Source: Tropicimonas sp. IMCC34043
Lineage (GTDB): Bacteria; Pseudomonadota; Alphaproteobacteria; Rhodobacterales; Rhodobacteraceae
Reading direction: 5' to 3'
DNA: 64,000 nucleotides
NCBI RefSeq assembly: GCF_003390845.1
Contig: NZ_QMEK01000004.1
Location: forward strand, 248,001 to 312,000
This document shows positions 1 to 64,000 of this stretch, piece after piece (positions within the stretch are counted from its first letter, which is position 1; the number at the start of each line of letters is the position of its first letter). The position numbers and the translations under genes were made by a program. A model generated the notes under the pieces. The model ran no database searches. It was not told the origin of the DNA and worked only from the letters and a program-made list of their open reading frames with translations.

Positions 1-539
1 GGTCCGAACTGTCGACCATGACGATTTCCTACGGTCACGGGCTATCTGTCAGCCCGGTGCATCTAGCCGCGGCCTACGCCTCGGTCCTGAACGGCGGCAC
101 ACGGGTGCGCCCGACACTGCTGAAACAGACCGGGCCGCAGTATGGCGAACGGGTGGTCAGCGAGCGCAACAGCGCGGAGGTGCGCAAGATGATGCGCGCG
201 GTTGTCACCCGCGGCACCGCAAGCTTTGGCGAGGTCAAAGGCTATTCGGTGGCCGGCAAGACCGGCTCCGCCGACAAACCCAAACCCCGCGGCGGGTATT
301 ACAAGGACAAGGTCATCGCGACCTTCGCCAGCGTCTTCCCCTCGGAGGACCCGCGCTATGTGATGATCCTGACCCTCGACGAGCCGACCGAAACCTCGGG
401 ATCGATCCCGCGCCGCACCGCGGGCTGGACGGCGGTGCCTGTTGCGGCTGAAATGATCCGGCGCACGGCGCCGCTGCTGGGGCTGCGACCACAGGTTGAA
501 ACCGGGCCGATCGTTGCGTCCTTCCGGACGTCGAATTGA
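1..539 (+). CDS. ftsI: Peptidoglycan D,D-transpeptidase FtsI (PBP3), 3' part
   Basis: Septal cross-linking transpeptidase of the divisome, anchored in the inner membrane with its catalytic domain in the periplasm. Only the last ~178 codons are present; the frame is open to the left edge. The third active-site motif is visible as VAGKTGSADK (the KTG box, about 80 residues after the first in-frame Met at 18). The SxxK and SxN motifs lie outside the window. The chain ends about 90 residues after KTG, as in alphaproteobacterial FtsI. It is followed by murE after ~100 bases, the normal dcw order. Identification rests on the KTG context, flanking pattern and gene order. Confidence 0.9.
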   Translation, partial: SELSTMTISYGHGLSVSPVHLAAAYASVLNGGTRVRPTLLKQTGPQYGERVVSERNSAEVRKMMRAVVTRGTASFGEVKGYSVAGKTGSADKPKPRGGYYKDKVIATFASVFPSEDPRYVMILTLDEPTETSGSIPRRTAGWTAVPVAAEMIRRTAPLLGLRPQVETGPIVASFRTSN

Positions 540-640
540 CTTGCGGAGCCGGTTGCGAACTGGCTTCAAAGGGGTGTGATGGCGTCGCCGCGGCAATGCG
601 CGACGCTCGCGAGAGAGACCCGAAAAGGGGGTATTGAGCC

Positions 641-2128
641 ATGAGCACCGGAGCTTGCAGATATTTGGCCGACCTCGGCCTGACCGCCAAGGGGGGGGAC
701 AGCGCCCGCATCCTCGGGCTTGCCGTCGACAGCCGCGAGGTCGGGCCCGGCTACCTGTTCGCCGCCTTGCCGGGCACCCGCGTGCATGGCGCCGAATTCA
801 TCAAATACGCCCTTCGCATGGGGGCCTCGGCGATCCTGACGGACGCAGAGGGTGCCCGCATCGCGTCGCGGGACCTGGCCGCGGGCGATGCGGCGCTGGT
901 CGTGGTCGAGGATCCGCGCTCGGCGCTGGCCGGCGCGGCGGCGCTGTGGTTCGCCGCCCAGCCCGACGTCATGGTCGCTGTCACCGGCACCAACGGCAAA
1001 ACCTCGGTTGCGAGCTTCACCCGCCAGATCTGGGGGGCCATGGGCCTGTCGGCGATCAATCTCGGCACCACAGGGATCGAAGGCGCGTGGGAGGCACCGC
1101 TTGCCCACACCACGCCCGAACCGATCACGCTGCACCGGGCGCTGGCCGAGGCGGTGGCCAATGGCGTGACCCACGCCGCGATGGAGGCCTCGTCCCACGG
1201 GCTGTCCCAGCGACGGCTCGACGGGATCCGGCTGGCGGCTGCGGGGTTCACCAACCTCACGCAGGACCACCTCGACTATCACCATGATCTGGCAGAGTAT
1301 TTCAATGCCAAGGCAGAGTTGTTCCGCAGCGTTCTGGGCGAGGATGGCGTGGCTGTCGTGCAGGTCGATACCGGCCCCGGCAAGCGGATGGCAGAGCTTG
1401 TCGATGACCTTGGGCAGGAACTGATCCGGGTCGGCCGATCCGAGACCTGCCATCTGAGGATCCTTGGTCTGCGGTTCGACAGTACCGGTCAGGACCTGCG
1501 GTTCTCGTGGAACGGCGCGGTCCGGCAGGTCCGGCTCGAATTGATCGGCGGCTTCCAGTCCGAGAACGTCATGCTCGCGGCGGGGCTTGTCATCGGGTCG
1601 GGCAGCGACCCGGTCGAGGTGTTCAATGCCCTGCCACAGATCCGCGGCGTGCGCGGCCGCATGCAGCTTGCCGCGCGGCGCGACAACAGTGCCTCGGTCT
1701 TTGTCGATTACGCCCACACCCCCGATGCGCTGGCGACCGCGCTGCAGGCGCTGCGCCCGCATGTCATGGGCCGGCTGATCTGTGTCTTCGGCGCGGGCGG
1801 CGACCGGGATCGCGGCAAGCGGCCTTTGATGGGGCAGGCCGTCGCCGCACACGCCGATGTCGCCTTCGTCACCGACGACAATCCGCGCAGCGAGGATCCG
1901 GCCGAGATCCGCCGCGCGGTGCTTGAAGGCTGCCCCGATGCGACCGAGATCGCCGACCGGGCCGAGGCGATTCTGCGCGGCGTCGATGCGCTGGAGCCCG
2001 GCGACGCACTGCTGATCGCCGGCAAGGGCCACGAAACCGGGCAGACCGTTGGCGACACCGTCTATCCCTTCGATGATGTGGAACAGGCCAGCGTCGCAGT
2101 GGCAGCGCTTGACGGGCATCTGACATGA
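641..2128 (+). CDS. murE: UDP-MurNAc-L-Ala-D-Glu:meso-diaminopimelate ligase MurE
   Basis: Cytoplasmic ATP-dependent ligase that adds the third stem-peptide residue. The 495-residue protein has the Mur ligase layout: N-terminal UDP-binding domain, central ATPase domain with P-loop GTNGKTS near residue 115, HTTPEP and the DHLDYH region, and a C-terminal domain with DDNPRSEDP near residue 413. DNPR is the signature for meso-diaminopimelate rather than lysine. The ATG at 641 follows a purine-rich AAAGGGGG stretch. The stop overlaps the murF start by 4 bases (ATGA), implying translational coupling. Length and motifs match the family well. Confidence 0.97.
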   Translation: MSTGACRYLADLGLTAKGGDSARILGLAVDSREVGPGYLFAALPGTRVHGAEFIKYALRMGASAILTDAEGARIASRDLAAGDAALVVVEDPRSALAGAAALWFAAQPDVMVAVTGTNGKTSVASFTRQIWGAMGLSAINLGTTGIEGAWEAPLAHTTPEPITLHRALAEAVANGVTHAAMEASSHGLSQRRLDGIRLAAAGFTNLTQDHLDYHHDLAEYFNAKAELFRSVLGEDGVAVVQVDTGPGKRMAELVDDLGQELIRVGRSETCHLRILGLRFDSTGQDLRFSWNGAVRQVRLELIGGFQSENVMLAAGLVIGSGSDPVEVFNALPQIRGVRGRMQLAARRDNSASVFVDYAHTPDALATALQALRPHVMGRLICVFGAGGDRDRGKRPLMGQAVAAHADVAFVTDDNPRSEDPAEIRRAVLEGCPDATEIADRAEAILRGVDALEPGDALLIAGKGHETGQTVGDTVYPFDDVEQASVAVAALDGHLT

Positions 2129-3576
2129 GCGTGCTCTGGACGGCCGGGGATGCGGCCGCAGCGACGGCCGGCCGGGCCACGGCGCCCTGGCAGGCGACCG
2201 CCGTGTCGATCGACAGCCGGTCCATCGAGCGCGGTGCGCTGTTCGTCGCCCTGAGGGATGTCCGCGACGGTCACGATTTCGTCGCCGATGCTCTGGCAAA
2301 GGGCGCCTCTGCTGCCCTGGTCGACCATGTGCCCGAGGGCGTGGCCCCGGATGCGCCGCTGCTGATCGTGCCGGACGTTCTGAAGGGACTGGAGGATCTG
2401 GGACGCGCCGCCCGGGCGCGGACGCGGGCCAAGGTCATCGGCATCACCGGTTCGGTCGGCAAGACCTCGACCAAGGAGATGCTGCGCGCGATCCTTGGCG
2501 GCCAGGGTAGGGTTCATGCCGCCGAGAAAAGCTATAACAACCACTGGGGCGTGCCGCTGACGCTGGCGCGGATGCCGCAGGACACCGATTTCGCGGTGAT
2601 CGAGATCGGCATGAACCACCCGGGCGAAATCGCCCCGCTGGCGCGGCTTGCCGATCTCGATGCCGCGGTGGTGACCATCGTGGCCGCCGCGCACCTTGCC
2701 GCCTTCGAGGGGATCGAGGGCATCGCGCGAGAGAAGGCGGCGATCTTCGAGGGGCTGCGCCCCGGCGGGATTGCGGTGCTGAATGCCGATATTCCGACCG
2801 CAGGGATCCTGTTCGACACCGCCCGCGCACACGGCGCCCGCGTCTTCGGCTTCGGCGCGGCGGGCGAGCAGGCGATTCTGGTCAGTGCCTCGGTTGTCGG
2901 CTGTCAGACCGTGGTGGAGGCAGAGTTCCGGTTCGACCCGGACGGCCCCGCTCAGCGCGCGCTGTTCAAGCTTGCCTCGCCGGGGCGGCATTTTGCCATG
3001 AACGGGCTGGCCGCGCTGACCGTGGCACTGGCCTGTGGCGCCGACCTTGCGCTGGCGACGGGCGATCTGGGCCGGTGGAAGCCGGTCGATGGGCGCGGCC
3101 TGCGCCAGCAGGTCCGGCTTGACGTGGTCGACGACCGGCAGACCATCGACCTGCTCGACGACAGCTATAACGCCAACCCGGCCTCGGTCGGTGCGGCGCT
3201 TGACATGCTGGCGGCGACCGAGCCGCACGACGGTGTCGGGCGCGTCGCCAAGGGCCGGCGCATCGCCATTCTTGGCGACATGCTGGAACTTGGCCCGCAG
3301 GAGCAGGCGTTGCACGAGGCGCTGGTCGACCACCCGGCGCTGGCATCCATCGATGTGATCCATTGCGTCGGCGATCGCGCCCGCTGGCTTTGGGACGTGC
3401 TGCCACGCGAGCGTCGCGGGCTCTGGACCGAGGACAGCGCCGGGATGGCGCGCCATGTTCACGGCATCCTCGACGCCGGCGACATCGTGCTGGTCAAGGG
3501 GTCTCTCGGCATCCGTCTTGCGCGGGTCGTTGACGCCATCCGCAAACTCGGCCAATCGGTGCCGGATGATATCTGA
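2125..3576 (+). CDS. murF: UDP-MurNAc-tripeptide:D-Ala-D-Ala ligase MurF
   Basis: Cytoplasmic ligase that completes the UDP-MurNAc-pentapeptide by adding D-Ala-D-Ala. The 483-residue chain shows the P-loop GSVGKTSTKE near residue 108, the following AEKSYNNHWGVPLTL block typical of MurF, the IEIGMNHPGEI strand, and DDSYNANPASV in the C-terminal domain. The start overlaps the murE stop by 4 bases. The next gene, mraY, begins 12 bases after the stop, so murE-murF-mraY are almost certainly cotranscribed. Confidence 0.97.
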   Translation: MSVLWTAGDAAAATAGRATAPWQATAVSIDSRSIERGALFVALRDVRDGHDFVADALAKGASAALVDHVPEGVAPDAPLLIVPDVLKGLEDLGRAARARTRAKVIGITGSVGKTSTKEMLRAILGGQGRVHAAEKSYNNHWGVPLTLARMPQDTDFAVIEIGMNHPGEIAPLARLADLDAAVVTIVAAAHLAAFEGIEGIAREKAAIFEGLRPGGIAVLNADIPTAGILFDTARAHGARVFGFGAAGEQAILVSASVVGCQTVVEAEFRFDPDGPAQRALFKLASPGRHFAMNGLAALTVALACGADLALATGDLGRWKPVDGRGLRQQVRLDVVDDRQTIDLLDDSYNANPASVGAALDMLAATEPHDGVGRVAKGRRIAILGDMLELGPQEQALHEALVDHPALASIDVIHCVGDRARWLWDVLPRERRGLWTEDSAGMARHVHGILDAGDIVLVKGSLGIRLARVVDAIRKLGQSVPDDI

Positions 3577-3588
3577 GGGACGGGCAGG

Positions 3589-4671
3589 ATGCTCTATTGG
3601 CTCACGAACTTCACGGACGGCGGAGGTTTTTTCAACCTTTTCCGATACATAACATTTCGTAGCGGTGGCGCGTTCTTCACTGCCCTGATCTTCGGATTCC
3701 TGTTCGGCCGGCCGCTGATCGACCTTTTGCGGCGCAAGCAGGGCAAGGGCCAGCCGATCCGCACCGATGGGCCCGAGGGGCATTTCGCCAAGGTCGGCAC
3801 CCCGACCATGGGCGGGGTTCTGATCCTTGGTGCGCTCGTGGTCTCGACGCTTCTGTGGGCGCGGCTCGATACGCCCTTCGTCTGGATCGTGCTGTTCGTC
3901 ACCATGGGCTTTGGCGCGATCGGCTTTGCCGACGACTATGCCAAGGTGTCAAAACACACCACGGCCGGCGTTTCGGGGAAGGTCCGGATGCTGGTCGGCG
4001 TCCTGATTGCCGCGGCCGCGAGTGCGGCGGCCGCCTATTTTCATCCGCCCGAGCTGACCGGTCAGCTGACGCTGCCGGTCTTCAAGGCCGCCTTCATCAA
4101 CCTCGGCCTGTTCTATGTGCCGTTCTCGGTGGTGGTGATCGTCGGCGCGGCGAATGCCGTCAACCTGACCGACGGGCTTGACGGGCTGGCCATCATGCCG
4201 GTGATGATCGCCGCCGCGACGCTGGGGGTGATCGCCTATGCCGTGGGCCGGGTCGATTTCGCGACCTACCTCGAGGTGCCCTATGTGCCCGGCACCGGCG
4301 AGTTGCTGGTGTTCGTCGCAGGGCTGATCGGCGGCGGGCTGGGGTTCTTGTGGTACAACGCGCCGCCCGCGGCGGTGTTCATGGGCGACACCGGCTCGCT
4401 GGCACTCGGCGGTGCGCTTGGCGCCATTGCCGTGGTGACAAAGCACGAGATCGTTCTGGCCATCGTTGGCGGGCTGTTCGTGGTCGAGGCGCTGTCGGTC
4501 ATCATCCAGGTCGCCTATTTCAAGAGCACCGGCAAGCGCGTGTTCCTGATGGCGCCGATCCATCACCATTTCGAAAAGCGCGGCTGGGCCGAGCCACAGA
4601 TCGTGATCCGGTTCTGGATCATATCGCTGATCCTGGGGCTTGTCGGCCTGGCCACGCTGAAGGTGCGCTGA
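3589..4671 (+). CDS. mraY: Phospho-MurNAc-pentapeptide translocase MraY
   Basis: Polytopic inner-membrane enzyme that transfers phospho-MurNAc-pentapeptide to undecaprenyl phosphate, forming lipid I. The 360 residues contain about ten hydrophobic segments and the family signatures: GTPTMGG near residue 68, the paired aspartates in FADDYAKV near 115, [10 protein letters not shown] near 191, and [13 protein letters not shown] near 327 with the histidine cluster. All presumed catalytic residues are present. It starts 12 bases after murF. About 100 bases without a gene separate it from murD. Confidence 0.97.
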
Positions 4672-4772
4672 GGCACGACAGCGACCGGGGACAAGGACTG
4701 TCTGTGGCCACGGCTGTACCCGGCTTGGCGGCGTGATAGGACGCGGCAAGGTGTGATCGAAAAGGAGCAGCG

Positions 4773-6179
4773 ATGATCCCGGTGAGAGGACTTGACGGCG
4801 AGAAGGTCGTTATTCTGGGTCTGGGCCGCTCTGGCCTGACCGCGGCGCGGGCGATCCTGGCAGGCGGTGGCGAGCCGCTGTGCTGGGATGACGGTGCGGC
4901 CGGGCGCGAGCGGGCCGAGGCCGAGGGCTTCGCGCTGGTCGATCCGACCCGTGCCGGCGCGCTCGCGGGCGTGTCGCTTCTGGTGACATCGCCCGGCATC
5001 CCGCATCTCTATCCCGCGCCGCATCCTGCGATCGCGGCCGCCCTCAAGGCGGGCGTGCCGGTCGACAACGACATCGGCCTGTTCTTCCGCTCGGTCGCGG
5101 CCGATGACTGGGACACGATGGACAAGATCCCGCGCGTCGTCGCGGTCACCGGATCGAACGGCAAATCGACCACCTCGGCGCTGATTGCCCACCTGCTGGC
5201 CGAAGCCGGCCGTCCGGTGCAGCTTGCCGGCAATATCGGTCGTGGCGTGCTCGATATCGATCCGCCCGAAGAGGGCGGGGTCGTGGTGCTGGAGCTCAGC
5301 TCCTACCAGACCGAGCTGGCGCGCGCGCTGACCCCCGATATCGCCGTCTTCACCAATCTCTCGCCCGACCACCTCGACCGGCACGGCGGTTATGGCGGCT
5401 ATTTCGCGGCCAAGCGGCGGCTGTTTGCCGAAGGCGGCCCGGACCGCGCCGTCATCGGTGTCGACGAGGCCGAGGGGCAGTTCCTGGCCGACCAGATGGG
5501 CGAGGGGCTGGCCGACGACCGGGTGATCCGGGTGTCGGCGGGGCAGAAACTCGACGGGCCCGGCTGGTCGGTGTTCGCCCGCAAGGGGTTTCTGGCCGAA
5601 TACCGCAAGGGCCGGCAGGTCGCCTCGATCGACCTGCGCGGGATCAAGGGTCTGCCGGGCGCCCACAACCATCAGAACGCCTGCGCGGCCTATGCGGTCG
5701 CGCGCACGCTTGGCGCGGCGCCGCGGCTGGTCGAGGCCGGGCTGCACAGCTTTGCCGGGCTGCCGCACCGGTCGCAACTGGTGGCCGAGGCGGCCGGCGT
5801 GCGCTTTGTCAACGACAGCAAGGCGACCAATGTCGACAGCGCGGCAAAGGCCCTGCAGGCCTTCGATCGCATTCGCTGGATCTGTGGCGGGCTTGAGAAG
5901 GAGGGCGGGCTTGCAGGTCTGCACCCCTATCTGGGGCAGGTCGCGCGCGCCTATGTGATCGGGCGGGAGGCCGAGCATTTCGCGCTGGGACTGGGCGCGG
6001 GAGTTGCAACCGAGATCTGCGGGACGATGGAGCGGGCGGTGGCGCGCGCGGTCGAGGATGCAGCGCCGGGCGAGACGGTGTTGCTGGCCCCGGCGGCGGC
6101 AAGTTTCGATCAATACGACAGCTTCGAGCGGCGGGGCGAAGATTTCGTCGCCCGGGTCAGGGCGCTGATCGGGGCGTGA
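4773..6179 (+). CDS. murD: UDP-MurNAc-L-alanine:D-glutamate ligase MurD
   Basis: Cytoplasmic ATP-dependent ligase that adds D-glutamate as the second stem residue. The 468-residue protein begins with an N-terminal nucleotide-binding fold ([13 protein letters not shown]), carries the P-loop TGSNGKST near residue 126, ELSSYQTE, the [11 protein letters not shown] block, and a C-terminal NDSKATN and GGLEK motif. An AAGGAG sequence lies 7 bases before the ATG. It is the last gene of the first co-directional run; the next gene is antisense. A two-hairpin terminator-like element follows its stop by 34 bases. Confidence 0.97.
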
Positions 6180-6213
6180 GGCGTCCGACGGCGGTTTTGC
6201 CGGCGCTGTGGTC

Positions 6214-6275
6214 GGGGGCGCTGCCCCCGTCGCGGCGGGCCGCGACTCCCCCGAGGTATTTTCGCCAAGAAGAAG
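6214..6275 (+). repeat. 3'-end hairpin element, copy A (terminator-like repeat)
   Basis: Directly after murD there is a 6-bp stem GGGGGC/GCCCCC with a GCT loop (6214-6228), then a second stem CGCGGC/GCCGCG (6231-6244), then a conserved tail CCCCGAGGTATTTT followed by AAGAAGAAG (6249-6275). The same first hairpin and tail occur in the same orientation relative to the upstream gene at 22192-22235 on the minus strand. The stem followed by a TATTTT tract suggests an intrinsic terminator carried as a dispersed repeat. Copy A has the extra second hairpin. Confidence 0.6.
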
Positions 6276-6331
6276 AGCTTGGCGGGCGCGAGGGTTTGCG
6301 GGCCGGTGCCGGAGCTTGAATGGTGCGGGGG

Positions 6332-7519
6332 TCAGGCGCTGGCGATTGCCGTGCCGGCGGCCCAGCCCGAGGACCAGGCCCACTGGAAGTTGTAGCCGCC
6401 GAGCCATCCCGTGACATCGACGCATTCGCCGATGAAATAGAGCCCCGGCACTGCGCGGCATTCCATGGTGCGGGCGGAAAGGGCGCCGGTATCGATGCCG
6501 CCCAGCGTCACTTCGGCGGTGCGATAGCCTTCGCTGCCGGTGGGGGTGAGGCGCCAGGCCGATATCCGTTGGTTCAGGGCGGCGAGGGCTGTATCGGACT
6601 GGTCCGCGAGGTTGCCCGAAAGCCCGCTGTCCGCGACGATCTGCGTGGCAAGGCGGACGGGCAGGTGGGCGCCAAGCGCGCGGGCCAGCGACTGCCGGCC
6701 GTGCCGGGACCGTTCGGCGGCCAGAGCGGCTGCAACGTCGGTTCCGGGCGCGAGGTCGATCTCGATCGCATCGCCCTCGCGCCAGCAGGTCGAGATCTGC
6801 AGGATCGCCGGCCCCGACAGGCCGCGGTGGGTGAAGAGCAGCGCCTCGCGGAAGCTTTCGCCATTGCAGGTGACCCGGGCCTCGGTCGCGATGCCGGCAA
6901 GCGCGCGCAACTGGTCCAGCACGGGTCCGCCGAAGGTCAACGGCACCAGCGCGGGCCGCGTTTCGGTCACCGGAATGTCGAACTGCGCGGCGATGCGATA
7001 GCCGAACCCGCTGGCCCCCATCTTCGGGATCGACTTGCCGCCCGTCGCGACCACCAGCCGCCGCGCCGCGACCCCGATGTCCCGACCGTTTCGCCGCAGG
7101 GTGACGGCAAAGCCCCCGTCCGCGCGCGCGATCTCGACCACCTCGGTCTGCAGCCACAGGTCGGCGCCGGCCGCGGCCATTTCATCGAGCAGCATCTGCA
7201 CGATCTGCCGGGCCGAGCCGTCGCAGAACAACTGTCCGAGGGTCTTTTCATGCCAGGCGATGCCATGGCGGGCGACGAGGTCGAGGAAATCCCACTGGGT
7301 ATAGCGGCTGAGGGCGGATTTGCAGAAATGCGGGTTCTGGCCGAAGAAATTCTCCGCAGACGTGCCGATATTGGTGAAGTTGCACCGCCCGCCGCCGGAT
7401 ATGCGGATCTTTTCCCCGGCGGCCTCGGCATGGTCGATCACGAGGCAGCGCCCGCCGGCGTGGGCTGCGCACATCAGGCCCGCGGCCCCGGCACCAAGGA
7501 TCAGCGTGTCGATCTGCAT
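6332..7519 (-). CDS. HI0933/BaiN-family NAD(P)/FAD-dependent oxidoreductase
   Basis: Predicted cytosolic flavoprotein of the HI0933 family; its substrate is not known. The 395 residues start with a Rossmann dinucleotide-binding motif (GAGAAGLMCA, residues ~8-17), followed by the family hallmark ISGGGRCNFTN, an ATGGKSIPKMG segment, the RGLSGPAIL block, and a C-terminal GGYNFQWAWSSG that closes the FAD site. The ATG at 7519 was chosen because it directly precedes the Rossmann fold; longer upstream frames only add arginine-rich filler. It sits on the opposite strand inside the dcw cluster, between murD and ftsW, and must have its own promoter. Confidence 0.88.
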   Translation of the reverse strand: MQIDTLILGAGAAGLMCAAHAGGRCLVIDHAEAAGEKIRISGGGRCNFTNIGTSAENFFGQNPHFCKSALSRYTQWDFLDLVARHGIAWHEKTLGQLFCDGSARQIVQMLLDEMAAAGADLWLQTEVVEIARADGGFAVTLRRNGRDIGVAARRLVVATGGKSIPKMGASGFGYRIAAQFDIPVTETRPALVPLTFGGPVLDQLRALAGIATEARVTCNGESFREALLFTHRGLSGPAILQISTCWREGDAIEIDLAPGTDVAAALAAERSRHGRQSLARALGAHLPVRLATQIVADSGLSGNLADQSDTALAALNQRISAWRLTPTGSEGYRTAEVTLGGIDTGALSARTMECRAVPGLYFIGECVDVTGWLGGYNFQWAWSSGWAAGTAIASA

Positions 7520-7808
7520 GAGGACCCATGACCATGGGCGGCGGCCGGGCGCAAGGGTAACCGGATTCGGGATCTGCCGGGGCGCTGAGGATCGGGCAAT
7601 CGGTCCCGGAACGGGTGCCGGCCTGCGGTGCCATTGCGACATCGACCGCCTGCGGGTTTGCCGCCGGCCCGTGCCCGCAGCGTCACCTTGCCGGGACCTC
7701 GCAGGCGCGACGCGTGTCATTATTTCTGGCCAGATCCCGCCGATGCGTCTACACTTTGCCACAGATCCGGACAAACCGGACTTCGACAGGCAGAGTAGCG
7801 GTATCCCC

Positions 7809-8975
7809 ATGACAGAAATGGTCTATGGAATCGCGCCCGCACGTTCGGGCGATCCGGTTCTTCCTCGCTGGTGGCGTACGGTCGACAAGTGGACCATGTC
7901 GGCGATCCTTCTCCTTTTCGGCATCGGGCTGTTGCTGGGGCTGGCGGCCTCGCCGCCGCTTGCTGCCCGCAACGGGTTGCAATCCTTCCACTATGTCGAG
8001 CGGCAGCTGTTCTTTGGCGGGCTTGCCATGGTGACCATGATGCTGGTGTCGATGATGTCGCCGGTGATGGTGCGCCGGCTTGCGGTCCTGGGGTTCGCCG
8101 TTTCCTTCGTCGCGCTGGCCTTGCTGCCGATGTTCGGCACGGATTTCGGCAAGGGTGCGGTGCGGTGGTATTCCTTCGGGTTCGCCTCGGTCCAGCCGTC
8201 CGAGTTTCTCAAGCCCGCCTTCGTGGTGCTGAGCGCCTGGCTGATGGCGGCGAGCCAGGAGGTCGGCGGACCTCCGGGCAAGGCGCTGTCCTTTGTCATG
8301 GCAATCACCATCGTGGGGCTGCTTGCGATGCAGCCGGACTTTGGCCAGGCGGCGCTGATGCTGTTTGCCTGGGGGGTGATGTATTTCGTCGCCGGGGCGC
8401 CGGTGATGATTCTGACCACGATTGCGGGCGGTGTCGTCGGCTTCGGCGTTCTCGCCTACAACTCCTCCGAGCACTTTGCCCGCCGCATCGACGGCTTCCT
8501 GTCGGCCGAAATCGACCCGAGGACCCAGATCGGATATGCGACGAACGCGATCCAGGAGGGCGGCTATTTCGGCGTTGGCGTCGGCGAGGGCCAGGTGAAA
8601 TGGTCGCTGCCCGATGCCCATACCGATTTCATCATTGCGGTCGCGGCCGAGGAATATGGCCTGATCCTGGTGATGCTGATCATCCTTCTGTTCACCGTCA
8701 TCGTCATGCGCTCGCTGTTTCGGCTGATGAAGGAACGCGACCCGTTCATCCGGCTTGCCGGCACCGGGCTTGCCTGCATGTTCGGCGTGCAGGCGATGAT
8801 CAACATGGGCGTTGCGGTGCGGCTGCTGCCGGCCAAGGGCATGACGCTGCCCTTCGTCAGCTATGGCGGCTCGTCGCTGATCGCGGGCGGCATTGCCGTC
8901 GGCATGTTGCTGGCCTTTACCCGCACCCGCCCGCAGGGCGAGATCGCCGATATCTTCCGGCGGCGGGGACATTGA
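7809..8975 (+). CDS. ftsW: Septal peptidoglycan glycosyltransferase FtsW
   Basis: SEDS-family integral membrane protein that polymerises septal glycan strands together with FtsI. The 388 residues form about ten membrane segments. SEDS signatures are visible: [20 protein letters not shown] near residue 115, the conserved [13 protein letters not shown] segment in the periplasmic loop region, and the C-terminal [12 protein letters not shown]. The ATG at 7809 starts the natural N-terminus (MTEMVYG) before a cytoplasmic stretch and the first membrane helix. The HI0933-type gene diverges upstream, so a promoter probably lies between 7520 and 7808. Confidence 0.96.
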
Positions 8976-9081
8976 TGCAGGACCGGGGGGATGTGGCAGA
9001 TCTGTCGCCGCCCCGGTTGAGACTGGACGAGGTGAGCCGGGGCGCCCGGGGTGGCGTTGGTTTCGGGATTGGAGGCAGTTC

Positions 9082-10242
9082 GTGGGTGACCAGCCCCTGT
9101 TGTTGATTGCGGCCGGCGGGACCGGCGGGCACATGTTTCCGGCCCAGGCGCTGGCCGAGGCGATGCTCGCCCGCGGCTGGCGGGTCAGGCTTTCGACCGA
9201 TGCCCGCGGCGCGCGCTATGCCGGCGGCTTTCCCGAGGGGGTCGAGATACAGCGCATTGCCTCGGCCACCTTCGCCCGCGGCGGCGTGCTGGCCAAGGCG
9301 CTGGTGCCATTCCGGCTGCTCGCTGGCGTGGCGGCGGCCAAGCTGCGGATGCTGTTCGACCGGCCGGCGATCATGGTAGGCTTCGGCGGTTATCCGACGA
9401 TCCCTGCGATGACCGCGGCGTGGATCCTGCGGGTTCCGCGGATGATACATGAACAGAACGGCGTGCTGGGCCGGGTCAACCGGATCTTTGCGCCCCGCGT
9501 CGATGCCGTCGCCTGCGGCACTTGGCCGACCGACCTGCCCGAGGGGGTGCGCGGCGCCCACACCGGCAATCCGGTGCGCGCAAGCGTCATGGCGCGGGCC
9601 GGCGCGCCCTATATTCCGCCCGGCGACTATCCGATGCAGATCCTGGTGATCGGTGGCAGTCAGGGCGCGCGGATCCTTTCGGATGTCGTCCCCCCCGCCA
9701 TTGCGGCTTTGCCGCTCGACATGCTGGCGCGCCTGCGCGTCGCCCATCAGGCCCGCGGCGAGGACGAGGAACGGGTGACCCGATTCTATGCAGACCATGG
9801 CGTCAATGCCGAGGTGCAGCCGTTCTTCGACGATGTTCCGCGGCGGATGACCGAGGCGCAACTCGTGATATCGCGCTCGGGGGCGTCTTCGGTTGCGGAC
9901 ATCAGCGCCATTGGTCGGCCTGCGATTCTGGTGCCTTACGCCGCCGCCGCGGGCGATCACCAGACCGCCAATGCCCGCGGTCTGGACGAGGCAGGGGCCG
10001 CGCTGGTGGTGCCTGAATCCGCCCTTGAAGTAGAGGCGCTCTCCGGGCAGATAGCCACGATCCTGACAGAGCCCGACTGTGCCGCCGCCATGGCGCGTGC
10101 GGCGCTGTCTCAGGGGCGCCCCGATGCTACCGAAAGACTGGTCGAGATGGTCGAAGAACTGTCCGGCATTACCCCGAAGAGGCAGAGCAGAGATGATGGA
10201 CGGAAGCACGCTGATGAACGCGGTCACGAAACTTCCCACTGA
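9082..10242 (+). CDS. murG: Lipid II synthase MurG (GlcNAc transferase)
   Basis: Membrane-associated GT28 glycosyltransferase that adds GlcNAc to lipid I. The N-terminal motif [10 protein letters not shown] lies right after the start; [26 protein letters not shown] and [10 protein letters not shown] follow in family order. The start is GTG at 9082, with GGAGG 6 bases upstream, which gives 386 residues; starts further upstream lie in sequence without MurG similarity. The last 29 bases overlap the chosen murC start, and the final residues (basic and His-rich) have no clear family counterpart. Confidence 0.95.
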
Positions 10243-11611
10243 TGTGGGCCCCATCCACTTCGTCGGCATCGGCGGGATCGGGATGTCGGGCATAGCAGAG
10301 GTGCTTCTGACCCACGGCTATACGGTGCAGGGATCGGATCTGAAGGCCAGCAAGATCACCGAGCGGCTCGAATCGCTTGGCGCGCGGATCTTCGAGGGCC
10401 AGCGGGCCGAGAACCTCGAGGGCGCCGAGGTCGTCGTCATCTCGTCGGCAATCAAGTCCGGGAACCCCGAACTCGACGAGGCGCGCCGCCGCGGCATGCC
10501 CGTGGTGCGCCGTGCCGAGATGCTGGCCGAGTTGATGCGGCTGAAATCGAACGTCGCGATCGCGGGCACCCATGGCAAGACCACGACGACGACGCTGGTC
10601 GCGACGCTGCTCGACGCGGGCGGGATCGACCCCACGGTGATCAATGGCGGCGTCATCCACGCCTATGGCTCGAACGCGCGAGCCGGCACAGGCGAATGGA
10701 TGGTGGTCGAGGCGGACGAGAGCGACGGCACCTTCAACCGTCTGCCAGCGACCATCGCCATCGTTACCAACATCGACCCCGAACACATGGAACACTGGGG
10801 CACGATCGAGAACCTGCGCCAGGGCTTCTATGATTTCGTGTCCAACATCCCGTTCTATGGTCTGGCGGTCTGCTGCACCGACCACCCCGAAGTGCAGGCG
10901 CTGGTCGGTCGTATCACCGACCGCCGGGTCGTCACCTTCGGCTTCAACGCCCAGGCCGACGTGCGGGCGGTCAACCTGAGCTACAAGGCGGGGGTTGCGC
11001 ATTTCGACATCGTGCTGCGGGCCGAGGACCGGGTGATCGAGGGCTGCACCCTGCCGATGCCGGGCGATCACAACGTCTCGAACGCGCTCGCCGCGGTTGC
11101 GGTTGCCCGCCACCTCGGCATGAAGCGCGACGAGATCCGCGATGCCCTGGCGCATTTCAAGGGCGTCAACCGCCGCTTCACCAAGGTTGGCGAGGCCAAC
11201 GGCGTCACGATCATCGACGATTACGGCCACCACCCGGTCGAGATCGCCGCGGTGCTGAAGGCCGCGCGGCAATCGACCGAGGGGCGGGTGATCGCCGTGC
11301 ACCAGCCGCACCGCTATTCGCGTCTGCATAACCTGTTCGACGACTTCTGCACCTGCTTCAACGAGGCCGATGTGGTCGGCATAGCCGAGGTCTATGCCGC
11401 GGGTGAGGAGCCGATCCCCGGCGCCTCGCGCGACGATCTGGTGGCCGGGCTGATCCGCCACGGCCACCGCCATGCGCGCGCGATCCGCGACGAGGCCGAT
11501 CTGGAGCGGCTGGTCCGCGAACAGACCCAGCCCGGGGACATGGTGGTCTGTCTGGGCGCGGGAACGATTTCGGCCTGGGCGAACGCCCTGCCCGAAAGGT
11601 TGACGAAGTGA
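10214..11611 (+). CDS. murC: UDP-N-acetylmuramate:L-alanine ligase MurC
   Basis: Cytoplasmic ligase that adds the first stem-peptide residue, L-alanine. It has [12 protein letters not shown] at the N-terminus, P-loop [11 protein letters not shown] near residue 118, [21 protein letters not shown] and [10 protein letters not shown], all hallmarks of MurC. The ATG at 10214 (MNAVTKLP) follows GGAAG by 7 bases and gives 465 residues. In-frame ATGs at 10193 and 10196 would add 6 or 7 residues and have a weaker upstream purine tract. The gene overlaps the end of murG. Confidence 0.96.
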
Positions 11612-11699
11612 ATCCTCTGGCGGGTGTCCCTCCGGCCGACCGGGCTGGGGCAGGGCGCGTCCCCGGCATAAGCCGGGCGCAAGCGAGGAAAGGCACAGC

Positions 11700-11975
11700 A
11701 TGAGCCTGTCATTGGTACTTGCCGCCGCCTGGACCGTGGCCGTGGTCGCCAGCGCGCCCTGTGCGGTCGAACATTCCGGGCGGATGATCCTGTTGGCCTA
11801 TGTGGCCGCGGGGATCCCGTTGCTGGGGTACATGACCTATCAGAACGGCCCCGTTGCCGGGCTGCTGGGGTTTGCCGTCGGTGCGGTCATCCTTGGCCAC
11901 CCGCTGCTGCGCCTGCGCGGCCCGTTGCAATGGCTGCGCCGGCGCCTTCGGCACCGGGAAGAACCGGAGCACTGA
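11700..11975 (+). CDS. Small DUF2484-type membrane protein in the dcw cluster
   Basis: A 91-residue protein with two or three hydrophobic stretches (residues ~2-22, ~28-45 and ~52-68) and a basic, Arg-rich tail ending in HREEPEH. It sits between murC and murB, starts after GAGGAAAGG and ends 3 bases before the murB ATG, so it is clearly translated within the operon. Size, position and hydropathy fit the DUF2484 family that I associate with this locus in Rhodobacterales. The function is unknown; a structural role in the cell wall or divisome is only an inference from its neighbours. Confidence 0.75.
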   Translation: MSLSLVLAAAWTVAVVASAPCAVEHSGRMILLAYVAAGIPLLGYMTYQNGPVAGLLGFAVGAVILGHPLLRLRGPLQWLRRRLRHREEPEH

Positions 11976-11978
11976 CGC

Positions 11979-12923
11979 ATGGCGCAACCGGGGGATATTC
12001 AGGTCCGCGGCACGCTGGTCGAGGATCGCCGCCTCGACGGCCTGACCTGGCTCCGGGTTGGCGGCCCTGCGGACTGGTTGTTCCAGCCCGCCGACCGCGA
12101 CGATCTTTGCGGCTTTCTGGCGGCGCTTGACTCTCAGGTGCCGGTGTTCCCGATCGGGGTCGGGTCCAACCTGATTGTCCGCGACGGCGGGATCCGCGGT
12201 GTGGTGATCCGGCTGGGGCGCGGCTTCAACGCCATCGACTGCAGCGCGGGCGAGGTGACGGCAGGCGCGGCAGCCCTTGACGCGCATGTGGCGCGCAAGG
12301 CGGCCGAGGCCGGGCTTGACCTGACGTTCCTGCGCACCATTCCGGGGGCCGTCGGCGGGGCGGTGCGGATGAATGCGGGGTGTTATGGCAGCTATGTTGC
12401 CGACCACCTGATCAGGATCGAGGCGGTCAGCCGGGCGGGGCAGGTGGTGGCGCTGTCGGCGGCCGAGCTGAAGCTTGGCTATCGCCATTCCGACCTGCCG
12501 GCCGACTGGATCGTGACCCGCGCGACGTTCCGGGCGAACCCTGGCGATCCGGCGGACCTGGCGGCGCGGATGCAGGACCAGATCGCGCGGCGCGATGCCA
12601 GCCAGCCGGTCAAGGACCGCTCGGCCGGGTCGACCTTTCGCAATCCGGCGGGCTTCAGCTCGACCGGGCGCGCCGACGACGTCCACGATCTGAAGGCCTG
12701 GAAGCTGATCGACGAGGCGGGGCTGCGCGGCGCCTGGCTGGGCGGGGCGCAGATGTCGCAGAAGCATCCGAATTTCCTGCTGAACGCCAACAACGCCACG
12801 GCCGCCGAGCTGGAGGCGCTGGGGGAGCGGGTCAGGAAAGAGGTTTACCGGACCAGCGGAATACAGCTAGAGTGGGAAATCATGAGGGTCGGTGAACCGG
12901 CCCCTGAAGTCGACCGGACCTGA
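11979..12923 (+). CDS. murB: UDP-N-acetylenolpyruvoylglucosamine reductase MurB
   Basis: FAD- and NADPH-dependent cytoplasmic reductase that makes UDP-MurNAc. The 314-residue chain has the FAD-binding PCMH-type fold with LRVGGPADW near residue 24, [20 protein letters not shown]-like [15 protein letters not shown], the catalytic-serine segment AGSTFRNP near 213, and the C-terminal glutamate in LEWEIMRVG. All key residues are present. It follows the DUF2484-type gene by 3 bases. The ~105 bases before ddl contain no gene. Confidence 0.95.
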
Positions 12924-13029
12924 TCGTCCGGGAACGTAGTTGGCGACATCCCGGTCGATACCGGGTCGCACAACGCAACACGGGCCAAGTCCTTGAAAAA
13001 AGGCGGAAAGCCCGGAAATCGAGGCGGGC

Positions 13030-13944
13030 ATGTCGAGCAGGACAGCCCCAAAGGTCGCGGTCCTTCTTGGAGGACCATCGACGGAGCGAGAAGTCTCGCT
13101 GTCGTCGGGGCGCGAATGCGCCGTCGCCTTGAGGGGTGAAGGATTTCAGGTCGTGGAAATCGACGCCGGGCCGGACCTGGCGGCGCGATTGGCCGAGCTC
13201 GCCCCCGACGTCGTCTTCAATGCCTTGCATGGCCGCTGGGGCGAGGACGGTTGCGTTCAGGGTCTGCTCGAATGGCTGCGGATCCCCTATACCCATTCGG
13301 GCGTGCTGGCCTCGGCGCTCGCCATGGACAAGGAACGCACGAAGCTTGCCTATCGGATGGCGGGCCTTCCGGTCGTCGAAAGCCGTCTTGCCTGCGCCGC
13401 CGAGGTGCGCGCGCGCCATGTGATGGCGCCGCCCTATGTGGTCAAGCCGAACAACGAGGGTTCGTCGGTCGGGGTCTATCTGGTCCAAGACCATGCCAAC
13501 AGCCCGCCGCAGCTTTCGCCCGACATGCCCGAGGTGGTGATGGTCGAGAAATTCGCGCCGGGCCGCGAGATGACCTGCACGGTGATGGGCGACCGCGCCC
13601 TGACCCTGACCGATATCCTGACCGACGGCTGGTACGATTATGACGCCAAGTACAAACCCGGCGGCTCGCGCCACGTGCTGCCAGCCGACGTGCCTGCCGA
13701 GATATTCGATGCCTGCCTCGACTATTCGCTGAGGGCGCATCGGGCGCTGGGGTGCCGCGGCATCAGCCGTACCGATTTCCGCTGGGACGAGGCGCGCGGG
13801 CTTGCGGGCCTCGTGCTGCTGGAAACCAACACCCAGCCCGGCATGACCCCGACCTCGCTCGCACCGGAACAGGCGGCCCATTGCGGCATCCCGTTCGGCG
13901 CCTTCTGCCGCTGGATCGTGGAGGATGCGTCGTGCAACCGGTAA
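13030..13944 (+). CDS. ddl: D-alanine:D-alanine ligase Ddl
   Basis: ATP-grasp cytosolic ligase that provides D-Ala-D-Ala to MurF. Motifs in order: VLLGGPSTEREVSLSSG at the N-terminus, NALHGRWGEDG, YTHSGVLASALAMDK, VKPNNEGSSVGV, and the C-terminal ETNTQPGMTPTSL with the metal ligands. The length of 304 residues is typical for DdlB-type enzymes. The start at 13030 is 106 bases after murB, so a separate promoter is possible. Its end overlaps the ftsQ start by 13 bases. Confidence 0.95.
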   Translation: MSSRTAPKVAVLLGGPSTEREVSLSSGRECAVALRGEGFQVVEIDAGPDLAARLAELAPDVVFNALHGRWGEDGCVQGLLEWLRIPYTHSGVLASALAMDKERTKLAYRMAGLPVVESRLACAAEVRARHVMAPPYVVKPNNEGSSVGVYLVQDHANSPPQLSPDMPEVVMVEKFAPGREMTCTVMGDRALTLTDILTDGWYDYDAKYKPGGSRHVLPADVPAEIFDACLDYSLRAHRALGCRGISRTDFRWDEARGLAGLVLLETNTQPGMTPTSLAPEQAAHCGIPFGAFCRWIVEDASCNR

Positions 13945-14837
13945 AGCCCGAGCCGCGCGTCTATTCCCGCAAGGGCGCCCGGCCGTCGGGACGCGACCCT
14001 GCCCCCTCGCGCTGGTCCTACCGGATGCACCGGATGTGGCTGACCCCGGCCTATCGGCGGATGCTGCGGGTCGGGCTGCCGGGGCTGCTGGTCGCGGGGC
14101 TGGCACTCTGGTTCCTGTCCGACAAGGCTCGGGTCGAGGACATCACGACCTGGGTCGACGAGACAAAGCGCGCGGTCGAGGAACGGCCCGAGTTCATGAT
14201 CAAGGTTCTGTCGATCGAGGGCGCCTCGCCCGAGCTTGCCGATGCGGTCCGCGAACAGCTGGCGCTGCGGCTGCCGCTGTCGTCCTTCGATATCGAACTG
14301 GAGCCGATGCGCCAGAACGTCGAATCCTTCAATGCCGTCGCCTCGGCGCGGATGCGGATCAAGCCCGGTGGCGTGCTGGTGGTCGAGATCGTCGAGCGGC
14401 AGCCCGCGGTGCTGTGGCGCCATGTCGGCGGGCTGAGCCTGCTGGATGCCGAGGGCAATCTGGTTGCCGGGGCCGCGGCGCGCACCGACTGGCCCGACCT
14501 TCCGCTGGTGGCGGGGCAGGGCGTTGAACAGGCCGTGCCCGAAGCGCTGGCGCTGATCGCGGCGGCGGCGCCGCTGGCTGGACGGCTGCGCGGGCTGATG
14601 CGCGTGGGCGAGCGGCGTTGGGACGTGATACTGGACCGCGGACAGCGGATCCAGTTGCCCGAGAAGAACGCGGTTGCAGCGCTCGAACGGCTGATCGCCC
14701 TCGATCAGGCGCGCGACATGCTGGACCGCGAGATTACCGTGGTGGATTTCCGAAATCCGCTGCGCCCGACCGTGCGCCTGACCAGCTACGGCGTCGAGGA
14801 AATTCAGAAAATCCGAGATTTCGAGTTCGGGAGATAA
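13932..14837 (+). CDS. ftsQ: Cell division protein FtsQ
   Basis: Bitopic divisome protein linking early and late division proteins. The 301 residues consist of a basic cytoplasmic N-terminus (~1-55), one membrane helix (LPGLLVAGLALWFLS), a POTRA domain (from ~85, IKVLSIEGAS) and the FtsQ beta-domain. The GTG start at 13932 has GGAGG 7-8 bases upstream and lies within the last codons of ddl, a coupling arrangement common in dcw clusters. The first in-frame ATG lies at residue ~32 and would remove most of the cytoplasmic tail. Confidence 0.9.
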   Translation: MQPVKPEPRVYSRKGARPSGRDPAPSRWSYRMHRMWLTPAYRRMLRVGLPGLLVAGLALWFLSDKARVEDITTWVDETKRAVEERPEFMIKVLSIEGASPELADAVREQLALRLPLSSFDIELEPMRQNVESFNAVASARMRIKPGGVLVVEIVERQPAVLWRHVGGLSLLDAEGNLVAGAAARTDWPDLPLVAGQGVEQAVPEALALIAAAAPLAGRLRGLMRVGERRWDVILDRGQRIQLPEKNAVAALERLIALDQARDMLDREITVVDFRNPLRPTVRLTSYGVEEIQKIRDFEFGR

Positions 14838-14843
14838 CAGGCG

Positions 14844-16178
14844 ATGACCGACCTCTATCAGACACAGCGCAGCATGCGACGCATGCGCAATCAGGCAATG
14901 GACCGCGGCGTGATCGCGATCCTCGATGTCGGCACCAGCAAGATCGCCTGCCTTGTGCTGCGCTTTGACGGGCCGGAAAAGTTCCGCGGCGGCGAGGGCG
15001 TGGGATCGCTGGCGGGCCAGTCGAGCTTTCGGGTGATCGGTGCCGCCACCACCCGGTCGCGCGGCGTGGCCTTTGGCGAGATTGCCGCGATGCGCGAGAC
15101 CGAGCGCGCGATCCGCACCGCGGTGCAGGCGGCGCAGAAGATGGCCAACGTCCGGGTCGATCATGTGATCGTCAGCTTTTCGGGCGCACGGCCGCGCAGC
15201 TATGGCCTCGACGGCCGGATCGACCTCGCTGACAGCACGGTGCGCGACGACGATGTGGCGCGGGTGCTGTCGAGCTGCCTGGTGCCGGATTTCGGCTCGG
15301 ACCGCGAGGTCCTGCACGCGCATCCGGTGAACTTTGCAATCGATCATCGCTCGGGGCTGAACGACCCGCGCGGCCAGATGGGCAACAGCCTGTCCGTTGA
15401 CATGCATCTGCTGACCGTCGACATGCAGGCTATCCAGAACCTGCTTTACTGCATCAAGCGTTGCGACCTGGAACTCGCCGGGCTCGCAAGCTCGGCCTAT
15501 GTCTCGGGGATCTCGGCGCTGGTCGAGGACGAGCAGGAGCTGGGGGCTGCCTGCGTCGATCTGGGCGGCGGATCGGCCGGCATTTCGGTCTTCATCAAGA
15601 AACACATGATCTATGCCGATTCGGTGCGGATCGGCGGCGAGCACATCACCCAGGATATTTCCAAGGGGCTGCAGGTGCCGCTGAACGTGGCCGAACGCAT
15701 CAAGACCTTTTATGGCGGGGTCACCGCCACGGGCATCGACGACCGCGAGATGATCGAGATCGGTGGCGATACCGGCGACTGGGAACATGACCGGCGCAAG
15801 GTCAGCCGCGCCGAACTGATCGGGATCATGCGGCCGCGGGTCGAGGAAATACTGGAAGACGTGCGGGCAAGGCTCGATGCGGCCGGCTTTGATCATCTTC
15901 CGGCGCAGCAGATCGTGCTGACCGGCGGTTGCAGCCAGACGCCGGGTCTCGATGGTCTGGCGTCGCGAATCCTTGGCCAGCAGGTGCGGCTTGGACGGCC
16001 GCTTCGGGTGCAGGGGCTTCCGCAGGCGGCCACCGGCCCGGCGTTTTCGGGCTCGGTCGGGCTCTGCCTGTTCGCGGCGAATCCTCAGGACGAGTGGTGG
16101 GACTTCGACATTCCCGCAGATCGCTATCCGGCGCGATCGCTGAAGCGCGCGGTGAAGTGGTTCCGCGACAACTGGTAG
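14844..16178 (+). CDS. ftsA: Cell division protein FtsA
   Basis: Actin-fold protein that tethers FtsZ to the membrane. The 444 residues show the first phosphate loop (ILDVGTSKIACLV, ~residue 26), the FtsA-specific 1C subdomain region, the second phosphate loop DLGGGSAGISVF (~242), the adenosine motif TGGCSQTPGLDGL (~360), and the C-terminal amphipathic, membrane-targeting stretch rich in Arg, Lys and Trp (ending in VKWFRDNW). It starts 6 bases after ftsQ. A long 439-base gap separates it from ftsZ. Confidence 0.95.
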   Translation: MTDLYQTQRSMRRMRNQAMDRGVIAILDVGTSKIACLVLRFDGPEKFRGGEGVGSLAGQSSFRVIGAATTRSRGVAFGEIAAMRETERAIRTAVQAAQKMANVRVDHVIVSFSGARPRSYGLDGRIDLADSTVRDDDVARVLSSCLVPDFGSDREVLHAHPVNFAIDHRSGLNDPRGQMGNSLSVDMHLLTVDMQAIQNLLYCIKRCDLELAGLASSAYVSGISALVEDEQELGAACVDLGGGSAGISVFIKKHMIYADSVRIGGEHITQDISKGLQVPLNVAERIKTFYGGVTATGIDDREMIEIGGDTGDWEHDRRKVSRAELIGIMRPRVEEILEDVRARLDAAGFDHLPAQQIVLTGGCSQTPGLDGLASRILGQQVRLGRPLRVQGLPQAATGPAFSGSVGLCLFAANPQDEWWDFDIPADRYPARSLKRAVKWFRDNW

Positions 16179-16617
16179 GGCTCCGCCCCGGCGCCGAACA
16201 CGGAGTTTTGCGCCGGGACGGTTGAAATCGCTGGTGTTTCGGCGGCCTGGAATGTAAGCTGCATTGCAGAAGATGACGCTGGATAAATCCCGCGCAGGCA
16301 GGCCGAGCAGCCGCCCAGACATGACACGACGCACACCCCGGAATGGGTGTGTCCATCCCGCCGCGGGCGCCTGGCGCTCGCGCTGCTTGTGTGCCGTTTT
16401 GTCAGTTTAACCAGATGCAGCGGTTGCCCCAAAGATACAGGGAATACCTCGGCGGAATTCCACCATATTTTGTGGCATTTTTGCACTTTTTTCGTGACGC
16501 CGGGGGATGTGCCGCGTATGCTGTGGCAAAACAGACGGGAAGTCGGGGCTCAGGCGCCCCATCGCGACAGGCAGATTGCCGCCATTCGACAAGGCGGCCA
16601 GGACAGGCGGAGAAAAA
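16179..16617 (+). other. ftsA-ftsZ intergenic region
   Basis: 439 bases without a convincing gene. It begins with a GC-rich stretch after ftsA, holds a perfect 7-bp inverted repeat (CACACCC/GGGTGTG, 16332-16351, 6-base loop), then an AT-rich segment around 16440-16495 and the likely ftsZ promoter. No full TTAA-N7-TTAA CtrA site was found. The region presumably lets ftsZ be expressed separately from ftsQA. Confidence 0.55.
16494..16522 (+). promoter_or_regulatory. Candidate sigma-70 promoter of ftsZ
   Basis: GTGACG (16494-16499) and TATGCT (16517-16522) are separated by exactly 17 bases, downstream of an AT-rich run. The predicted start is near 16529, giving a 5' untranslated region of about 90 bases before the ftsZ ATG. 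The -35 differs from TTGACA at two positions, so confidence is moderate. Confidence 0.4.
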
Positions 16618-18207
16618 ATGGCATTGAACCTCAGCATGCCGATCGAGCAGGACGAACTGAAGCCGCGGATCACAGTGTTCGGCGTCGGCGGCGCTGGCGG
16701 TAATGCCGTCAACAACATGATCGAGAAGAACCTCGAAGGTGTCGAGTTCGTCACGGCCAATACCGATGCCCAGGCGCTGCAACAAAGCAATGCGCCGAAC
16801 CGGATCCAGATGGGGGTGAAGGTGACCGAGGGGCTGGGCGCAGGTGCGCGGCCCGAGGTCGGTGCAGCGGCGGCCGAGGAAACGATCGAAGAGATCGTCG
16901 ACCACCTCGCGGGCGCTCACATGTGCTTCATCACCGCCGGCATGGGCGGCGGCACCGGCACCGGGGCGGCCCCGATCATCGCCCAGGCGGCGCGCGAGCT
17001 TGGCGTTCTGACCGTTGGCGTGGTGACCAAGCCCTTCCAGTTCGAAGGCGCCAAGCGGATGCGCCAGGCCGAAGAAGGCGTGGAGAAGCTTCAGAAGGTG
17101 GTCGACACGCTGATCATCATTCCGAACCAGAACCTGTTCCGGCTGGCGAACGAGAAGACAACCTTTACCGAAGCCTTCAGCCTGGCCGATGACGTCCTTT
17201 ATCAGGGCGTCAAGGGCGTGACCGACCTGATGGTGCGTCCGGGCCTGATCAACCTCGATTTTGCCGACGTACGCTCGGTCATGGACGAGATGGGCAAGGC
17301 GATGATGGGCACCGGCGAGGCCGAGGGCGACGAACGCGCCATCCAGGCCGCCGAGAAGGCAATCGCCAACCCGCTGCTGGACGAGATCAGCCTGAGAGGC
17401 GCCAAGGGCGTTCTGATCAACATTACCGGCGGCTACGACCTGACATTGTTCGAACTGGACGAAGCGGCGAACCGGATCCGCGAAGAAGTCGACCCCGAGG
17501 CCAACATCATTGTCGGCTCGACGCTCGACATGGAGATGGAAGGCAAGATGCGGGTGTCCGTCGTGGCAACCGGCATCGACGCCGGGCAGGTGGTGCACGA
17601 CATTCCGCGTCCGAACCGGTCGCTGCGTGAGCCGATGCGGTCTATTGCCCCGCAGGCCGTCGAACCCGAAGAACCCGCCGTGGCGGTCGCGCGCGAGCAG
17701 GAACCGAGCCTGTTCGGCGGCTTCGCCCCGATCCGCGAGGAAGCGGTCGTCGTGGACGAGGGCGATGACGTGCCGCCCCCCGCCTATCAGCCGCAGGCCA
17801 GCGATCCCGTTGTTCTGATGACCGACGAGGAGATTGCGGCCGAGGCAGCCCAGGCGGCGCAAACCGAACAGCGCCGCGTCGCAGCCCCCGGCACGCCGAC
17901 CCCCGAGGCCCTGCAGCGGCTGCGCGCCGCGGTCAACAAGGCGGCGCCGAACGATCCCCGCCTCGCCGCCCGGACCGCAGAGGATGCAGCGGGCGAAAAG
18001 CGTGGCTTCGGCATCGGCTCGCTGATCCACCGGATGTCGGGCCAGCACGAGATGCCCGAGCGTCCTGTCGCGGCGCCGCGACAGCAGCCGCCGCATCTGC
18101 GCCCGGCCCAGGGCCGTGCCCAGACCGCCTTCGAGGACGATCCCGAGACGGATCCCGATAACGACCGGATCGAAATTCCGGCGTTTCTGCGCCGTCAGGC
18201 GAACTGA
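16618..18207 (+). CDS. ftsZ: Cell division GTPase FtsZ, long-tailed form
   Basis: Tubulin-like GTPase forming the Z ring. The N-terminal [17 protein letters not shown] motif, the [11 protein letters not shown]4 signature loop near residue 110 and the NVDFAD-like T7 loop ([12 protein letters not shown]) are intact. The 529-residue length is much more than the ~380 of enterobacterial FtsZ. Residues ~320-515 form a low-complexity linker rich in Glu, Pro, Ala and Gln, followed by the C-terminal FtsA-binding peptide [12 protein letters not shown]. Long linkers are known in this bacterial group. The ATG at 16618 lies behind GGCGGAG. Confidence 0.97.
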
Positions 18208-18231
18208 GCCGATCACGTAATCGACTTTCGG

Positions 18232-18264
18232 AAAGGGCCGTTTCTGCGGCCCTTTTTCTTTTTT
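18232..18264 (+). terminator. Rho-independent terminator after ftsZ
   Basis: Perfect 9-bp stem AAAGGGCCG/CGGCCCTTT with a 6-base loop (TTTCTG), followed by a T tract interrupted by one C. It starts 25 bases after the ftsZ stop and closes the dcw cluster. Confidence 0.93.
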
Positions 18265-18428
18265 ATCAGCGATTTATGGGGCGATGCTGGGGGCTCGGCG
18301 GGGAACTGCCCAGTTCCGCGAACCCATGTTACAAGCAGTCACAATCTTTGAATTGAGCTGCAGTGCGGCCGCACGTATCTCACAATTGCCGGAGCGTGAT
18401 CTCCGGCCAAGAGATACAGTAACGCCGA

Positions 18429-19358
18429 GTGACCGCCTTGCAAACGACCCTGAAATCCCCTGCACGCCTGCTTGGCGCCGGACTCCACTCCGGGCGCCCG
18501 GCCCGGATCGTGATCCTGCCGGCCCCGGCCGACACCGGTATCCGTTTCCGGCGCAGCGACGTGACGGATCGGGACGCCTGGGTGGATGCGCGTTGGGACA
18601 TGACCAAGCATGTGCCGCTGTGTACCCGGCTGGTCAATGCCGACGGGGTCAGCGTTTCGACCGTCGAGCATGTGATGGCCGCCCTTGCCGGGCTTGGCGT
18701 TCACAATGCCGTGGTCGAGGTCTCGGGTCCCGAGGTTCCGATCCTCGACGGTTCGGCCGCGCCCTTCGTCCGGGCAATCCTGAAAGCCGGCCTTCGGCCG
18801 CTCGACGCCCCGGTGCGGGCGCTGCGGATCCTCAAGGCGGTGGAAGTGTCGGACGGTCCGGCGCGCGCGCGGCTTTCCCCGTCTGACGGGCTGCAGATTG
18901 ACTTCGAGATCGACTTTGACGTGGCAGCGATCGGCCGGCAGGTCCGTGGGCTCGACATGGCGAACGGCGCCTTCGTGCGCGAGCTGTGCGACAGCCGCAC
19001 GTTCTGCCGTCTGTCGGATGTCGAATACATGCAGGCAAACGGCCTCGCCCTTGGCGGTTCGGCGGAAAACGCGGTTGTGTTCGATGGCGACCAGGTCGTG
19101 ACCCCGGGCGGACTGCGCCACGGCGACGAGCCGGTGCGGCACAAGATGCTCGATGCGCTTGGCGATCTGGCTTTGGCTGGTGCGCCGATTCTCGGGCGCT
19201 ACACCGGCGTCCGTGCCGGTCACACCCTGACGAACCGCCTGCTGCGCAAGCTCTTTGCGACCCCGGGTGCGGTCGAGTGGACCGTCTGCGACGCCGCGCT
19301 TCAGCGCCGGTTGCCGGGGGTCGGGGTCAGCCTCGCGGACCTCGCCGCGGTCGCCTGA
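18429..19358 (+). CDS. lpxC: UDP-3-O-acyl-N-acetylglucosamine deacetylase LpxC
   Basis: Zinc-dependent cytosolic enzyme of the first committed lipid A step. Motifs: QTTLKSPARLLGAGLHSGR at the N-terminus, the zinc-site helix STVEHVMAALAGLG near residue 78, PILDGSAAPFV, FCRLSDVEYM, and HKMLDALGDLALAG with the second histidine and aspartate. The chosen start is GTG at 18429; a TTG at 18438 would begin directly with MQTTLKS, as in many relatives, and no strong Shine-Dalgarno separates the two. Length is 309 residues with GTG. Confidence 0.94.
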   Translation: MTALQTTLKSPARLLGAGLHSGRPARIVILPAPADTGIRFRRSDVTDRDAWVDARWDMTKHVPLCTRLVNADGVSVSTVEHVMAALAGLGVHNAVVEVSGPEVPILDGSAAPFVRAILKAGLRPLDAPVRALRILKAVEVSDGPARARLSPSDGLQIDFEIDFDVAAIGRQVRGLDMANGAFVRELCDSRTFCRLSDVEYMQANGLALGGSAENAVVFDGDQVVTPGGLRHGDEPVRHKMLDALGDLALAGAPILGRYTGVRAGHTLTNRLLRKLFATPGAVEWTVCDAALQRRLPGVGVSLADLAAVA

Positions 19359-19421
19359 CCGCCGGGGCACCGCTCCGAGCCCGTCAACCGCCGGGCGGGC
19401 CCCTGCGACATCACCTTAAGG

Positions 19422-19457
19422 AAATCCGGTGCAGACCCGTTTTGCCCCGGATTTTTC
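19422..19457 (+). terminator. Terminator after lpxC
   Basis: 8-bp perfect stem AAATCCGG/CCGGATTT with a 17-base loop, running into TTTTTC. It lies 63 bases after the lpxC stop. The large loop lowers confidence, but the U tract is clear. Confidence 0.6.
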
Positions 19458-19529
19458 TATGCTAGACGATTTGGCATCCTGGTAGTGCGCCCGGATCCGA
19501 AGGCAGCAAGTAGGCAAGGGTTTGACGGC

Positions 19530-20384
19530 ATGGCAGTGCGCAGCGTGACACTCCGGCTGGTCGGGGTATTGATGATCGCCCTGCTGGCAGCGGGCTGCGA
19601 TGCCAATTCCCGTGGCATCAAGGCCAGCCGCGGCGCGCCGCTCGAGAGCTTTACCGCCGAACAGATCTACAAGCGTGCCGAATACGACCTGAACGGCGGC
19701 AACCCTGACGACGCGGCCGAATTGTTCGGCGAAATCGAGCGTCTCTATCCCTATTCGGAATGGGCCAAGCGGGCGCTGATCATGCAGGCGTTCTCGTACC
19801 ACACCGCGCATGATTACGAGAACAGCCGTGCGGCGGCGCAACGCTATATCGACTTCTATCCGGCCGACGAGGACGCGGCCTATGCCCAGTACCTGCTGGC
19901 GCTCAGCTATTATGACCAGATCGACGAGGTCGGCCGCGACCAGGGCCTGACATATCAGGCGCTGCAGGCGCTGCGCACGGTGATCGAGGTCTATCCCAAC
20001 AGCGAATACGCCAAGTCGGCGATGATGAAATTCGATCTGGCCTTCGACCACCTTGCGGCGAAGGAAATGGAGATCGGGCGCTATTACCTGCGCCATCAGC
20101 ATTATACCGCGGCGATCAACCGGTTCCGGGTGGTGGTGGAAGATTTCCAGACTACCTCGCACACGCCCGAAGCGCTGCTGAGGCTGGTCGAGGCCTATCT
20201 GGCGCTCGGGCTCGACGACGAGGCCGAGACCGCGGGCGCGATCCTGGCCTACAACTTCCAGGCGACAGTCTGGTATCGCGATGCCTACTCGCTGCTGGTC
20301 AAGAACGGTCTGACCGCGCAGGCCAAGGGCGACAGCTGGCTGCGGCAGGTCTATCGCCAGATGGTCAAGGGGCAGTGGCTCTGA
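19530..20384 (+). CDS. bamD: Outer membrane assembly lipoprotein BamD (ComL)
   Basis: TPR lipoprotein of the BAM complex that inserts beta-barrel proteins. The signal peptide ends in a lipobox (LAAGC, Cys23), followed by SFTAEQIYKRAEYDLNGGNPDDAAELFGE and further helical TPR pairs such as SRAAAQRYIDFYPADEDAAYAQY. The 284-residue length is typical of the family. The ATG at 19530 begins a normal lipoprotein signal; the frame is open further upstream, but that part has no signal features. lpxC and recN flank it on the same strand, each with its own spacing. Confidence 0.93.
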   Translation: MAVRSVTLRLVGVLMIALLAAGCDANSRGIKASRGAPLESFTAEQIYKRAEYDLNGGNPDDAAELFGEIERLYPYSEWAKRALIMQAFSYHTAHDYENSRAAAQRYIDFYPADEDAAYAQYLLALSYYDQIDEVGRDQGLTYQALQALRTVIEVYPNSEYAKSAMMKFDLAFDHLAAKEMEIGRYYLRHQHYTAAINRFRVVVEDFQTTSHTPEALLRLVEAYLALGLDDEAETAGAILAYNFQATVWYRDAYSLLVKNGLTAQAKGDSWLRQVYRQMVKGQWL

Positions 20385-20489
20385 CCGGAACGCGCCCTTT
20401 CGGATGCGTGCCGCCGGCAGGCGCAACTTGCCCGGGGAACGGCGGCACGTTGCGGGTCGCCCCGGCGGGGATGCCAGTGGGGTGACGGC

Positions 20490-22139
20490 ATGCTGCGCGG
20501 ACTGGAAATTCGGGACATCCTGATCATCGATCGGCTGGAGCTGGAGTTCCGGCCCGGCTTGAACGTGCTGACCGGCGAGACCGGGGCAGGCAAATCGATC
20601 CTGCTCGATGCGCTCGGGTTCGTCCTGGGCTGGCGCGGCCGGGCCGAACTGGTCCGCGAGGGCGCGGCGCAGGGCGAGGTCACGGCCTGGTTCGAGCTGG
20701 ACGAGGGCCATCCGGCGCGCGCGGTGCTGCGCGAGGCCGGGTTGCCCGAGGACGAGGAACTGATCCTGCGCCGGGTGAATTCGGCCGACGGGCGCAAGAC
20801 CGCCTGGATCAATGACCGGCGCAGCTCGGGCGAGGTCCTCAGGCGGCTGTCGGACGCGCTCGTCGAACTGCATGGCCAACAGGACGACCGCGGGTTGCTG
20901 AACCCGCGCGGGCACCGCGGGCTGCTCGACGCCTTTGGCGGCCATGACGACCTGCTGGCGCAGGTGCGAACCGCCTGGGGCGCACGGCGCCGCGCCGCGG
21001 CGGCAGTGTCCGAGGCCGAGGCGCGGCTCTCGGCCCTGCGCGGCGAGGAGGAATTCCTGCGCCACGCGGTCTCCGAGCTTGACGCGCTGGCGGCCGAACC
21101 CGGCGAGGAGGAAGCGCTCGACACAAGGCGGCGGCTGATACAGGCGGGGCTGCGGCTTGGCGAGGATATCGCGCGGGCGCATGCAGCGATCTCCTCCGAG
21201 GGCGCCGAGGGGCAGATTTCGAATGCGTTGCGCTGGCTCGACGGAGCTGCCGAAGGCGCCGAAGGGCGGCTCGATGCGCCCATCGAGGCATTGGGCCGGG
21301 CGCTCGATGCGCTTGGCGAGGCCGAGCAGGGGGTGGCCGAGTGCCTCGAGGCGTTGAGCGTCGACCCGCACCAGGCCGAGCGGATCACCGAAAGGCTGTT
21401 CGCGATCCGGGATCTGGCGCGCAAGCACAAGGTCGCGGCCGACGCGCTGCCGGAACTGGCCGAGGGCTTGCGCGCGCGGCTTGAGGCGCTCGACGCCGGG
21501 GCCGGGGATCTGGCCGGGCTGAAGGCAGAGGCCGCCGCCGCGGCAGAGGCCTATGCCACCGCGGCCGGGGCGCTCGGCACGGCGCGGCGCGCGGCCGCCC
21601 TGCGGCTCGATGCAGCCATGGCGGGCGAGCTTGCGCCGCTGAAGATGGAGCGCGCGGTCTTCACCACCGGCATCGCTGCGGGCGCAGCGGGCCCCGAAGG
21701 GCAGGACGAGGTGGGATTCACCGTCGCAACCAACCCCGGCGCGCCGGCGGGGCCGCTCAACCGCATCGCCTCGGGCGGAGAGCTGTCGCGCTTCCTGCTG
21801 GCGCTGAAGGTCTGCCTGCGCGGCGAGGACAGCGGCGTGACCATGATCTTCGACGAGATCGACCGCGGCGTCGGGGGCGCTACCGCCGATGCCGTGGGTC
21901 GGCGGCTGCAGGCGCTGGCCGATCGCGGGCAGGTGCTGGTCGTTACCCATTCGCCGCAGGTCGCGGCACGCGGCGGTCACCACTGGCGGGTCGAAAAGCG
22001 GGTCGAGGGTGGCACGACTCTCTCGACCGTGACGCCGCTCGATCCGCCCGCGCGGGTCGACGAATTGGCGCGGATGCTCTCGGGCGATACGGTGACGGAC
22101 GAGGCACGGGCCGCGGCGCGGGCGTTGCTGGAGGGCTGA
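20490..22139 (+). CDS. recN: DNA repair protein RecN
   Basis: SMC-like ATPase acting in double-strand break repair and recombination. The 549 residues begin with LEIRDILIIDRLELEF and the Walker A GETGAGKSILLDAL (~residue 31). A long, Ala/Glu-rich coiled-coil section with a central ELDALA hinge area follows, then the ABC signature region RIASGGELSRFLLALK and Walker B MIFDEIDRGVGGATA. The C-terminus has VTHSPQVAARG. All ATPase motifs are intact. The next gene converges from the other strand, with the repeat element between them. Confidence 0.96.
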   Translation: MLRGLEIRDILIIDRLELEFRPGLNVLTGETGAGKSILLDALGFVLGWRGRAELVREGAAQGEVTAWFELDEGHPARAVLREAGLPEDEELILRRVNSADGRKTAWINDRRSSGEVLRRLSDALVELHGQQDDRGLLNPRGHRGLLDAFGGHDDLLAQVRTAWGARRRAAAAVSEAEARLSALRGEEEFLRHAVSELDALAAEPGEEEALDTRRRLIQAGLRLGEDIARAHAAISSEGAEGQISNALRWLDGAAEGAEGRLDAPIEALGRALDALGEAEQGVAECLEALSVDPHQAERITERLFAIRDLARKHKVAADALPELAEGLRARLEALDAGAGDLAGLKAEAAAAAEAYATAAGALGTARRAAALRLDAAMAGELAPLKMERAVFTTGIAAGAAGPEGQDEVGFTVATNPGAPAGPLNRIASGGELSRFLLALKVCLRGEDSGVTMIFDEIDRGVGGATADAVGRRLQALADRGQVLVVTHSPQVAARGGHHWRVEKRVEGGTTLSTVTPLDPPARVDELARMLSGDTVTDEARAAARALLEG

Positions 22140-22191
22140 CGCGCGCCCCCACTCCCCCCGCCCGTTGCACCGAAAAGAAACCCGCCCCCGT

Positions 22192-22235
22192 CTTCTTCTT
22201 GGAAAAATACCTCGGGGTGCGGGGCAGCGCCCCGC
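22192..22235 (-). repeat. 3'-end hairpin element, copy B (terminator-like repeat)
   Basis: Read on the minus strand: a perfect 7-bp stem GCGGGGC/GCCCCGC with a GCT loop, then ACCCCGAGGTATTTTTCC and AAGAAGAAG. Stem, loop and tail match copy A (6214-6275). It begins 15 bases after the stop of the minus-strand flavoprotein gene, so in both copies the element lies just downstream of a gene in the sense direction. Likely intrinsic terminator. Confidence 0.65.
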
Positions 22236-22249
22236 TTCCTGAAATGAGC

Positions 22250-23650
22250 TCAGCCGACCGCCGCCTGAGCGTGCGGCGCCAGATCGGGGACCAGCTTTCC
22301 CGGGTTCAGGATCCCCGCCGGATCGAAGGCCTGCTTGATCGCCCCCATCACCTGCCAGCCTTCGCCATGTTCGGCCTTCATATAGGTGCGCTTGCCGATG
22401 CCGACGCCGTGTTCGCCGGTGACCGTGCCGCCAAGCGCCAGGGCGCGTTCGGCCATTCGGTGGGCCAACGCCTTGGCGGTCGCCATTTCGGCGGGCGACT
22501 CGTCCTTGACCAGCAGGCAGGCATGGAAATTGCCGTCGCCGACATGGCCGACGATGGGCCCGGGAATGCCGCTCGCGGCGATGTCGGCGGCGGTCTGTTC
22601 GACCGCTTCGGCCAGCCGCGAGATCGGCACGCACATGTCGGTCACGATGCTGCGGGCGCCGGGGCGGCTCGCCAGGATCGCGTGATAGGCACTGTGGCGC
22701 ATCTTCCACAGCGCGTTGCGGTCCTCGGTCTTCGTGGCCTGCCGGATGCCGGTGCCGCCGGTTTCGCCGGCAAGCTCCGCAAAGCGGCGGGCATCCTCGG
22801 CGGCGGCTTGCTCCGAGCCATGGAACTCGACCAGCAGATGCGGGGTCAGAGGGAAATCGGCGCCGGAATAGGCGTTGATCGCGGCAATCGCGGCGGCATC
22901 GACGAATTCGATCCGCGCGACCGGAATCCCCATCTGGATCGTGGCGATCACGGTCGCGACCGCGTCGTGGATCCGCTCGAATGCGCAGACGGCGGTCGAT
23001 ATCGCCTCGGGCACGCCATGCAGCCGCAAGGTCAGTTCGGTGATCAGCCCCAATGTGCCCTCCGAGCCGACGAAGAGGCGCGTCAGGTCATAGCCCGAGG
23101 CCGATTTGCGCGCCCGGCTGCCGGTATGGATCACCCGCCCGTCGGCCAGCACCACCTGCAGCCCCAGCACGTTCTCGCGCATCGAGCCATAGCGCACGGT
23201 CGTGGTGCCGCTGGCCCGCGTCGCAGCCATGCCGCCCAGCGAGGCATTGGCACCGGGATCGACCGGAAAGAACAGGCCGGTGGCGCGCAGGTCGGTATTC
23301 AGCTCCTCGCGGGTGATGCCGGGCTGAACCCGGCAGTCCATATCCTCGCCATTGATCTCGATCAGCCGGTTCATGCGCGCGAAATCGACCGAGACCCCGC
23401 CCGCAACCGCCAGCGACTGACCTTCAAGCGACGTGCCCGTCCCCCAGCCCACCACCGGACAGCGCTGGCGCAGACAAATCCGCATCAGCGCGGCCACTTC
23501 CCCGGTCGTCTCGGGCCAGGCGACGGCATCGGGCAGGGCCGGGGCATAGTAGCTTTCGGACTGCCCATGGTGGTCGCGCTCGGCCGTGGCGCGGGAAATT
23601 CGATCACCCAGAAGGTTCGACAGCTCTGCAAGGGCCTCGTTCACGCTCAT
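22250..23650 (-). CDS. FAD-linked oxidase, D-lactate dehydrogenase (cytochrome) type
   Basis: Member of the GlcD/Dld family of 2-hydroxyacid dehydrogenases that pass electrons from D-lactate, glycolate or similar acids to the respiratory chain. The 466 residues contain the PCMH FAD-binding domain (PVVGWGTGTSLEGQ near residue 65, VDPGANASLGGMAATRASG with the pyrophosphate loop near 130, LFVGSEGTLGLITELTLRLHG near 190) and the C-terminal cap ending in TGEHGVGIGKRTYM and FDPAGILNPGKLVP. The exact substrate cannot be read from sequence. It converges with recN. Confidence 0.88.
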   Translation of the reverse strand: MSVNEALAELSNLLGDRISRATAERDHHGQSESYYAPALPDAVAWPETTGEVAALMRICLRQRCPVVGWGTGTSLEGQSLAVAGGVSVDFARMNRLIEINGEDMDCRVQPGITREELNTDLRATGLFFPVDPGANASLGGMAATRASGTTTVRYGSMRENVLGLQVVLADGRVIHTGSRARKSASGYDLTRLFVGSEGTLGLITELTLRLHGVPEAISTAVCAFERIHDAVATVIATIQMGIPVARIEFVDAAAIAAINAYSGADFPLTPHLLVEFHGSEQAAAEDARRFAELAGETGGTGIRQATKTEDRNALWKMRHSAYHAILASRPGARSIVTDMCVPISRLAEAVEQTAADIAASGIPGPIVGHVGDGNFHACLLVKDESPAEMATAKALAHRMAERALALGGTVTGEHGVGIGKRTYMKAEHGEGWQVMGAIKQAFDPAGILNPGKLVPDLAPHAQAAVG

Positions 23651-23747
23651 CTCGTGCCTCCTCTCTGGCGGGATCAGGGTTTCAGTCTAGAATACACCGC
23701 GCCGGGGCAAAAGACGGGGCGCCAATCCCGCACGCAGGAGGACATCC

Positions 23748-25436
23748 TTGGGGCAGAGCACGCAGGCGCTGATCCGCCGCCAGATCGACGAGGCCCGCGC
23801 CAGCCTGCGGCGTGGCCGCGAGACGCTGCACCGCAAGGGGCCGGGCAAGGTGCTGTTCTGGGCCGTCGCGCTGGCGCTCGGGCTCGTTTCGGGCGCCGCC
23901 GCAGTCGGGTTTCGGAACGGCATTCTCTGGCTGCAGGGCCTGCTCTATCGCACGCCCGACGTGAACCACATCCACAGCCATGCCGGCACGCTGCCCTGGT
24001 GGATGCTGCTTGGCATTCCGATCTGCGGCGGGCTGGCCGTCGGGTTGATCCTGGACCGTTTCACCCCCGACGGGCGGGTGCGGCTGGTCGCCGACGTGAT
24101 CGAGGGCGCGGCGTTGCACAATGGCCGGGTCGAAAAACGCGCCGGCATCGCCTCGGCGCTCGCCTCGCTGATCACGCTGTCCTCGGGCGGTTCGTCGGGG
24201 CGCGAGGGGCCGGTCGTGCATCTGGCGGCGGTGCTGGCAAGCTGGGTGTCCGACCGGATGCAGGCCGACCCGATTGCCGGGCGCACACTTCTGGGCTGCG
24301 CGGTCGCGGCGGCCGTTTCGGCCAGCTTCAACGCGCCGATTGCCGGCACCTTGTTCGCGCTCGAGGTGGTGTTGCGCCATTATGCGGTCAGTGCCTTCGC
24401 GCCCATCGCCATCGCCTCGGTTGCCGGAACGGTGGTCAGCCGGCTCGCCTTTGGCGACGTGCAGGAATTCGCGCTCGCCCCGCAGACCATGCTAAGTTTC
24501 TATGTCGAACTGCCGGCCTTCGTGCTGCTCGGGCTGCTCTGCGGGCTGGTCGCGGTGGCGTTGATGCGGGCGCTGTTTCTGGGCGACGACTGGGCGAGCC
24601 ACATGCAGGAGCGGCTTCAAATGCGACGCTGGCAGCGGCCCGTGGTGGCGGGTGCGCTGCTCGGGCTGCTCGCTCTGGTATTCCCCCATGTGATCGGCGT
24701 GGGCGTCGAGACGACGGCGGCAGCGCTCAGGGCTGAACTGGGGCTGCGGCAGGCGGTGCTGCTGGCCGTCGTCAAGGTGATCGCGGTCGTCATCACCATG
24801 GCGGGCCGCATGGGGGGCGGGGTGTTTTCGCCCGCGCTGATGGTCGGCGCGCTGACCGGGCTGGCCTTTGGCCATGTCGCGACCGATCTGGTGCCAAGCT
24901 ATTCCGGCACTGGCGAGCTTTATGCCCTGGCGGGGTTCGGGGCGGTGGCGGCGGCGGTGCTGGGCGCGCCGATCTCGACCACGCTGATCGTGTTCGAACT
25001 GACCGGCGACTGGAAGACCGGCCTTGCGGTGCTGGTTGCGGTGGCGCTGTCGACGGCACTGGCCAGCCGGCTGGTGCACCGGTCCTATTTTCTGACCCAG
25101 CTGGAAAACCGTGGCGTGCGGCTGGCGGCCGGACCGCAGGCCTATCTGCTGACGAAATACTCGGCCGCGATCATCATGCGGGCCAAGGATGGCCCGCGCG
25201 CGGCCCCCGAGGACCGCTGTCTCGAGATGATGGCAGAGGGCGTGATGCTGGCGCCCGAGGCGACGCTCGAGGTGGCGCTGCCGCTGTTCGAACGGGACGG
25301 GCACGGGTTCATCCCCGTGGTCGGGCGCGACGAGACCGGGCAGCAGACCGATCTGCTGGGGGCTCTGTTCTATGTCGATGCGCTGCGCGCCTATTCCCGC
25401 GCGCTTGCCGAGACGGCGGCCGAGGAACATGGCTGA
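23748..25436 (+). CDS. ClC-family chloride channel or H+/Cl- antiporter
   Basis: Polytopic membrane protein of 562 residues moving chloride. Family motifs: GSSGREGPVVHLAAVL (~residue 147; the glutamate in GREGP is the gating/proton glutamate), FNAPIAGTLFALEVV, and GGGVFSPALMVGA, the third anion-site segment. The N-terminal GSGIP motif is not evident. The C-terminus has a CBS-like segment (residues ~485-540). The start is TTG at 23748: a perfect AGGAGG ends 6 bases upstream and no nearby ATG or GTG fits. It could be a channel or an antiporter; the retained glutamate favours transport with proton coupling. Confidence 0.88.
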   Translation: MGQSTQALIRRQIDEARASLRRGRETLHRKGPGKVLFWAVALALGLVSGAAAVGFRNGILWLQGLLYRTPDVNHIHSHAGTLPWWMLLGIPICGGLAVGLILDRFTPDGRVRLVADVIEGAALHNGRVEKRAGIASALASLITLSSGGSSGREGPVVHLAAVLASWVSDRMQADPIAGRTLLGCAVAAAVSASFNAPIAGTLFALEVVLRHYAVSAFAPIAIASVAGTVVSRLAFGDVQEFALAPQTMLSFYVELPAFVLLGLLCGLVAVALMRALFLGDDWASHMQERLQMRRWQRPVVAGALLGLLALVFPHVIGVGVETTAAALRAELGLRQAVLLAVVKVIAVVITMAGRMGGGVFSPALMVGALTGLAFGHVATDLVPSYSGTGELYALAGFGAVAAAVLGAPISTTLIVFELTGDWKTGLAVLVAVALSTALASRLVHRSYFLTQLENRGVRLAAGPQAYLLTKYSAAIIMRAKDGPRAAPEDRCLEMMAEGVMLAPEATLEVALPLFERDGHGFIPVVGRDETGQQTDLLGALFYVDALRAYSRALAETAAEEHG

Positions 25437-25443
25437 TCGCAGA

Positions 25444-25477
25444 GCGCGCCGGGCGGCGTGGCGATGCCCGGGCGCGC
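25444..25477. terminator. GC-rich hairpin between convergent genes
   Basis: An inverted repeat (GCGCGCCGGGC against GCCCGGGCGCGC, one bulged base) lies just after the ClC gene stop and before the convergent LprI-type gene stop. There is no T tract, so it is a hairpin that may act as a shared 3' end rather than a clear intrinsic terminator. Confidence 0.35.
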
Positions 25478-25487
25478 GCCTCTGACC

Positions 25488-26111
25488 TCAGCCGATCTCT
25501 TCCTCGTGGCAAGACAGTTGCGCCCCGCCCGGCGGCGTGAACATCGCATCGCGACCCTTGATCCAGAACTCGGTCGGCCCGCCTTCCCAGATGTCGCTGG
25601 CATAGCGCGACCCCGAGGCCGAGATCGCGATCGGCAGAACGAGCGCGTTGTCGCGCCAGCGCAGCACGACCATCGGGTCGGCGGTGTTGACGAAAGTGGC
25701 GCTCAGCCCGGCATCGAGCCCGCTGCATTCGTAGGCAAAGGGGCCGAGCGAGGCGCCGTCGCCTTCCCTTGCATCGGCGTTTCCGGCGCGGATCTCGTCG
25801 ATGCGAAAGGCGTATTCGTTGGCGACGCAGGTCTCGAGCCCGAGCGAGGACTTCCAGCACGCGTCGCGGCCCTTGATCCAGCCGCGCTGGGTTTCCTTCA
25901 GCGACTGGCTGCGGTCGGGCGTCGCATGGGGTCCGTTGACGGCAAGATTATAGACCCGCGCCAGTTCGACATCGAGTTCGGCAAGCGAAGGCGTGGCGCA
26001 GACCGCCTTTTCGGCGTCGCTTTCCGCGGCAGAGCAATCGAAGGACGGTTGAGCGCCGACCACGGCTGCAACGCAGGCGAACGGCAGGGCAAGAAGGCAG
26101 GCGTGTTTCAA
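25488..26111 (-). CDS. Periplasmic LprI-MliC two-domain lysozyme inhibitor-like protein
   Basis: Secreted protein of 207 residues. After a signal peptide (MKHACLLALPFACVAAVVGA) comes an LprI/DUF1311-like domain with paired cysteines (FDCSAAESDAEKAVC and TQRGWIKGRDAC), then a MliC-like beta domain (FAYECSGLDAGLSATF through DAMFTPPGGAQLSC). Both domain types inhibit host lysozyme in known members; here this is inferred. The start is TTG at 26111 with GGGAGG 7 bases upstream; another in-frame TTG lies at 26126 but is too close to that ribosome binding site. No lipobox is seen, so the protein should be soluble in the periplasm. Confidence 0.8.
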   Translation of the reverse strand: MKHACLLALPFACVAAVVGAQPSFDCSAAESDAEKAVCATPSLAELDVELARVYNLAVNGPHATPDRSQSLKETQRGWIKGRDACWKSSLGLETCVANEYAFRIDEIRAGNADAREGDGASLGPFAYECSGLDAGLSATFVNTADPMVVLRWRDNALVLPIAISASGSRYASDIWEGGPTEFWIKGRDAMFTPPGGAQLSCHEEEIG

Positions 26112-26212
26112 GGCGGGTCCTCCCAACGGATCCTGAAGTGACGACCACTATGGCGCCTCGCCACTGGCGGGCAAGGCGAAAGCTGACGAAGCGGCAGCGC
26201 ATGGTTCCGGCG

Positions 26213-26240
26213 TTGACAGTTTCAGGCGCTTTGCTAGCGT
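26213..26240 (+). promoter_or_regulatory. Sigma-70 promoter of the phytochelatin-synthase-like gene
   Basis: Consensus TTGACA (26213-26218), a 16-base spacer and TAGCGT (26235-26240). The predicted start is near 26247, about 23 bases before the ATG at 26270. The promoter also argues against any longer version of the gene starting near 26138. Confidence 0.65.
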
Positions 26241-26269
26241 GCCGGGATATCACTTATGTGGATCATCCC

Positions 26270-27034
26270 ATGACACTACTCCGCTCTGTCGCCGTGGCGC
26301 TTATCGCCTCTGGTGCAGCCATGGCCCTTGCCCTGCCGCTTGCCGCACAGGACGAGACGCCTGCGCCCAAACTTGGCCCCAACGCGGTGCCGATGACCGC
26401 CGAAACGACGTTCCTGCGCGAACAGCCGGCGCCGGACTATTGGGCCTTTGCGCCCTTCGTGAAGCCGCAGTTCACGACCTCGGCCTGCTCCATCGCTTCG
26501 GTCACCGCGGCAGTGAACGGTCTGCGCGGCCTGCCGGCGCTGGCCGAGGACACCGTGACGACCCAGTCCGACCTGCTGGAGGTGGTGGGCGATGCCGACT
26601 GGGCGTCGCTTTCGGCCGAGGGCGGCGATGGCGTGACCTTCGACCAGCTTGTCCAGTTCACCGGCGAGGCGCTGGCCGCGACCGGGCTCGATGGTGCAAC
26701 GGTCGAAACCTTCCACCCGACCTCGAACGATGCCGAGACGCTGGCGGCGATGAAGGCGATGCTGGCCGCGAACGAGGCCTCGGCCGACGACGTGATGTTG
26801 CTCTATTTCAACCAGGGCGTGGTGACCGGCGACTGGGACGGGCCGCATGTGTCGCTGATCGGCGCCTATGATGCGCCGAACGACAAGGTGCTGATCCTCG
26901 AGGTCGATCAGGAATGGTACATTCCCTACTGGACCCCGACCGAGGTTCTGCTGGACGCCATGCTGAAGCCGACCTCGGCCGAGCACGGGGTTCTGGAGGG
27001 CCAGACCGGCGGGTTCGTTCACATCGCGAAATGA
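26270..27034 (+). CDS. Exported phytochelatin-synthase-like cysteine peptidase
   Basis: A 254-residue protein with a signal peptide (residues ~1-26, cleavage after LPLAA). The mature part resembles the phytochelatin synthase/C83 papain-like fold: catalytic-Cys segment FTTSACSIASVTAAVNGL (Cys73), His segment GPHVSLIGAYDAPNDKVLIL (His193), then EVDQEWYIPYWTPTEVLLDAM, which lines up with the LDVARFKYPPHWVP block of plant and cyanobacterial enzymes. The expected catalytic Asp position is Glu211, with Asp213 two residues on. Bacterial relatives mostly cleave glutathione instead of making phytochelatins. Export to the periplasm is inferred from the signal peptide. No heavy-metal gene is adjacent. 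Confidence 0.75.
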   Translation: MTLLRSVAVALIASGAAMALALPLAAQDETPAPKLGPNAVPMTAETTFLREQPAPDYWAFAPFVKPQFTTSACSIASVTAAVNGLRGLPALAEDTVTTQSDLLEVVGDADWASLSAEGGDGVTFDQLVQFTGEALAATGLDGATVETFHPTSNDAETLAAMKAMLAANEASADDVMLLYFNQGVVTGDWDGPHVSLIGAYDAPNDKVLILEVDQEWYIPYWTPTEVLLDAMLKPTSAEHGVLEGQTGGFVHIAK

Positions 27035-27084
27035 CCCGGTGAGGGCCGGCGCAAGCGCACCGGTCCCGCCGCCCCGGCGCTGGA

Positions 27085-27597
27085 TCAGGCGACCGCGGTC
27101 TCAGGCTTGAGGCTCATGCGGAACCGCGGGCCGGGGCTTGCCTGAACCTCGAAGCCGCAGCAGGGATAGACCGCCTGCGCCGCGTGGTTCGCGGGATCGG
27201 TGCCAACGGTGAGATAGCCGCAGCCGCGCCCGGCCGCCTGCGCCTTGGCGGCCTCGATCAGACGCCGGCCAAGCCCGCGCCCGCGCCATCCCGACTCGAC
27301 GTAAAGGTGGTGCAGATCCATGCCGCGGGCACCGGCCTGAAGCTGGGCCAGCGGCAGCAGCGCGGCATATCCCACAAGCGCACCGTCGCTTTCGGCCACT
27401 AGAACCGTGATCCAGGGGGCGTCGCCAAGGACGTCGCGGCGCAGTGTGGCGCGGTCAAGCGCCGGCGTGTCGCCGTGATGCGCGGCCAATGCCGCGATCA
27501 TCTCGGCAAGGCGCGGTATGTCGGCCCATTGCACCGGGCGGATTGACGGCTCGGGGGGGCGGAGGTCGGTCAGGGTCAGGTCGGATCGGCAGTCCAT
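27085..27597 (-). CDS. GNAT-family N-acetyltransferase under a leader-type 5' region
   Basis: Acetyl-CoA-dependent acetyltransferase of 170 residues, substrate unknown. Fold landmarks: IRPVQWADIPRLAEMIAAL at the N-terminus (motif C/D), LVAESDGALVGYAALLPL, and the acetyl-CoA loop RGRGLGRRLIEAA near residue 105, then CGYLTVGTDPANHAA and YPCCGFE (motif B). The ATG at 27597 has AGAGGAG 6 bases upstream, so it is preferred over an earlier frame start at 27630. That Shine-Dalgarno lies in a hairpin arm, and a terminator and a short leader ORF stand upstream, suggesting regulated expression. It converges with the phytochelatin-synthase-like gene. Confidence 0.88.
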   Translation of the reverse strand: MDCRSDLTLTDLRPPEPSIRPVQWADIPRLAEMIAALAAHHGDTPALDRATLRRDVLGDAPWITVLVAESDGALVGYAALLPLAQLQAGARGMDLHHLYVESGWRGRGLGRRLIEAAKAQAAGRGCGYLTVGTDPANHAAQAVYPCCGFEVQASPGPRFRMSLKPETAVA

Positions 27598-27605
27598 CTT
27601 AGGCT

Positions 27606-27652
27606 CCTCTGGTGCCACAGAGGACCGCACACGAAAAAAGCCGCTCTGTGGC
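27606..27652 (-). promoter_or_regulatory. Shine-Dalgarno-hiding hairpin and competing pairing before the GNAT gene
   Basis: On the minus strand, TCCTCTG pairs with CAGAGGA around a TGGCAC loop (plus coordinates 27605-27624). The 3' arm contains the GNAT Shine-Dalgarno. Independently, CTCTGTGGC (27614-27622) is perfectly complementary over 9 bases to GCCACAGAG in the loop and stem of the upstream terminator (27644-27652). Forming this long-range pairing would open both the terminator and the Shine-Dalgarno hairpin. This is read directly from the sequence; a switch function is inference. Confidence 0.55.
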
Positions 27653-27659
27653 GGCTTTT
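27634..27659 (-). terminator. Intrinsic terminator between leader ORF and GNAT gene
   Basis: Minus strand: perfect 9-bp stem AAAAGCCGC/GCGGCTTTT with loop CACAGA, then a run of six T. It starts 30 bases after the leader-peptide stop and ends 36 bases before the GNAT ATG. The position between a short ORF and a structural gene is that of an attenuator. Confidence 0.85.
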
Positions 27660-27688
27660 GTTCGAGTGATCTCTCCCAGGCACCGCTG

Positions 27689-27742
27689 CTATGAATAGCG
27701 GCGGTAAAACCAGCGGTTGGACAGGGGTCGGATCATGCTCAT
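27689..27742 (-). CDS. Putative 17-residue leader peptide MSMIRPLSNRWFYRRYS
   Basis: A short open frame reading MSMIRPLSNRWFYRRYS and then TAG. A near-consensus promoter puts the transcript start at or within a base or two of its ATG, so it would be translated from a leaderless mRNA, as is known for the rhizobial trp leader. It has no Shine-Dalgarno. The Arg-Trp-Phe-Tyr-Arg-Arg-Tyr run lies over alternative RNA pairings: the Asn-Arg-Trp codons (ACCGCTG) can pair with CAGCGGT after the stop (7 bp), and the Tyr-Arg-Arg-Tyr codons can pair with nearly the same downstream strand (9 bp, one mismatch). I do not recognise this peptide from a named family. Confidence 0.6.
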   Translation of the reverse strand: MSMIRPLSNRWFYRRYS

Positions 27743-27749
27743 GGCCGGA

Positions 27750-27777
27750 ACCCTAGCGCAAACCGGCGCGGGGTCAA
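27750..27777 (-). promoter_or_regulatory. Promoter of the leader-peptide/GNAT transcript
   Basis: Minus strand: TTGACC (27777-27772), 16-base spacer, TAGGGT (27755-27750). Only 7 bases separate the -10 from the ATG at 27742, placing the expected start at or next to the ATG. Five of six -35 bases match the consensus. Confidence 0.65.
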
Positions 27778-27799
27778 GAGGCGGTATCGCCCTGTCGGC

Positions 27800-28786
27800 C
27801 TAACCTGTGGTCGTCGGTGTGCCGCGGGCTGGCGTTTCAGGGGCCAGTGCCAGTGCGGCAATCGCCCCCGGGGCTGCAGCGATCACCTCGTCGCCGGCCC
27901 GGGCAAGGATCGCCGCCAGCGTGCCGAACCAGCCCTGGCCGCGCGAACTGGCCCGGCGCACCAGCCCGATCACGCGCTGCGGCTGGGGTTCGGGAAACCG
28001 GGTCAGCGCCATCTCGGGGGCGGCGGCAGATTCGCGCGCGGCGGCAAGCTCGGGCAGGAACGTCAGGCCAAAGCCGCCGCCCACCAGCCCCGCAAGGGTC
28101 GAAAGCGAGGAGGCGCCAAGATCGACCCGCGTGTCGCGCCGGTCAAGCGCGCAGACCGCCAGCGCCTGATCGGCCAGGCAATGTCCCTCGTCCAGCAGCA
28201 AAAGCTGGCGCGGCAGCAGCGAGGTCGGGTCGGGCACATGGCCTTCGGCGCGCATCCGGCCGATCTGGTCGCAGGACCCGGCAAGCAGGAAGCGGTCGGT
28301 GAACAGCGGCGTTTCCTCAAGCCCCTGTTCCCCCGAGGGGAGCGCGATCACGGCGGCATCGAGCCGGCCCTCGGCCAGATCCTCGATCAGGGTTCCGGTG
28401 CGAGCCTCGCGCACCCGCAGGTCGAGCCGAAGGTTTTCGGCCCGCAGCAGCGGCAGCGCGGCCGGGATCAGATAGGGCGCCACCGTCGGGATCACCCCGA
28501 TGGACAGCCGCCCGCCAAGCCCGCGGGTCAGCCGCGCCGTCCGTTCCAGCGCACCAATTTCGGCCAATACACGCCGGGCATGACCCAGCACCTCGTGGCC
28601 CGCAGGGGTCAGCGTGACCTTGCGCGGCTGACGTTCCAGCAGCATTACGCCGAGACCCTGCTCCAGATCCTTGATCTGCACCGACAGTGCTGGTTGGCTG
28701 ACATGGCAGACCTCGGCGGCGCGACCAATCTGTCCCTGTTCTGCCACGGCGACGAAATAGCGGAGTTGGCGGAGTGTTACATTCAT
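27800..28786 (-). CDS. oxyR: OxyR-type LysR-family hydrogen peroxide sensor
   Basis: LysR transcription factor of 328 residues: N-terminal winged helix (LRQLRYFVAVAEQGQIGRAA, HVSQPALSVQIKDLE) and a C-terminal sensor domain. LLDEGHCLADQALAVC carries Cys203 and Cys212 with the same 9-residue spacing as the redox pair of E. coli OxyR, so it should sense H2O2 by disulfide formation. The ATG at 28786 directly starts MNVTLRQLRYF; there is no Shine-Dalgarno, but a promoter ends 6 bases before it. The porin gene diverges from the same 229-base region. Target genes such as a catalase are not in this window. Confidence 0.88.
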   Translation of the reverse strand: MNVTLRQLRYFVAVAEQGQIGRAAEVCHVSQPALSVQIKDLEQGLGVMLLERQPRKVTLTPAGHEVLGHARRVLAEIGALERTARLTRGLGGRLSIGVIPTVAPYLIPAALPLLRAENLRLDLRVREARTGTLIEDLAEGRLDAAVIALPSGEQGLEETPLFTDRFLLAGSCDQIGRMRAEGHVPDPTSLLPRQLLLLDEGHCLADQALAVCALDRRDTRVDLGASSLSTLAGLVGGGFGLTFLPELAAARESAAAPEMALTRFPEPQPQRVIGLVRRASSRGQGWFGTLAAILARAGDEVIAAAPGAIAALALAPETPARGTPTTTG

Positions 28787-28792
28787 AATGGA

Positions 28793-28820
28793 AGCATATG
28801 AAAAGTCACCGGATGCGCAA
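28793..28820 (-). promoter_or_regulatory. Candidate promoter of oxyR giving a leaderless mRNA
   Basis: Minus strand: TTGCGC (28820-28815), 16-base spacer, TATGCT (28798-28793), then 6 bases to the ATG at 28786. The predicted start base is the A of the ATG, which fits the absence of a Shine-Dalgarno sequence. Confidence 0.45.
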
Positions 28821-29015
28821 GGTCGTCTTATGGATTGAAAGAGTGGACTGCGCATCGGCGCCCGGATATGGGAAAATCCGGCAGTGGCGCGCGCGTGGAC
28901 CAAGTCCGAAATATGCACGTCATGTGCTATGGCTAAGGCCTCGTTTATGATCGTTGTGCGCGTGCCTCGCCCCGTCCGCCCGCCGGGGGATCGGCGGCTT
29001 TGGTGGAGAAACCGA

Positions 29016-30134
29016 GTGAGAATTGCCGTGAGACCAGTCGTTTCGCTCGGGGTCGGACCAGCCGCCGTCTTGCTGGCGACTGCCGCGCTTGCCGACCCGC
29101 TCAGCTATTCCGATGCCAGTGGTGACGTTATCTTCTATGGCCAGCTCAGCCCGACCTATCTGGGGTTCGACGATGGCGAGGAAAGCTTTGGGAACCTCGC
29201 GGACAATGATATTTCGAATTCGCTGGTCGGGTTCATCCTCGATTGGCGCATTGGTGCCGGTGTCGGCCTTCGGTTCAATCTTGAGGCCTCGATTGGGGCG
29301 CCGCAATCCTCGGCGTTCAGCCAGGGTTTCGAGCCGATCTGGGAGTGGGACAAGACCGACCTGAGGCACTTCGAACTGATCCTCGACACTGCTTTCGGCA
29401 AGCTGTCGGCCGGGCAGGGCTCGATGGCGACCGATGGAACGCCGGAGCAGGACCTGTCTGGGACATCGCTTGCGGGCTATGTGAGCCGTTCGGATACGGC
29501 GGGGGGCTATTTCCTGCGCCAAAGCTCGGGAGATCTGTCGGACATCAATATTGGCAGTGCCTTCATGGATTATAACGGCGGCAGGCAATTCCGCGTGCGC
29601 TATGACACGCCCGAATATTCCGGGTTCAGCGCCGCCGCAGCCTATGGCGTCGACATTCTGACCGAGGGCGACGACAACGATTATTACGACATCGCGGTCA
29701 ATTATGGCGGCGAACTTGGCGCGACGACGGTTGCCGCCTCCCTCGGTTGGTCCTGGGTACATGATCCCGATACCGGGGATACCACGAACCGTCGCCTCGG
29801 CTCGATTTCGGTCCTGCACAAGCCCTCCGGGCTGAACGCGACCGTCGCCGCGGGGGCCGAGCCCGATGCCGGCAGCTATGTCTATGGCAAGCTGGGGTGG
29901 ATCGGCGATGTCCTGGCCGTGGGCAGCACTGCGGTCGCGGTCGACTATTACAACGGCGAGGATTTGGGAATGGACGGTTCGTCCTCGAGGTCCTGGGGCG
30001 TCGAGGCGGTACAGAGCTTCGACAAGGCGAAGATCGATGCCTATGTCGGCTGGATAAGCTATGCCTACGATGACGATGCGGCATCCTACCGGGATGCCAG
30101 TTCGACCATGGTCGGGATGCGCTGGACGTTCTGA
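29016..30134 (+). CDS. Outer membrane porin
   Basis: General diffusion porin of the alphaproteobacterial type. The 372-residue precursor has a signal peptide (residues ~1-26, ending ATAALA before DPLSYSD), then a sequence of alternating amphipathic strands rich in Gly, Tyr and Asp, low in Cys, and ends in ...MRWTF; a terminal Phe is the beta-barrel assembly signal read by BamA. A typical segment is NGGRQFRVRYDTPEYSGFSA. The GTG at 29016 has GGAG 8 bases upstream; the frame is open further upstream, but that portion is not signal-like. A GC-rich imperfect hairpin follows the stop. Confidence 0.87.
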   Translation: MRIAVRPVVSLGVGPAAVLLATAALADPLSYSDASGDVIFYGQLSPTYLGFDDGEESFGNLADNDISNSLVGFILDWRIGAGVGLRFNLEASIGAPQSSAFSQGFEPIWEWDKTDLRHFELILDTAFGKLSAGQGSMATDGTPEQDLSGTSLAGYVSRSDTAGGYFLRQSSGDLSDINIGSAFMDYNGGRQFRVRYDTPEYSGFSAAAAYGVDILTEGDDNDYYDIAVNYGGELGATTVAASLGWSWVHDPDTGDTTNRRLGSISVLHKPSGLNATVAAGAEPDAGSYVYGKLGWIGDVLAVGSTAVAVDYYNGEDLGMDGSSSRSWGVEAVQSFDKAKIDAYVGWISYAYDDDAASYRDASSTMVGMRWTF

Positions 30135-30203
30135 TCCCTGTGCCGCCGCCGCCAAAGGCGCGCGGCCCGGCCGAAGCCGCGCCGCCCGGTAGGAACCGTC
30201 AGA

Positions 30204-30551
30204 TCAGAGCTGTTCCAGCGTGATCTGGCCGTTGTTGGTGTAGAAGGCGATGTGATCCTTGATCCGCTCGATCCCTTCGGCGGGGTTTTCATACGACCAG
30301 GCAGCGTTGGACAGCATGTCGCTTTTCGTCGAGATCGCATAATAGTTGGCGTCGCCCATGTGCCGGCTGTGGGTGGTCTGTTCCGAGCGTTCGAGGAACG
30401 CCATGGCGATGTCTTCGCGCGGGAAATAGATCACCGGTTTCATTTCGCCTTCGATCAGTTCAAGGGCATCGTGACTTTCAGCCAGTACGGCGCCGCCTGC
30501 GCGAACAACCCAGGTGCCGCCAGCTCTTCGAATTTTGATATGGTAAACCAT
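30204..30551 (-). CDS. DUF427-family protein
   Basis: A 115-residue cytosolic protein with the DUF427 pattern: GAVLAESHDALELIEG, PVIYFPREDIAMAFLERSEQ, THSRHMGDANYYAI and AAWSYENPAEGIERIKDHIAFY. The function is not established in the family. The ATG at 30551 has AGGAGA 7 bases upstream. It is flanked by the convergent porin and by the Xaa-Pro aminopeptidase gene on the same strand, 72 bases away; nothing in the context suggests a pathway. Confidence 0.85.
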   Translation of the reverse strand: MVYHIKIRRAGGTWVVRAGGAVLAESHDALELIEGEMKPVIYFPREDIAMAFLERSEQTTHSRHMGDANYYAISTKSDMLSNAAWSYENPAEGIERIKDHIAFYTNNGQITLEQL

Positions 30552-30623
30552 GGAGGTCTCCTTGCTATGAGTCCCACGAGAATAGCGCGGGTCGTATCAA
30601 ATAATTTGGATGTTAGCCCTAAC

Positions 30624-32423
30624 CTACAGGGGCGCTGTCGCGGCGTCCAGCCATAGGCCTGCCGCGCCCTCGACACGCTCGGACAGGCGGTCGCGAACGG
30701 CCGCGTGATAGATGTCGAGCCAGGTGCGTTCGTCCGCGGACAGCAACGATGGCTCGATCAGCCGGCGGTCGATCGGCACCCAGGTCAGGGTCCGGAACGC
30801 CAGCATCGGGCGGTCGTCGGCGCCGGGCAGGGCCGGGGCCGGGACCACGTGGATCAGGTTTTCGATCCTGATCCCGAATTCGCCCTCGCGATAATATCCA
30901 GGCTCGTTCGACAGCACCATGCCGGGGTCCAGCGCCACCTCGCCAAGCCGCGATATCCGCTGCGGCCCCTCGTGCACCGAAAGATAGGCACCGACCCCGT
31001 GACCGGTGCCGTGGTCGTAATCCTGCCCGGCCCGCCACAGCGCGATCCGCGCCAGCGGGTCGAGGTCGCGACCGGCAAGCCCCTTGGGCCAGCGCGCTTG
31101 CGACAGCGCGATCATGCCCTTCAGAACCCGGGTGAAGCAGGCCCGTTGCTCGTCCGTCACCGGGCCGGTGGCGACGGTGCGAGTGATGTCGGTGGTCCCG
31201 TCCAGGTACTGCGCACCGCTGTCGATCAGCAGCAACTCGCCCGGGGTGACGGCGCGGTCGGTCGCCTCGGTCACCCGGTAATGCACGATGGCGCCATGCG
31301 GGCCGGTGCCCGCGATGGTATCGAAGCTGATGTCGCGCAGCATCGGGTCCTGCCGGCGTTCCTGCTCCAGCCGGCGCACCACGGCGATCTCGGTCAGGCC
31401 GCCCTTCGGCGCCTCGGCGTCGAGCCAGGCGAGAAAGCGGCACATGGCGGCGCCGTCGCGCAGATGCGCGGCCTCCATCCCGGCGATCTCGGCCGCGGTC
31501 TTGCGTGCCTTGGGCAGCAGGCAGGGGTCGCGGCCTTCGACGATTTCGGCCAGTTTAAGCTGCTCGGCCACCCAGACCGGCGCGCTGGACGGGTCGATCC
31601 GCACGCGGCCGGTCAGCGCCTGCAGCGCCGGGCCAAAGGCCTCGGGCTCGGCCAGCCGCACCGATGTGCCGAGATGCCTGTGCAATTCAGTTGAGACCTT
31701 GGCGGCCGCACAGAACAGATCGACGCTGCCATCGCCGTGCAGCATTGCAAAGGCATGAGGAACCGGATTGCGGGGTATGTCGCTGCCGCGGATGTTCAGA
31801 AGCCAGGCGATGGAATCGGGCAGTGTCAGCACATTGGCGGCGATGTCGTCGTCCCGCAGCGCCTCGGCCAGGGTTGCGCGCTTGGCCTCGTGGCTCTGTC
31901 CGGCAAGTTCCAGCGGATGGGCTGCAATCTGTCCCAGGGGCGGGGCCGGCTGGTCGGCCCAGATCCGGTCGATCAGGTTCGCGGTCGGGACAAGACCGAT
32001 CCCGGCGGGGCCGCAGCGCGCCGAAAGCTTGCGCAGTTCTTCGACCGTGTGCAGCCGCGGGTCGAACCCGATCTGCCCGCCCTCGGGCAGTTGCGCCACC
32101 AGCCAGTCGCCAAGCTTGGTTCCGGGCCAGGCAACGGGCGTGAAATGGTCGAGATCGACCTGGGTGCGGACCTGCAGGCGATAGCGGCCATCGACGAAGA
32201 CCCCGGCAATGCCGTCCAGCACCGCGCAGAACCCCGCCGAGCCGGTGAAACCGGTCAGCCAGGCCAGCCGATCGTCATGCGCCGCCACATATTCGCCCTG
32301 GTGCACATCCGCCCGCGGCACCAGAAAACCGTCGAGCCCTGCTGCCGCGATCTCGGTGCGCAGCAGCGCCAGACGAGGCGGCCCGTCCTCGGGGCGTGTC
32401 GGAGCGTCGAAGGACTGGAACAT
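30624..32423 (-). CDS. Xaa-Pro aminopeptidase (M24B family, APP1-like)
   Basis: Cytosolic dinuclear metallopeptidase that removes an N-terminal residue preceding proline. The 599 residues have two creatinase-like N-terminal domains (FLVPRADVHQGEYVAAHDDRLAWLTGFTGSAG near residue 35 is shown here as two overlapping parts: FLVPRADVHQGEYVA and RLAWLTGFTGSAG) and a pita-bread domain with the metal ligands: two Asp in DSGAQYLDGTTDITRT (~residue 408), His in GTGHGVGAYLSVHE, Glu in SNEPGYY, and Glu in IRIENL. All ligands are present. The ATG at 32423 (MFQSFDAP) is preferred over an earlier GTG frame start. Confidence 0.92.
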   Translation of the reverse strand: MFQSFDAPTRPEDGPPRLALLRTEIAAAGLDGFLVPRADVHQGEYVAAHDDRLAWLTGFTGSAGFCAVLDGIAGVFVDGRYRLQVRTQVDLDHFTPVAWPGTKLGDWLVAQLPEGGQIGFDPRLHTVEELRKLSARCGPAGIGLVPTANLIDRIWADQPAPPLGQIAAHPLELAGQSHEAKRATLAEALRDDDIAANVLTLPDSIAWLLNIRGSDIPRNPVPHAFAMLHGDGSVDLFCAAAKVSTELHRHLGTSVRLAEPEAFGPALQALTGRVRIDPSSAPVWVAEQLKLAEIVEGRDPCLLPKARKTAAEIAGMEAAHLRDGAAMCRFLAWLDAEAPKGGLTEIAVVRRLEQERRQDPMLRDISFDTIAGTGPHGAIVHYRVTEATDRAVTPGELLLIDSGAQYLDGTTDITRTVATGPVTDEQRACFTRVLKGMIALSQARWPKGLAGRDLDPLARIALWRAGQDYDHGTGHGVGAYLSVHEGPQRISRLGEVALDPGMVLSNEPGYYREGEFGIRIENLIHVVPAPALPGADDRPMLAFRTLTWVPIDRRLIEPSLLSADERTWLDIYHAAVRDRLSERVEGAAGLWLDAATAPL

Positions 32424-32594
32424 GGCAGGGATCCCGTTGCTGCCGGCAAAGCGCTCCGGCGCGAACACCTAGCCGTGACGGGCGGCGGGACACAAGGCCC
32501 GCGGCGACCGGCCGCGAGCCCCGCGGGCAGGTGGGTCGGGCGCGCTGGCATCAGATTGGCCAGCGCGCCCCGAGGATCCGATGTCGGTCCCGGA

Positions 32595-33812
32595 TCAGGC
32601 GGCGCGGTTCCGGCGCGCGCGCAGGATCCCGAGCCCGCCAAGTGCTGCGGCAAGTGCGGGCAGCGAGGCCGGCAGCGGCACAGGGGCGGGCTGGTCAAAG
32701 AAAGCGACGTCGCGCGCGCGTTGCGGATAGGTCCCGCTGTCCGCGAGCAAGAGCACCGCGCTCCATTCGTCATCACCCCAGAAGGCGCCATCGCCGTCGA
32801 GATCGAGCAGCCGGATCACCCAGTCGCCGATCGAGTCGGAATCGTTCGAGGTAATCAGGAACTCGCCAGTCTGCTCGTTGAGCGCCATGGAAAAGCCCGC
32901 GAGGAAATCGTAGGTGTCGCCGAGCACGCTCGTGTTCCACACCTCCTCTGTCTCGCCATCTCCGTCGATCATCCCCGAGCCGTCGAGGTCGGTCAGCCGG
33001 AACACCGAGGCGATGTCATCTTCGCCCGCCTGCCATTGCCAGGTCCAGACCGAGCCCAGGCCCGCCGCGATGGCAAGGTCGAACTCGGCTGTCGTGCCTT
33101 GGCCTTCGGTTGCAAAAGCCGTGACCTCGGACGCGCCGATCACGCCGTCGCCATCGGCATCGCGGGCGGCATAGATCGTGTCGGGCGTGGCGCCGGAGGT
33201 GTCGGCGATATAGGCCGTGTCGCCGTCGAAGGCGATCTCGAACGGCGAGGAGGAGGGATTGATCGCGGTCAGATCGAGCCAGCGGGTCGCCTCGCCCGCG
33301 TCGTTGGCGTCGCCGTCGCCGTTCAGATCGATGGTGCGATAGACATAGTCGCCGGTTGGATTGCCTTTGGTGTCAGCCTCGACCACATAGATCGCACCAT
33401 CCGGCCCTTCGGCGATGCCGTTCGGCGTGTTCAGCGCGTAACCCGATGCGTTGTCCGACCCCGAGAACCAGACCGTCGCTTCGCCCGCCCCGTTCGCAGT
33501 GCCATCGCCATTCTTGTCGAGCGTCCGGTAGATCGTGTCGGTGCTTCCATCGCCCAGATAGACGGCGCCGCCTGCGGCCTGTGTGACGCTAAAGACGTTG
33601 CCGGTCGGCGAGGACAGGCCGGAATTGTTGGTCGCGTCGAAATAGGTCGTGGCCTCGCCCGGGTCGTTGGTGTCGCCGTCACCATTGAGGTCGCGCAGCA
33701 GCACGACGCTGTCGGTGGTCTGGTCGGCAAGCAGAAAGGGCGAAACCGTTGTCGCCGAGACGACAGAGCCGCACAGGGGCAGAATTGCCCCCGCGAGAAG
33801 AAGAGAACGCAT
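32595..33812 (-). CDS. VPLPA-CTERM sorted protein with EF-hand-like calcium loops
   Basis: Secreted protein of 405 residues. It has a signal peptide (MRSLLLAGAILPLCGSVVSA), six Asp-rich loops of EF-hand/dockerin type (for example DLNGDGDTNDPGEA, DKNGDGTANGAGEA, DLNGDGDANDAGEA, DLDGSGMIDGDGE, DLDGDGAFWGDDE), and a C-terminal sorting tag: VPLPASLPALAAALGGLG followed by an Arg-rich end. The tag type is processed by an exosortase in known systems; none lies in this window. The repeated layout suggests a beta-propeller-like body. The ATG at 33812 has GGGAGA upstream. Function unknown; possibly extracellular or matrix-associated. Confidence 0.85.
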   Translation of the reverse strand: MRSLLLAGAILPLCGSVVSATTVSPFLLADQTTDSVVLLRDLNGDGDTNDPGEATTYFDATNNSGLSSPTGNVFSVTQAAGGAVYLGDGSTDTIYRTLDKNGDGTANGAGEATVWFSGSDNASGYALNTPNGIAEGPDGAIYVVEADTKGNPTGDYVYRTIDLNGDGDANDAGEATRWLDLTAINPSSSPFEIAFDGDTAYIADTSGATPDTIYAARDADGDGVIGASEVTAFATEGQGTTAEFDLAIAAGLGSVWTWQWQAGEDDIASVFRLTDLDGSGMIDGDGETEEVWNTSVLGDTYDFLAGFSMALNEQTGEFLITSNDSDSIGDWVIRLLDLDGDGAFWGDDEWSAVLLLADSGTYPQRARDVAFFDQPAPVPLPASLPALAAALGGLGILRARRNRAA

Positions 33813-33914
33813 GGAAAAGTCTCCCGTTTCCGGGCGGCGGTGGCCGCTGGCCAATCCCGCCCCCGTCTGGTTTGGAATTAACTCGGCCTGGCCTGAGGCT
33901 GGGAGAGTGTCGCC

Positions 33915-33943
33915 TCGATAAAGATTCCGAGAGAAACTGTCAA
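33915..33943 (-). promoter_or_regulatory. Promoter of the VPLPA-CTERM gene
   Basis: Minus strand: consensus TTGACA (33943-33938), 17-base spacer, TATCGA (33920-33915). The expected start near 33908 gives an untranslated leader of about 95 bases to the ATG at 33812. The -35 and the spacer are ideal; the -10 is only partly consensus. Confidence 0.5.
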
Positions 33944-33973
33944 TTAATGCTGAGCAGCGTTTCGGGCAGGCCG

Positions 33974-35842
33974 CTAGCCCGCCCGCTTAATCCCCGCAAA
34001 CCGCGCCCGCGCCCGCGGGTCGGTGTCGAACAGCGAGGCAAGCTGCTCGGTCATCGCGCCGGCAAGCTGTTCGACGTCGGTGATTGTCACCGCCTTCTGG
34101 TAGTAGCGCGTCACGTCATGGCCGATGCCGATGGCGATCAGTTCCACCTGCTTGCGCCGCTCGATCATGGCGATCACGTCGCGCAGGTGCTTTTCAAGGA
34201 AATTCGCCGGGTTGACCGAAAGCGTTGAATCGTCGACCGGCGCGCCGTCCGAGATCACCATCAGGATCTTGCGCGCCTCGAGCCGTCCGGTGACGCGGCG
34301 GTGCGCCCATTCCAGCGCCTCGCCGTCGATGTTTTCCTTCAGCAGGCCTTCCTTCATCATCAGCCCGAGGTTGTCGCGCGACCGCCGCCAGGGCGCGTCC
34401 GCGGACTTGTAGATGATGTGGCGCAGGTCGTTCAGCCGACCGGGCCGCTGGGCGCGCCCTTCCTTCAGCCACAACTCGCGGGCCTGCCCGCCCTTCCAGG
34501 CGCGCGTGGTGAAGCCGAGGATCTCGACCTTGACCGAACAGCGTTCGAGCGTGCGCGCCAGAACATCGGCGCAAATCGCTGCAATCGAGATCGGCCGGCC
34601 GCGCATGGAGCCCGAGTTGTCCAAGAGCAGCGTCACCACGGTGTCGCGGAATTCGGTGTCCTTTTCGATCTTGAAGCTGAGCGGCGTCGTCGGGTTTGCC
34701 ACCACCCGCGCCAGCCGGCCGGCGTCGAGAATGCCTTCCTCCAGATCGAACTCCCAACTGCGGTTCTGCTGGGCCTGCAACCGGCGCTGCAGCTTGTTGG
34801 CCAGCCGCGAAACGGCGCCCTTCAGCGGTTCGAGCTGCTTGTCGAGATAGGCGCGCAGCCGCTCCAGCTCCTCGGGCTCGGCCAGATCGGAGGCGCTGAT
34901 CGTCTCGTCGAAAGCGTTGGTGAAGACCTGATAAGCGGGGTCGGCGTCGGAGACAGGCGCGGGCGGCGGCGGTTCGAGCGGCGCCTCGCCATCGGGCATC
35001 TCGGTCTCGTCGCTCATCTCCTGATCGGCGGCATCGTCCATCGACACCTGCGCCTCGGAGGAATCGTCGGTCGATTCCTGCTCCCGGTCGGCCTCGGCCT
35101 CATCCTCCTGCTGGCTGTCGTCCTGGTCGGACTGCTCGCTTTCGGTGTCTTCCTGCTGGTCCTCGGCGTCCTCGGGGTCGTTGTCGTCCTCGGTGTCGGG
35201 ATCCTCGCCGAGCTGGTCGCCATAGCCCAGATCCTCGATCACCTTGCGGGCAAAGCGGGCGAAGGCAGCCTGATCGTCGAGGCATCCCTCCAGTCCGGTC
35301 AGGGTGTCTGCAGCCGAGCCTTCGAGATAGTCGCGCCAGAGGTCGAGCACATGCTGGGCGCCCTCGGGCAGATCGCGGCCGGTGGCAAGCTGGCGGATCA
35401 GATATCCCGCGGCGACCGACAGCGGCGCATCGCTCGACTTGGTGATCTGGGCATAGCCCTTGCGGCTGGCCTCGTTCGCGATCTTTGCGTCGATATTGAC
35501 CGCGGTGCCGGGCATGACGCGGGCACCCACCGCCTCGCAGCGCGCCGTCTCCATTGCCTCATAAAGGTCAAGCGCCATCTGGCCCGCGGGCAAATAGCGG
35601 CGGTGCACGGCCGCGTCGTGATAGCGGTGGCGCAGCGCAAAGGCATCGGCGGTCCCGCGCGCCAGCATCACCTCGTCGCGGGTCATGCGGCGGCTGACCT
35701 GCGGCAGGCGCATCTGATCGCCAGACATCCCCGGCGGGTCGACCGTGAACTGGATCTTGATCTCGGGGTCGTCGGCCATGACCCGCGTCGCCTCTATCAA
35801 GGCTTTCTTGAACGGATCGGCGGGATTGTCGGATTGGGACAT
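33974..35842 (-). CDS. cobT: Aerobic cobaltochelatase subunit CobT
   Basis: Component of the CobNST complex that inserts cobalt into hydrogenobyrinic acid a,c-diamide in aerobic B12 synthesis. The 622 residues have an N-terminal helical region, a long acidic linker (residues ~200-305, mostly Glu, Asp, Ser and Gln) and a C-terminal VWA domain with the metal-adhesion site [15 protein letters not shown] near residue 408. This order is characteristic of CobT. The CobS ATPase is often adjacent but is not found here; the upstream neighbour is a CYTH-CHAD protein. The ATG is at 35842; only a weak GAGA-type ribosome site precedes it. Confidence 0.93.
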
Positions 35843-35967
35843 GGTCGTCTCGGGCGCTGTGGGCGTTATTCAGGGGCATCCTAGGCGTATTCGGCAGGGG
35901 ATGCCATGCAGGTTCCGACCGGCCCGAGGCCACGCACCTGTGTATCCGTTCGGTCGCGCCTTTGGGG

Positions 35968-37518
35968 TCAGTTCCAGAACGGCTTGCGGGTCGCCAGGCC
36001 GTTCCAAAGCTCCCTCGCGTGACACCAGGCGGTTTCGGCATGGGCGGAACGGGTGCCGAGAAGCCAGCCGACCGCGCGCTGAGCCGCGGCATTGCGCGCA
36101 CCGGGGCTGTCGGCCTTGCAGAGCATCGCCTCGGCCATCGCCAGATCGTTCAGATCGCCAAAGACGGTCTGAAGCTTTTTCAGCCGCCGGACGAATTCGT
36201 CGACCGCCTTCGGCGCATAAAGCGGGCCGAGGAACTCGATGGTATAGCGCAGCTTCTTCAGTTCCTTGCGCAGTTCATGGCGTTGTTCGATCGACAGATG
36301 GTCGATGCCTGCCGCGCGCTTTCGGACCGACTTCCAGCATTTCGCCAGCGCCGCGTCGGCGTGTGCGCGGATCGGCAGCGCCAGCCGCGCGGTCTGGTTG
36401 AAATCCTCGGGCGCAAGCCAGCGCCGGGTCTCGATGAAGCAGGCGAGGTCGATCTGGAACGCCTGGGTGCGCGGCGCGACAAGCGCGCGGCGCAGTTCGT
36501 CGCGCACCGCCTCGCGCCGGGTCTCAACTGCGCTGCGCAGGGCGGCAAAACCGGGCTCGGCCGGATGCTCGAGTGCTGCCGGGTCCACCAGATCGGTGAT
36601 CACCACATCGAGATCGCGCAACGCGCCGACCTCGGCGCCAAGGTGGCGCGCTTCGTCGTTCAGGCGGGTGAGTTCGGGATGGCCGATGATGGGTCGGAAG
36701 ATCCAGAAGGCCGAACGCAACCGGCGCAGCCCGATCCGCAGCTGATGCGGGCCTTCGGGCGCGTCGGTGGCGCAGACAAGATCGACGTTCGTCGCGATCT
36801 GATCGAAGCATTCGCGCAGCACGTCGCGCGCCGCGATCTCGGATGTCATCGCGGGCGACAGCGGCACATCGCGCGCGTTGCGGGGCAGGGGGTCGGCTTC
36901 GACCTGACCAGTTTCGGCCAGCATGAAGCCGCGGGCGGATTTCGACAGGGTCGACAGGTGCAGCCCGCCATCGGGGAAAAGCTGTCCGGTCAGGTTATAG
37001 AGCGCATCGACCTCGCCCTCGATCAGCTCCAGTTCGGCCTCGCGGAACGGACGTTTCTGGTCGCCGGCAATGATCTCGCCGATGTCGATCGACAGCTCGA
37101 CCCGCGCACCGCCGGGCAGCGTCAGCATCGAGGCGGCGCGCTTCATCACCGTTTCGCAGACCGGCAGCAACTCGCAACCGTTGACCGCAGCCTCGATTTC
37201 AGCGCGCAGGGCCGGCTCGGGGATCCGGGTCAGATCGATCCGGCCGCCGGGGGCCGGGGTCTCGACCTCGTCGCTGCGCTGAAGGCCACCGCTCAGAGTC
37301 GCGTTCGACTTGATGGTCTGGAGCCAGCGCCGCCCGTCGCGGCGCAGGCGCAGCGCGGTTCCGGCCTGCCGCAAGCGGTAGTCCGGGGTGTCGAAATAGA
37401 CACTGCGCAGGGTCCGGGTCTGTGTCGTGCCCGCGGCCAGCCCCAGCGACTTCAGCCTGGTTTTCAGGCGGCGGGCGGAGTCCTCGTCGAGGACGAATTT
37501 CAACTCGATCTCGGTCAT
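35968..37518 (-). CDS. CYTH-CHAD protein (putative inorganic triphosphatase)
   Basis: A 516-residue two-domain protein. The N-terminal CYTH tunnel domain starts with the metal-binding EIELKF motif (residues 3-8) and continues with TRTLRSVYFDTPDYRLRQ and LRLRRDG. The C-terminal CHAD domain (from ~residue 220) is helical and rich in His, Arg and Lys (PEGPHQLRIGLRRLRSAFWIF, QRHELRKELKKLRYTIEFL). CYTH enzymes of this type hydrolyse triphosphate; CHAD domains bind polyphosphate. The ATG at 37518 has no Shine-Dalgarno but sits exactly at the predicted transcription start. No polyphosphate kinase gene is nearby. Confidence 0.9.
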   Translation of the reverse strand: MTEIELKFVLDEDSARRLKTRLKSLGLAAGTTQTRTLRSVYFDTPDYRLRQAGTALRLRRDGRRWLQTIKSNATLSGGLQRSDEVETPAPGGRIDLTRIPEPALRAEIEAAVNGCELLPVCETVMKRAASMLTLPGGARVELSIDIGEIIAGDQKRPFREAELELIEGEVDALYNLTGQLFPDGGLHLSTLSKSARGFMLAETGQVEADPLPRNARDVPLSPAMTSEIAARDVLRECFDQIATNVDLVCATDAPEGPHQLRIGLRRLRSAFWIFRPIIGHPELTRLNDEARHLGAEVGALRDLDVVITDLVDPAALEHPAEPGFAALRSAVETRREAVRDELRRALVAPRTQAFQIDLACFIETRRWLAPEDFNQTARLALPIRAHADAALAKCWKSVRKRAAGIDHLSIEQRHELRKELKKLRYTIEFLGPLYAPKAVDEFVRRLKKLQTVFGDLNDLAMAEAMLCKADSPGARNAAAQRAVGWLLGTRSAHAETAWCHARELWNGLATRKPFWN

Positions 37519-37524
37519 ATCCGG

Positions 37525-37553
37525 GATATATAAAAAGCATACTTCAGGTACAA
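37525..37553 (-). promoter_or_regulatory. Promoter giving a leaderless CYTH-CHAD mRNA
   Basis: Minus strand: TTGTAC (37553-37548), exactly 17 bases, TATATC (37530-37525), then 6 bases to the ATG at 37518. The predicted first base of the RNA is the A of the start codon, and no Shine-Dalgarno is present. Confidence 0.55.
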
Positions 37554-37644
37554 GCCATAACAGGTACGAGCGGCGCAGGCCGGCGCGACTGTCGGCGCCC
37601 GACCATGCGGCCGTCCGCCGATGCGCAAGCTTGGGGCCGGCCGG

Positions 37645-38505
37645 TCAGCCCGGCGTGTTCTCAACGCTGCCCATGGTCAGCAAGGCGTTGCGGAATTCCG
37701 GATCGCTCAGCACCACCTCGGCGGCGCCAAGCCGCTGTGCCTGCAGCAGGGCACGGGTGGTCTGTGTCTGCGCCAGATCCACCGCACGGGGCAGCGGCAG
37801 GCCGCGCCCCAGACCCGCCATGATCAGCCCGGCATAAAGATCGCCGGTGCCGGCGAGTGCGACGGGAACATGTGCGGTCGGATGCCGGCCGATCCCGTCG
37901 GGGCCGAACAGGATGCTTTCGATCATCCCCGGCGGCGTCTCGGCCAGCGCACAGCCGGTGACGATCAGCTGCGCCTCTGGCGACAGCGAAAGCCGCCCCG
38001 CCGCGCGTTGCAGATCGGAAAGCGTCGCAATCGCCATCCCGGTCAGATGCGACAGCTCGAAAGGGTTCGGCGTTGCGATGTCGGCCAGCGGAAGCAGCCG
38101 GTCGCGCATCACCTCGGCAATCGCCTCGGGGACATAAAGCCCCGGACCCGCATCGCCCATCACCGGATCGCACAGATATCGCAGCCCCGGGTTCGCGGCC
38201 TTGGCCCGGGCGATGAACCCGGCCGCGAGCAGCGCCACCTCGACCGATCCGAAATAGCCCGTGACGATGAAGGCCGCGCGTCCGGGCAGGCCCCGTTCCT
38301 CGGCCCCGAGCAGCAGATCGGCAAAGAAATCGCCGGGCAGCGCGCGACCGCGCAGGGTCGGATAGTCGGGCGTGTTCGAGAATACCACGGTCGGGATCGC
38401 TGCCACCTCGAGCCCTGCGGCCAGCATCGGAAAGACCGCAGCCGAATTGCCGACATGGCCGAAGACGACCTGGCTCTGAATCGAGATCACGAGGGGCGGA
38501 CGCAT
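37645..38505 (-). CDS. pdxY: Pyridoxal kinase PdxY-type
   Basis: Ribokinase-fold kinase that phosphorylates pyridoxal for PLP salvage. The 286 residues show ISIQSQVVFGHVGNSAAVFPM at the N-terminus (substrate loop), a Thr-rich middle with YLCDPVMGDAGPGLYVP (~residue 115), TPNPFELSHLTG, and the anion-hole segment ALAGTGDLYAGLIMAGL with the catalytic Asp. PdxK and PdxY are hard to separate by eye. The ATG at 38505 has GGAGAG upstream; the longer open frame adds only a Pro/Lys-rich tract. The next gene upstream points away. Confidence 0.9.
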   Translation of the reverse strand: MRPPLVISIQSQVVFGHVGNSAAVFPMLAAGLEVAAIPTVVFSNTPDYPTLRGRALPGDFFADLLLGAEERGLPGRAAFIVTGYFGSVEVALLAAGFIARAKAANPGLRYLCDPVMGDAGPGLYVPEAIAEVMRDRLLPLADIATPNPFELSHLTGMAIATLSDLQRAAGRLSLSPEAQLIVTGCALAETPPGMIESILFGPDGIGRHPTAHVPVALAGTGDLYAGLIMAGLGRGLPLPRAVDLAQTQTTRALLQAQRLGAAEVVLSDPEFRNALLTMGSVENTPG

Positions 38506-38885
38506 CGGCAAGGGCTCTCCGGCCTGTTGGGCGATCCGGGGCTGTTTGGCGGGCGGATCGGCGGGGTTGACCGGTTTCCCATAGAGCAGATGGCCAAGCG
38601 GGTGCAATCGCTCGACCGGACGGCGGGACGGCCGCGTGCCCCCTTTGGCGGTGGATTTCGACGGCAAGCCCGCGAATGGCGACAGCAGGTCGCCCGGACC
38701 CTGCAATGCGCGCAGGTGCTAGGCGAAATGCGAAAACTGATATGCTAGTAATACCTGTGGGCATTCACTCCGCCCGACATTTCGTTTAAGAGCGCAATCG
38801 ACCTCAGCGATTTCACGTTCTTGCCCGATGGGACCAGGAACTGGCTGAAGCCTGATGCACCACTGCCGAAGCGAGGATACCGTCC
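38506..38885 (+). other. Intergenic region between divergent pdxY and CoA-transferase genes
   Basis: 380 bases with no supported gene. It must hold promoters for both divergent genes. AT-richer sequence lies near 38728-38750 (a TATGCT at 38741 is a possible -10 without a good -35). A GAGG Shine-Dalgarno precedes the CoA-transferase ATG. I see no repeat or RNA gene. Confidence 0.5.
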
Positions 38886-40397
38886 ATGTCGAGCCGAATT
38901 GCACACGCCGGGCTGCGCGCCAAGATAACGAGCGCGGAAGAGGCCGCCACGTTCATCAAGAACGGAATGAACGTGGGGATGAGCGGCTTCACCGGCTCCG
39001 GCTATCCCAAGGTGGTGTCGCAGGCGCTGGCCGACCAGATCGAAGCCACCCACGCCGCGGGCGATCCGTTCAAGATCGGCGTCTGGACCGGTGCCTCGAC
39101 CGGCCCCGAACTTGATGGCGCGCTGGCCAAGGCGGACGGGATCGGGTTCAGGTTGCCCTACAGTTCCGATCCGATCGCCCGCGACAAGATCAACCGCGGC
39201 GAGATCAACTATTTCGACATGCACCTCAGCCACGTGGCGCAGATCGCCTGGGAGGGCTTTCTCGGCCCGCTCGATACCGCGGTGATCGAGGTTGCGGGGA
39301 TCACGCCCGAGGGCGACCTGATCCCGTCGACCTCGGTCGGCAACAACAAGACCTGGCTCGACCAGGCCAAGCAGATCATCCTCGAGGTGAACTCCTGGCA
39401 GAACCTGCAGCTCGACGGGATGCACGACATCTATTACGGCACGGCGCTGCCGCCGAACCGGGTGCCGATTCCGCTGATCCGGCCCGACGACCGCATCGGC
39501 CAGCCGCATTTCCGCTGCGATCCTGCCAAGGTCGTCGCCGTGGTCGAAACCGACTCGCCCGACCGCAACCTGCCCTTTGCCGCGCCCGACGCCAACGCCA
39601 AGGCAATTGCCGGGCACCTGCTGGAGTTCCTCAAGAACGAGGTCAAGCAGGGCCGGCTGCCGCCGTCGCTGTTGCCGCTGCAGTCGGGTGTCGGCAACGT
39701 CACCAATGCGGTGCTGGCCGGTCTGATGGATGCGCCGTTCGAGAACATGACCTCGTTCACCGAGGTGATCCAGGACGGCATGATCGACCTGCTTGAATCG
39801 GGCAAGCTGCTGATGGCCTCGGCCACCGCGTTCTCGCTGAGCCCGGCGATGGCGGAACGGCTGAACCGCGATGCCTCGTGGTTCCGCGACAAGCTGATCC
39901 TGCGCCCGCAAGAGATCTCGAACCATCCCGAACTGGTGCGGCGGCTGGGCTGCATTGCCATGAACGGGCTGATCGAGGCCGACATCTACGGCGCTGTCAA
40001 CTCGACCCATGTCATGGGATCGAAAATCCAGAACGGCATCGGCGGGTCGGGCGATTTCGCGCGCAACGCCTTCGTCTCGATCTTCATGACCCCGTCGACG
40101 GCCAAGGGCGGCGCGATCTCGGCGATCGTGCCACAGGTCAGCCATGTCGATCACATCGCGCAGGACGTGCAGGTCATCGTCACCGAACAGGGTCTGGCCG
40201 ACCTGCGCGGGCTGGTACCGCGCCAGCGTGCCATGCTGATCATCGAAAACTGCGCCCATCCCGATTTCCGCGACGCGCTGAAGGACTACTATGAACGCGC
40301 GCTGCGCGGCTCGTTCGGCCAGCAATCGCCGTCGCTGCTGACCGAGGCGTTGTCCTGGCATCAGCGTTTCGTCGAAACCGGCTCGATGCGGCCCTAG
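38886..40397 (+). CDS. Acetyl-CoA hydrolase/succinate CoA-transferase family protein
   Basis: Class I CoA-transferase of 503 residues, of the succinyl-CoA:acetate CoA-transferase/Ach1 family. Landmarks are the N-terminal GMSGFTGSGYPKVV, the middle PLQSGVGNVTNAVLAGL, the presumed catalytic glutamate in FTEVIQDG (about residue 295, the position known in AarC-type enzymes), IGGSGDFARNAF near 390, and VTEQGLADLRGLVPRQRA. It likely moves CoA between acetyl-CoA and succinate or acetate; whether it acts as hydrolase or transferase cannot be read from sequence. It stands alone on the strand and is followed by two hairpins. Confidence 0.9.
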   Translation: MSSRIAHAGLRAKITSAEEAATFIKNGMNVGMSGFTGSGYPKVVSQALADQIEATHAAGDPFKIGVWTGASTGPELDGALAKADGIGFRLPYSSDPIARDKINRGEINYFDMHLSHVAQIAWEGFLGPLDTAVIEVAGITPEGDLIPSTSVGNNKTWLDQAKQIILEVNSWQNLQLDGMHDIYYGTALPPNRVPIPLIRPDDRIGQPHFRCDPAKVVAVVETDSPDRNLPFAAPDANAKAIAGHLLEFLKNEVKQGRLPPSLLPLQSGVGNVTNAVLAGLMDAPFENMTSFTEVIQDGMIDLLESGKLLMASATAFSLSPAMAERLNRDASWFRDKLILRPQEISNHPELVRRLGCIAMNGLIEADIYGAVNSTHVMGSKIQNGIGGSGDFARNAFVSIFMTPSTAKGGAISAIVPQVSHVDHIAQDVQVIVTEQGLADLRGLVPRQRAMLIIENCAHPDFRDALKDYYERALRGSFGQQSPSLLTEALSWHQRFVETGSMRP

Positions 40398-40406
40398 GTC
40401 CCCCAA

Positions 40407-40441
40407 CCTGCAGGGCCGGCCACCGCGGCTGGCCCTGCAGG
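40407..40441 (+). terminator. Strong hairpin after the CoA-transferase gene
   Basis: Perfect 11-bp stem CCTGCAGGGCC/GGCCCTGCAGG, extendable by GC pairs inside, starting 10 bases after the stop. It has no T tract, so it may protect the 3' end or work with the second terminator. Confidence 0.5.
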
Positions 40442-40477
40442 CTGAAATCCTGCCAGACTCGATCCCGAAAACGAAAC

Positions 40478-40503
40478 AAGGCGCGCCTTTCGGCGCGCCT
40501 TTT
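40478..40503. terminator. Bidirectional terminator between CoA-transferase and rplY genes
   Basis: Perfect 10-bp stem AAGGCGCGCC/GGCGCGCCTT with loop TTTC, followed by TTT on the plus strand; on the minus strand the stem runs into TTGTTTCGTTTTC. It serves two convergent genes. Confidence 0.85.
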
Positions 40504-40536
40504 CGTCTGGGACCAACGTCCGGGATCGGCCGGGGA

Positions 40537-41163
40537 TTACTCCTCGCCGGCCTCCTCGGCATCGTCTTCCGCGTCATCGCTGCTGGCGGCAAGGCCGGAC
40601 GGGGCCGAGATCGAGGCGATGGTGAAATCGCGGTCGATGGTCGGCTTGGCGCCCTCGGGCAGCTTGATCATCGAGATCGACACGTGGTCGTGCAGATCGA
40701 GCCCGGCAAGCGAAGCCTCGATCTTCTCGGGGATGTCGCCCGCGGTGACCACAAGTTCAACCTCGGGGCGCACAACGGTCAGAACGCCGCCTTTTTTCAG
40801 GCCGGGGCAGTCCTTTTCATCCGTGAACTCGACGGGGATGAACAGGTTGACCTTCGAGGTCCGGCGCAGGCGCATGAAGTCGACATGCGTCGGCAGGTCC
40901 TTGACCACGTCGCGCTGAACGCCACGGCAGATCACGCGCACGTCTTCCTGTCCCTCGACCTTCATGTTGAAGAGCGTCGAGAGGAAGCGGCCCGCCCGGA
41001 GCCGCTTGAGCAGCACGTTGAACGGCAGGTTGATGGCAACCGGGTCGCTGCCGCCGCCATATATGATGCCTGGTACGAGCCCGTCCCTGCGAGCTTGACG
41101 AGCGGCCCCCTTGCCTGTCCCCGTGCGTACCGTGGCGCTAAGATCTGGAATCTCGCCAGCCAT
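40537..41163 (-). CDS. rplY: 50S ribosomal protein L25/general stress protein Ctc
   Basis: 5S rRNA-binding ribosomal protein of the long CTC type. The 208 residues contain the L25 domain ([31 protein letters not shown], shown by its parts [20 protein letters not shown] and IIYGGG, residues ~8-40) and the TL5 C-terminal beta domain (ARPEVELVV-like [20 protein letters not shown]), ending in an acidic tail of Asp, Glu and Ala. The ATG at 41163 has AGGAG 5-7 bases upstream; an ATG 24 bases earlier would add a short, less conserved extension. The rplY-pth gene pair often continues upstream, but here the next gene diverges. Confidence 0.93.
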
Positions 41164-41307
41164 TGGTATCTCCTGAATTGCGGGCATCCTCCAAGGGTGT
41201 ATGCCCAGGTTTGTAGAAGCGTGCCCTATAAGGTGAAACCGCCTTAAGGGAAAGGGCTAATCCTGGCGCGCGGAGGGACAGCGGCCACCCGGAAATCCCC
41301 GCCTGAC

Positions 41308-41346
41308 TTGATTGAGGTCATGGACGAAACGTTAACGATACGTAAA
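41308..41346 (+). promoter_or_regulatory. Possible regulator boxes upstream of the phasin gene
   Basis: TTGAT-TGAG-GTCAT (41308-41321) matches an FNR-type box at 8 of 10 positions. TTAA-N7-TAAA (41332-41346) matches a CtrA-type box at 7 of 8. Both lie 55-95 bases before the phasin ATG. Either could be chance. Confidence 0.25.
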
Positions 41347-41401
41347 CCTGATACCGGCAACCCGCGACGGGGGAGTCGCGTCAGCTGAGGGGGTGGGTCG
41401 C

Positions 41402-41764
41402 ATGAACGCCATGAAGGAGATGTCGACAGAGATGCCGAAGGCGGCAGCGGTCGAACGGATGATGGATCTTGCCAGTCGATGGCAGAAGCTCGGGCTTACG
41501 GCCGCGGTCTGGTCGAATCCAGCGATGCTGGAGCGGATGGCCGCCATGCATGCCGAGTGGACAGGGTTCCTGTCACGGCGGATGCAGGAAAACCTGAAAG
41601 TTCAGGGCGAATGTCTGGGCTGCACCGATCCGGTGGAGTTCCAGGAGATACAGGGGCGTTTCTTCAAGACGGCCTTTGACCAATATTGCGCCGAGATCGG
41701 AAAACTGGTGCGAATGCAACAGTCTGCCTTCGAAGAGCTTGAGGTCAAGGGGTCCGGCGACTGA
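41402..41764 (+). CDS. Phasin-like granule-associated protein
   Basis: A 120-residue, mostly helical protein without signal or membrane segment. The segment NLKVQGECLGCTDPVEFQEIQGRFFKTAFDQYCAEIGKL (written here by its parts CTDPVEFQEIQGRFFKTAF and DQYCAEIGKL) resembles the phasin repeat that coats polyhydroxyalkanoate granules. The ATG at 41402 has GAGGGGG upstream; a GTG at 41393 would add three residues but lies too close to that site. No pha synthase is in the window. Assignment is by pattern only. Confidence 0.6.
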   Translation: MNAMKEMSTEMPKAAAVERMMDLASRWQKLGLTAAVWSNPAMLERMAAMHAEWTGFLSRRMQENLKVQGECLGCTDPVEFQEIQGRFFKTAFDQYCAEIGKLVRMQQSAFEELEVKGSGD

Positions 41765-42530
41765 CACGCCGGGAAGCGCAATGTACCGGGAGGACCCCGA
41801 GGGGGGGCTGGAGTTGCGTGGTTCGAAAATGAGAACGGCCCTGGCCGCCGCCGTACCCAAGGGGTGCTGGCGGCGGTTTCTGTTTCAGCGGGTGCAGGGT
41901 GTGACGACTCAAGCCGCGCGCCGCGCGGTGCCTCGCGGTCAGTCTCGGCCCGTTTCGGGCGCCGAAACCGGACGCGGGGCGGACTTCCGGCCAGCCAAAG
42001 CGGTTCGGAAGGCTTCCCGCGGCTGCAGCAGGGCGTGGCAGATTGACGCCAAGACGGTCGCCCTTCCAGCGTCGAGGTCTCGCCGGAACCCGGGGGGCGA
42101 GTGTTGCCGCCAGCGCAAAGCCGGGTTTCCGTCTCATGCTGCAGCGCCGAATCGGGGTGGCGCGTTGCCGGGTACCAGAGTGGCCAGGCGCTTTGGGAAA
42201 CCAGCAGGACTTGGGATCGGAGCGGATGCTGCACCTGCACAATCGGGCAATGGCCCGGGGCGGCCACGGGCATTGCAAGAGGGCGGCATGTGGTGCGGCG
42301 ATCCGCCACGCCGGTCGGGGCACCGGCGAACCGGCCTGCGGACGCGCGCCCCGCGGCACTTGCCCGGATGATTGCGTCAACATTTGCAGGGTGACATCGT
42401 CGCGCCAGCGAGTAAGACACGTGCCGAGGGCCTGAGCCCCATGCACAAGGACCTTTGTTCTGCATTTCGGCGCCACGGCCCGATTCGTGGCAAGGCCGCT
42501 ATGTTCCCGCTCTGAAATGAGGAAAAGACC
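41765..42530 (+). other. 766-base stretch without a supported gene before gap
   Basis: No frame gives a believable protein: open frames on both strands have no signal, domain or suitable ribosome site and are Arg/Pro/Ser-rich as expected for out-of-frame GC-rich DNA. An 8-bp stem CCGCCGCC/GGCGGCGG (41845-41852 and 41869-41876) followed by TTTCTGTTTC may terminate the phasin transcript. A perfect 7-bp repeat GTTTCGG/CCGAAAC lies at 41952-41968. The last 40 bases hold the gap Shine-Dalgarno. I cannot identify an RNA gene. Confidence 0.4.
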
Positions 42531-43532
42531 ATGACTGTGAAAGTTGCCATCAACGGTTTCGGCCGCATCGGACGCAACGTGCTCCGCGCCATCGTTGAGA
42601 GCGGCCGTGATGACATCGAAGTCGTCGCGATCAACGATCTGGGCCCGGTCGAGACCAACGCGCACCTCATCCGCTTCGATTCCGTGCACGGCCGCTTCCC
42701 CGGCACCGTCACCACCACCGAAGACACGATCGACGTTGGCCGCGGTCCGATCAAGGTGACCGCGATCCGCGATCCCAAGGAACTGCCCTGGGGCGACGTC
42801 GACATCGCGATGGAATGCACCGGTATCTTTACCGCGCGCGACAAGGCGGCCTTCCACCTGGCGAACGGCTCCAAGCGGGTGCTGATCTCGGCTCCGGGCG
42901 AGGGTGCCGACAAGACCATCGTCTTCGGCGTCAACGACGACGTGCTGACCAAGGACGACCTCGTGGTATCGAACGCGTCCTGCACCACCAATTGCCTGTC
43001 GCCGGTCGCCAAGGTGCTGAACGACCTGATCGGGATCGAGAAGGGGATGATGACCACCATCCACTCCTACACCGGTGACCAGCCGACCCTCGATACCCTG
43101 CACAAGGATCTCTATCGTGGCCGTGCCGCGGCACTGTCGATGATCCCGACCTCGACCGGTGCTGCCAAGGCCGTGGGTCTGGTGCTGCCCGACCTGAAGG
43201 GCAAGATGGACGGCTTCGCGATCCGCGTGCCGACCCCGAACGTCTCGGTCGTCGACCTGAAGTTCATCGCCAAGCGTGCGACCACCGTCGAAGAGATCAA
43301 CGAGGCGATCAAGGCCGCGGCCGATGGCCCGATGAAGGGCGTTCTGGGCTATACCGTCTACAAGAACGTGTCGTCCGACTTCAACCACGACCCGCATTCG
43401 TCGATCTTCCACCTCGACCAGACCAAGGTCATGGACGGCACCTTCTGCTCGATCCTGACCTGGTACGACAACGAATGGGGCTTCTCGAACCGTATGGCCG
43501 ATACCGCGGTCAAGATGGGCTCGCTGATCTGA
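42531..43532 (+). CDS. gap: Glyceraldehyde-3-phosphate dehydrogenase
   Basis: NAD(P)-dependent enzyme of glycolysis and gluconeogenesis, or the Calvin cycle. The 333 residues have the N-terminal [14 protein letters not shown] (Rossmann loop), the catalytic segment [17 protein letters not shown] (Cys ~152), [11 protein letters not shown], and [14 protein letters not shown]. The C-terminal [15 protein letters not shown] is intact. GAGGAAAA lies 4-6 bases before the ATG at 42531. A strong terminator follows. Gene order (rpe and phosphatase genes downstream on the same strand) suggests a sugar-phosphate context. Confidence 0.97.
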
Positions 43533-43567
43533 TCGCGATCTGATCCCGGGGGCTTCCCCCGAAAACG

Positions 43568-43600
43568 CCGGCCGGGCCCTGTGCCCGGCCGGTTTGCGTT
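43568..43600 (+). terminator. Terminator after gap
   Basis: Perfect 10-bp stem CCGGCCGGGC/GCCCGGCCGG, 5-base loop, then TTTGCGTTTG. It starts 35 bases after the gap stop and also faces the convergent TauE/SafE gene. Confidence 0.85.
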
Positions 43601-43642
43601 TGGGCGGTGCTTTGGGGCAAGGTGCGCGGTCGCGCGGCGCGC

Positions 43643-44470
43643 TCAGCCAAGTGCCGAGCGCAGCATGCGGATCGCGGTGATGGCAAGAAACAGCGCGAAG
43701 GCGCGCTTGATCCAGACCGTGTCGAGCCTGTGCGCGAGATGGGCGCCGAAGGGCGCGAAGCCAACCGAGAACGGCAGGATCACCGCAGCGCCGAGCAGGC
43801 TGACATAACCCACCGAGACCGGCGGCCGGCCGGGCAGGCCCCAGCCAGAGGCGACAAATCCGATTGTGGCGGGCAGCGCGATCAGGAAGCCGAAGGCCGC
43901 CGCCGTGCCGACGGCGCGGCGGATCTCGACCGAAAAGGCGGTCAGGATCGGAACCGACAGCGTGCCGCCACCGATCCCCATCAGGGCCGACAGCAGGCCG
44001 ACGATGCTGGCAATTGCCCAGTTTGCGGCGCGGTGCACCGGCAGATGCGCCGCCAGCACCAGATTGCGCGGCGCGGCCATGTTGACCGCGACCAACAGCG
44101 CGATGCCGCCGAAGATCGCCTTGAGGCCGTCGGCATTGATGTAGCGCGCCACCAGCCCGCCGGTCAGCGCCCCGATCACGATGCCGGGCCCCCAAAGCCA
44201 CAGCAGCCCGGTATCGACGGCGCCACGCTTCTGATGCGCCCGGGCCGAGCTGAGCGAGGTGAAGATGATGGTGGCAAGCGAGGTCGCGACCGACATGTGC
44301 ATCGAGATCTCGGGCGGGAAATGCGTGGCCGACAGCAGCCAGAACAAGGCAGGCACCAGAACGATGCCGCCCCCCACGCCGAGAAGCCCGGCAAGCAGTC
44401 CGGCCAGCACCGCGGTGGCGCAAAGCCCGGCCAGCAGGATGGCCGCCTGCATCAGGCTGATGTCTGTCAT
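43643..44470 (-). CDS. TauE/SafE-family sulfite or anion exporter
   Basis: Polytopic inner-membrane protein of 275 residues with about eight hydrophobic segments. The two family repeats are visible: GLLAGLLGVGGGIVLVPALF near residue 26 and ALMGIGGGTLSVPILTAF near 165. Members export sulfite, sulfoacetate or related organic anions; the substrate here is unknown. The ATG at 44470 fits a short cytoplasmic N-terminus. The gene is convergent with gap and divergent from the following small gene. Confidence 0.85.
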   Translation of the reverse strand: MTDISLMQAAILLAGLCATAVLAGLLAGLLGVGGGIVLVPALFWLLSATHFPPEISMHMSVATSLATIIFTSLSSARAHQKRGAVDTGLLWLWGPGIVIGALTGGLVARYINADGLKAIFGGIALLVAVNMAAPRNLVLAAHLPVHRAANWAIASIVGLLSALMGIGGGTLSVPILTAFSVEIRRAVGTAAAFGFLIALPATIGFVASGWGLPGRPPVSVGYVSLLGAAVILPFSVGFAPFGAHLAHRLDTVWIKRAFALFLAITAIRMLRSALG

Positions 44471-44650
44471 GGCGATCCTGCCTTTCGCTGTCGGCGCCGG
44501 TTGCTACCGCTGCACCCGCAGCATCGGTTGTAGCGTGCTGCCCGGCGCTGGCAAGCCGTCAGGCAGAGGCGGAACTTGCGTCCGTTTTGTGATAGAATGA
44601 GACGTCCGGCACCGCCCGGCGCCGGTGAAACGCTCGTTGAGGAGAACGTC

Positions 44651-44986
44651 ATGAAACCCGTCGTACTTCTGGTCGGTCGTCTGCCCGATGTGGTCCGGCA
44701 GGCTGCCCGAGAACTCGAGGATCTGCCCATCCAATGGCTGGGCGCTCACAACCGCGAGGAGGTCGTGGCCCAGCTCGATGCCGAGCCGAACATTCGCTCG
44801 GTCGTGGTGGGAGCAGGGCTCGACGATATGTTGCGGGGCGAACTGGTAGGGCTGATCGCGGCGCGGCGCCCGGATCTGTGCATCCATTTCAAGGATCGCG
44901 CCTCCGGCCCGGCCGGGCTCGCGCCCTTCGCGCGCCGGATCGCCGAATCCGAGATGCTGCACTGGACCCGGCTCGACACGGTCTGA
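44651..44986 (+). CDS. Small alpha/beta protein of unknown function
   Basis: A 111-residue protein with GAGGAG 7 bases before the ATG at 44651, so translation is well supported. The pattern of alternating hydrophobic strands and helices (PVVLLVGR, IQWLGAH, IRSVVVGAGLDDML, DLCIHFKD) resembles a Rossmann or receiver-like fold, but no phosphoacceptor Asp motif of a response regulator is obvious. I do not recognise a named family. It lies between TauE/SafE (divergent) and rpe (same strand, 84 bases apart). Confidence 0.65.
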   Translation: MKPVVLLVGRLPDVVRQAARELEDLPIQWLGAHNREEVVAQLDAEPNIRSVVVGAGLDDMLRGELVGLIAARRPDLCIHFKDRASGPAGLAPFARRIAESEMLHWTRLDTV

Positions 44987-45070
44987 GCCGGCGGACGATC
45001 TGCGCTCGACTTCGGCGGATATTCCGGGCTATCCCGCCTCTGTCGCACCGGTGACTGCGAGGGAGAGAGG

Positions 45071-45769
45071 ATGACCTTCGACCGTTCCATCAAGATCGCG
45101 CCGTCGATCCTTTCCGCCGATTTCGCCAACTTCGGCGCAGAGATCCGTGCCATCGAATCCGAGGGCGCCGACTGGGTGCATGTCGACGTGATGGACGGTC
45201 ATTTCGTGCCGAACCTCACCTTCGGTCCGCCGGCGGTCAAGGCGTTCCGCCCGCATGTGACAACCGTCATGGACGTGCACCTGATGATCGCGCCGGTCGA
45301 TCCCTTTATCGAGGCCTATGCCGAGGCGGGCGCCGACTTCCTGACCGCGCATATCGAGGCGGGCCCGCACATCCACCGCACCTTGCAGGCGATCCGCGGC
45401 GCCGGGATGAAGGCGGGCGTGGCGCTCAACCCCGGAACCGGAATCGCGGACGTGGCCTATCTGCTCGACATGGTCGACCTGATCCTGGTGATGACGGTGA
45501 ACCCAGGCTTCGGCGGGCAGAAGTTCATCCATTCCCAGATCGAGAAGGTGCGCGCACTGCGCGCCATGATCGGCGACCGCCCCGTCCATATCGAGATCGA
45601 CGGCGGCATCACCCCGGAAACCGCCCCGCTGATGGCGGCCGCTGGTGCCGACGTGCTGGTGGCGGGCTCGGCGGTGTTCAAGGGCGGATCGGTCGACAAT
45701 CCCGCGCCCTATGGCCAGAATATCCGGGCGATCCGGGCCGCGGCCGAGGGCGCGCGCGAAACCGCCTGA
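45071..45769 (+). CDS. rpe: Ribulose-phosphate 3-epimerase
   Basis: TIM-barrel enzyme interconverting ribulose 5-phosphate and xylulose 5-phosphate. The 232 residues include IAPSILSADFANFG near the N-terminus, the metal-ligand segment WVHVDVMDGHFVPNLTFGP, DVHLMI, the MTVNPGFGGQKFI loop and IEIDGGITPETA near residue 177. The active-site aspartates and histidines are in place. GAGGGAGAGAGG lies directly before the ATG. Useful for the pentose phosphate pathway and, if present, the Calvin cycle. Confidence 0.96.
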   Translation: MTFDRSIKIAPSILSADFANFGAEIRAIESEGADWVHVDVMDGHFVPNLTFGPPAVKAFRPHVTTVMDVHLMIAPVDPFIEAYAEAGADFLTAHIEAGPHIHRTLQAIRGAGMKAGVALNPGTGIADVAYLLDMVDLILVMTVNPGFGGQKFIHSQIEKVRALRAMIGDRPVHIEIDGGITPETAPLMAAAGADVLVAGSAVFKGGSVDNPAPYGQNIRAIRAAAEGARETA

Positions 45770-45846
45770 ACCGGGCGGACCCGCCTGTTGCTATTCGTCT
45801 ATCTGAATGTGAAACTGCCGCCGAAACGGGGCGGGAGGAACCTCAG

Positions 45847-46764
45847 ATGACACTGACACGACGCCGGATGCTGCAGGCGAGCTTGGCCGGGGCGTTCCTG
45901 CCCCTGGTTCCGCGGTGGGCGCGGGCCGAGATCGCGCTTGGCGACATGCGCATCGACACCCTCAGCGACGGGCACCTCGTGCTGCCGCCTGACTTCATCT
46001 TTGGCCCGATGCCGCAACAGGCGCTGCCCGCGGTGCTGGCCCCATTCCACATCTCGCTCGACACGCCGCTTCTGCCGGACTGCAACCTCACGCTCCTGCG
46101 CCGGGGCGAGGACGTCGTGCTGTTCGACGCCGGGGCCGGGCTGACTTTTCAGGATACGGCCGGAAAACTGCCCGCGGCGCTCGACGCGATCGGGCTTGCC
46201 CCCGAAGAGGTCACCCACGTGATCTTCACCCATGGTCATCCCGATCACCTCTGGGGCGTGCTCGACGATTTCGACGAGCCGTTCTTTGCCAATGCCCAGC
46301 ACATGATGGGCAAGACCGAATGGGATTTCTGGATCGACCCGCAGACGGCGGACCGGATCGACGCGGCGCGGACGACATTCGCCATCGGCGCGCGACGACG
46401 GCTTGAGGCGATGGAAGACGCGATGCTGTTTTTCGCCGACGGGGAGGAGATCCTGCCCGGCGTCGCCGCCCGCATGACCCCGGGTCACACCCCCGGTCAC
46501 ATGTCGTTCGAACTGCGTTCGGGCAGCGAAAGCCTGATGGTGCTGGGCGACGCGATCAGCAATCACCACGTGGCCTTTGCCCGGCCAGACTGGCCTTCGG
46601 GCTCGGATCAGGATACGGCACTGGCGGCCGCGACGCGCGTGGCGTTGTTGGACCAGATTGCAGCCATGCAGATGCCGGTCATCGGCTTTCACCTGCCGGG
46701 CGGCGGTTTGGGCCGTGCGGAGCGGGACGGATCGTCTTATCGTTTTGTCGCGGAAGGGGAGTGA
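45847..46764 (+). CDS. Tat-exported MBL-fold metallo-hydrolase
   Basis: A 305-residue protein with a twin-arginine signal (TRRRMLQASLAGAFLPLVP, cleaved near residue 27) and a metallo-beta-lactamase fold. The zinc site THGHPDHLWG (HxHxDH, ~residue 128), the second histidine near MTPGHTPGHMSF, and the Asp/His segments LGDAISNHH and IGFHLPGGG are present. Substrate is unknown; such secreted members are often called quorum-quenching or sulfatase-like, but nothing here decides. It lies 77 bases after rpe and 27 bases before the thioredoxin-like gene. Confidence 0.87.
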   Translation: MTLTRRRMLQASLAGAFLPLVPRWARAEIALGDMRIDTLSDGHLVLPPDFIFGPMPQQALPAVLAPFHISLDTPLLPDCNLTLLRRGEDVVLFDAGAGLTFQDTAGKLPAALDAIGLAPEEVTHVIFTHGHPDHLWGVLDDFDEPFFANAQHMMGKTEWDFWIDPQTADRIDAARTTFAIGARRRLEAMEDAMLFFADGEEILPGVAARMTPGHTPGHMSFELRSGSESLMVLGDAISNHHVAFARPDWPSGSDQDTALAAATRVALLDQIAAMQMPVIGFHLPGGGLGRAERDGSSYRFVAEGE

Positions 46765-46791
46765 GTCCCCGACTAGAAGAGGAGACGCGCC

Positions 46792-47346
46792 ATGGCCGCC
46801 ATCCCCCCGGTCTGCGACTTTGGCTGGAAGGCCCCGGATTTCACCCTGCCCGGAACCGACGGGCAGGACCATTCGCTGAGCGGCATTGCCGGTCCCCGCG
46901 GCACGCTTGTCATGTTCATCTGCAACCACTGCCCCTATGTGCTGGCGGTGATCGACCGCATCCTGCGCGATGCGCGCGATCTCGAAGCGCTGGGGATCGG
47001 GGTTGCCGCGATCTGTTCGAACGACGCGACGACCCATCCCGACGACAGTTTCGAGAACATGAAGCTTCGGGCCGCCGACTGGGGCATGACCTTCCCCTAT
47101 CTGCGCGACGAGGATCAGTCGGTCGCCCGTGCCTATGACGCCGTCTGCACACCGGATTTCTTCGGCTTCAATGCCGATCTCGCCCTGCAATACCGCGGAC
47201 GGCTCGATGCCTCGCGCAAGCAGACCGGCCCCGAGGACCTTCGCCGCGACCTTTTCGAGGCGATGAAACTCGTCGCCGAAACCGGCCGCGGCCCGGAGGA
47301 GCAAATCCCCTCCATGGGCTGTTCGATCAAATGGAAAGCGGCATGA
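46792..47346 (+). CDS. Thioredoxin-fold protein, AhpC/TSA-like
   Basis: A 184-residue cytosolic protein of the thioredoxin/peroxiredoxin superfamily. The redox-type CNHCPYV sits near residue 44, after APDFTLPGTDGQDHSLSGI; the fold ends with FGFNADLALQYRGRLD and a Lys/Ala tail. Two cysteines in CxxC form imply disulfide exchange rather than a classic peroxidatic Cys alone. GAGGAGA precedes the ATG at 46792. The stop overlaps the gph start by 4 bases, so the two are coupled. Confidence 0.85.
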   Translation: MAAIPPVCDFGWKAPDFTLPGTDGQDHSLSGIAGPRGTLVMFICNHCPYVLAVIDRILRDARDLEALGIGVAAICSNDATTHPDDSFENMKLRAADWGMTFPYLRDEDQSVARAYDAVCTPDFFGFNADLALQYRGRLDASRKQTGPEDLRRDLFEAMKLVAETGRGPEEQIPSMGCSIKWKAA

Positions 47347-48011
47347 ACATAATCTTCGACCTCGACGGAACGCTGATCGACAGCGCCCCCGATATCCAGG
47401 CTGTGGCGGGCGCGATCCTGACCGGGCTCGGCAAGCCGCCGCTGACGCTTGCCGAAACCCGCGACTTCATCGGCGAGGGCGCCAAGGTGCTGGTCAGCCG
47501 CATGATGGCGGCCCGCGGCATTGTCGAGACGCCCGAAATGCACGCCGAGATCTATGGCAATTTCGTCGCCGAATACGAAAATGCTGTCGATCTGGCGGTG
47601 TTCTATCCCGGCGTGCTCGACTCGCTGGCGCTGCTGAAGGATCAGGGCCACCAGCTTGGCCTTTGCACCAACAAGCCCGAAAAGCCGGCGCGCGCCGTGC
47701 TGCGCCACATGGGGCTCGATACCACGTTCGACGCCTTCATCGCCGGCGGCATGGTCCCGGCGGTCAAACCCGACCCGGCGCCGCTGCACGCGGTGATCCG
47801 CGAACTCGGCGGCGGCCCGACGCTTTATGTCGGCGACAGCGGCACCGATGCCCGCACCGCCCGCAACGCCGGCATCCCGTTTGCGCTTTATACCGAAGGC
47901 TATCGCAAGACCCCGGTCGACCAGATCCCGCACGACTGGGCCTTTGACGACTTCGCCAGCCTTCCCGGCATCGTTTTGGCGGCGGGTGCCGGCCGCGCGG
48001 CCGCTCAATGA
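47343..48011 (+). CDS. gph: Phosphoglycolate phosphatase (HAD family)
   Basis: HAD-superfamily phosphatase that hydrolyses 2-phosphoglycolate. The 222 residues have motif I FDLDGTLIDSAPDIQ (nucleophile Asp), motif II GLCTNKPEKP, motif III VKPDPAPL (Lys) and motif IV VGDSGTDARTA. The length and the cap region inserted between motif I and II match Gph. The ATG at 47343 overlaps the upstream stop (ATGA). An ATG at 47331 would add four residues. The end overlaps the next phosphatase by 4 bases. Confidence 0.9.
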   Translation: MNIIFDLDGTLIDSAPDIQAVAGAILTGLGKPPLTLAETRDFIGEGAKVLVSRMMAARGIVETPEMHAEIYGNFVAEYENAVDLAVFYPGVLDSLALLKDQGHQLGLCTNKPEKPARAVLRHMGLDTTFDAFIAGGMVPAVKPDPAPLHAVIRELGGGPTLYVGDSGTDARTARNAGIPFALYTEGYRKTPVDQIPHDWAFDDFASLPGIVLAAGAGRAAAQ

Positions 48012-48739
48012 GGGCTTTCGTCTTCGACGTGGACGGAACGCTGGCCGAGACCGAGGATGCCCATCGGCGCGCCTTCAACGCCGTATTCCGCGACTTCGGG
48101 CTCGACTGGCACTGGGACCTGGAACTGAACCGCGAGTTGCTGGCCGTTTCGGGCGCGATCGAGCGCATGTCGGCCTTCCAGCAGCGCCTGCCCGATGCGG
48201 CCCGGGTCGATCAATCGACGCTCGAGGCGATGCAGCGCGCAAAGCGCGATGTCTATCGGGAGATGATCGCCGACGGCTCTCTGGCCCCGCGGCCCGGCGT
48301 GCTGCAGCTTTTGGGCGAAGCGCGGGCCGAAGGTATCGCGCTTGCCATAGCAACCGCGTCCGGTCGCGAAAGCCTTGCGGCGCTGTTTGCCGGCACGTTC
48401 CGGCAGCCGGTCGAGACATTGTTCGACGTCGTGGTCACGGCCGAGGACGTGCGCACCAAGAAGCCCGACCCCGAGGTCTATCTTGTCGCGCTCGACCGCC
48501 TCGGTCTGTCCGCACCCGAGGCGCTGGTTTTCGAGGATTCGCCCGTGGGCTATCGCGCGGCGCGGGCAGCAGGCCTTTCGGTGGTGGTCACTCCCTCGGA
48601 ATTCGGCCCCCATGACGCGGATTTCAGCGAGGCGACGGTCGTCCCCTCGCTTGCGCCCGAAAACTGGCCGCGCTTCGGCTTTCACCCCCGGACCGCTGCG
48701 CCAGAGGCACTGCGGTCCGAATCTCTCGATCAGAAATAG
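48008..48739 (+). CDS. CbbY-like HAD phosphatase
   Basis: HAD phosphatase of 243 residues resembling CbbY, which removes the Rubisco inhibitor xylulose-1,5-bisphosphate. FDVDGTLAETEDAHRRAFN at the N-terminus carries the nucleophile; the segment DFGLDWHWDLELNRELL and KKPDPEVYLVAL fit the CbbY cap and motif III, and LVFEDSPVGYRAA is motif IV. The start overlaps gph by 4 bases. Function as CbbY is plausible but no cbbLS genes are in the window, so a general sugar-phosphatase is also possible. The 3' end overlaps the convergent YbaY-META gene by 10 bases. Confidence 0.82.
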   Translation: MRAFVFDVDGTLAETEDAHRRAFNAVFRDFGLDWHWDLELNRELLAVSGAIERMSAFQQRLPDAARVDQSTLEAMQRAKRDVYREMIADGSLAPRPGVLQLLGEARAEGIALAIATASGRESLAALFAGTFRQPVETLFDVVVTAEDVRTKKPDPEVYLVALDRLGLSAPEALVFEDSPVGYRAARAAGLSVVVTPSEFGPHDADFSEATVVPSLAPENWPRFGFHPRTAAPEALRSESLDQK

Positions 48740-49491
48740 ATCGCCTGGAACTCGGCCAGTTCGGTGCCGGCATCGTCGAGCAACCACATCGACTCGCCCG
48801 CGATCTTCCAGCCGGTTGCCTGGCCCAGCACCTGCTGTAGCGCCTGTTCCATCTCGTCGAGCGGCGGCTGGCAGGCCATCAGCGTCGTCGGGCCGGGCAG
48901 GAAGGCGATCGAGTCGTCCTCCAGCGTCACTGCGCCGCTCATCATGTTGCAGCCGACTGTCGCGCTATATCTGGGGCCGTCCTCGCTCAGCGTGACGTGG
49001 GGCTCGCGCATGTCGTCGATCACCGGCACAGGCTCGCCCATCATGGTGACCATCTTCCAGTAGGTTTCCAGCAATGCGGCATCTGGCACCGCCGGCTGCG
49101 GCTCGTCCTGATCGACCATCTTCAACACCATGTCTGCGGTCTCGCCTGCGCCACGGGTCAGCACCGGATAGTTGGTGTCCGTCGTCATCAACAGCCGGTC
49201 GCCCTGACGGATCGTGGCGCGCAGCGAAAAGCTGTGCGTCGGGTCGATCGTTGCCGGGTCATAGTCGAACTTGAAGTCATAGGGCGGGGCGCCGGGGTCT
49301 TCCATGGTCAGCGTGGCGATTCGTTCCGCGGGCGCATCGGCAAGCGAGGTATCTTCCAGCACGACCTCGAGCGTGCTGTCCGGCGGCAACAGCATCCGCT
49401 GCAGATAGGTGACCGTTCCGGTCAGCGTATCGGCGGCGGCCAGGGTTGGCATCAGGCAAAGCGCCAGGGCGGAAAGCAGGAAACGGTGCAT
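48730..49491 (-). CDS. Secreted YbaY-META (HslJ-type) two-domain protein
   Basis: A 253-residue exported protein: signal peptide (MHRFLLSALALCLMPTLAAA), a YbaY-like beta domain (residues ~22-130, TGTVTYLQRMLLPPDSTLEV) and a META/HslJ domain (LLETYWKMVTMMGEPVPVID, RYSATVGCNMMSG, LPGPTTLMACQPPLDEMEQAL). META domains are associated with heat- and novobiocin-response in E. coli; the role here is unknown. The ATG at 49491 has GGAGG 5-6 bases upstream. No lipobox Cys is visible, unlike YbaY lipoproteins. Confidence 0.8.
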   Translation of the reverse strand: MHRFLLSALALCLMPTLAAADTLTGTVTYLQRMLLPPDSTLEVVLEDTSLADAPAERIATLTMEDPGAPPYDFKFDYDPATIDPTHSFSLRATIRQGDRLLMTTDTNYPVLTRGAGETADMVLKMVDQDEPQPAVPDAALLETYWKMVTMMGEPVPVIDDMREPHVTLSEDGPRYSATVGCNMMSGAVTLEDDSIAFLPGPTTLMACQPPLDEMEQALQQVLGQATGWKIAGESMWLLDDAGTELAEFQAIYF

Positions 49492-49609
49492 GAATGTCCT
49501 CCGGTCGGTCCCGCCGCCCGTTCGCGGGACGGCATCGTCGCCGACAGAGTAGCGGCCCGTCCGCGAGGGTGCGATGGGAAAAGCGCGGCCCTTGCCCGTC
49601 TGGGGCGGC

Positions 49610-50050
49610 TCAGACCGGCTCGATCTGCAACAATTGCGTGAGCCCGGAATTGTCCTTGACCAGATCCGCCAGGGTGACCTTGTCAAGCGCCTGATAGAAG
49701 GCCTCGAGCGCGACCGAAAGCTGGCCGCGCAACCGGCAGCTCGAGGTCAGGGGGCAGTGGTTGTCGGTTCCGGCAAAACACTCGGCAAAGGGCACGCCGC
49801 CTTCGAACACCCGAAAAACCTGACCCACGTTCAGCGATTCGGGTGCCATCTTCAGCCGGATGCCGCCATTTCGGCCGCGCGCGGTTTCGATGAACCCGGT
49901 CTGGCCGAGCATGTTGATGACCACGCCCAGATGATTTTCCGAAGAGTTGCAAGCCTCGGCGATCTCGGCCTTGCGTACTGTACGGTCGGCATTGACTGCA
50001 CAGAACATCAATGCCCGCATCGCCAGGTTGGTGCGTACCGTCAAACGCAT
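49610..50050 (-). CDS. Rrf2-family iron-sulfur regulator, NsrR-like
   Basis: A 146-residue winged-helix repressor with cluster-ligand cysteines Cys91, Cys99 and Cys105 in ECFAGTDNHCPLTSSC; three cysteines with such spacing are typical of NO-sensing NsrR. The HTH region includes IAEACNSSENHLGVVINMLG. The ATG at 50050 has AAGGA about 10 bases upstream; a GTG 9 bases earlier lies too close to that site. It is transcribed away from cydD, and the shared 100-base region holds an FNR-type box, implying control of cytochrome bd by NO and oxygen. Confidence 0.87.
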   Translation of the reverse strand: MRLTVRTNLAMRALMFCAVNADRTVRKAEIAEACNSSENHLGVVINMLGQTGFIETARGRNGGIRLKMAPESLNVGQVFRVFEGGVPFAECFAGTDNHCPLTSSCRLRGQLSVALEAFYQALDKVTLADLVKDNSGLTQLLQIEPV

Positions 50051-50107
50051 ATCGGCCACATCCTTTTTCAGTACCAGATTTTCTATGCAGAATTTACCCG
50101 CGGCACT

Positions 50108-50121
50108 TTGATTCAGATCAC
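50108..50121 (+). promoter_or_regulatory. FNR/FnrL-type box before cydD
   Basis: TTGAT-TCAG-ATCAC matches the TTGAT-N4-ATCAA consensus at nine of ten positions. It lies 45-58 bases upstream of the cydD ATG, in the region shared with the divergent Rrf2 gene. Confidence 0.65.
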
Positions 50122-50165
50122 AATAGACGAATCGCGCCTAGATTAAACGTATCGTGAACATATCA

Positions 50166-51893
50166 ATGGATGAACAGGTGACCGACAAGCACCCCGACGC
50201 GGTGATGCTCCGGCTTGCGCAGGCGATTGCCCCGGTCGCGGCCGAGTTGCGCCGCGCCGCTGCCGTGTCGGCGGTTGCGGCGCTGCTGTGGCTGCCGCAG
50301 GCGGGATGTGTCGCCTGGCTGCTTGGGGCGCTGCTGGCAGGGACCGCCGGGCCATGGGACGGCGCCGTTGCCGCCGCGGGTTTTGCCGGGGTCGGGCTTG
50401 CCCGGATCCTGTTGCAATTCGACGTCGACCGCAGGCTTGCGCAGGCGGCCGACCTTGTGCTGGCGCGCGAACGCGCGGCGCTGGTCGCCCGCGCCGGCCG
50501 GCAGGCGCCGATGGCGGCAGGCCCCGGCTCGGCCGATCTGGCGGCGCTCGCGGTCGAGAAAACCGAACTGCTGCGCCCCTATATCACCCGCTATCAGCCT
50601 GCCTTCCTGCGCACCGCGGTGGTGCCGCTGGTCATTCTGGCGGTCGCTGCCTGGAAATCCTGGGTTGTGGCGGCGATCCTGCTGGTCTCGGGCCCGCTGA
50701 TCCCGGTGTTCATGGCGCTTGTGGGCATGGCCGCGCAGCAGGCCAGCGAACGGCAGATGGACGAGATCGGCAGCCTGAACGACCTGCTGCTGGAGCGGCT
50801 GCAGGCGCTGGTCGACATCCGTCTGCTTGATGCATCGAGCCGTGTCGCGGCGCAGTTCAGTGACCGGGCCGAGGCGCTGCGGACCCGCACCATGGCAGTG
50901 TTGCGGGTCGCCTTCCTGTCTTCGGCGGTGCTGGAGCTGTTTGCCGCGATCGGGGTTGCCATGGTCGCGGTCTATGTCGGTTTTGCGTTGCTCGGCATTT
51001 TGCGCTTTGGCGCCTGGGGCACGCCGCTGACCCCGGCCGAGGGGGTGTTTCTGCTGCTGCTGGCGCCCGAGTTCTTTCAGCCGCTGCGCGATCTGGCCGC
51101 CGCCTGGCACGACAAGGCCGCGGCGACCGCGGTGGCCCGCGATCTAGCCCGTGCCGAGGCCGCAGACCAGATCCCGCTGGTCGGCACCGGCGGCGGCGCG
51201 GTCGCACTGGCGGGGCCAGCCTCGATCCGCCTCAGCGGGGTCGCGGCCGAGCTTGCCGCCGGCCGCAGCGTCGGGTTTCCCGATTTTGCCATCTACGCCG
51301 GTGAGTGCGTCGCCATCACAGGGCCCAGCGGGCGCGGCAAGTCCGTCTTGCTGGCGCTGATCGCCGGGCTCTGGCCGGCGGCAAGGGGGCAGATTGTCGT
51401 GGCCGGGCAGGGGCTGTCGCCCGACACGGCCGATGCCTGGCGCCACCGTATCGGCTGGATCCCGCAGGCGCCGCATTTCGCGGCGACGTCGCTGCGAGCC
51501 AACCTGCGGCAGGCCGCCCCCGGCGCCAGCGAGGCCGAGATCGTCGCGGCCCTGCGTCTGGCGCGGGCCGACGAGGTCGTGGCGCGGCTGCCGCGTGGCC
51601 TGCTGACCCGGCTTGGCGATACCGGCGCGGGGGTTTCGGGCGGCGAGGCGCGACGGTTGATGATTGCCCGCGCAGCCCTTGCCCGCGTGGACGTGATCCT
51701 TGCCGATGAACCCACCGCCAACCTTGATGCGACGACCGCGGGCGCGGTGACGGCAGGGCTGCTGCAGCTTGCCCGGGGCGGGGCGACGCTGATCGTTGCC
51801 ACCCATGACGACATCCTCGCGGCCCGGATGGACCGCCGGATCGACCTTGGCCCCGCGTTGGACACTGGCCCTGTGCCGGGAGGGGCCGCATGA
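50166..51893 (+). CDS. cydD: Cytochrome bd assembly ABC transporter subunit CydD
   Basis: Half of the heterodimeric ABC exporter of cysteine/glutathione needed to assemble cytochrome bd. About 575 residues: six membrane helices, then the ATPase with Walker A GPSGRGKSVLL (~residue 386), signature VSGGEARRL and Walker B VILADEPTANLD. The chosen ATG is at 50166; GTG at 50154 would add four residues (Met-Asn-Ile-Ser). No Shine-Dalgarno is visible. The stop overlaps cydC by 4 bases. The FNR-type box lies just upstream. Confidence 0.93.
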   Translation: MDEQVTDKHPDAVMLRLAQAIAPVAAELRRAAAVSAVAALLWLPQAGCVAWLLGALLAGTAGPWDGAVAAAGFAGVGLARILLQFDVDRRLAQAADLVLARERAALVARAGRQAPMAAGPGSADLAALAVEKTELLRPYITRYQPAFLRTAVVPLVILAVAAWKSWVVAAILLVSGPLIPVFMALVGMAAQQASERQMDEIGSLNDLLLERLQALVDIRLLDASSRVAAQFSDRAEALRTRTMAVLRVAFLSSAVLELFAAIGVAMVAVYVGFALLGILRFGAWGTPLTPAEGVFLLLLAPEFFQPLRDLAAAWHDKAAATAVARDLARAEAADQIPLVGTGGGAVALAGPASIRLSGVAAELAAGRSVGFPDFAIYAGECVAITGPSGRGKSVLLALIAGLWPAARGQIVVAGQGLSPDTADAWRHRIGWIPQAPHFAATSLRANLRQAAPGASEAEIVAALRLARADEVVARLPRGLLTRLGDTGAGVSGGEARRLMIARAALARVDVILADEPTANLDATTAGAVTAGLLQLARGGATLIVATHDDILAARMDRRIDLGPALDTGPVPGGAA

Positions 51894-53536
51894 GACCGCT
51901 TGCCGTCATCGCAGGACTTGTTGTGCGCGGGGAACGCTGGGCGCTCGCGCGCGGCATCGCCCTTTCGGTCGCGGTTCTGGTTGCGGGCGTGGCCCTGCTG
52001 GGGCTGTCGGGCTGGTTCATCGTCGCGGCGGGGGCGGCGGGGCTGGCGGGGGCGGGCGTCGCCTTCGACGTGTTCCGGCCGAGTGCCGCGGTTCGCTTCC
52101 TGGCGCTCGGCCGCACCGCTGCGCGGTATGGCGAACGTCTGCTGACCCACGATGCCACGCTGAAGGCGCTGGCGCTGCTGCGGGTGCGGCTGTTGCAGGG
52201 CATGGCCGCCGCGCCCTTTGCGACGATGAGCCGGTTTCGCGCCGGACAGATGCTGAACCGGATCACTGCCGATGTGGACGGGCTCGACGGTATTGTACTG
52301 CGGCTGCTGATCCCCGGGCTTGCCGGTGTCGCGGTGTTCGCCGGGGCGCTCTGGCTGCTCTCGGTGCTGGTGGCGCCCTGGCTTGCTGTCTGGTCGGTGC
52401 TGTCGCTGGCGCTCGGGTCGGGCGCGGCCCTGATCTGGTCGTCGCGGCGGTCGCATCGCCCCTCGCGGATGGCCAGCGCCGCAGCGCAGGCATTTCGCAC
52501 CCGGTTGATCGACCATCTGCGCGGCCGCGCGATCCTCGCCATGGACGGGGCGCTCATTCGCTCGCAAGCGGCGGTTCTTGACGCCGACGCCCGCGGCAGG
52601 GCCGAGGCGCTGGAACTTGCCCGGATCGACCGCGCTTCGGGCGCGATGCTGACCGCCGCGGCAACCGTTGCCGCCGCCGGGGCGCTGGTGATCGGGGCCG
52701 AACTGGTGCGGCGCGGCGCGATTGTGCCGGCGCTGGCAGGGCTTGGCTTTTTTGCCACGCTGGCGCTGGCCGAGACCCTCGCGCCGCTGCGCCGGGGCAT
52801 GGCCGAACTCGGCGCCATGCGCGACTCGGCACGCCGGGTGATCCGCTGGCTGGCGCCGGCCGCTGCAACATCGCCGGGCGACATGGTCGTTCCGCCGGGC
52901 GAGGGGATCACATTTCAGGCGGTCGCAGCCTGCTTTCCCGGGGCGCCGGAACCGTTCTTGCGTGACGTCAGCTTTTCCGTGGCTCCGGGCGAGATTCTGG
53001 CGCTGGAGGGTCGTAGCGGGGCGGGGAAAAGCACGCTTCTGAACATCGCGGCGGGCCTGATCCCGGCCGCTGGCGGGCGGGTCCTGATCGCCGGCCTGCC
53101 GATTGACGACTGGGCGGAGGCCGCGCTGAGGTCGCATCTGGGGTATTTGCCGCAGCGCAGCGCGCTGATCGGTGGTAGCATTGCCGAGAACCTGCGCCTT
53201 GCTGTGCCGGAAGCCGATGATGCCGCGCTGTCGCAGGTGCTCGACCGGGTCGCGCTTGGCGGGGTCGTGGAAGCGATGGGTGGGCTTGGCGCAAGACTCG
53301 GCGAGGGCGGCAGGGGCCTGTCGGGTGGCGAGGCGCGGCGTCTTGCGCTGGCACGTGTCCTGCTGCGTGCGCCCGCGGTTCTGCTGCTCGATGAGCCGAC
53401 AGAGGGGCTCGACCGGGACACGGCGCTGCGGGTGCTATCGGGGATCCGCGCCGCCTGCCCACGGGCTGCGATCCTGCTGGCCGCGCATCGTGGCGTCGAA
53501 CGGGACTGGGTGGAGCGCAGGCTCACGGTGACGTGA
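51890..53536 (+). CDS. cydC: Cytochrome bd assembly ABC transporter subunit CydC
   Basis: Partner of CydD. The 548 residues have the membrane domain (segment GRTAARYGERLLTHDATLKALALL is typical of CydC; shown as GRTAARYGERLLTHD) and an ATPase with Walker A GRSGAGKSTLLNIAAG (~residue 373), signature LSGGEARRLALARVLL and Walker B VLLLDEPTEGLD. The start overlaps the cydD stop by 4 bases, so the two subunits are made together. cydA follows 136 bases later, behind a second FNR-type box. Confidence 0.93.
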   Translation: MRPLAVIAGLVVRGERWALARGIALSVAVLVAGVALLGLSGWFIVAAGAAGLAGAGVAFDVFRPSAAVRFLALGRTAARYGERLLTHDATLKALALLRVRLLQGMAAAPFATMSRFRAGQMLNRITADVDGLDGIVLRLLIPGLAGVAVFAGALWLLSVLVAPWLAVWSVLSLALGSGAALIWSSRRSHRPSRMASAAAQAFRTRLIDHLRGRAILAMDGALIRSQAAVLDADARGRAEALELARIDRASGAMLTAAATVAAAGALVIGAELVRRGAIVPALAGLGFFATLALAETLAPLRRGMAELGAMRDSARRVIRWLAPAAATSPGDMVVPPGEGITFQAVAACFPGAPEPFLRDVSFSVAPGEILALEGRSGAGKSTLLNIAAGLIPAAGGRVLIAGLPIDDWAEAALRSHLGYLPQRSALIGGSIAENLRLAVPEADDAALSQVLDRVALGGVVEAMGGLGARLGEGGRGLSGGEARRLALARVLLRAPAVLLLDEPTEGLDRDTALRVLSGIRAACPRAAILLAAHRGVERDWVERRLTVT

Positions 53537-53568
53537 AGAATAAAATGTGTATCTGCCGTACTCCTTTA

Positions 53569-53582
53569 TTGATCTGTGTCAA
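53569..53582 (+). promoter_or_regulatory. FNR/FnrL-type box before cydA
   Basis: TTGAT-CTGT-GTCAA matches TTGAT-N4-ATCAA at nine of ten positions. It lies in the 136-base gap between cydC and cydA, about 90 bases before the cydA ATG, implying a second oxygen-controlled promoter. Confidence 0.65.
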
Positions 53583-53672
53583 TGCAGGGCTATGCCGACG
53601 AATGTCAAAGCCCGAACAGCGTGGATTTTGGAACGATTCTCAAAACCGCTGATAACCTAACGGAGGCAAACC

Positions 53673-55289
53673 ATGGAAATCGGTCTGGTGGAGTTGTCGC
53701 GCCTGCAGTTCGCGATGACGGCCATGTATCATTTCCTCTTCGTGCCGCTCACGCTCGGTCTGTCGATCATCGTGGCGATCATGGAGACGGTCTATGTGAT
53801 GACCAATCGCCCGATCTGGCGGCAGATGACGAAATTCTGGGGAACGCTCTTCGGGATCAACTTCGTCCTCGGCGTCGCGACGGGCATCACCATGGAATTC
53901 CAGTTCGGCATGAACTGGTCCTATTACAGCCATTATGTCGGCGACATCTTCGGTGCGCCGCTGGCGATCGAGGGGATGATGGCCTTCTTCCTTGAGGCCA
54001 CATTCGTCGGGCTGTTCTTCTTCGGCTGGGACAAGCTGTCGAAACGCGGGCACCTGACGGTCACCTGGCTGGTGGCCATCGGCTCGAACTTTTCCGCGCT
54101 GTGGATCCTGATCGCCAATGGCTGGATGCAGCATCCGGTGGGGGCGGTGTTCAACCCCGTGACCATGCGGATGGAAATGACGAGCTTCTATGAGGTCGTC
54201 TTCAACGGTGTGGCGCAGGCCAAGTTCGTCCACACCGTTTCGGCGGGCTATGTCACGGCCTCGGTCTTCGTGCTCGGCGTCTCGTCGTGGTACCTGTTGA
54301 AGGGACGGCACATCGACCTGGCCAAACGGTCGATCGCCATCGCCTGTTCCTTCGGTCTTGCCTCGGCGCTGTCGGTGATCGTGCTGGGCGACGAGTCGGG
54401 CTATGACGCGACGCTGAACCAGAAGATGAAGCTCGCCGCCATCGAGGGGATGTGGAACACCGAGCCAGCGCCGGCCTCGTTCACGCTGATCGGGTTCCCG
54501 GATAACGAGGCACGCGAGACCCACTATGCGGTCCATATCCCGGCCATGATGGGGCTGATCGGAACCCGGTCGCTGAACACGGTCATTCCGGGGGTCAACG
54601 AACTTGTCGCCAAGGCCGAGGACAGCATCCGCAGGGGCATCGTGGCCTATGACGGGCTGATGCAGATCCGCGCCGCCAAGGGCGAAGTCTCGCCAGAGGT
54701 GAAGGCGAAGTTCGAGGAAAATTCGGACGACCTCGGGTATGCGTTCCTGCTCAAGCGCTATGTCGACGATCCGCGGCAGGCGACCGAGGCGCAGATTGTC
54801 AAGGCGGCCAACGACACGGTGCCACTGGTCTGGCCGATCTTCTGGGCGTTCCGCTTCATGGTCGGGCTCGGGTTCGCCTTCCTCGCCGTGATGCTCTATT
54901 TCTTCTATCGCGCCAACTGGCGGAACATGACCTTCCCGCGGCCGGCGCTGTGGATGGCGGTACTCATCATTCCGACGCCCTGGATCGCCGCCGAACTTGG
55001 CTGGTTCGTGTCGGAATTCGGCCGCCAGCCCTGGACCGTTGACGGCGTGCTGCCGACCGCGCTGTCGGTCAGCAACCTCACCATCGCGGATCTGCTGATC
55101 ACGCTGGCGGGTTTCGTCACCTTCTACTCGGTCCTTTTCGTGGTCGAGATGGCGCTGATGCTGAAGTTCATCCGCAAGGGCCCCTACATGGATGTGGCCG
55201 AGACCGCGACCTGGAAACTGAAGCATGAGCACCGCCTGAGCACCCACGACGGCAACGTCCCCGGTGCCAATGCAACGCCAGCGGAGTAA
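53673..55289 (+). CDS. cydA: Cytochrome bd ubiquinol oxidase subunit I CydA
   Basis: Haem-bearing subunit of the inner-membrane bd quinol oxidase. The 538 residues have about nine membrane helices; His20 in AMYHFLFVPLTLG matches the b595/d haem ligand, the Q-loop follows GWDKLSKRGHLTVTWLV, and QAKFVHTVSAGYV and FWAFRFMVGLGF carry the other haem-ligand candidates (His, Met). The glutamate-rich quinol-loop region is present. GGAGG lies 6-7 bases before the ATG. It is slightly longer than E. coli CydA. Confidence 0.96.
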   Translation: MEIGLVELSRLQFAMTAMYHFLFVPLTLGLSIIVAIMETVYVMTNRPIWRQMTKFWGTLFGINFVLGVATGITMEFQFGMNWSYYSHYVGDIFGAPLAIEGMMAFFLEATFVGLFFFGWDKLSKRGHLTVTWLVAIGSNFSALWILIANGWMQHPVGAVFNPVTMRMEMTSFYEVVFNGVAQAKFVHTVSAGYVTASVFVLGVSSWYLLKGRHIDLAKRSIAIACSFGLASALSVIVLGDESGYDATLNQKMKLAAIEGMWNTEPAPASFTLIGFPDNEARETHYAVHIPAMMGLIGTRSLNTVIPGVNELVAKAEDSIRRGIVAYDGLMQIRAAKGEVSPEVKAKFEENSDDLGYAFLLKRYVDDPRQATEAQIVKAANDTVPLVWPIFWAFRFMVGLGFAFLAVMLYFFYRANWRNMTFPRPALWMAVLIIPTPWIAAELGWFVSEFGRQPWTVDGVLPTALSVSNLTIADLLITLAGFVTFYSVLFVVEMALMLKFIRKGPYMDVAETATWKLKHEHRLSTHDGNVPGANATPAE

Positions 55290-55294
55290 GACAC

Positions 55295-56458
55295 ATGATC
55301 TTGCATGAATTGATCGCCTTCGACGTGCTTCGCGTGATTTGGTGGCTGCTTCTGGGCGTGCTTCTGATCGGATTCGCGCTGACCGATGGCTTCGACATGG
55401 GGGTGGGGGCACTGTTGCCCTTCGTCGCCAGGACCGACCTTGAACGCCGGCAGGCGATCAACACGGTCGGTCCGGTGTGGGAGGGCAATCAGGTCTGGTT
55501 CATCCTTGGGGGCGGTGCAATCTTTGCCGCCTGGCCGCCGCTCTATGCGGTCAGTTTCTCGGGCTTCTATCTGGCAATGTTCACCATACTTGCGGCGCTG
55601 ATCCTGCGGCCCGTGGGCTTCAAGTACCGGTCCAAGCGCGAAAGCCCGACCTGGCGCAGCACCTGGGACTGGGCGCTGTTCGTGGGTGGCGCGGTGCCGG
55701 CGTTGCTGTTCGGGGTGGCCGTGGGCAATGTGCTGGTCGGCGTGCCGTTCCACCTGACCCCCGACATGATGCCGATGTACGACGGCCCGTTCTATGCCAA
55801 GTTCCTGGGTTTGCTGAACCCGTTCTCGCTGCTCGCGGGCGTGGTCTCGCTCGCCATGCTGCTCCAGCACGGTGCGGCCTGGCTCGCGCTCAAGGCCGAT
55901 GGCATGGTGGCGACACGGGCCCGCCGCTATGGCCCGGTCTTCGGCTATGTCGCGGCGGCGGGCTTTGCGCTTGCCGGGCTGTGGCTGGCGGTTGGCATCG
56001 ACGGCTTCCGGATCGTGGGCGATGTGGTCCGGGACGGGCCATCGAACCCGCTGCTGTCCGAGGTCGCCCGCGACCAAAGCTGGCTTGTGGCCTATTCGAC
56101 CCGGCCCTGGATCGCCATTGCCCCGATCCTGGGCTTTATCGGCATCCTGATGGCCGCGCGCAGCCTCGACCGTGCCAGTGACCTTGCGCCACTTCTTTGG
56201 TCCAAGCTCGGTATCTTCGGGGTGATCTCGACCGTCGGGCTGACGATGTTCCCCTTCATCCTGCCCTCGACGGTCGATCCGAACTCGTCCCTGACCGTCT
56301 GGGATGCTTCGTCTTCGCACCTGACACTCTTTGTCATGCTGGTCTGTGCGGTGATCTTCATGCCGCTGATTCTTGCCTACACGGCCTGGGTCTATCGCGT
56401 GCTCTGGGGCAAGGTCACCGAGGACGACGTCGCCGACAATTCCGAATCCGTCTACTGA
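55295..56458 (+). CDS. cydB: Cytochrome bd ubiquinol oxidase subunit II CydB
   Basis: Second large subunit of the bd oxidase, without haem. The 387-residue protein has eight to nine membrane segments and the family pattern LTDGFDMGVGALLPF near residue 28, GNQVWFILGGGAIFAAWP near 65, and ILPSTVDPNSSLTVWDASSS near 325. It starts 5 bases after cydA and is followed 13 bases later by cydX. Confidence 0.96.
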   Translation: MILHELIAFDVLRVIWWLLLGVLLIGFALTDGFDMGVGALLPFVARTDLERRQAINTVGPVWEGNQVWFILGGGAIFAAWPPLYAVSFSGFYLAMFTILAALILRPVGFKYRSKRESPTWRSTWDWALFVGGAVPALLFGVAVGNVLVGVPFHLTPDMMPMYDGPFYAKFLGLLNPFSLLAGVVSLAMLLQHGAAWLALKADGMVATRARRYGPVFGYVAAAGFALAGLWLAVGIDGFRIVGDVVRDGPSNPLLSEVARDQSWLVAYSTRPWIAIAPILGFIGILMAARSLDRASDLAPLLWSKLGIFGVISTVGLTMFPFILPSTVDPNSSLTVWDASSSHLTLFVMLVCAVIFMPLILAYTAWVYRVLWGKVTEDDVADNSESVY

Positions 56459-56471
56459 GGAGACTGAAACG

Positions 56472-56585
56472 ATGTGGTATTTTGCCTGGATGCTCGGTCT
56501 TCCGCTGGCAGCGATGCTGGCCGTTCTAAACGCCATGTGGCTCGAGATGCAACAAGACCGCCGCCTGACCGAAGACGAGGACTGA
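56472..56585 (+). CDS. cydX: Small cytochrome bd subunit CydX
   Basis: A 37-residue single-helix protein (MWYFAWMLGLPLAAMLAVLN at the start) with the conserved N-terminal MWYFAW and an acidic tail. Such small proteins stabilise the bd oxidase. GAGGAG precedes the ATG by 9 bases and it lies 13 bases after cydB. Confidence 0.92.
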   Translation: MWYFAWMLGLPLAAMLAVLNAMWLEMQQDRRLTEDED

Positions 56586-56593
56586 CGGCGCTC

Positions 56594-56684
56594 GCCCCTG
56601 CCAGAGGTGGCAGGGGCCAAGAAAGGCATCGATTTTGTCCGATTGGACGATGGGCCGGGGCGGCAACACCCCGGCCTGATTTTT
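56594..56684 (+). terminator. Two hairpins ending the cyd operon
   Basis: First, a perfect 10-bp stem GCCCCTGCCA/TGGCAGGGGC (56594-56617) without T tract, 8 bases after cydX. Then a perfect 8-bp stem GGCCGGGG/CCCCGGCC (56653-56676) followed by TGATTTTTG, a good intrinsic terminator. The remaining ~260 bases up to 56948 hold nothing I can identify. Confidence 0.8.
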
Positions 56685-56948
56685 GCCGGGGTACGTAAAG
56701 GGCGGATCGAGGTTTGTGCTGGATCAAAGGCGCGGCGGCGCAAGGTCCCTATAACTGGCCATGGATCGGGTCGCCGCGGCAGAGGCGTTATCGAGTGTCG
56801 CATCGTATCGGTCGGCTGCCGGGCGTCCCGATCCGTTCGATCCGTCAGGTTTGACTGGCGTTCGGCATGCTTGAGCCAGGACAATGGTGGCAATTGCATC
56901 TGGCGTCCTGGCACGACGTGGCAGGCACGGGCCGTGTTCTGTCGCCAG

Positions 56949-57188
56949 TCACTCGGGGTTGCTGCGCTTTTCCTTGTAGGCCCCGGGCCAATGGTCATAG
57001 CGCCCAAGGCGCAGTTGCTGCTCGATGATCATATCGATGAAAGCAGCCCGCTGATCGCGCTTCTTGAGGCCCTGAAACAGACGCTTCTGCGCCTGCGTCA
57101 TGGAACACCCGACGCAATGTCCGCGACGGCGAAAACTGCATTGATCAATGCACGGTGACGGGAAGACGGGAATCGGCAAACAGGTCAA
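56949..57188 (-). CDS. DUF1289-family small cysteine protein
   Basis: A 79-residue protein with the DUF1289 cysteine pattern (SPCIDQCSFRRRGHCVGC: CxxxC and CxxC, probably a metal site) followed by TQAQKRLFQGLKKRDQRAAF and an amphipathic Arg/Trp-rich tail. The function is unknown in the family. No ATG fits; the frame opens with TTG at 57188 (another TTG at 57179). A 16-base perfect palindrome (57137-57152) falls inside the coding part. It follows hemP by 59 bases on the same strand. Confidence 0.72.
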   Translation of the reverse strand: MTCLPIPVFPSPCIDQCSFRRRGHCVGCSMTQAQKRLFQGLKKRDQRAAFIDMIIEQQLRLGRYDHWPGAYKEKRSNPE

Positions 57189-57247
57189 GCAATCATTCCA
57201 TTTTGAATGACGCCATTCTTGCCGATCCCCGGGCTTCTGTCACGCGG

Positions 57248-57418
57248 CTATTTCGTCAGGATCAGCTTGCCGGCCTTGGTGATCCGAAGAGTATAGATCT
57301 TGTCGTCCAGCAGGATCTGGGCAAGCCCCGAGGTGCTGGTCATTGCCCTTGCGTCGAAGGTCGGCAAGCCGGCAAGGGCAGAGTGGGTCAGGTCGATATT
57401 GTTGATCATCATGGTCAT
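57248..57418 (-). CDS. hemP: Hemin uptake protein HemP
   Basis: A 56-residue cytosolic protein with the conserved HemP tail: ALTSTSGLAQILLDDKIYTL-like text reads here as MTSTSGLAQILLDDKIYTLR and ITKAGKLILTK. HemP genes are often iron-regulated and linked to haem transport. The ATG at 57418 has AGGAAA 5-6 bases upstream; the frame is open 24 bases further to another ATG. The AT-rich upstream region 57475-57530 has a TTGACA but no well-spaced -10. No haem receptor genes are in the window. Confidence 0.85.
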   Translation of the reverse strand: MTMMINNIDLTHSALAGLPTFDARAMTSTSGLAQILLDDKIYTLRITKAGKLILTK

Positions 57419-57525
57419 GAGCGTTTCCTGTGTCCAAGGCATGAAGTCGTCGGTGCGGTGTCTCGCGCGCCCTCATACCTTATAAAAACACTATGACTTG
57501 TCAATCCTGAATAAAACAGTCGGCT

Positions 57526-57993
57526 TTATGACGTGCGCAGGTCAGGATCCTTGGGGGCCACCTCCATCCACATTGTCACCGGCCCGTCGTTGACCAGCTC
57601 GACCGCCATGTCGGCGCCAAACTGGCCGTTGGCGACATGGGGGCCAAGCCCGGCCAGCGTGCGGGAAAAGTGCTGATACAGTCGCTCACCCGGCTCCGGC
57701 GCAGCGGCATCCGAAAATCCGGGGCGATTTCCGCGGCTTGTATCGCCCGCCAGGGTGAACTGGCTGACCACCAGCGCCGCGCCGCCGGTGTCGAGCAGGG
57801 AAAGGTTCATCTTGTCCGATCCGTCGCGGAAGATCCGCAGCCGGGCGATCTTTGCCGCCAGTCTGTCGGCTTCGGCCTCGGTGTCGCCCCGCATCGCGCA
57901 GACAAGAATCAGCAGGCCCGGGCCGATCGCGCCGAGGGTCTCGCCCGCGACCGTGACCGATGCCCGGCTGACCCGCTGGACCAGCGCCCTCAC
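57526..57993 (-). CDS. dtd: D-aminoacyl-tRNA deacylase
   Basis: Enzyme that removes D-amino acids (and glycine) wrongly attached to tRNA. The 155 residues begin [18 protein letters not shown] and contain the conserved [18 protein letters not shown] and [11 protein letters not shown] (the Gly-cisPro type active-site pair). Full length for the family. The start overlaps the upstream kinase stop by 4 bases, so both are cotranscribed. Confidence 0.95.
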
Positions 57994-58922
57994 AACCCCA
58001 GCTCGGCCGCCGTCGGAGGATTGGCCCCGGCGCGCGCGACCGTCACTGCCGCTGCGCGGTTGCCAAGCCGCAGCGCGTCTTCGAGCGCACTCGCGTCGAT
58101 CTCGGCAAGCCCCGCCTTGTCGAGGAACCCGGCCCGATGCAGCCCCGCCAGCAGCCCGGCGTTGAAGGTGTCGCCCGCGCCGACAGTATCGACGACCACG
58201 GCCGGTTCGCCCGCAACGCTGATCCGCCGGCCCGGCATGTAACCTGTGACCCCTTTCGGCCCTTCGGTGATGCAGACGAGCTTTGGCCCCTGATCGAGCA
58301 GCCCTTCGGCCAGTGTCGCCGTGTCGCCCGGGCCCGCGATCCAGTGCAGGTCCTCGTCCGAAACCTTGACGATGTCGGCCATGGCGATCATCCGCCCGAC
58401 CCGGGCACGATAGGCGGCCTCGTCGCGGATGAATCCGGGGCGGATGTTGGGGTCGACCATCACCAGCCGCCTTGCCTGTTCGCGGGCCGCCAGCGCCTCA
58501 TAGGCGCTGCCACAGGGTTCGACCACAAGGGAAATGCCGCCAAAGAACAGCGCGGCGACCCCGTCGAGCGCCGTCTCGTCCGGCAGGTCGGCCGCGTCAA
58601 GCATCCGTCCCGCCGTGCCCTCGTCATAGAAGGCGTACCGCGCCTGCCCGCCGACAAGCTCGACAAAGGCCAGCGTGCAGGGCCGGTCGGCGCGGGCGCA
58701 AAGCCCGGCATCGACCCCGCTTGCCGTCAGCGCCTGGCTGAGTTTCTGTCCGAAAAGGTCGGTCGAAAGCCCGGTGAAGAATTTCACCGGCGTCTCAAGC
58801 CGCCCCAGCGCAATCGCGGTATTGAAGACGGCCCCACCCGCAACGGGGGCAAAGCAGGGTTCTTCCGCGGTGGTGACGCGCGGCAGCATGTCGATCAGGG
58901 CTTCGCCTGCGCACAGGATCAT
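57990..58922 (-). CDS. PfkB-family carbohydrate kinase (fructokinase-like)
   Basis: Ribokinase-fold sugar kinase of 310 residues. PfkB signatures: N-terminal [20 protein letters not shown] and the catalytic [17 protein letters not shown] near residue 247, with [11 protein letters not shown] and DPNIRPG in between. The best guess is a fructokinase by overall pattern, but the sugar is not decided by sequence. GGGAGG precedes the ATG at 58922; the longer open frame adds unconserved sequence. It is coupled to dtd. Confidence 0.85.
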
Positions 58923-59055
58923 CGTGGCCTCCCTCAGGTCTGTGTGTCCCATTGCTAGCCCCGGTCGCGCGCAAGGTCTACAGAGCCGGCGATCTCGTCC
59001 CCCGATCGATCCGCCCAAAGATCGAGGGCGCGGCGGCAGGACCCGCGGGTTCGGC

Positions 59056-60270
59056 TCAGTAGGTGCCGGGATAGGGCGTGAAGCCGCCCCCGTTCTGGGC
59101 CTGATACAGGTAGAACGCGATCCCGGCGACGATCAGCGCGGCAAGGATCGCAAGCGTGATCTTGACCGCCGAATAGGGCCGTTCGCCCTTGATCCGGCCC
59201 GTACGGGCATTGACGACGAAACGATAGCTTCGGCCGCGGTACTTGTAGGCCGCAAGCCATATCGGCAGCAGGATGTGCTTGAACGTGACATCCGACAGAT
59301 CGGTCCGGGCGTTGGTGATCTGTTGCAGGTCGCCGCCGATGTCGCGCCGGATGTCGCCCGCGATCACCGCGTCCATCTTGGCCCGCGCAATCGAGAAGCC
59401 CGATTCTAGCGGCACCGAATAGCCCTCGGAGACGAAGCCCGCCAGGTATTCCGGCCGATAGGGGATCAACTCCCGCAGATCCCAGGGCGCAAGGTCGTCG
59501 GTATATTCGCGCGGCAAGGTGTCGGAGGCCAGCACCAGCACATCGTCGAAGTTGCGCGCGACCTTGCCGCGCACCGACCGCCAGCGGGTGCGGACAACCT
59601 GCACCGGCTGCGGCCGGCCGTTCATAACGCGCATGTGGGTTTCGACATAATTGTCGCCACGCCGGCCGGCATAGGCGGTGCGGGTGCGGGCGTCATAGGT
59701 CCAATAGGGAACATAGATCCCCTTCATCCGCCGCCCCTTGCGCGCGTATTGCCTCAACCCGTTCGGCGCGAACCAGAGCCGGCCCAGCCAGTCGGTCATC
59801 GCCTTGTGGGCGGTGGCCTCGTCGATGGCGAAGGGCAGCAGCGCCGAGGGCTTGAACTGTCGGCTGGCGCCGGTGTCGGTGACGACGGGCGAGGCGCAGA
59901 ACGGGCATTCGGTGGCATGTTCGCCGTCGTTCAGCTCGATCTGGGCGCCGCAGCTTTCGCAATGCAGCGTGCGGACCGTGACCATGTCGCCCGCGGGCAG
60001 GTCGTTCTTGATCGCGCGGTCATAGTCGAGCTCCCGCAGGGCCTCGACCCATTCCTGCCGGCCGATGGCCGAGACCCGTTCGACACGGCCGCAGTGGTCG
60101 CAGACCAGCGTACCTTCGGCGGCTGAAAACCGCAGGTCCGAACCGCAGGTCGGGCAGGGGAACCGGTGCGCCTCGTCTCCGGCAGGTGCGGCGGTGGCTT
60201 TCGGCGGCGGGGGCGGACCGGCGTCTGCCCGTCGCCCCCGGCTGCGGGGAACGGAAGGAATGTCGCTCAT
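59056..60270 (-). CDS. Zinc-ribbon membrane protein in the SPFH/TelA cluster
   Basis: A 404-residue protein. The N-terminal part is Pro/Ala-rich, followed by two zinc ribbons: Cys39, Cys42, Cys57, Cys60 (CPTC/CDHC) and Cys104, Cys107, Cys122, Cys125 (CESC/CPFC). The middle includes GIYVPYWTYDARTRTAYAG, and one membrane helix lies near the end (ITLAILAALIVAGIAFYLY, ~residue 372). Similar proteins accompany SPFH proteins in other bacteria; the function is unknown. It starts 18 bases after the SPFH-GYF gene, in one transcription unit. Confidence 0.72.
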   Translation of the reverse strand: MSDIPSVPRSRGRRADAGPPPPPKATAAPAGDEAHRFPCPTCGSDLRFSAAEGTLVCDHCGRVERVSAIGRQEWVEALRELDYDRAIKNDLPAGDMVTVRTLHCESCGAQIELNDGEHATECPFCASPVVTDTGASRQFKPSALLPFAIDEATAHKAMTDWLGRLWFAPNGLRQYARKGRRMKGIYVPYWTYDARTRTAYAGRRGDNYVETHMRVMNGRPQPVQVVRTRWRSVRGKVARNFDDVLVLASDTLPREYTDDLAPWDLRELIPYRPEYLAGFVSEGYSVPLESGFSIARAKMDAVIAGDIRRDIGGDLQQITNARTDLSDVTFKHILLPIWLAAYKYRGRSYRFVVNARTGRIKGERPYSAVKITLAILAALIVAGIAFYLYQAQNGGGFTPYPGTY

Positions 60271-60288
60271 GGCTGGTGGCTTCCCGGA

Positions 60289-61437
60289 TCAGGCGCCCGG
60301 CGGCGGGGGCGGCGGCAGGATGGTGAACAACTGGGCGAGTTCCTGAACCTCGTCGGCGGTCTTCCAGCCGTCCTGGCCGGGGGTCCAGACATGGGTTTCA
60401 CGGCCGAGGCTGCCATCGGCTGCCATTCGCCCCATGTCGGCCTTCGAGAACGGCCCCGAGGTTTTCCCGTCCTTGGCAATGTGCCAGACGTGTTCGACCG
60501 GCGGCGGCGGTGGCGGCGCGGGTTGCGCCGCGGCAGGGCTGGCAGCCTGCGGCTGTGGACTGGCGCCCCAAGGTCCCTGCACGTAACCGGGGTTCGCCAT
60601 CTGGCTGCCCATCGCCATGCCCATGCCGGCGCCGAGGCCCGCGGCCATGCCGCCGCCCGCCGGGTTCCGCGCCGCCGAGGTCATCGCCTCGGCCGCCGAA
60701 TACTGCGTGAACCGGCCCAGATCGCCTGCAAGCCCCATCGAGGTCCGCTTGTCGAGCGCCTGTTCCACCGCCGGCGGCAACGAGATGTTCTCGATGTAGA
60801 ATTCCGGCATCTGCATGCCGTAATCGGCCAGCACCTCGGACACCTTGGCGGCGATCAGCTTGCCCATGTCGGCGGTGTTGGCGGCCATGTCGAGCACCGG
60901 GATGCCCGAGGCCGCCATGACGCGCGAGCTTTCCTGCACGATGACGTTGCGGATCTGGAACGAGATCTCGTCGGTGGTGAACTCGCCGTCGGTGCCGACG
61001 ATCTCGGTCATGAACCGGGCGGGGTCGGTCACGCGGACCGAATAGGTGCCGAAGGCGCGGATCCGGGTCGGCCCGAATTCGGGATCGCGCAGCATCACCG
61101 GGTTCTTGGTGCCCCACTTGAGGTCGGTAAACCGGGTGGTGTTGACGAAATAGATCTCGGCCTTGAAGGGCGAGCGGAAGCCGTGATCCCAGTGCTGCAG
61201 CGTCGTCATGATCGGCATGTTGTTCGTCTCGAGCATGTAGAGCCCGGGGGTGAACACGTCCGCAAGCTGGCCTTCGTGAATGAAGACGGCCGCCTGACCC
61301 TCGCGCACGGTCAGCTTGGCGCCGTACTTGATCTCGTGGCCTTCGCGTTCAAAGCGCCAGACCAGAGTGTCCCGCGTGTCGTCGGTCCAATGGATGACAT
61401 CGATGAACTGGCCGGAAAGGAAGTCGAAAATGCCCAT
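60289..61437 (-). CDS. SPFH-domain protein with C-terminal GYF_2 domain
   Basis: A 382-residue protein of the SPFH (stomatin/flotillin-like, virion-core-type) family: the SPFH domain spans about residues 20-240 (ending IENISLPPAVEQALDKR), then a Gly/Ala/Met-rich linker and Pro run, then a GYF_2-type domain (VWHIAKDGKTSGPFSKADM, TPGQDGWKTADEV). SPFH proteins scaffold membranes. No N-terminal membrane helix is obvious. The ATG at 61437 has GAGG upstream. It sits between the DUF2927 lipoprotein and zinc-ribbon genes. Confidence 0.83.
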   Translation of the reverse strand: MGIFDFLSGQFIDVIHWTDDTRDTLVWRFEREGHEIKYGAKLTVREGQAAVFIHEGQLADVFTPGLYMLETNNMPIMTTLQHWDHGFRSPFKAEIYFVNTTRFTDLKWGTKNPVMLRDPEFGPTRIRAFGTYSVRVTDPARFMTEIVGTDGEFTTDEISFQIRNVIVQESSRVMAASGIPVLDMAANTADMGKLIAAKVSEVLADYGMQMPEFYIENISLPPAVEQALDKRTSMGLAGDLGRFTQYSAAEAMTSAARNPAGGGMAAGLGAGMGMAMGSQMANPGYVQGPWGASPQPQAASPAAAQPAPPPPPPVEHVWHIAKDGKTSGPFSKADMGRMAADGSLGRETHVWTPGQDGWKTADEVQELAQLFTILPPPPPPGA

Positions 61438-61538
61438 GCCGGGACCTCGCGTGACTGTCTTTGCCGAAACTATACGCCGTGCCCTGCGGCCTTCCAACCG
61501 CCGATGCCGCCAATTCCCGGACCGCGGCGCACCGGGGT

Positions 61539-62519
61539 TCAGCCATCCCCGCCCATCAGCTCCGTGGCGATCTGGGTGACGACGGGGCGGGCCTCGTCTG
61601 GGGTCATGCCGGGGGTCAGCCGCGGATCATAGAGGATCTTCAGCATCAGCTCGTCCTGACGTGTCAGCAAAGCGAATTCCTCGTCGTCGTTGAAGATCGA
61701 CGGCCGCGCCATCGGGCTGTCGTTGGCAAGCCCCAGCCCCTGGGCGATCTCTTCGTGCACGCAGGACAGCCGCAGCAGGTCGGGGTGTTCGCCGCGGATC
61801 ACCGCGACCGCGCGGGAATAGGTCGGCTCGTGGCCGTTCGAGAAGGCGATGGCGAGGCAGAAGGTCTCGCGCGGCATGGTCTCGATCGCACGCAAGGCAA
61901 CGTCGTCGATGCCGGGCACCAGCCTGCGCAGCTCGGGGCCATAGCCGCGGCGTTCGTCTTCGTTCAGCACCAGCACGTTGAAATTCGCGTTCTGCGGGCT
62001 GGTGACGCTGATCGGGTGGCCGCTGACCTTGGCCAGCCGCGCGGCATAGGCGGTGATGGTCTGGGTGTCGCGGGCGCGCTGGTCGGGCGGGACCGTGTCG
62101 CCGAAGGTCAGCCCGAGGCGCACCGGCATCTGCCAGCGCCGCAGCTGGCTTTCTGTCGCCTGCGCGACCAGCTTGCCGCCAATGGGCCGGTATTCGTCGT
62201 AAAGCGCGACCTTTATGAAGTTCTCGACCAGATTATGGGTGGCGAAGGGCGTGTCGCTGCCGCCGCCATCGGTGCGCAAAAGCCCCTGCGCCTCCAGATC
62301 CGTCTGAACCCTCGCATAGTGGCGCGCAAGCTGGTCGCTGTCGGCTGATTGCACGGTGGGGCCAGCCGGCGCCTTGGGCGCCGGACCGGCATCTGTGGGG
62401 GGCGTGGCCACGGTCTCGGGGGGGACGGGCGCCGTGGGACGCGGTGCGCCGCAGCCGCCAAGGACCGCGAGCAGCGCCGCAACCTGCCAGACCCGACTTT
62501 GCGTCCCTCGAACCCGCAA
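61539..62519 (-). CDS. DUF2927-type lipoprotein, metalloprotease-like
   Basis: A 326-residue lipoprotein (lipobox LGGC, Cys23) followed by a Pro/Ala/Thr-rich linker and the DUF2927 domain. CVHEEIAQGLGLANDSP carries an HExxx-type metal-binding pattern, and SIFNDDEEFALLTRQDELML follows. A peptidase role is inferred only from that motif. No ATG or GTG fits; the start is TTG at 62519, 2 bases after the telA stop. Its length and DUF2927 hallmarks support a real gene. Confidence 0.78.
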   Translation of the reverse strand: MRVRGTQSRVWQVAALLAVLGGCGAPRPTAPVPPETVATPPTDAGPAPKAPAGPTVQSADSDQLARHYARVQTDLEAQGLLRTDGGGSDTPFATHNLVENFIKVALYDEYRPIGGKLVAQATESQLRRWQMPVRLGLTFGDTVPPDQRARDTQTITAYAARLAKVSGHPISVTSPQNANFNVLVLNEDERRGYGPELRRLVPGIDDVALRAIETMPRETFCLAIAFSNGHEPTYSRAVAVIRGEHPDLLRLSCVHEEIAQGLGLANDSPMARPSIFNDDEEFALLTRQDELMLKILYDPRLTPGMTPDEARPVVTQIATELMGGDG

Positions 62520-62521
62520 TT

Positions 62522-63721
62522 TCAGTTGGCCGGCACCGAGCCAGAGCCGGTATTGCCACGCCCGGTCTGGCTCGACCGTGCCGCGGACAGCGTGTCGCGC
62601 AACTCGTGCTCCATCTTCACCAGTTCCTGTTCGGCGACCGCGCGCCGCGCCTTGCCCTCGTCGGCGATGGCGAGGCTTTCGTTGATCGTGGCGATCAGGT
62701 CAGCATTGGCAGCCTTCACCGCCTCGATGTCGAAGACGCCGCGCTCCATCTGCTGGCGAACCGTCTGGTTGGCCTGGCGCAGGTTCTTCGCGTTCGCCGT
62801 CAGCAACTCGTTGGTCAGGTCGTTGGCGGCCTTCACCGCGCCTGCGGCTTCGGCCGAGCGCTGGATCGTCACCGCCTGCGCCAGCTGGGTTTCCCACAGC
62901 GGCACGGTGTTGACGAGGGTCGAGTTGATCTTGGTGACCAGCGACTTGTCGTTCTCCTGCACCAGCCGGATCGAGGGCAGCGACTGCATCGTCACCTGAC
63001 GGGTCAGCTTCAGGTCGTGGACCCGGCGTTCCAGATCGTCGCGGGCGGCGCGCAGATCGCGCAGCTCCTGGGCCTTCATCACCTGGTTCTGTTCCGCGGC
63101 GGCCTGAACCTCGGCCTCCTTGGCGGGGATCGCAGTCGTGTCGATCTCGCCCAGCTTTGCCTCGCCCGCGGCGATATAGAGCGCCAGTTCGTTGTAGAAC
63201 TTCAAGGTCTTGTCATAGAGCAGGTCGAGCGACTTGATGTCCTTCAGAAGCTTGTGCTCGTGGCCGAGCAGGTCATCGGTGATCCGGTCGATCTGTCCCT
63301 GAACATCCTCGTATTTCGAGACAAAATTCGAGAAAGGCGCCGCCTTGCCGGTCAGCTTTTCCCACCAGCTGCGTTCGCGGCGCACGTCGAGTTCGTTGAC
63401 CGAAAAGCCGCGGATCGTCGAGACGATGTTGCGCAGGCTGTCGCCGGCCGGTCCGACATCCTTGTTCTTCACATCGGCCAGCATGGCCTGGCTGATTTCC
63501 TGCAACTCGCCCTGCGCCCGCGCGCCGAAGGAGACGATGGAATTCGAATCGGCCAGGTCGACCTCGTCCATCCGGCGGCGGATCTCGATGCCAAGTTCGG
63601 GATCTGCCTGTTCGAGCGGCACGACATCGCTTGCCGGTGCCGGCTCGGGCAGGATTGCGGTGGTCACGTCCTCGACTGCCGTCAATGCCTCGGCCGCCCT
63701 TTGCTGAATTTCTTGTGACAT
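62522..63721 (-). CDS. telA: Toxic anion resistance protein TelA
   Basis: A 399-residue, almost wholly helical protein of the TelA/KlaA family, linked to tellurite and other membrane-active stress resistance. It shows ERSWWEKLTGKAAPFSNFVS near residue 115, long coiled coils (EKELEELRDLR-type text here MKAQELRDLRAARDDLERR) and the ELLTANAKNLRQANQTVRQQ segment. The ATG at 63721 lies 25 bases after the xpaC stop. Context with XpaC and an SPFH protein matches known co-occurrence. Confidence 0.9.
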   Translation of the reverse strand: MSQEIQQRAAEALTAVEDVTTAILPEPAPASDVVPLEQADPELGIEIRRRMDEVDLADSNSIVSFGARAQGELQEISQAMLADVKNKDVGPAGDSLRNIVSTIRGFSVNELDVRRERSWWEKLTGKAAPFSNFVSKYEDVQGQIDRITDDLLGHEHKLLKDIKSLDLLYDKTLKFYNELALYIAAGEAKLGEIDTTAIPAKEAEVQAAAEQNQVMKAQELRDLRAARDDLERRVHDLKLTRQVTMQSLPSIRLVQENDKSLVTKINSTLVNTVPLWETQLAQAVTIQRSAEAAGAVKAANDLTNELLTANAKNLRQANQTVRQQMERGVFDIEAVKAANADLIATINESLAIADEGKARRAVAEQELVKMEHELRDTLSAARSSQTGRGNTGSGSVPAN

Positions 63722-63746
63722 TCCATGTACTCCCGAAAAATCCGTT

Positions 63747-64000
63747 TCATTCCATGCGCACGCCTTCGCGCCGCAGGCGGTCGCGCAGCACGTCGATCTC
63801 GATGTCGAGGGCGGTGCGGCCGCCGTCCATCAGCGTCTTCGTCTTGGCCGCGAAATTGGCCTCGAGATCGTCAAGCAGCGCGGTATAGCTGGCGCGCGCC
63901 ACCGGGTCGCGCTGACGGCTGAAGAGATCGGCAAACTTGACCGTCGCCTCGGCCGCGCCCTGCAGATAGACGACCAGATACTTGCGCGCGGCGGCCAGAT
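63747..64000 (-). CDS. XpaC-family protein (5-bromo-4-chloroindolyl phosphate hydrolysis), 3' part
   Basis: Only the last ~84 codons are inside the window; the gene runs off the right edge. The visible part reads ARKYLVVYLQGAAEATVKFA, then FSRQRDPVARASYTALLDDL, then DIEIDVLRDRLRREGVRME at the end. This is the C-terminal pattern of XpaC proteins, which regularly pair with TelA. It is followed by telA after 25 bases on the same strand. Confidence 0.75.
   Translation of the reverse strand, partial: LAAARKYLVVYLQGAAEATVKFADLFSRQRDPVARASYTALLDDLEANFAAKTKTLMDGGRTALDIEIDVLRDRLRREGVRME

Follow-up and report, generated by a model that had tools for sequence, protein, structure and literature searches.

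A predicted leaderless attenuator with tyrosine codons ahead of a GNAT acetyltransferase gene in Rhodobacterales and Rhizobiales

Amino-acid attenuators are known mainly ahead of biosynthesis and tRNA-synthetase genes. In the window analysed here, a stretch of 64,000 nucleotides from Tropicimonas sp. IMCC34043, a short reading frame on the minus strand stands between a promoter-like sequence and an intrinsic terminator, and the gene behind it encodes a GNAT acetyltransferase. The locus raises the question of whether this frame is a leader that governs the acetyltransferase gene and, if so, which signal it reads. A first-pass annotation had proposed a leader-peptide attenuator with an acetyltransferase as output, and comparison with related loci supports that proposal through the layout, the tyrosine codon and the covariation of the RNA helices. 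We consider it likely that the element is a leaderless, ribosome-mediated transcription attenuator ahead of the GNAT gene that senses a shortage of Tyr-tRNA. The features that sequence comparison itself establishes are the layout, the promoter spacing, the Tyr codon, its distance to the segment behind the stop codon, and the covariation of three pairings.

The leader region in the window

The promoter, which like every feature of the leader lies on the minus strand, consists of TTGACC (27772–27777) and TAGGGT (27750–27755) with a 16-nt spacer, and 7 nt separate TAGGGT from the ATG of a 17-codon frame, just as had been annotated. This frame, MSMIRPLSNRWFYRRYS, occupies 27689–27742 including its stop codon (27691–27689) and is predicted, from its sequence and from the family comparison, to be translated leaderless. 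A second, in-frame ATG at 27736 would give a 15-residue form of the same length as Tropicimonas peptides; the first ATG (27742) matches the promoter spacing of the family (35 nt, against 35–37 nt). The Trp-Phe-Tyr codons (27704–27712) are the expected stall site, no distinct peptide from the first set of loci described below being without Tyr.

Region 1, ACCGCTG (27717–27711), is complementary over 7 bp to CAGCGGT (27688–27682) in region 2, CAGCGGTG (27681–27688), which lies immediately 3' of the stop codon; the GCGG of region 2 begins 20 nt past the first Tyr codon, where the commonest value in the family is 23 nt. The Tyr-Arg-Arg-Tyr codons pair with TAGCAGCGGT over 9 bp with one mismatch, a stem that is present in the minimum-energy fold. 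Both pairings had been reported at first pass and both are present; they are only part of the switch and, since they share one post-stop strand, neither is the antiterminator. As judged from the family's sequences, the antiterminator is instead the post-stop GCGG segment paired with the 5' arm of the terminator (pairing 2:3 in the numbering used here). In the window itself this helix has 5 bp and is no better than in shuffles, so the window's own antiterminator is weak.

The intrinsic terminator (27634–27659), which had likewise been placed ahead of the GNAT gene, comprises region 3, AAAAGCCGC, the loop CACAGA, region 4, GCGGCTTTT, and a T run; read as AAAAGCCGC-CACAGA-GCGGCTTTTTT from 27659 to 27634, it stands upstream of the GNAT ATG at 27597. 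Behind it, region 5, CTCTGTGGC (27614–27622), is a perfect 9-bp complement of GCCACAGAG, which spans the end of region 3, the loop and the start of region 4; 4% of other region-5 segments score equally well with the window's loop. The Shine-Dalgarno (SD) sequence of the GNAT gene, AGGAG, lies at 27604–27608, and TCCTCTG (27624–27618) with CAGAGGA (27611–27605) may form a hairpin that sequesters it (27605–27624, pairing 5:6), a candidate that rests on the permutation test given below. A 6-bp form of this hairpin appears in the centroid of the 145-nt fold that runs from the leader ATG to the GNAT ATG; the fold from the stop codon on leaves the SD unpaired, and there region 2 is able to pair with region 5 too, the SD then being left open. 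The 145 nt fold with a z-score of -2.56 (2 of 200 dinucleotide shuffles fold as well), and the last 95 nt, from the stop codon, with one of -3.81 against such shuffles.

The promoter and the terminator were both absent from the output of a generic consensus promoter and terminator scan, so the window alone is weak evidence and the family comparison decides. Rfam covariance models gave nothing at E<=1 between positions 20000 and 36000 of the window, and five matches in ten representative loci, none of them at the leader.

Occurrence of the leader and its tyrosine codon

A protein search of 40 genomes recovered an orthologue of the GNAT gene in all 8 of the same-genus genomes searched, and each of these loci has an upstream 15-codon frame of the form M-(N/T)-5 residues-(R/S)-F-Y-W-x-R-x-x. 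TTGAC is present at all of them except L010, whose -35 is degenerate; in each of the 8, GCGG occurs in the segment after the stop, the terminator is GC-rich, and its loop has a complement further downstream. Outside the genus, MSRFFANERYCHAFP stands in the same layout at L007; no leader was found upstream of the orthologue at L005. The gene is patchily distributed: of 295 family genomes, 32 have it at E<=1e-25, the family matches in G205 and G645 standing outside the locus counts because they gave no loci.

The first set for systematic comparison comprised 75 loci from a scan of named genomes with a GNAT alignment. Under a strict rule (an ATG mini-ORF of 8–25 codons, TTGA starting 34–38 nt upstream, two adjacent aromatic residues, at most 300 nt from the GNAT match), 60 of the 75 carry a leader; shuffled regions yield one in 4 of 3000 cases, and at 19 less closely related GNATs none was found. 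Hand addition of L040, L094 and L096 brings the count to 63, leaving 12 loci with no recognised leader. Conservation at orthologous loci had been named beforehand as the check on the proposal, and the leader is indeed kept in both Rhodobacterales and Rhizobiales, among numerous bacteria of sea and soil: in Rhizobiaceae (for example MIDARATISCTYFWAYR and MIAQAHTTAVYFWGYR), in Bradyrhizobium (MIARATTMCRYYAPSP) and in many Rhodobacterales, with YYRR, YFT, WYF and other cores. A later set held 21 family loci, none of which has a 40-mer in common with any earlier locus. Here a looser rule (Tyr or adjacent aromatics, a frame of 8–27 codons and the same TTGA condition) found a leader at 14 loci, against 17 of 2100 shuffles, and at 0 of 9 distant class-level GNATs, 8 of them new and L188 being identical in sequence to L105. 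The leader of a further locus, L217, was read by eye as MCLDAISFGSYYCRFI and lacks TTGA; the other 6 loci have no recognised leader.

When presence of the leader is mapped on a GNAT tree of 73 rows, 7 changes are required, a number as low as in only 2 of 500 shuffles, and near-copies alone can mimic such clustering; the pattern would fit an old trait that was lost several times. The tree does not include L094, L095, L101 or L033, the frame of the last stopping early. At L033, on an uncultured Ruegeria contig, the GNAT frame (2501–2974) has an internal stop and the leader looks intact.

Of 63 non-redundant leaders, 61 have TTGA 35–37 nt ahead of their ATG, TTGA at 34–38 nt being part of the rule by which most of them were found. 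In the -10 element of 36 TTGA-aligned leaders the A reaches 81% and the last T 50%. An SD-like 4-mer lies 5–15 nt before the leader ATG in 2 of 37 leaders, and one occurs within 40 nt upstream of the GNAT match in 19 of 37, the latter being a longer window whose end, the start of the match, is not always the start codon. The TTGA spacing and the rarity of SD-like 4-mers indirectly support a transcript start at the leader ATG.

The peptides point to the signal. Among the distinct peptides of the first set Tyr occurs in 56/56, Arg in 54/56, Phe in 49/56 and Trp in 31/56; the strict rule demanded two adjacent aromatics and not Tyr as such, and Tyr is found in 16% of 1560 mini-ORFs of 12–19 codons anywhere in the same loci, the leaders included. 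It lies 5 or 6 codons ahead of the stop in 51 of 59 peptides, where shuffled residues reach at most 24; the commonest place of Arg is -3, in 23 of the 59. Aromatic residues, arginine or stalling in general had been offered as the signal at first pass, and the aromatic part of that suggestion stands, narrowed to Tyr, with Phe or Trp codons apparently often added to it. The Tyr codons of the leaders are TAT in 71 cases and TAC in 33. In the later set, L201, L212 and L214 have no Tyr beside another aromatic, and in L186 Tyr is the final residue.

Of 61 leaders, 43 have the GCGG or GGCG segment 23 nt past the first Tyr codon; from that codon to the terminator loop the distance is 52–74 nt. In L038 the stop codon is shifted downstream, yet the GCGG segment still lies 23 nt past the Tyr codon, which suggests that the distance is set by the RNA segment and not by the stop. 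Five of the 61 leaders have no GCGG or GGCG segment (L031, L032, L035, L048 and L080). The first four of these are Tateyamaria loci with frames of 22–24 codons, L031 and L032 also being without a T run; a purely translational form of the switch is possible at these four loci.

A fixed distance from Tyr to the stop, together with the recurrence of Arg-rich cores such as YYRR, is also what a nascent-chain arrest of the TnaC or Erm type might produce, the peptide stalling the ribosome at a set place on a small-molecule cue, with Tyr read in the exit tunnel. We regard this as quite unlikely, because the neighbours of Tyr vary (YY, FYW, YFW, WYF, YC, YR), as does the N-terminal half, because in L038 it is the stop that moves and the RNA segment that keeps its place, and because two leaders ahead of trpS, described below, have Trp-Trp codons. 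Substitutions within clusters were also counted. In the leader frame of the Rhizobiaceae cluster the pairwise differences are 67 synonymous and 279 nonsynonymous, the N-terminal codons varying irrespective of coding; in the core, Tyr-Phe-Trp is identical at the nucleotide level (TATTTTTGG) and the 29 differences that do occur are all nonsynonymous. In the Tropicimonas/Aliiruegeria cluster the differences are 16 synonymous against 56 nonsynonymous, and 9 to 4 in the core. Coding constraint over the whole frame within clusters is not supported by these counts, and the invariant TATTTTTGG beside unconstrained N-terminal codons speaks for conservation of a codon within a conserved RNA rather than of the peptide.

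The identity of the codons admits one more reading. tRNAs that read codons beginning with U carry an isopentenyl or methylthio modification at A37, and the cores are frequently runs of UAU, UUU, UGG and UGC codons, so that the leader might sense U-initial codons (Tyr, Phe, Trp, Cys) as a class and report under-modified A37 tRNA, for example in iron shortage. This seems to us very improbable: L201, L212, L214 and L222 have a single such codon followed by Arg or Gln, and Tyr alone occurs in every first-set peptide, Phe and Trp falling short of that.

A related pair of leaders bears on whether a particular codon is sensed. Covariance model R1, built from nine leaders including those of the window and of G007, gave matches at E<=0.01 in 7 of 198 family genomes, namely the window, G007, three further GNAT leaders (MNHSAQTARYCRRSI, MTTHSRSNFYYYPRSS and MIRIATLASAARWYFTAYT) and two trpS genes. 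The trpS matches, L110 and L112, at about position 1501, are weak (E 2.2e-4 and 0.004); they are Trp-Trp leaders, MTRLTHLFFQNWWRA and MENIIIIAMTWWLAS, and the proteins downstream (first 150 and 100 residues) match trpS models, NF008922 best. In the sequence of both one can see a terminator and, downstream, a segment complementary to its loop; L112 lacks TTGAC at the expected position. These leaders differ from the window type in their output, a tryptophanyl-tRNA synthetase in place of a GNAT, and Trp-Trp codons before trpS, the codon matching the gene, fit codon-specific sensing. The broader notion, that leaders of this kind are general among aromatic tRNA-synthetase genes, was given up after counts in 24 genomes for each gene (own genome included), where a doubled-codon leader was found before trpS in 0/24 and before pheS in 0/24, and such a mini-ORF, without a promoter, before tyrS in 1/24.

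Covarying helices and a proposed switch

By rule, 61 of the 63 leaders have a terminator hairpin (L044 and L052 have none), with at least 4 T within the 8 nt behind it in 52 of the 61. The predicted terminated RNA is mostly 101–116 nt long, the extremes being 124–127 nt. Against shuffles of each single leader, pairing 2:3 stands out at p<=0.05 in 36 of 61 and pairing 3:5 in 45 of 61. For permutation tests over the family, 26 clusters of leaders were formed and the partner segments of their representatives were redistributed at random, so that close relatives counted once.

The first-pass proposal had called for covarying stems across relatives, and they were found. For the antiterminator 2:3, anchored on the Tyr codon, 7 of 20000 permutations over the 26 representatives reach the observed score, and across the family as a whole the sequences indicate that antiterminator and terminator exclude one another. 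In a shifted-window control region 2 scores 413.5, a window 18 nt upstream 252 and one 36 nt downstream 438.5; this downstream window runs into the loop and 3' arm of the terminator, which is already the partner of region 3. For the helix between terminator loop and region 5 the summed cognate score was reached by 0 of 20000 permutations (26 representatives): loops as unlike as GTCA, ATCA, CACAGA, GCGA and ATGG are each matched by their own complement downstream, in 13 of the 26 representatives the cognate pair outscores 90% or more of the swapped partners, and the partner is missing in L031 and L098. Covariation of the SD-hiding hairpin 5:6 is weaker than that of the other two pairings, 26 of 20000 permutations reaching the score among 25 representatives, a test that left out L033 (no start by rule) and L040 and L100 (no upstream segment left to pair). 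The hairpin is good-looking in L001, L045, L048, L049, L086 and L093 and absent in others.

We propose that these helices work as follows. Transcription would start at or beside the leader ATG, and the ribosome would initiate on the 5' end of the RNA. With Tyr-tRNA charged, and Phe- or Trp-tRNA too where such codons flank Tyr, the ribosome would reach the stop codon and cover the GCGG of region 2, the terminator hairpin 3:4 would form and a short RNA would be released. A ribosome waiting at the Tyr codon would have its leading edge halted before region 2, which would then be free to pair with the 5' arm of the terminator, and the polymerase would read on into the GNAT gene. Low levels of charged tyrosine tRNA would thus probably turn the GNAT gene on.

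Region 5 lies behind the terminator, where the polymerase has already passed, so it has no effect on termination in cis and should instead influence how the read-through mRNA is translated or how stable it is, or work in trans. The overlap of its pairing with the loop and the possible SD-hiding hairpin suggests a second, translational layer: as region 5 complements the terminator loop and overlaps hairpin 5:6, translation of the GNAT gene from the read-through mRNA may depend on a further rearrangement. Pairing in trans with region 5 would also be open to the terminated RNA, which might itself be the main product, as a trans-acting sRNA or a small mRNA like rnTrpL/peTrpL, with read-through into the GNAT gene secondary. 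The similar predicted length in most leaders and the Sinorhizobium meliloti precedent, as far as the excerpted account goes (PMC7298713), speak for such a role, but the element stays with the GNAT gene across differing gene contexts and region 5, being beyond the terminator, has no evident role inside the terminated RNA. We think it unlikely that the short RNA is the main product; a function for it and attenuation of the GNAT gene are mutually compatible.

The acetyltransferase and known attenuators

The gene that attenuation would control (27085–27597, minus strand) encodes a GNAT N-acetyltransferase of 170 aa (Pfam PF00583, E 7.5e-18), a general acetyltransferase by Pfam for which no NCBIfam cut-off was reached. 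Its structure model has a pLDDT of 91.4, and the best Foldseek match is 2fe7, a probable N-acetyltransferase of Pseudomonas aeruginosa with about 28% identity in the structural alignment; by sequence and fold together the nearest solved relatives are 2fe7 and the thialysine/diamine acetyltransferases (12jc, 2bei). In these SSAT2-like enzymes a stretch LED(L/I)YV presumably has a role in substrate binding. The window protein lacks this class motif and has HHLYV instead, so its substrate may differ from theirs; the second His is invariant in alignment A1 and at least 90% conserved in A4, from which L033 and L034 were excluded for stop codons in the given range.

Gene context was considered as a functional clue and set aside, the neighbours differing among groups. 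Named by eye, they include TRAP/MFS-like transport genes, GntR- and AccA-like genes in Sulfitobacter, and MerR-, DJ-1/PfpI- and cytochrome c-like genes in Rhizobiaceae. In Rhizobiaceae loci such as L049 and L050 the DJ-1/PfpI-like gene, again so named by eye, lies closely 3' of the GNAT gene on the same strand and may be co-transcribed with it. In the window a LysR regulator (27802–28786, minus strand), nearest to OxyR models and below their cut-offs, ends about 25 nt before the leader -35. A phytochelatin-synthase-like protein (26237–27034, plus strand; PF05023, E 6.3e-14) is convergent with the GNAT gene, a protein fusing LprI- and MliC-like lysozyme-inhibitor domains is encoded at 25488–26126 (minus strand), and a 400-aa protein, porin-like by eye and without a Pfam or NCBIfam match, at 28932–30134 (plus strand).

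If the leader does read tyrosine, the signal is a clue to the substrate of this uncharacterised GNAT. Acetylation of aminoacyl nucleotides has been described for MccE and RimL (PMC3817062, as excerpted), and a combined reading can be framed in which the terminator loop is freed only when a stalled ribosome lets 2:3 form and then pairs with region 5, releasing the GNAT SD. One stall would then permit transcription and translation of the GNAT gene alike, and the enzyme would acetylate aminoacyl-nucleotide inhibitors, as MccE and RimL do, in defence against compounds that block tyrosine charging. Taken jointly, these proposals are speculative and probably wrong in at least one part.

The attenuator itself, as we read it, has close relatives among known systems. 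In the trpL/rnTrpL system of S. meliloti and other Alphaproteobacteria the leader is leaderless and its transcript begins at the AUG, cognate aromatic codons are read, the position of the ribosome picks terminator or antiterminator, and a small terminated RNA results (PMC7298713, PMC10117765, excerpted text). The GNAT leaders share with the trp type the codons of the sensed residue in a short frame and the intrinsic terminator between frame and gene. They differ in that trpL has consecutive Trp codons ahead of a Trp biosynthesis gene, where they have Tyr with optional Phe or Trp ahead of a GNAT gene, and in their conserved loop-complementary segment after the terminator, which is unmentioned for trpL in the excerpts of the same two papers. 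The second relative, uORFC-8-2 before cysS in Rhodobacterales, resembles them in its short frame with tandem cognate codons, its intrinsic terminator and its proposed ribosome-mediated attenuation (PMC8632094, excerpted text). Its Cys codons, usually at 14–15, and its tRNA-synthetase gene set it apart from the Tyr codons and GNAT gene described here; the GNAT leader has neither tandem Cys codons nor cysS downstream, and the excerpts on uORFC-8-2 mention neither leaderless initiation nor a pairing of the loop with a downstream segment.

No GNAT leader is named in the excerpted text of PMC7298713, PMC10117765, PMC2965389 (an attenuator survey), PMC3738593, PMC1273637, PMC11109978, PMC3817062 or PMC8632094, and in the open-access literature, supplements aside, we found no account of a Tyr leader before a GNAT gene. 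Being short and having no ribosome-binding site, leaders of this kind will probably be overlooked by gene-prediction programs, and there may be others. A Tyr-codon attenuator on a GNAT gene in two orders points to an unrecognised tie between tyrosine charging and acetylation. Set beside trpL and uORFC-8-2, the mechanism is of a known kind; what is new is the GNAT gene as output, a putatively leaderless leader with Tyr codons shared by two orders, and a segment past the terminator that complements its loop.
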